A stretch of DNA of 9,601 bases, taken from the NCBI RefSeq assembly GCF_946482535.1, contig NZ_CAMLRU010000104.1, positions 1 through 9,601 of the forward strand. The letters run 5' to 3'. Positions 1-9,601 of this stretch are shown here, one piece after another. The stretch is from an uncultured Flavobacterium sp. GTDB lineage: Bacteria > Bacteroidota > Bacteroidia > Flavobacteriales > Flavobacteriaceae. The notes beneath the pieces are model-generated. The model searched no databases. It saw only the letters and a list, made by a program, of their open reading frames with translations, and was not told the origin of the DNA. Both the position numbers and the translations under genes were made by a program. Numbering within the stretch: position 1 is the first letter of the stretch; each line of letters begins with the position of its first letter.

Positions 1-1
1 A

Positions 2-85
2 GGAGAGGTGCCGGAGTGGTAACGGAGCAGATTGCTAATCTGTCGACGGGTAACCGTCGCCAGGGTTCGAGTCCCTGTCTCTCCG
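2..85 (+). tRNA. tRNA-Ser (anticodon GCU)
   Basis: A complete class II tRNA can be folded by eye. The acceptor stem is 2-8 with 78-84 (one G-U pair). The anticodon loop is 32-38 with GCT at 34-36, which reads AGC and AGU. A long variable arm, diagnostic for serine, has a 6-bp stem at 44-49 with 54-59. The T arm is 61-77 with loop TTCGAGT. The discriminator is G85 and no CCA is encoded. It is the first of three closely spaced tRNA genes that are probably one transcript; any promoter lies outside the window. Confidence 0.97.
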
Positions 86-98
86 CTTTTTTTGCTTT

Positions 99-173
99 CG
101 GGGTGTAGCGTAGCCCGGTTATCGCGCCTGGTTTGGGACCAGGAGGTCGCAGGTTCGAATCCTGCCACCCCGA
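99..173 (+). tRNA. tRNA-Pro (anticodon UGG)
   Basis: The acceptor stem CGGGGTG (99-105) pairs perfectly with 166-172. The anticodon stem CCTGG/CCAGG closes a 7-nt loop at 132-138 with anticodon TGG at 134-136. The T arm carries TTCGAAT, the discriminator is A173 and CCA is not encoded. The gene lies 13 nt after tRNA-Ser. A U34 anticodon of this kind can read most or all proline codons. Confidence 0.97.
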
Positions 174-200
174 CAATTTTCAAGATATTTTTTTTAGCAT

Positions 201-274
201 GGTTCCATAGCTCAGCTGGATAGAGCAACTGCCTTCTAAGCAGTAGGTCGAAGGTTCGAATCCTTCTGGGATCA
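201..274 (+). tRNA. tRNA-Arg (anticodon UCU)
   Basis: The acceptor stem GGTTCCA (201-207) pairs with TGGGATC (267-273), with two G-U wobbles. The anticodon stem ACTGC/GCAGT (228-232, 240-244) closes loop 233-239 with TCT at 235-237, reading AGA and AGG. The T loop is TTCGAAT, the discriminator is A274 and CCA is not encoded. It is the last gene of the Ser-Pro-Arg cluster and is followed at once by a long terminator-like hairpin. Confidence 0.96.
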
Positions 275-279
275 CGAAT

Positions 280-343
280 AAAACAAAAAACCAAAATAAA
301 AAATCCAAGTTTACTTGAGTTTTTTATTTTGGTTTTTTGTTTT
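280..343 (+). terminator. Very long A/T hairpin, terminator of the tRNA cluster
   Basis: Positions 280-303 are exactly complementary to 320-343 (24 bp, with A-runs on the left arm and T-runs on the right). The stem continues inward as CAAG(306-309)/CTTG(314-317) around a TTTA loop, so nearly 30 bp can pair. It begins 6 nt after tRNA-Arg and ends in T-rich sequence, as an intrinsic terminator should. The two arms are mirror A/T runs, so it could also work for transcription from the other side. The right arm and the core belong to the first copy of the direct repeat described next. Confidence 0.8.
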
Positions 344-384
344 TCAAAGCGGAGCTTTGAAGGCTATTGCGCAGCAAAATCCTT
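302..384. repeat. Direct repeat, copy 1 (83 bp)
   Basis: This segment recurs at 396-490 with a 94-bp period. It starts AATCCAAGTTTACTTGAG and ends GCAGCAAAATCCTT. Inside are a T-rich tract, a perfect 8-bp hairpin TTCAAAGC-GGA-GCTTTGAA at 343-361, and a second small hairpin TTGC-GCA-GCAA at 367-377. Two adjacent small hairpins in an intergenic repeat recall REP or BIME elements of other bacteria, but I cannot name a known family. No convincing reading frame crosses it. Confidence 0.85.
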
Positions 385-395
385 TAATTTGTATT

Positions 396-490
396 AATCC
401 AAGTTTACTTGAGTTTTTTATTTTGGTTTTTGTTTTTCAATCCCGAAGCTTAGGGAGGAGCTTTGAAGGCTCTTGCGCAGCAAAATCCTT
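396..490. repeat. Direct repeat, copy 2 (95 bp), with palindrome insertion
   Basis: It is nearly identical to 302-384. There are three differences: one T is lost from the T-run, AGC of the first hairpin is replaced by a 16-nt near-palindrome (441-456, TCCCGAAGCTTAGGGA), and one base changes before the TTGC-GCA-GCAA hairpin (473-483). The A-rich left arm that makes copy 1 a terminator hairpin is missing here. Positions 491-627 downstream hold only AT-rich sequence up to the stop codon of the kinase gene; I see no gene or strong structure there. Confidence 0.85.
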
Positions 491-627
491 CTGTAATCAA
501 TTCTTTAGCGATGAATTCTAAAATGATTTAGAGTTTATTTAAAATAGATTTGTTTCATTGTAATATGAAAAATTATATCAATAAAATTGCAATAAAAAAT
601 CTAAATTTAATATTGATTTTCAACTTT

Positions 628-2163
628 TTATAAGATGTCATCGGTTTTATTATAATAATAAAATGCCAGCTTATAATTTAATTCTGTTGGAATGAATGGT
701 TTAGTTACGTAGCTGTTGGCACCAACTTGGAGTGCTTTATCAAGATTTAAGTAAGAGGTAGAGGCTGTTAAAGCGATAATTGGAATTTTAGCATCTATTA
801 ATCGCAACTTTGCAATTGCTTCATAGCCGTCCATAATAGGCATAGATAAATCCATCAAAATGGCATCATAATTACTTCTGTTGAATTTTTCTAGAGCAAT
901 TAGTCCATTCTGCGCAATATCAACTTTTACTTTCCATTGTTGCAAAATTCGTTCTGCTACCTTAATGTTTATAAGGTTGTCTTCAACAAGAAGAACCCTC
1001 ATGTCCTCGAGCATTTGAATCTCTCTGTCATGAAAATGACTATTTACAGTTTGATTGTCACTGTTTGGAATTGGCATGTTTAGAACAAAATTGAAATTAG
1101 CACCTTTACCTAATTCACTTGAAATTTCAATTTTTGATTGAAAAAGTTGCAATAAATTTTTAATAATTACCAAGCCTAAACCGCTCCCGCCATACTCTCG
1201 AGAAATAGAAGAATCGTATTGAGAGAATTTTTGAAATATTGAAGAAAATTTAATTAAATCAATACCAATTCCATTGTCGATTACTTCAGATTTAAAAATA
1301 ATATTTTCTTCATTTTTTTCAAGTGTTGTAATTTTAAATTCAATTTTTCCGTTTTTGGTGAACTTTATTGCATTGGAAAGTAGATTAGTGATGATTTGAC
1401 TAATTCTCAGTGGATCTCCAATTACATTAGGCGTAAATTTTGTATCAACTGTAAGTGTAATAGTGTTGTTGTTTTGCTTTGCATTAGCCTCTAAAGATTT
1501 AATGATGTCATTGACTAATTCCAAATAATCAAATGAAATATGGTCTAGTATAATTTTTCCATTTTCAATTTTATTATAGTCAAGGATATTATTTATAAGA
1601 TGCAAAAGATTTTGAGATGATTTTTTTAAAAGCTCTAAATTATTCTGGATACTTGATAAATCATTTTGATTTTCCATTATATAGGAGAGTCCGATAATTG
1701 CATTCAGTGGAGTTCTGATTTCATGACTCATCACAGATAAAAAATCAGACTTCGCTTCGTTTGCTTTTTCTGCGGCTAACTTCGCTTCGAATAACTCTTT
1801 TTCATGTTTTTTCTTAAACTCAATTTCATCTTTTAAAATTTTGAATAAATCGTCGGAATTACTTTCTGTATCTAAAGACAAAGAATTAATATCATCCAAT
1901 TGTTTGATGGCCTCAAATAATTTTGTTACGATTCCTGTATTCTTATTTAATTCTTCCTTTAGCTTGTTGTTTATCTTGTTGTATTCAATATCATTTAATC
2001 GAATAGATTTTTCAACCAATTCGGCATCTTTTTCATAACTTAAATAACTTTGGTTGATGATATCGATAAACTTGTAAAGAGATGGTCTTTGTTCTAAAAT
2101 TTCATCATCAATATATTTCTTTACTTGTCTGCCAAAATAGCTATGTAGTTTTTCGATTAACAT
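628..2163 (-). CDS. Soluble hybrid histidine kinase with C-terminal receiver (NahK/VpsS-like partner of a FIST sensor)
   Basis: This 511-residue protein has no signal peptide or membrane segment, so it is probably cytosolic. Residues 1-75 are charged and helical, and 105-140 look like a coiled coil leading into HisKA. The H box SHEIRTP contains the predicted phospho-acceptor His147. The HATPase domain follows, with N box (Asn264), G1 DNGIGI (296-301) and G2 GGSGLG (325-330). A receiver domain occupies about 388-505, with acidic pocket Glu394/Asp395, phospho-acceptor Asp438, Thr466 and Lys488. All key residues are present. There is no PAS, GAF or periplasmic sensor domain and no output domain. 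The start lies 6 bp after the FIST gene's stop, so the two are surely co-transcribed and perhaps translationally coupled. I infer that the FIST protein supplies the signal and that phosphate leaves through an HPt protein or response regulator encoded elsewhere. No clear terminator follows. Confidence 0.93.
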   Translation of the reverse strand: MLIEKLHSYFGRQVKKYIDDEILEQRPSLYKFIDIINQSYLSYEKDAELVEKSIRLNDIEYNKINNKLKEELNKNTGIVTKLFEAIKQLDDINSLSLDTESNSDDLFKILKDEIEFKKKHEKELFEAKLAAEKANEAKSDFLSVMSHEIRTPLNAIIGLSYIMENQNDLSSIQNNLELLKKSSQNLLHLINNILDYNKIENGKIILDHISFDYLELVNDIIKSLEANAKQNNNTITLTVDTKFTPNVIGDPLRISQIITNLLSNAIKFTKNGKIEFKITTLEKNEENIIFKSEVIDNGIGIDLIKFSSIFQKFSQYDSSISREYGGSGLGLVIIKNLLQLFQSKIEISSELGKGANFNFVLNMPIPNSDNQTVNSHFHDREIQMLEDMRVLLVEDNLINIKVAERILQQWKVKVDIAQNGLIALEKFNRSNYDAILMDLSMPIMDGYEAIAKLRLIDAKIPIIALTASTSYLNLDKALQVGANSYVTKPFIPTELNYKLAFYYYNKTDDIL

Positions 2164-2169
2164 ATAAGA

Positions 2170-3312
2170 TTACAATTCATGGATACTGGTAATTGAAATA
2201 GTTTGATTGTGTAATTCACATGGCTTATGTCTTACTACCGGGGAAATTTCGCCATACGAATAAAACCCAAAAAGAAAAGTATTGTTTCCAAAGACTTCTT
2301 TAACAATTTCTATTTCCTCCTCAATTCTGTTCTCCAATACAACTTTTCTACCAACGCAACTAACAATCATTACTAATTCAGGGTTACTATATCCGTTTGC
2401 AATTGAGGCATTAGACGCATTATATGAAGCATCTATAAGTTTATCAAAATTACCCTTCATTAGTTTAACAGTAGCTCCCTGAGGAATGTTGCCCGCAAAA
2501 GTCATTGATTTTTCTTGCTCATCGATTGATAAAATAGTTCTGACAACCGGAGAAGCATACTCATTTTCTCTCATTGATAAAGGAAAATATAATGCAGAAC
2601 CGGGTAAATCATCCGCATATTTTCCGAGATATTCTTTGTATAAATCTAATGCATAATCGTCTCCAATTTTATAAAGTACGTTTTTATCTGATAGCGTCAC
2701 CTCTCTTTCAGGGCCAAAATCAGTCCATCCACCCTCACAACCAAAACCAAATTTTATGTTATTTCCATAGAAAGCGATCAAAGCTATTTCACCCTCTTTT
2801 GGATTTTCATTAACGCCCACTATTGTTTTTCTGAAATTTAAAGCATCACCGGCCATACCACCAAAAATCGGAATCTTAGACTCTGTAGCTTTGGTAAGTT
2901 CTGTAATTAGTTCTGTTCCGTTTCCATAGGTGCCTTCTGATAAGACCATCAATGAATTCAAATCATCACTTACAATTTCACGAATTATTTGAGGGCTAAG
3001 TTGATCTAAATTTTGTTTTTCCAACAAATTATAGTTTAATATTCTGAATTCTGTTTTTTCAAACTCGATTGCTGTAGCCACAAGATTTATTTCACCACCA
3101 ATATCATTACTAACTTGACCAGCAGAAGAACAAATCACAATGTCTGCATTAGAATATTGTTGTTTAAGAATTTTATAAAAATCTAATGATTCCAGCATTT
3201 CTCTTTCTCCAAAGGCAATTACTAATTGAGCTGAATCAGCATTAAATGATGTGGAAGTTTTAGCTATATGAATTCTGGATGATTCATTAATTAAGACCTG
3301 TTGAATTTTCAT
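2170..3312 (-). CDS. FIST-domain sensor protein (FIST_N + FIST_C), NosP-like
   Basis: This 380-residue soluble protein, without signal peptide, shows FIST_N at about 25-200 and FIST_C at about 215-365. Recognisable family motifs are CSSAGQV (61-67), FGGMAGD (150-156), FYSYGEISP (350-358) and ELHNQT (366-371). Length and domain order match full-length bacterial FIST proteins. In Pseudomonas, Vibrio and Legionella, FIST proteins named NosP bind heme, sense nitric oxide and control a hybrid kinase encoded beside them; that is family knowledge, not visible here. The adjacent kinase without a sensor domain supports the same role. Candidate heme-ligating histidines are His15, His362, His368 and His378; I cannot say which, and heme binding is unproven. 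The alternative is a sensor of small ligands such as amino acids, the original proposal for FIST. The ATG at 3312 is chosen because it gives a typical N-terminus. No TAnnTTTG box was found upstream. Confidence 0.9.
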   Translation of the reverse strand: MKIQQVLINESSRIHIAKTSTSFNADSAQLVIAFGEREMLESLDFYKILKQQYSNADIVICSSAGQVSNDIGGEINLVATAIEFEKTEFRILNYNLLEKQNLDQLSPQIIREIVSDDLNSLMVLSEGTYGNGTELITELTKATESKIPIFGGMAGDALNFRKTIVGVNENPKEGEIALIAFYGNNIKFGFGCEGGWTDFGPEREVTLSDKNVLYKIGDDYALDLYKEYLGKYADDLPGSALYFPLSMRENEYASPVVRTILSIDEQEKSMTFAGNIPQGATVKLMKGNFDKLIDASYNASNASIANGYSNPELVMIVSCVGRKVVLENRIEEEIEIVKEVFGNNTFLFGFYSYGEISPVVRHKPCELHNQTISITSIHEL

Positions 3313-3586
3313 AATAGACTTAATTTATTAGTAATAAATATCTGGTTTGTCTAGTCTAATCTATTATAAATTGTTAATTTAAATATAATTTATTAAGGTC
3401 TTATTAGATGGAAGGTAGGAATGTTTTAGATAAACGGTTTTTTTATGTAGGATATTACATTTTTTTTTAAATTATTCAACTCGTTTTTTCAAATAAATGG
3501 AATAATTATTTCTTACGAAATTTTTTAAAAGATGAATTGGTTGATTTGAAATGAAGTTACCGAGTTGGAATCCTATTGAGGGAATA
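3313..3586. other. Intergenic region upstream of the FIST operon
   Basis: This 274-bp AT-rich stretch lies between two - strand genes. It should hold the 3' end of the DUF3810 transcript and the promoter of the FIST/kinase operon. I see no consensus Bacteroidota promoter on the - strand and no strong terminator; ATTTC-GTAA-GAAAT near 3510 is only a short weak stem. The one tidy structure is a perfect inverted repeat TTATTA-G-TAATAA at 3325-3337, 12 bp before the FIST start codon, which could be an operator or chance in AT-rich DNA. No open frame of note crosses the region. Confidence 0.6.
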
Positions 3587-4648
3587 CTATTTTATATCCT
3601 TTTCTTTGTAATAATTCACCAATAAATCTACAAACTTACTGTAGCTGTCAATACCGTCTTCTTGTTGGTTTGATTTTAAGTATTGGTCATAAAAGGCGTG
3701 GAATGCCTTGTCGATTATAGTGTCATATTGTTTCCAGAACTGTTCGCTTTCTTTATAGTTTTCCAGAATCCCCGGATTGATTTTGGCTTTTAAACGATTG
3801 AATTCTTTTTCGTTTTTCAGGCCTATATTTGACATGCAATATCTTAGTGCGCTGGATAGGGCTGCATATTGAAAATACAAATCATCATTTTTGATTCCGG
3901 CCATAAAACCTATAAAATTGCATTCGCTTTCACTGCCGAAACCTATTTGGTGTGCCATTTCGTGACAAACCACATTTGGGAAACCATACATAGGCAATTT
4001 ATTATTGACCTGTGCTTCATTGGTAAACGGATTCAAATAACCGCCGAATCCCATATAAGTTAAAGGTAAACTCATCAATGATGTTTTTCGGCTTGGGATT
4101 TCGTATTTGAAAACCGGATATTGTTTGGCTAAATTATCATAACCATTTTGTGTCAACTTGAAAATGCTGTCTTGCGAATAAGGATTAACTACTTTCTTTG
4201 CGCTGTCTTGGGTTATGGCAAATTGTACTTCGTTAGTTTTGACAATCAATTTTTCGGTAAAGACCACCAAATCTGTTTCAGAGTATTCTCGTTTGATGTT
4301 CATCTTTTCGAAAAGCGGTACACGGTAATAATTGAATGCCCATAAGAAATGAAAAATAAAATAAGCGACAGAAATAAAGCTTAAAGTGGCCCAAATCTTG
4401 TCTTTCCAATGCAATTTTCGATTCTTATAAAACCAGTAGATACAATAGACGATAACAATTCCGTAAAGAATATCACCAACCGAAAAGGGAATTTTTCCCA
4501 ATAAAATTCTCGACAAATGTGAAATCCAAACATACAAGCCATTACTGTAAAAACGTTCAACCGTTTCAGGGAAAAAGGCTAATACTTTCAGAAAGATTAT
4601 CTGAATCAATAAAAAAAAGGGAAGAATGTATTTGCGTTTCAAAGTCAA
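3587..4648 (-). CDS. DUF3810 membrane protein with HExxH metallopeptidase motif
   Basis: This 353-residue protein has three N-terminal hydrophobic segments (about 8-26, 55-75 and 86-106). Lys/Arg residues at 4-6 and in 75-84 place those parts inside, so residues from about 107 onward should lie in the periplasm. That domain carries HEMAH at 229-233 followed by GFGSESECNF, i.e. HExxH plus Glu240/Glu242 as a possible third ligand, as in gluzincin-type zinc peptidases. The pattern is characteristic of the DUF3810 family; substrate and activity are unknown to me. No ATG exists near the start. The frame opens with TTG at 4648 and a second TTG at 4642; the latter would give MKRKYILPFF, which looks more like a natural membrane-protein start. 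The gene diverges from pepD across about 93 bp. Family assignment is firm; enzymatic function is inference. Confidence 0.88.
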   Translation of the reverse strand: MTLKRKYILPFFLLIQIIFLKVLAFFPETVERFYSNGLYVWISHLSRILLGKIPFSVGDILYGIVIVYCIYWFYKNRKLHWKDKIWATLSFISVAYFIFHFLWAFNYYRVPLFEKMNIKREYSETDLVVFTEKLIVKTNEVQFAITQDSAKKVVNPYSQDSIFKLTQNGYDNLAKQYPVFKYEIPSRKTSLMSLPLTYMGFGGYLNPFTNEAQVNNKLPMYGFPNVVCHEMAHQIGFGSESECNFIGFMAGIKNDDLYFQYAALSSALRYCMSNIGLKNEKEFNRLKAKINPGILENYKESEQFWKQYDTIIDKAFHAFYDQYLKSNQQEDGIDSYSKFVDLLVNYYKEKDIK

Positions 4649-4652
4649 TTTT

Positions 4653-4660
4653 AAAATGTA
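4653..4660 (-). promoter_or_regulatory. Possible -7 element for the DUF3810 gene
   Basis: On the - strand this reads TACATTTT, matching TAnnTTTG at all but the last base. A TTG triplet lies 16 nt upstream of it, near the expected -33 distance. If used, transcription would begin within a few bases of the TTG start codon, giving an almost leaderless mRNA. The match is imperfect and the region is AT-rich, so this is a weak call. Confidence 0.3.
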
Positions 4661-4693
4661 AATATAATCACAATATCAATTTAGAAAGTAATT

Positions 4694-4709
4694 TAACTTT
4701 GTAACTTTG
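4694..4709 (+). promoter_or_regulatory. Tandem TAACTTTG -7 elements upstream of pepD
   Basis: TAACTTTG occurs twice back to back (4694-4701 and 4702-4709). Each copy matches the Bacteroidota -7 consensus TAnnTTTG exactly. They lie 32-48 nt before the pepD ATG, which suits a short leader. I see no clear TTG -33 element at the usual distance from either copy. No Shine-Dalgarno sequence precedes the ATG; the leader is A-rich instead, as is common in this phylum. Confidence 0.65.
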
Positions 4710-4741
4710 CTCCTTTGGAAAACTAAACAAACTAAAATATA

Positions 4742-6205
4742 ATGAGCCAAGACATCAGAAACCTTGAACCCAAAGCCCTTTGGAACAAGTTTGCCGATTT
4801 AAATGCAGTACCGCGTCCGTCTAAAAAAGAGGAGCGCGTAATTGAATTCATGAAAAACTTCGGAAACAGTTTGGGATTGGAAACTTTTGAAGACGACATC
4901 CGAAATGTCATCATTCGCAAACCGGCCACTCCGGGCATGGAAAACCGTAAAACCGTTGTGCTGCAAGGCCATTTAGATATGGTGCATCAAAAAAACAATG
5001 ATACCGATTTCGACTTTTTAACGCAAGGTATTGACATGTATGTAGATGGGGATTGGGTGCGTGCCAAAGGAACAACACTTGGTGCTGACAACGGTTTAGG
5101 CGTGGCGGCCATTATGGCGGTTTTGGAAAGCAAAGACATTCCGCATCCTGCGATTGACGCCCTTTTTACTATTGATGAAGAAACCGGAATGACCGGTGCG
5201 TTGAACTTAAAAGGCGGTATTTTAAAAGGTGAAATATTGTTGAATTTAGATACCGAAGAAGATGATGAAATCGACATCGGTTGTGCCGGTGGTATTGATG
5301 TTACGGCGACCAGAAATTATGCTGAAGAAGCAACGCCCGAAGGTTCGGTAGGCTATACCATTACCGTAAAAGGTTTGAATGGCGGACATTCCGGAATGGA
5401 TATCAACAAAGGTTTGGGGAATGCCAATAAGATTATGAACCGTTTATTGTTTGACGGATTTGAGAATTTCGGATTGCAAATAGCCGAAATCAACGGTGGT
5501 AGTTTACGCAATGCGATTCCGCGTGAAAGTGTTGCTAAAGTAATTGTGGCCGGTATGTATGACGAAGCCTTTGTATTTGACATGCAGGAAATCATCAATG
5601 ATATCAAAACCGAATACAAAACGATGGAGCCAAACTTGACCATCGAAATTGTAAAAAGCGATTTGCCTTTGAAAGTAATGGATTTAGGCGTTCAAGAAGG
5701 TTTGTTGCGTTCGATTTATGCTGCTCATAATGGCGTTTATCGCATGAGTGCTGATATGGTAGATTTGGTAGAAACTTCAAATAATATTGCTCGTGTGATT
5801 GTCAAAGACGGTCAGATTTCGATTCAAAACTTAACCCGTTCTTCGGTGGAAACTTCTAAAATGGATTTGGCGAACGGTTTGCGTTCGGCTTACGAATTGT
5901 TTGGTTGCGAAGTAGAATTTGGCGGAAGCTACCCGGGTTGGACACCGAATGTGAACTCAGAAATCTTAGACGTTTTGGTCAATATTTATGAAAAGCAAAA
6001 CGGAAGCAAACCTAATGTGGTAGCTTGTCATGCCGGATTAGAATGTGGTATTTTAGGAACGAATTATCCGGGCATGGATATGATTTCTTTCGGACCAACG
6101 ATTCACGGTGCGCACAGTCCGGATGAAAGAGCTTCGATTAAGTCGTCTCAAAAGTTCTGGAAGTTTTTCTTAGAGATTTTAGCTAATATTCCAAGCAAAA
6201 ATTAG
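4742..6205 (+). CDS. pepD: Cytosol nonspecific dipeptidase PepD (aminoacyl-histidine dipeptidase, peptidase family M20C)
   Basis: This 487-residue cytosolic zinc peptidase cleaves a broad range of dipeptides, including Xaa-His such as carnosine, and recycles peptides to amino acids. The M20 catalytic domain is split by a lid/dimerisation insert. GHLDMVHQ gives metal ligand His77 and catalytic Asp79. GADNGLG gives bridging Asp116. DEETGMTGA gives catalytic Glu146 and metal ligand Glu147. LNLDTEE gives Asp170, and GPTIHGAHSP gives His458. From memory, each sits exactly three residues earlier than in the Vibrio alginolyticus PepD numbering (80, 82, 119, 149, 150, 173, 461), so the enzyme should be active. 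The lid motif GGHSGMDI (214-221) is also present. Length is normal for the family. It has its own -7 elements and a downstream terminator, so it is probably monocistronic. The G+C level appears higher than in the kinase operon, as expected of a well-expressed core gene. Confidence 0.97.
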   Translation: MSQDIRNLEPKALWNKFADLNAVPRPSKKEERVIEFMKNFGNSLGLETFEDDIRNVIIRKPATPGMENRKTVVLQGHLDMVHQKNNDTDFDFLTQGIDMYVDGDWVRAKGTTLGADNGLGVAAIMAVLESKDIPHPAIDALFTIDEETGMTGALNLKGGILKGEILLNLDTEEDDEIDIGCAGGIDVTATRNYAEEATPEGSVGYTITVKGLNGGHSGMDINKGLGNANKIMNRLLFDGFENFGLQIAEINGGSLRNAIPRESVAKVIVAGMYDEAFVFDMQEIINDIKTEYKTMEPNLTIEIVKSDLPLKVMDLGVQEGLLRSIYAAHNGVYRMSADMVDLVETSNNIARVIVKDGQISIQNLTRSSVETSKMDLANGLRSAYELFGCEVEFGGSYPGWTPNVNSEILDVLVNIYEKQNGSKPNVVACHAGLECGILGTNYPGMDMISFGPTIHGAHSPDERASIKSSQKFWKFFLEILANIPSKN

Positions 6206-6232
6206 ATTTTTAAACTTTTGAATAGATTATAG

Positions 6233-6268
6233 AAACCCGTTCCGTAATGAGCGGGTTTTAGTTTTTTG
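6233..6268 (+). terminator. Rho-independent terminator of pepD
   Basis: The stem AAACCCG (6233-6239) pairs with CGGGTTT (6252-6258) around a 12-nt loop and is followed by TTTTAGTTTTTTG. It starts 27 nt after the pepD stop codon. Its T-tract merges with the putative -33 TTG of the next gene, so the terminator and the next promoter are packed end to end. Confidence 0.8.
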
Positions 6269-6293
6269 TTAGCCCAATTGATTGTTATCTTTG
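6266..6293 (+). promoter_or_regulatory. Bacteroidota-type promoter of the DUF983 gene
   Basis: A TTG at 6266-6268 lies 17 nt upstream of TATCTTTG at 6286-6293, an exact match to the TAnnTTTG -7 consensus. The ATG follows 14 nt after the -7 box, so the leader is only about 8-10 nt. This is the best-formed promoter in the window. It fits the organism assignment and shows that the DUF983 gene is transcribed separately from pepD. Confidence 0.7.
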
Positions 6294-6307
6294 CCCAAAA
6301 ATAAATC

Positions 6308-6670
6308 ATGTTAAGTAGTATATACCATATTTTCCGAAACGAATGTCCTAATTGTCACAAAGGGAAAGTGTTTGCCGATAAGAGTTTTTTCTTTAGTTTG
6401 GGATTTCCCAAAATGAACGAATATTGCAGTCATTGCAATTTTAAGTTCGAAAAAGAACCGGGTTATTTTTTTGGAGCCATGTTTGTCAATTATGCTTTGA
6501 CTGTTGGGCAAGGTATTATTACTTATTTGATAGCGAGTCCGTTTTTTGACAAAACTTTCGATTTAAGAATCATCCCGATTATTGCAACTGTAATTATATT
6601 GCTGAGTTGTTTTAACATCCGGCTTTCGCGAATGATTTGGATTTATTTGTTTAAGAATTATTCGAGGTAA
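6308..6670 (+). CDS. DUF983 family zinc-ribbon-like membrane protein
   Basis: This 120-residue protein begins with a cytoplasmic segment holding two Cys pairs, CPNC (Cys13/Cys16) and CSHC (Cys40/Cys43), a typical four-cysteine zinc site. The family signature FEKEPGYFFGAMFVNY follows at 47-62 and leads into the first membrane segment (about 53-77). A second segment spans about 87-105, and the conserved RLSRMIW stretch comes just after it. Length and motif order match DUF983. No molecular function is established to my knowledge. The small size, zinc ribbon and two helices suggest a membrane-associated accessory factor rather than an enzyme. A promoter in front and a strong terminator behind make it a single-gene unit. 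Confidence 0.93.
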   Translation: MLSSIYHIFRNECPNCHKGKVFADKSFFFSLGFPKMNEYCSHCNFKFEKEPGYFFGAMFVNYALTVGQGIITYLIASPFFDKTFDLRIIPIIATVIILLSCFNIRLSRMIWIYLFKNYSR

Positions 6671-6684
6671 ATCATGTCATACAT

Positions 6685-6724
6685 CAATAAAAAACCGTTC
6701 AAAACAGAACGGTTTTTTTTATTG
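6685..6724 (+). terminator. Strong hairpin terminator after the DUF983 gene
   Basis: CAATAAAAAACCGTTC (6685-6700) pairs with the segment 6707-6724, which begins GAACGG and continues with eight T; only two extra T are unpaired. The loop is AAAACA. The stop codon lies 14 nt upstream. Because the left arm is A-rich and the right arm T-rich, it could stop transcription from both directions. Confidence 0.88.
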
Positions 6725-6753
6725 AAATTATATCGGGAAATTATATAATTTTA
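6722..6753 (+). promoter_or_regulatory. Possible promoter and palindrome upstream of the lipoprotein gene
   Basis: TTG at 6722-6724 and TAATTTTA at 6746-6753 (one base off TAnnTTTG) are 21 nt apart, within the range used in this phylum. The -7 region overlaps a perfect 14-bp palindrome AAATTATATAATTT at 6738-6751, which could be an operator or simply AT-rich chance. The start codon at 6790 follows an A-run and has no Shine-Dalgarno sequence. Confidence 0.35.
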
Positions 6754-6789
6754 ATACGAATTTTATGTTATACTCAAAAAAAAAATTCT

Positions 6790-7821
6790 ATGAAAAAAGT
6801 ACTTCTTATACTTTTAATTTTCGGTTTGTTTCTTTCTTGTAAAAAGGAAAATAAAATAGCCAATGTGGAACGTGCTTTTTATTATTGGAAAAGTGACAAT
6901 TGGAATATATCTCAAAAAGAAGACTCAGTTGCTAATAAACTGGGTGTAAAGAAACTGTATGTAAAGTTTTTCGAAGTTGATTACAGCGACGCGATGGGCA
7001 ATTTTCCTATTTCTAAAACACAACTTTATTTATACAACTTGGATAGCATAGCTATTGTTCCTACAGTGTATATAAAAAATACAGTTTTCCTAAAATCCAA
7101 TTTGACGAGTTTAGATACTTTGGCGGATAATGTTAATTTTTTAATTACTAAATTTTATAAGGAAAAATTAAGAAAAGCCAAACCGCCGGTTGAGTTTCAA
7201 ATGGATTGTGATTGGACGTTGAAATCTAAAGACAACTATTTTTATTTTTTGAAGAAACTCAAAGAGATTTCCCAAAAAGAAATTAGCTGCACACTGCGGT
7301 TATATCCTTATAAATATCCAGATAAAATGGGTGTTCCGCCCGTTGATAAAGCCACTTTAATGTGTTACAATTTATTGAATCCATTGCAAAATCACACCAA
7401 AAATTCCATATTAGATATTGATGAATTGGAAAGTTATTTGGATACTGATAAAATCTATCCGAAGCATTTAGACATAGCCTTGCCTATTTATTCCTGGATG
7501 CAAGTATATAAAAACGAGCAGTTTTCCAATGTAATCTATACCGATAATAAAGTAATTAAAAAGTTACTAAAGGAGATAAAACCCTTTTGGTATTCGGTTA
7601 CCAAAGATACTGTTATTAACGAGACATACTTGCGAATAGGAGATAAGGTAAAGTTTGAAGAAATTGACGCCCTTAAAGTCAATGAAGCCATTCATTTATT
7701 AAAAAAATACATCAAGTTCGATAAGCAAACTACCGTTTCCCTTTTTCACTTAGACGAGCAACAATTAAGCAATTATACTAATGAGGAACTTTCTGGTTTT
7801 TACAGCACTTTTAGTAAGTAG
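6790..7821 (+). CDS. Lipoprotein of unknown function, possible TIM-barrel-like fold
   Basis: This 343-residue protein has a lipoprotein signal: MKK, a hydrophobic run (4-16) and Cys17 in LFLSC. The Lys-Lys-Glu just after the Cys only loosely resembles the surface-export signal described in some Flavobacteriaceae, so the side of the membrane is open. The mature part alternates beta-like strands and helices: KLYVKFFEVDY (55-65), SIAIVPTVYI (86-95), EFQMDCDWT (135-143), a helix to about 160, CTLRLYPYKY (167-176), ATLMCYN (188-194), LDIALPIYSW (227-236) and FWYSV (266-270). This rhythm and the D139-x-D141 motif recall glycoside-hydrolase-like barrels, in particular DUF3142 proteins. That is my reading of the pattern, not a recognised match. 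The last 41 nt overlap the next gene in another frame, so the two are almost certainly co-expressed. A possible role is binding or cleaving an envelope polymer; function is unknown. Confidence 0.85.
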   Translation: MKKVLLILLIFGLFLSCKKENKIANVERAFYYWKSDNWNISQKEDSVANKLGVKKLYVKFFEVDYSDAMGNFPISKTQLYLYNLDSIAIVPTVYIKNTVFLKSNLTSLDTLADNVNFLITKFYKEKLRKAKPPVEFQMDCDWTLKSKDNYFYFLKKLKEISQKEISCTLRLYPYKYPDKMGVPPVDKATLMCYNLLNPLQNHTKNSILDIDELESYLDTDKIYPKHLDIALPIYSWMQVYKNEQFSNVIYTDNKVIKKLLKEIKPFWYSVTKDTVINETYLRIGDKVKFEEIDALKVNEAIHLLKKYIKFDKQTTVSLFHLDEQQLSNYTNEELSGFYSTFSK

Positions 7822-9601
7822 CAATTTTTTTGCGTGTGGATTTTATCCTTACGGAGAAGAACTTCGGTTCTCATTTTTCAATCCCGATTTGATGGGTTAC
7901 CATTCTTATTCGGAGTTTTATTATTCGGCCAATACCTTTGGACCTCGCGAAGTATATAGAGATTTTGATCAAACACCTAATGAATTGTTATGGGTCAGAT
8001 ATTGTAAAAACAAGGTTTCCTACCAAGCGGTTCAAGAGGTAATGAAAGGCATGTCTTTAGGCGATATTCACTCGAAATCAAATAATGAAATGCTGGTTTA
8101 TTTGTATCGGAATAAAGATTTTGAGGCGATTAATTATTTGAAGTTTGCCAAGAACTGTGAATTTTTCAATTCTTGGATGGAAGATCCATGGGAAAGAAAT
8201 GAAGTGCAATCCTCTCCGGTGCGAAAAAAATTATTGAACAAAGCGATTTTACTTTCCAGCCAAACTAAAAATGAAGCTCTGAAATTTCGCTATACTTTTT
8301 TGGCTATTCGAATGGCATTTTACAGTCAGGATGTAGTGAAAATAAGAGCTCTTTTTGATACAGTTTTTAAAGCAAAACCTACCAAAGATATATTGTTTTA
8401 TTGGAGTTTGTACTTTAGAACATTGGCTGAGGAAGACAAGGCTTTGGCTAATTTTTATGCCGCTCAGGTTTTTGTCAATGCACCAGAAAAACGTTTTGCC
8501 ATTTCGCAATATTACAATAGTGATATTCCCATCGAACAAGTCTTGGCTTATGCCAAGACCAATGATGAAAAAGCCAATGTCTATCTTTTTGCTGGGATTT
8601 TAAAACACGATAAATCATTAGATTATTTCAAAAAAGTATATGAATACCGTCCGAAATTTGATGGATTAAGTTTTATGCTGTTGAGAGAAATGAATAAAAT
8701 TGAAGATTGGGTTTTTACACCTTACTATTCTCTTTTTGAACCTTCAATAGAAACCAATAGTTATTGGGAAGCGGAAGTGTCAGTCTTTGAAGCAGTTCAG
8801 AAAAGGGTAGAAGCAGACAGAAACTACGCCTCAGAATTATTGCTATTTATTAATAGCATAGATTTGAATTCAGTTGAAAATCCGATGCTCTGGAAAACTT
8901 GCAAAGCTTATTTATTATTTATAGCGAAAGATTATAATAGTAGTATAACTCTATTGAAAGAGTTGAAAAAAAGTAAATCTTCCGGTTTGATTACCAATCA
9001 ACTAGAAATTATTGAGGCCTTAGCCTTAACGGCCAATCAGCCATTTGGTAATGCCATATTGCTTAACGAGGTAAAACCCGTGATTTTGAGAACTAAAAAT
9101 TATCAAAAGTTCTTGTTTGCTTTAGGTAGAGAATTAGAATATAAAGGCAATAGTACTGACGCTGCACTATTGTATTCTACTTTAGGTAAAGGCTATGAGA
9201 ATTACTATGAAAATCACGATTATTACAATAGTGTCTATTGGAAATCCCAAACCAATTCACCCGATAATTATTCGGATTTTTACACTAACTATTTTGATTA
9301 TATCAATGTTATGTATACGCCGGAACAAGTAAAGACTTTAATAAACAACATCTACAAAAATAGGGATAAGGAAGATGAGTTTTCGATTTTTAAATACAGT
9401 GTGTTAAAGACAGAATTGCCTCTTTTGTATGATTTGTTGGGAACCAAATACATTAGACAAAACAAACTGACTAAAGCCATGCAAAGTTTTAAGAAAGTAG
9501 ATGTCAAACTTTGGAATGAAAAGTATACTAACTGGGAGCGCGACAACAGAGGTTGGTCTTATGGAGGTGCTATTTTTGACCAAAATCCATTTTTTGTTGT
9601 C
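7781..9601 (+). CDS. Large exported helical-repeat (TPR-like) protein of unknown function, 3' end outside window
   Basis: Reading from ATG 7781 gives 607 codons with no stop up to the window edge, so the gene is partial at its 3' end. The N-terminus MRNFLVFTALLVSSNFFACG is a signal peptide; Cys19 could be lipidated (FFAC) or simply follow an SPI site. The mature start GFYPYGEELRFSFFNP is followed by a Tyr/Phe-rich segment. From about residue 95 on, the sequence is mostly amphipathic helices. TPR-like helix pairs can be seen near 443-470 (LGRELEYKGN, then DAALLYSTLG) and most clearly at 548-574 (KYIRQNKLTKAMQSFKKV). I recognise no catalytic motif. The start sits inside the end of the lipoprotein gene, and since the signal peptide lies in the overlap this start is well supported. 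It may be a scaffold working with the lipoprotein in the envelope. Similar long proteins with an ACGxYPYGE-type start occur, as I recall, in other Bacteroidota without a known role. Confidence 0.85.
   Translation, partial: MRNFLVFTALLVSSNFFACGFYPYGEELRFSFFNPDLMGYHSYSEFYYSANTFGPREVYRDFDQTPNELLWVRYCKNKVSYQAVQEVMKGMSLGDIHSKSNNEMLVYLYRNKDFEAINYLKFAKNCEFFNSWMEDPWERNEVQSSPVRKKLLNKAILLSSQTKNEALKFRYTFLAIRMAFYSQDVVKIRALFDTVFKAKPTKDILFYWSLYFRTLAEEDKALANFYAAQVFVNAPEKRFAISQYYNSDIPIEQVLAYAKTNDEKANVYLFAGILKHDKSLDYFKKVYEYRPKFDGLSFMLLREMNKIEDWVFTPYYSLFEPSIETNSYWEAEVSVFEAVQKRVEADRNYASELLLFINSIDLNSVENPMLWKTCKAYLLFIAKDYNSSITLLKELKKSKSSGLITNQLEIIEALALTANQPFGNAILLNEVKPVILRTKNYQKFLFALGRELEYKGNSTDAALLYSTLGKGYENYYENHDYYNSVYWKSQTNSPDNYSDFYTNYFDYINVMYTPEQVKTLINNIYKNRDKEDEFSIFKYSVLKTELPLLYDLLGTKYIRQNKLTKAMQSFKKVDVKLWNEKYTNWERDNRGWSYGGAIFDQNPFFVV

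Follow-up and report, generated by a model that had tools for sequence, protein, structure and literature searches.

The question raised by this locus is whether a FIST gene lying directly before a hybrid histidine kinase gene in a flavobacterium represents a NosP/NahK-type nitric oxide (NO) sensing system, as proposed in a sequence-only reading, or a different kind of sensor-kinase pair. The window, i.e., the whole stretch of 9,601 nucleotides considered here, from an uncultured Flavobacterium sp., harbors both genes on the minus strand, with FIST as the first gene and the kinase as the second. The FIST gene (positions 2170–3312, ATG start) codes for a protein of 380 residues with full-length FIST_N and FIST_C domains, and the kinase gene (628–2163, ATG start) for a complete protein of 511 residues; the FIST stop and the kinase start are separated by a spacer of 6 bp (2164–2169). 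The ORF check placed both ORFs exactly at these positions, so that the arrangement originally described, a full FIST_N/FIST_C gene 6 bp before a complete hybrid kinase, is exact according to ORF coordinates and Pfam. The closeness of the two genes is not due to chance, since 87 out of 88 FIST/nt-kinase pairs (the nt module is described below) in the fetched loci are spaced by −55 to +10 bp and the remaining one by 190 bp, in a count where two loci appear twice and gene starts come from a simple ORF caller. FIST-kinase neighborhoods are reportedly long known, having been described by Borziak and Zhulin in 2007. FIST-kinase pairs are, in fact, a known kind of system; the window pair is set apart as a variant by the nt module, by the H-NOX/FIST cassette of its relatives, and by a cysteine link. 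No study of a Bacteroidota FIST-kinase pair was found in the CC-licensed PMC literature, which is not proof of its absence from print.

The surroundings of the pair in the window comprise DUF3810, a beta-Ala-His dipeptidase, DUF983, ORFs without known function, and three tRNA genes; none of these neighbors points to a function for the pair, and an Rfam scan of the window retrieved nothing besides the three tRNAs. The intergenic stretch 5' of the FIST gene (3313–3586, minus strand) is the expected promoter region; promoter and terminator scans gave matches no better than those of shuffled sequence, with no promoter match in 3313–3586. No HPt, LytTR, or H-NOX gene was recognized adjoining the pair, and the HNOB/H-NOX family (PF07700) was absent from the six ORFs scanned, a set that leaves out the 3'-open ORF 7781–9601. 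A flavobacterial source is supported: among the matches listed, the best full-length named relative of the FIST protein comes from a Flavobacterium MAG (67% identity), and a partial relative from the Flavobacteriaceae reaches 77% over 248 residues. The named relatives among the matches listed are eleven, i.e., nine Flavobacteriaceae, Lacihabitans (44%), and an Omnitrophota MAG (28%). In the protein search, where scoring was limited to the 8000 candidates with most words in common, at least 7995 proteins fell under E 0.001; therefore, FIST is a very common family.

The window protein is a FIST domain protein on the basis of its sequence, since both families pass the Pfam cut-off: FIST_N (PF08495, residues 29–217, positions 2662–3228) with E 8e-34 and 117.6 bits (cut-off 23.2), and FIST_C (PF10442, residues 221–358, positions 2239–2652) with E 4e-35 and 121.3 bits (cut-off 28.5). 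Its AlphaFold2 model (pLDDT 91.4) predicts the fold of the FIST domain of human FBXO22, with a strong fold match to structures 8s7d and 8ua3; the structures ranked next are those of chorismatase and cyanuric acid hydrolase, two small-ligand-binding enzymes. At the sequence level, the identity with the FBXO22 domain is 14–15%; moreover, FBXO22 acts as a eukaryotic E3-ligase substrate receptor rather than as the partner of a kinase. Searching PDB sequences with the window FIST and with profile A1 gave nothing meaningful, while the broader profile A3 (49 FISTs) retrieved FBXO22 at E 0.013–0.014, next to an unrelated protein at 0.014.

The sequence of the second gene product identifies it as a hybrid histidine kinase embedding HisKA (PF00512, residues 137–202, positions 1558–1755), HATPase_c (PF02518, residues 249–363, positions 1075–1419), and a receiver domain (PF00072, residues 390–496, positions 676–996), all over the Pfam cut-off. 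The phospho-acceptor residues, placed by motif position, are His146 and Asp438, and the catalytic motifs are intact (SHEIRTPLN at 146, NLLSNAIKFT at 260, DNGIGI at 296, and GGSGLGL at 325), as are those of the receiver side (VEDN, MDLSMP with Asp438, and TKPF). No further Pfam family was found in the kinase at E 0.001, and residues 1–78 (positions 1930–2163, minus strand) remained unmatched. This unannotated N-terminal region, which we call the nt module, is about 75 residues long and is predicted, with low confidence, to be helical, the structural model of the kinase being poor (mean pLDDT 67).

The phylogenetic distribution of the nt module was checked with profile A2, built on an alignment of 12 kinase N-termini, all of them FIST-paired, with the window row included. 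Among the Flavobacteriaceae, the module was retrieved at 67 places in 61 out of 249 genomes, and 66 of these places lie directly 3' of a FIST gene, the lone exception being an H-NOX operon with an nt-kinase and without FIST (L165). In the Bacteroidota sample, which shares at least four genomes with nt matches (G001, G010, G117, and G196) with the former, 28 out of 30 places in 29 of the 228 genomes directly follow FIST, and the two exceptions (L184 and L185) are orphan nt-kinases. The expectation that the adjacency is kept across Bacteroidota was thus borne out, and the window pair itself belongs to the same type, with an nt module in the kinase directly 3' of FIST, although its own row helped to build the profile. 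The reverse does not hold to the same extent: 42 out of 108 Flavobacteriaceae FIST genes are without an nt-kinase, most of them in tandem arrays or divergent groups. Since 66 of the 67 Flavobacteriaceae occurrences directly follow FIST, the nt module is probably the FIST-docking part of the kinase. The co-encoded kinase is very probably regulated by FIST.

FIST was found in 79 and H-NOX in 95 of the 249 Flavobacteriaceae genomes; 61 genomes harbor both, 18 FIST only, 34 H-NOX only, and 136 neither. This gives an odds ratio of 13.6 (Fisher p 8e-18), the p-values overstating independence in that the genomes are related and kinship is uncorrected. In 53 of the 79 FIST-bearing genomes a FIST gene lies less than 6 kb from an H-NOX gene, and 53 of the 108 FIST genes share the strand of an H-NOX gene at most 12 kb away, with gaps of 0.5–5.4 kb. 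Of these H-NOX-near FIST genes, 52 are downstream of H-NOX, and 48 are followed next by the nt-kinase. The full order REC/H-NOX/HK/FIST/nt-HK/HPt/LytTR is found in 34 out of 44 fetched loci holding both genes; six more share the H-NOX/HK/FIST/nt-HK order (40/44), and four differ. At one of these loci (L006), Pfam confirmed H-NOX, both kinases, LytTR, and the receiver, while HPt (21.1) was under the cut-off of 24.6. The H-NOX proteins maintain the conserved histidine (104 in L006) in 44/44 cases and the YxSxR motif in 42/44.

The H-NOX loci devoid of FIST read REC/H-NOX/HK/HPt/LytTR in all of the seven fetched, and it is for this reason that FIST plus nt-kinase looks like a cassette inserted in the H-NOX operon. 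In these operons, H-NOX and FIST would apparently be two sensors feeding one phosphorelay. The association of H-NOX with FIST is not new in itself, because FIST has already been reported among the neighbors of H-NOX "group 1", with taxa unspecified in the available part of that text (PMC8738867). One genome (G001) shows both states, having an H-NOX operon without the cassette (L097), some way downstream of which lies a distant FIST of type E, and the ortholog of the window pair (L001) elsewhere. In the genus survey of Flavobacterium, FIST was found in 43 out of 149 genomes and an H-NOX match in 26, of which 25 over the cut-off. At the level of the phylum the link is looser: in the Bacteroidota sample, five out of 30 nt-kinases are near H-NOX and 19 of the 29 genomes with nt are without H-NOX, which is nonetheless present in 10/29 of them vs 16/228 genomes overall. 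A link to denitrification via nirK was looked for in the Flavobacteriaceae and not found (FIST in 15 of the 47 genomes with nirK, an odds ratio of 1.01); H-NOX is likewise not associated with nirK in this family (14/47, odds ratio 0.63).

To place the window in this picture, we used a FIST tree of 135 rows, which is a quick one, with SH-aLRT support only and several long branches. The window falls in a clade of ten rows (support 100) made up of free-standing FIST/nt-HK-REC pairs, none of which (0/10) has H-NOX among the neighbors shown. This clade is nested in one of 25 rows (95), together with the H-NOX-linked L005, L099, and L132; the latter clade is, in turn, sister to a 47-row clade (100) with most of the H-NOX operons, under a 72-row node with support 97. 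Therefore, H-NOX-linked members bracket the clade of the window, and the tree suggests that this clade either lost its link to H-NOX or never had one. Among its genomes in the genus survey, three out of eight have an H-NOX match, one of them broken or weak. Many H-NOX operons of the Flavobacteriaceae carry a FIST and an nt-kinase homologous to those of the window, between the H-NOX kinase and HPt; the members of the window's clade differ in being free-standing, in having a kinase with its own receiver, and in that no HPt, LytTR, or H-NOX gene was recognized next to them.

According to these data, we propose that the window pair would be a two-component system with an auxiliary sensor, in which the cytoplasmic FIST would sense a small reactive signal related to NO and, by docking on the putatively helical nt module, would control the hybrid kinase; the phosphate would then be transferred from His146 to Asp438 within the kinase and from there to an HPt and/or response regulator encoded elsewhere, which would provide the output. 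We give this proposal, taken as a whole, an even chance. Weighing against it are the absence of H-NOX from the six ORFs scanned and from the neighbors shown for the clade, the small share of nt-kinases near H-NOX in the Bacteroidota sample, the lack of an association with nirK, the building of the nt profile on FIST-paired kinases, and the 42 FIST genes that have no nt-kinase. As to the signal, the likeliest candidate, drawn by analogy, is NO or chemistry close to it, since close relatives of the pair sit in H-NOX operons, between the H-NOX kinase and the shared HPt and LytTR. The histidines that NosP proteins conserve would probably not serve to read the signal; as the reactive center, a near-invariant cysteine, Cys319, is the best candidate, or else a heme bound in another way.

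The cysteine leads to an alternative, namely, that an electrophile (through aldehyde attack, S-nitrosation, or oxidation) modifies Cys319 and controls the kinase without heme. The residue (SCVGRK, codon at 2356–2358, minus strand) is kept in 91/91 FISTs of the nt type and nearest groups, in 34/34 of group F, in 7/7 of group E, and in the six NosP and NosP-like proteins aligned, with a serine in its place in one FIST (L010). It aligns with Cys326 of human FBXO22, which is reported to react with aldehydes (PMC11208438, PMC13316043). Moreover, the plasmid NosP and NosP-like genes adjoin aldehyde or alcohol genes in 6/6 annotated loci fetched, a count without Variovorax L180 (a FIST and, by profile, a kinase fragment), whose record has no annotation. 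However, the sequence alignment with FBXO22 is weak (the above-mentioned E 0.013, level with an unrelated protein) even though the fold match is strong, and the conservation of the cysteine may be structural; L010, moreover, carries serine instead. Furthermore, no aldehyde genes were recognized beside the window pair or its clade, nor beside any of five other plasmid FIST loci. The Fe(II)-CO maximum of P. aeruginosa NosP, 416 nm, is one which we take to be unlike that of a thiolate-bound heme. Finally, NosP proteins are reported to work through heme, and the one of Burkholderia is described as carrying heme and inhibiting its kinase (PMC12570481). On balance, sensing by Cys319 alone appears rather unlikely as an account of the window pair, but it competes seriously with sensing by heme.

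The heme-based account is the canonical NosP/NahK mechanism, in which NO binds the iron of a FIST-bound heme and switches the kinase, as reported for P. aeruginosa, L. pneumophila, and Burkholderia. The points of likeness are a full FIST_N/FIST_C gene directly before that of a soluble hybrid kinase with a receiver, of which FIST is the presumed regulator, a near-invariant FIST_C cysteine common to NosP and the window FIST, and the H-NOX context of the relatives. As for the chemistry, FIST may bind NO and/or heme, the mechanism of binding being little known (PMC8846402), and the Soret maxima of P. aeruginosa NosP are given as 420 nm (Fe2+), 396 nm (Fe2+-NO), and 416 nm (Fe2+-CO) (PMC12889525). 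The NCBIfam models (NF041558 for NosP; NF041831/NF041832 for the kinases) tell a different story. The window FIST scores 53.3 bits vs the equivalog cut-off of 450, while two Azospirillum proteins called NosP by PGAP, used as positive controls, reach 487.7 and 500.0 and four NosP-like proteins 349–389; out of nine other FISTs, eight score 46–75 bits, three H-NOX-linked ones included, and that of Omnitrophota 126. Similarly, the kinase stays under the cut-off with both the "near_NosP_CTERM" model (151.5 vs 400 bits) and the NahK model (114.5 vs 1500). It also starts with the nt module, which does not reach E 0.01 in any of six kinases paired with NosP or NosP-like proteins (best 0.013; for one, L177, we set the start ourselves, and its N-terminus may be truncated), while the L179 kinase gave no match even at E 100; on these six kinases, the module is ruled out as a feature of the NahK type. 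The assignment of the two genes to a NosP/NahK-type system, and of the kinase to the NahK type, was therefore not upheld. A further difference lies in the absence of a recognized c-di-GMP gene adjoining the window pair.

The histidines point in the same direction. Two NosP-type histidine columns (each 5/6) correspond to V167 and G195 in the window FIST, and a third one (6/6) meets a gap which, judged by eye, precedes H368 by one residue; these columns were defined on two NosP and four NosP-like proteins, and toward the C-terminus the alignment may be off by one residue. The sole well-conserved histidine of the window protein is His368 (LHNQT, codon at 2209–2211, minus strand), kept in 85/91 FISTs of the nt type and nearest groups, while histidines 15, 362, and 378 are not conserved. 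The former could favor a heme ligand; however, it resembles a residue common to FISTs at large, because two of the ten FISTs in the clade of the window have Gln instead and 34/34 FISTs of group F, which are more distant and mostly tandem, keep it; its case as a dedicated heme ligand was judged weak. The alignment suggested as a check on the heme ligand thus leans against it and is not decisive: it weakens the heme reading and no more, since the openly licensed texts found do not name the heme-ligating residue of NosP. Of the originally proposed link to NO sensing, the membership in NosP/NahK finds no support, and indirect support for the link comes from the close relatives inside H-NOX operons; we consider the canonical mechanism unlikely here. 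A third alternative, a FIST without a small-molecule ligand acting as a scaffold that reports the occupancy or abundance of a protein, as the FBXO22 FIST binds BACH1, is very improbable, given that NosP-type FIST proteins are reported to bind NO via heme and that chorismatase and cyanuric acid hydrolase, the next fold matches, bind small ligands.

Returning to the proposed auxiliary sensor docking on nt, a wider reading can be depicted, which we regard as decidedly speculative and doubtful: FIST proteins, from bacteria to FBXO22, might share an ancient, cysteine-centered sensor of reactive molecules (NO, aldehydes, electrophiles), and the Bacteroidota cassette might add a second, heme-independent input to the H-NOX phosphorelay, with two chemically distinct NO-related sensors converging on one HPt and LytTR; the window pair would descend from that cassette, standing alone and carrying a receiver of its own. 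Should the account of the pair given here be right, FIST-kinase pairs would form a family extending throughout Bacteroidota, with a docking module that can be defined, and H-NOX and FIST would unexpectedly serve as two sensors of one phosphorelay; moreover, a single residue, Cys319, would separate heme from cysteine sensing in FISTs and would also represent the ligandable site of FBXO22.

Lastly, the pairing of FIST with nt extends to plasmids of Azospirillum oryzae and A. lipoferum; there, in the operons L061 and L062, a FIST gene, whose product is 32% identical to that of the window, is followed 4 bp downstream by an nt-kinase gene. A profile built without Azospirillum still detects the module in both kinases, at E about 1e-10. 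They differ from the window kinase in length and architecture, being 1305–1314 residues long with PAS domains, and their genes are followed by that of a response regulator with an HD-GYP motif (recognized by eye), an output not seen at the window.

The association between FIST genes and kinases sharing the N-terminal module of the window kinase (residues 1-78; such proteins are referred to as nt-kinases) is not found at every locus. At L165, an nt-kinase is kept in the H-NOX operon without FIST, and the same genome harbors a FIST gene at another place. Two Bacteroidota nt-kinases (loci L184 and L185) lack an adjoining FIST gene as well; in one of these two genomes, a FIST/nt-kinase pair is located 27 kb away.

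Conversely, FIST genes can occur without an nt-kinase. At four loci of Flavobacteriaceae (L086, L087, L090, and L093), four tandem FIST genes are followed by a single kinase devoid of the N-terminal module, and no H-NOX match was retrieved from the corresponding genomes. A FIST gene with no adjoining kinase is also carried by Legionella plasmids (locus L060, 4476-5642), and represents the nearest plasmid relative found (36.8%).

Moreover, two loci (L099 and L132) harbor rearranged pairs, the gene orders being FIST, H-NOX, and hybrid kinase, and FIST, a 1539-aa nt-kinase, and H-NOX. Locus L166 (G053:C9), which embeds a FIST fragment of 140 aa and an H-NOX match interrupted by an in-frame TAG, is apparently a decayed H-NOX/FIST cluster.

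On proteobacterial plasmids, aldehyde/alcohol-type genes adjoin NosP or NosP-like FIST genes at all six annotated loci fetched (L177, L178, L179, L181, L182, and L183), the neighbors being aldehyde dehydrogenase/DUF779, PQQ alcohol dehydrogenase, pqq, or formaldehyde genes. This recurrent gene neighborhood raises the question of whether NosP responds to aldehydes as a further signal.

As for public annotation, among the matches listed, two members of the window FIST protein's family (P0051 and P0095) are named "histidine kinase", a label probably taken over by mis-annotation from the neighboring gene.

Concerning the rest of the window, a tRNA cluster, comprising Ser(gct), Pro(tgg), and Arg(tct), lies on the plus strand (2-275), past the 3' end of the kinase gene. 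At the opposite side, an ORF of 607 aa (7781-9601), open at the window end, starts within the 3' end of the ORF at 6790-7821.
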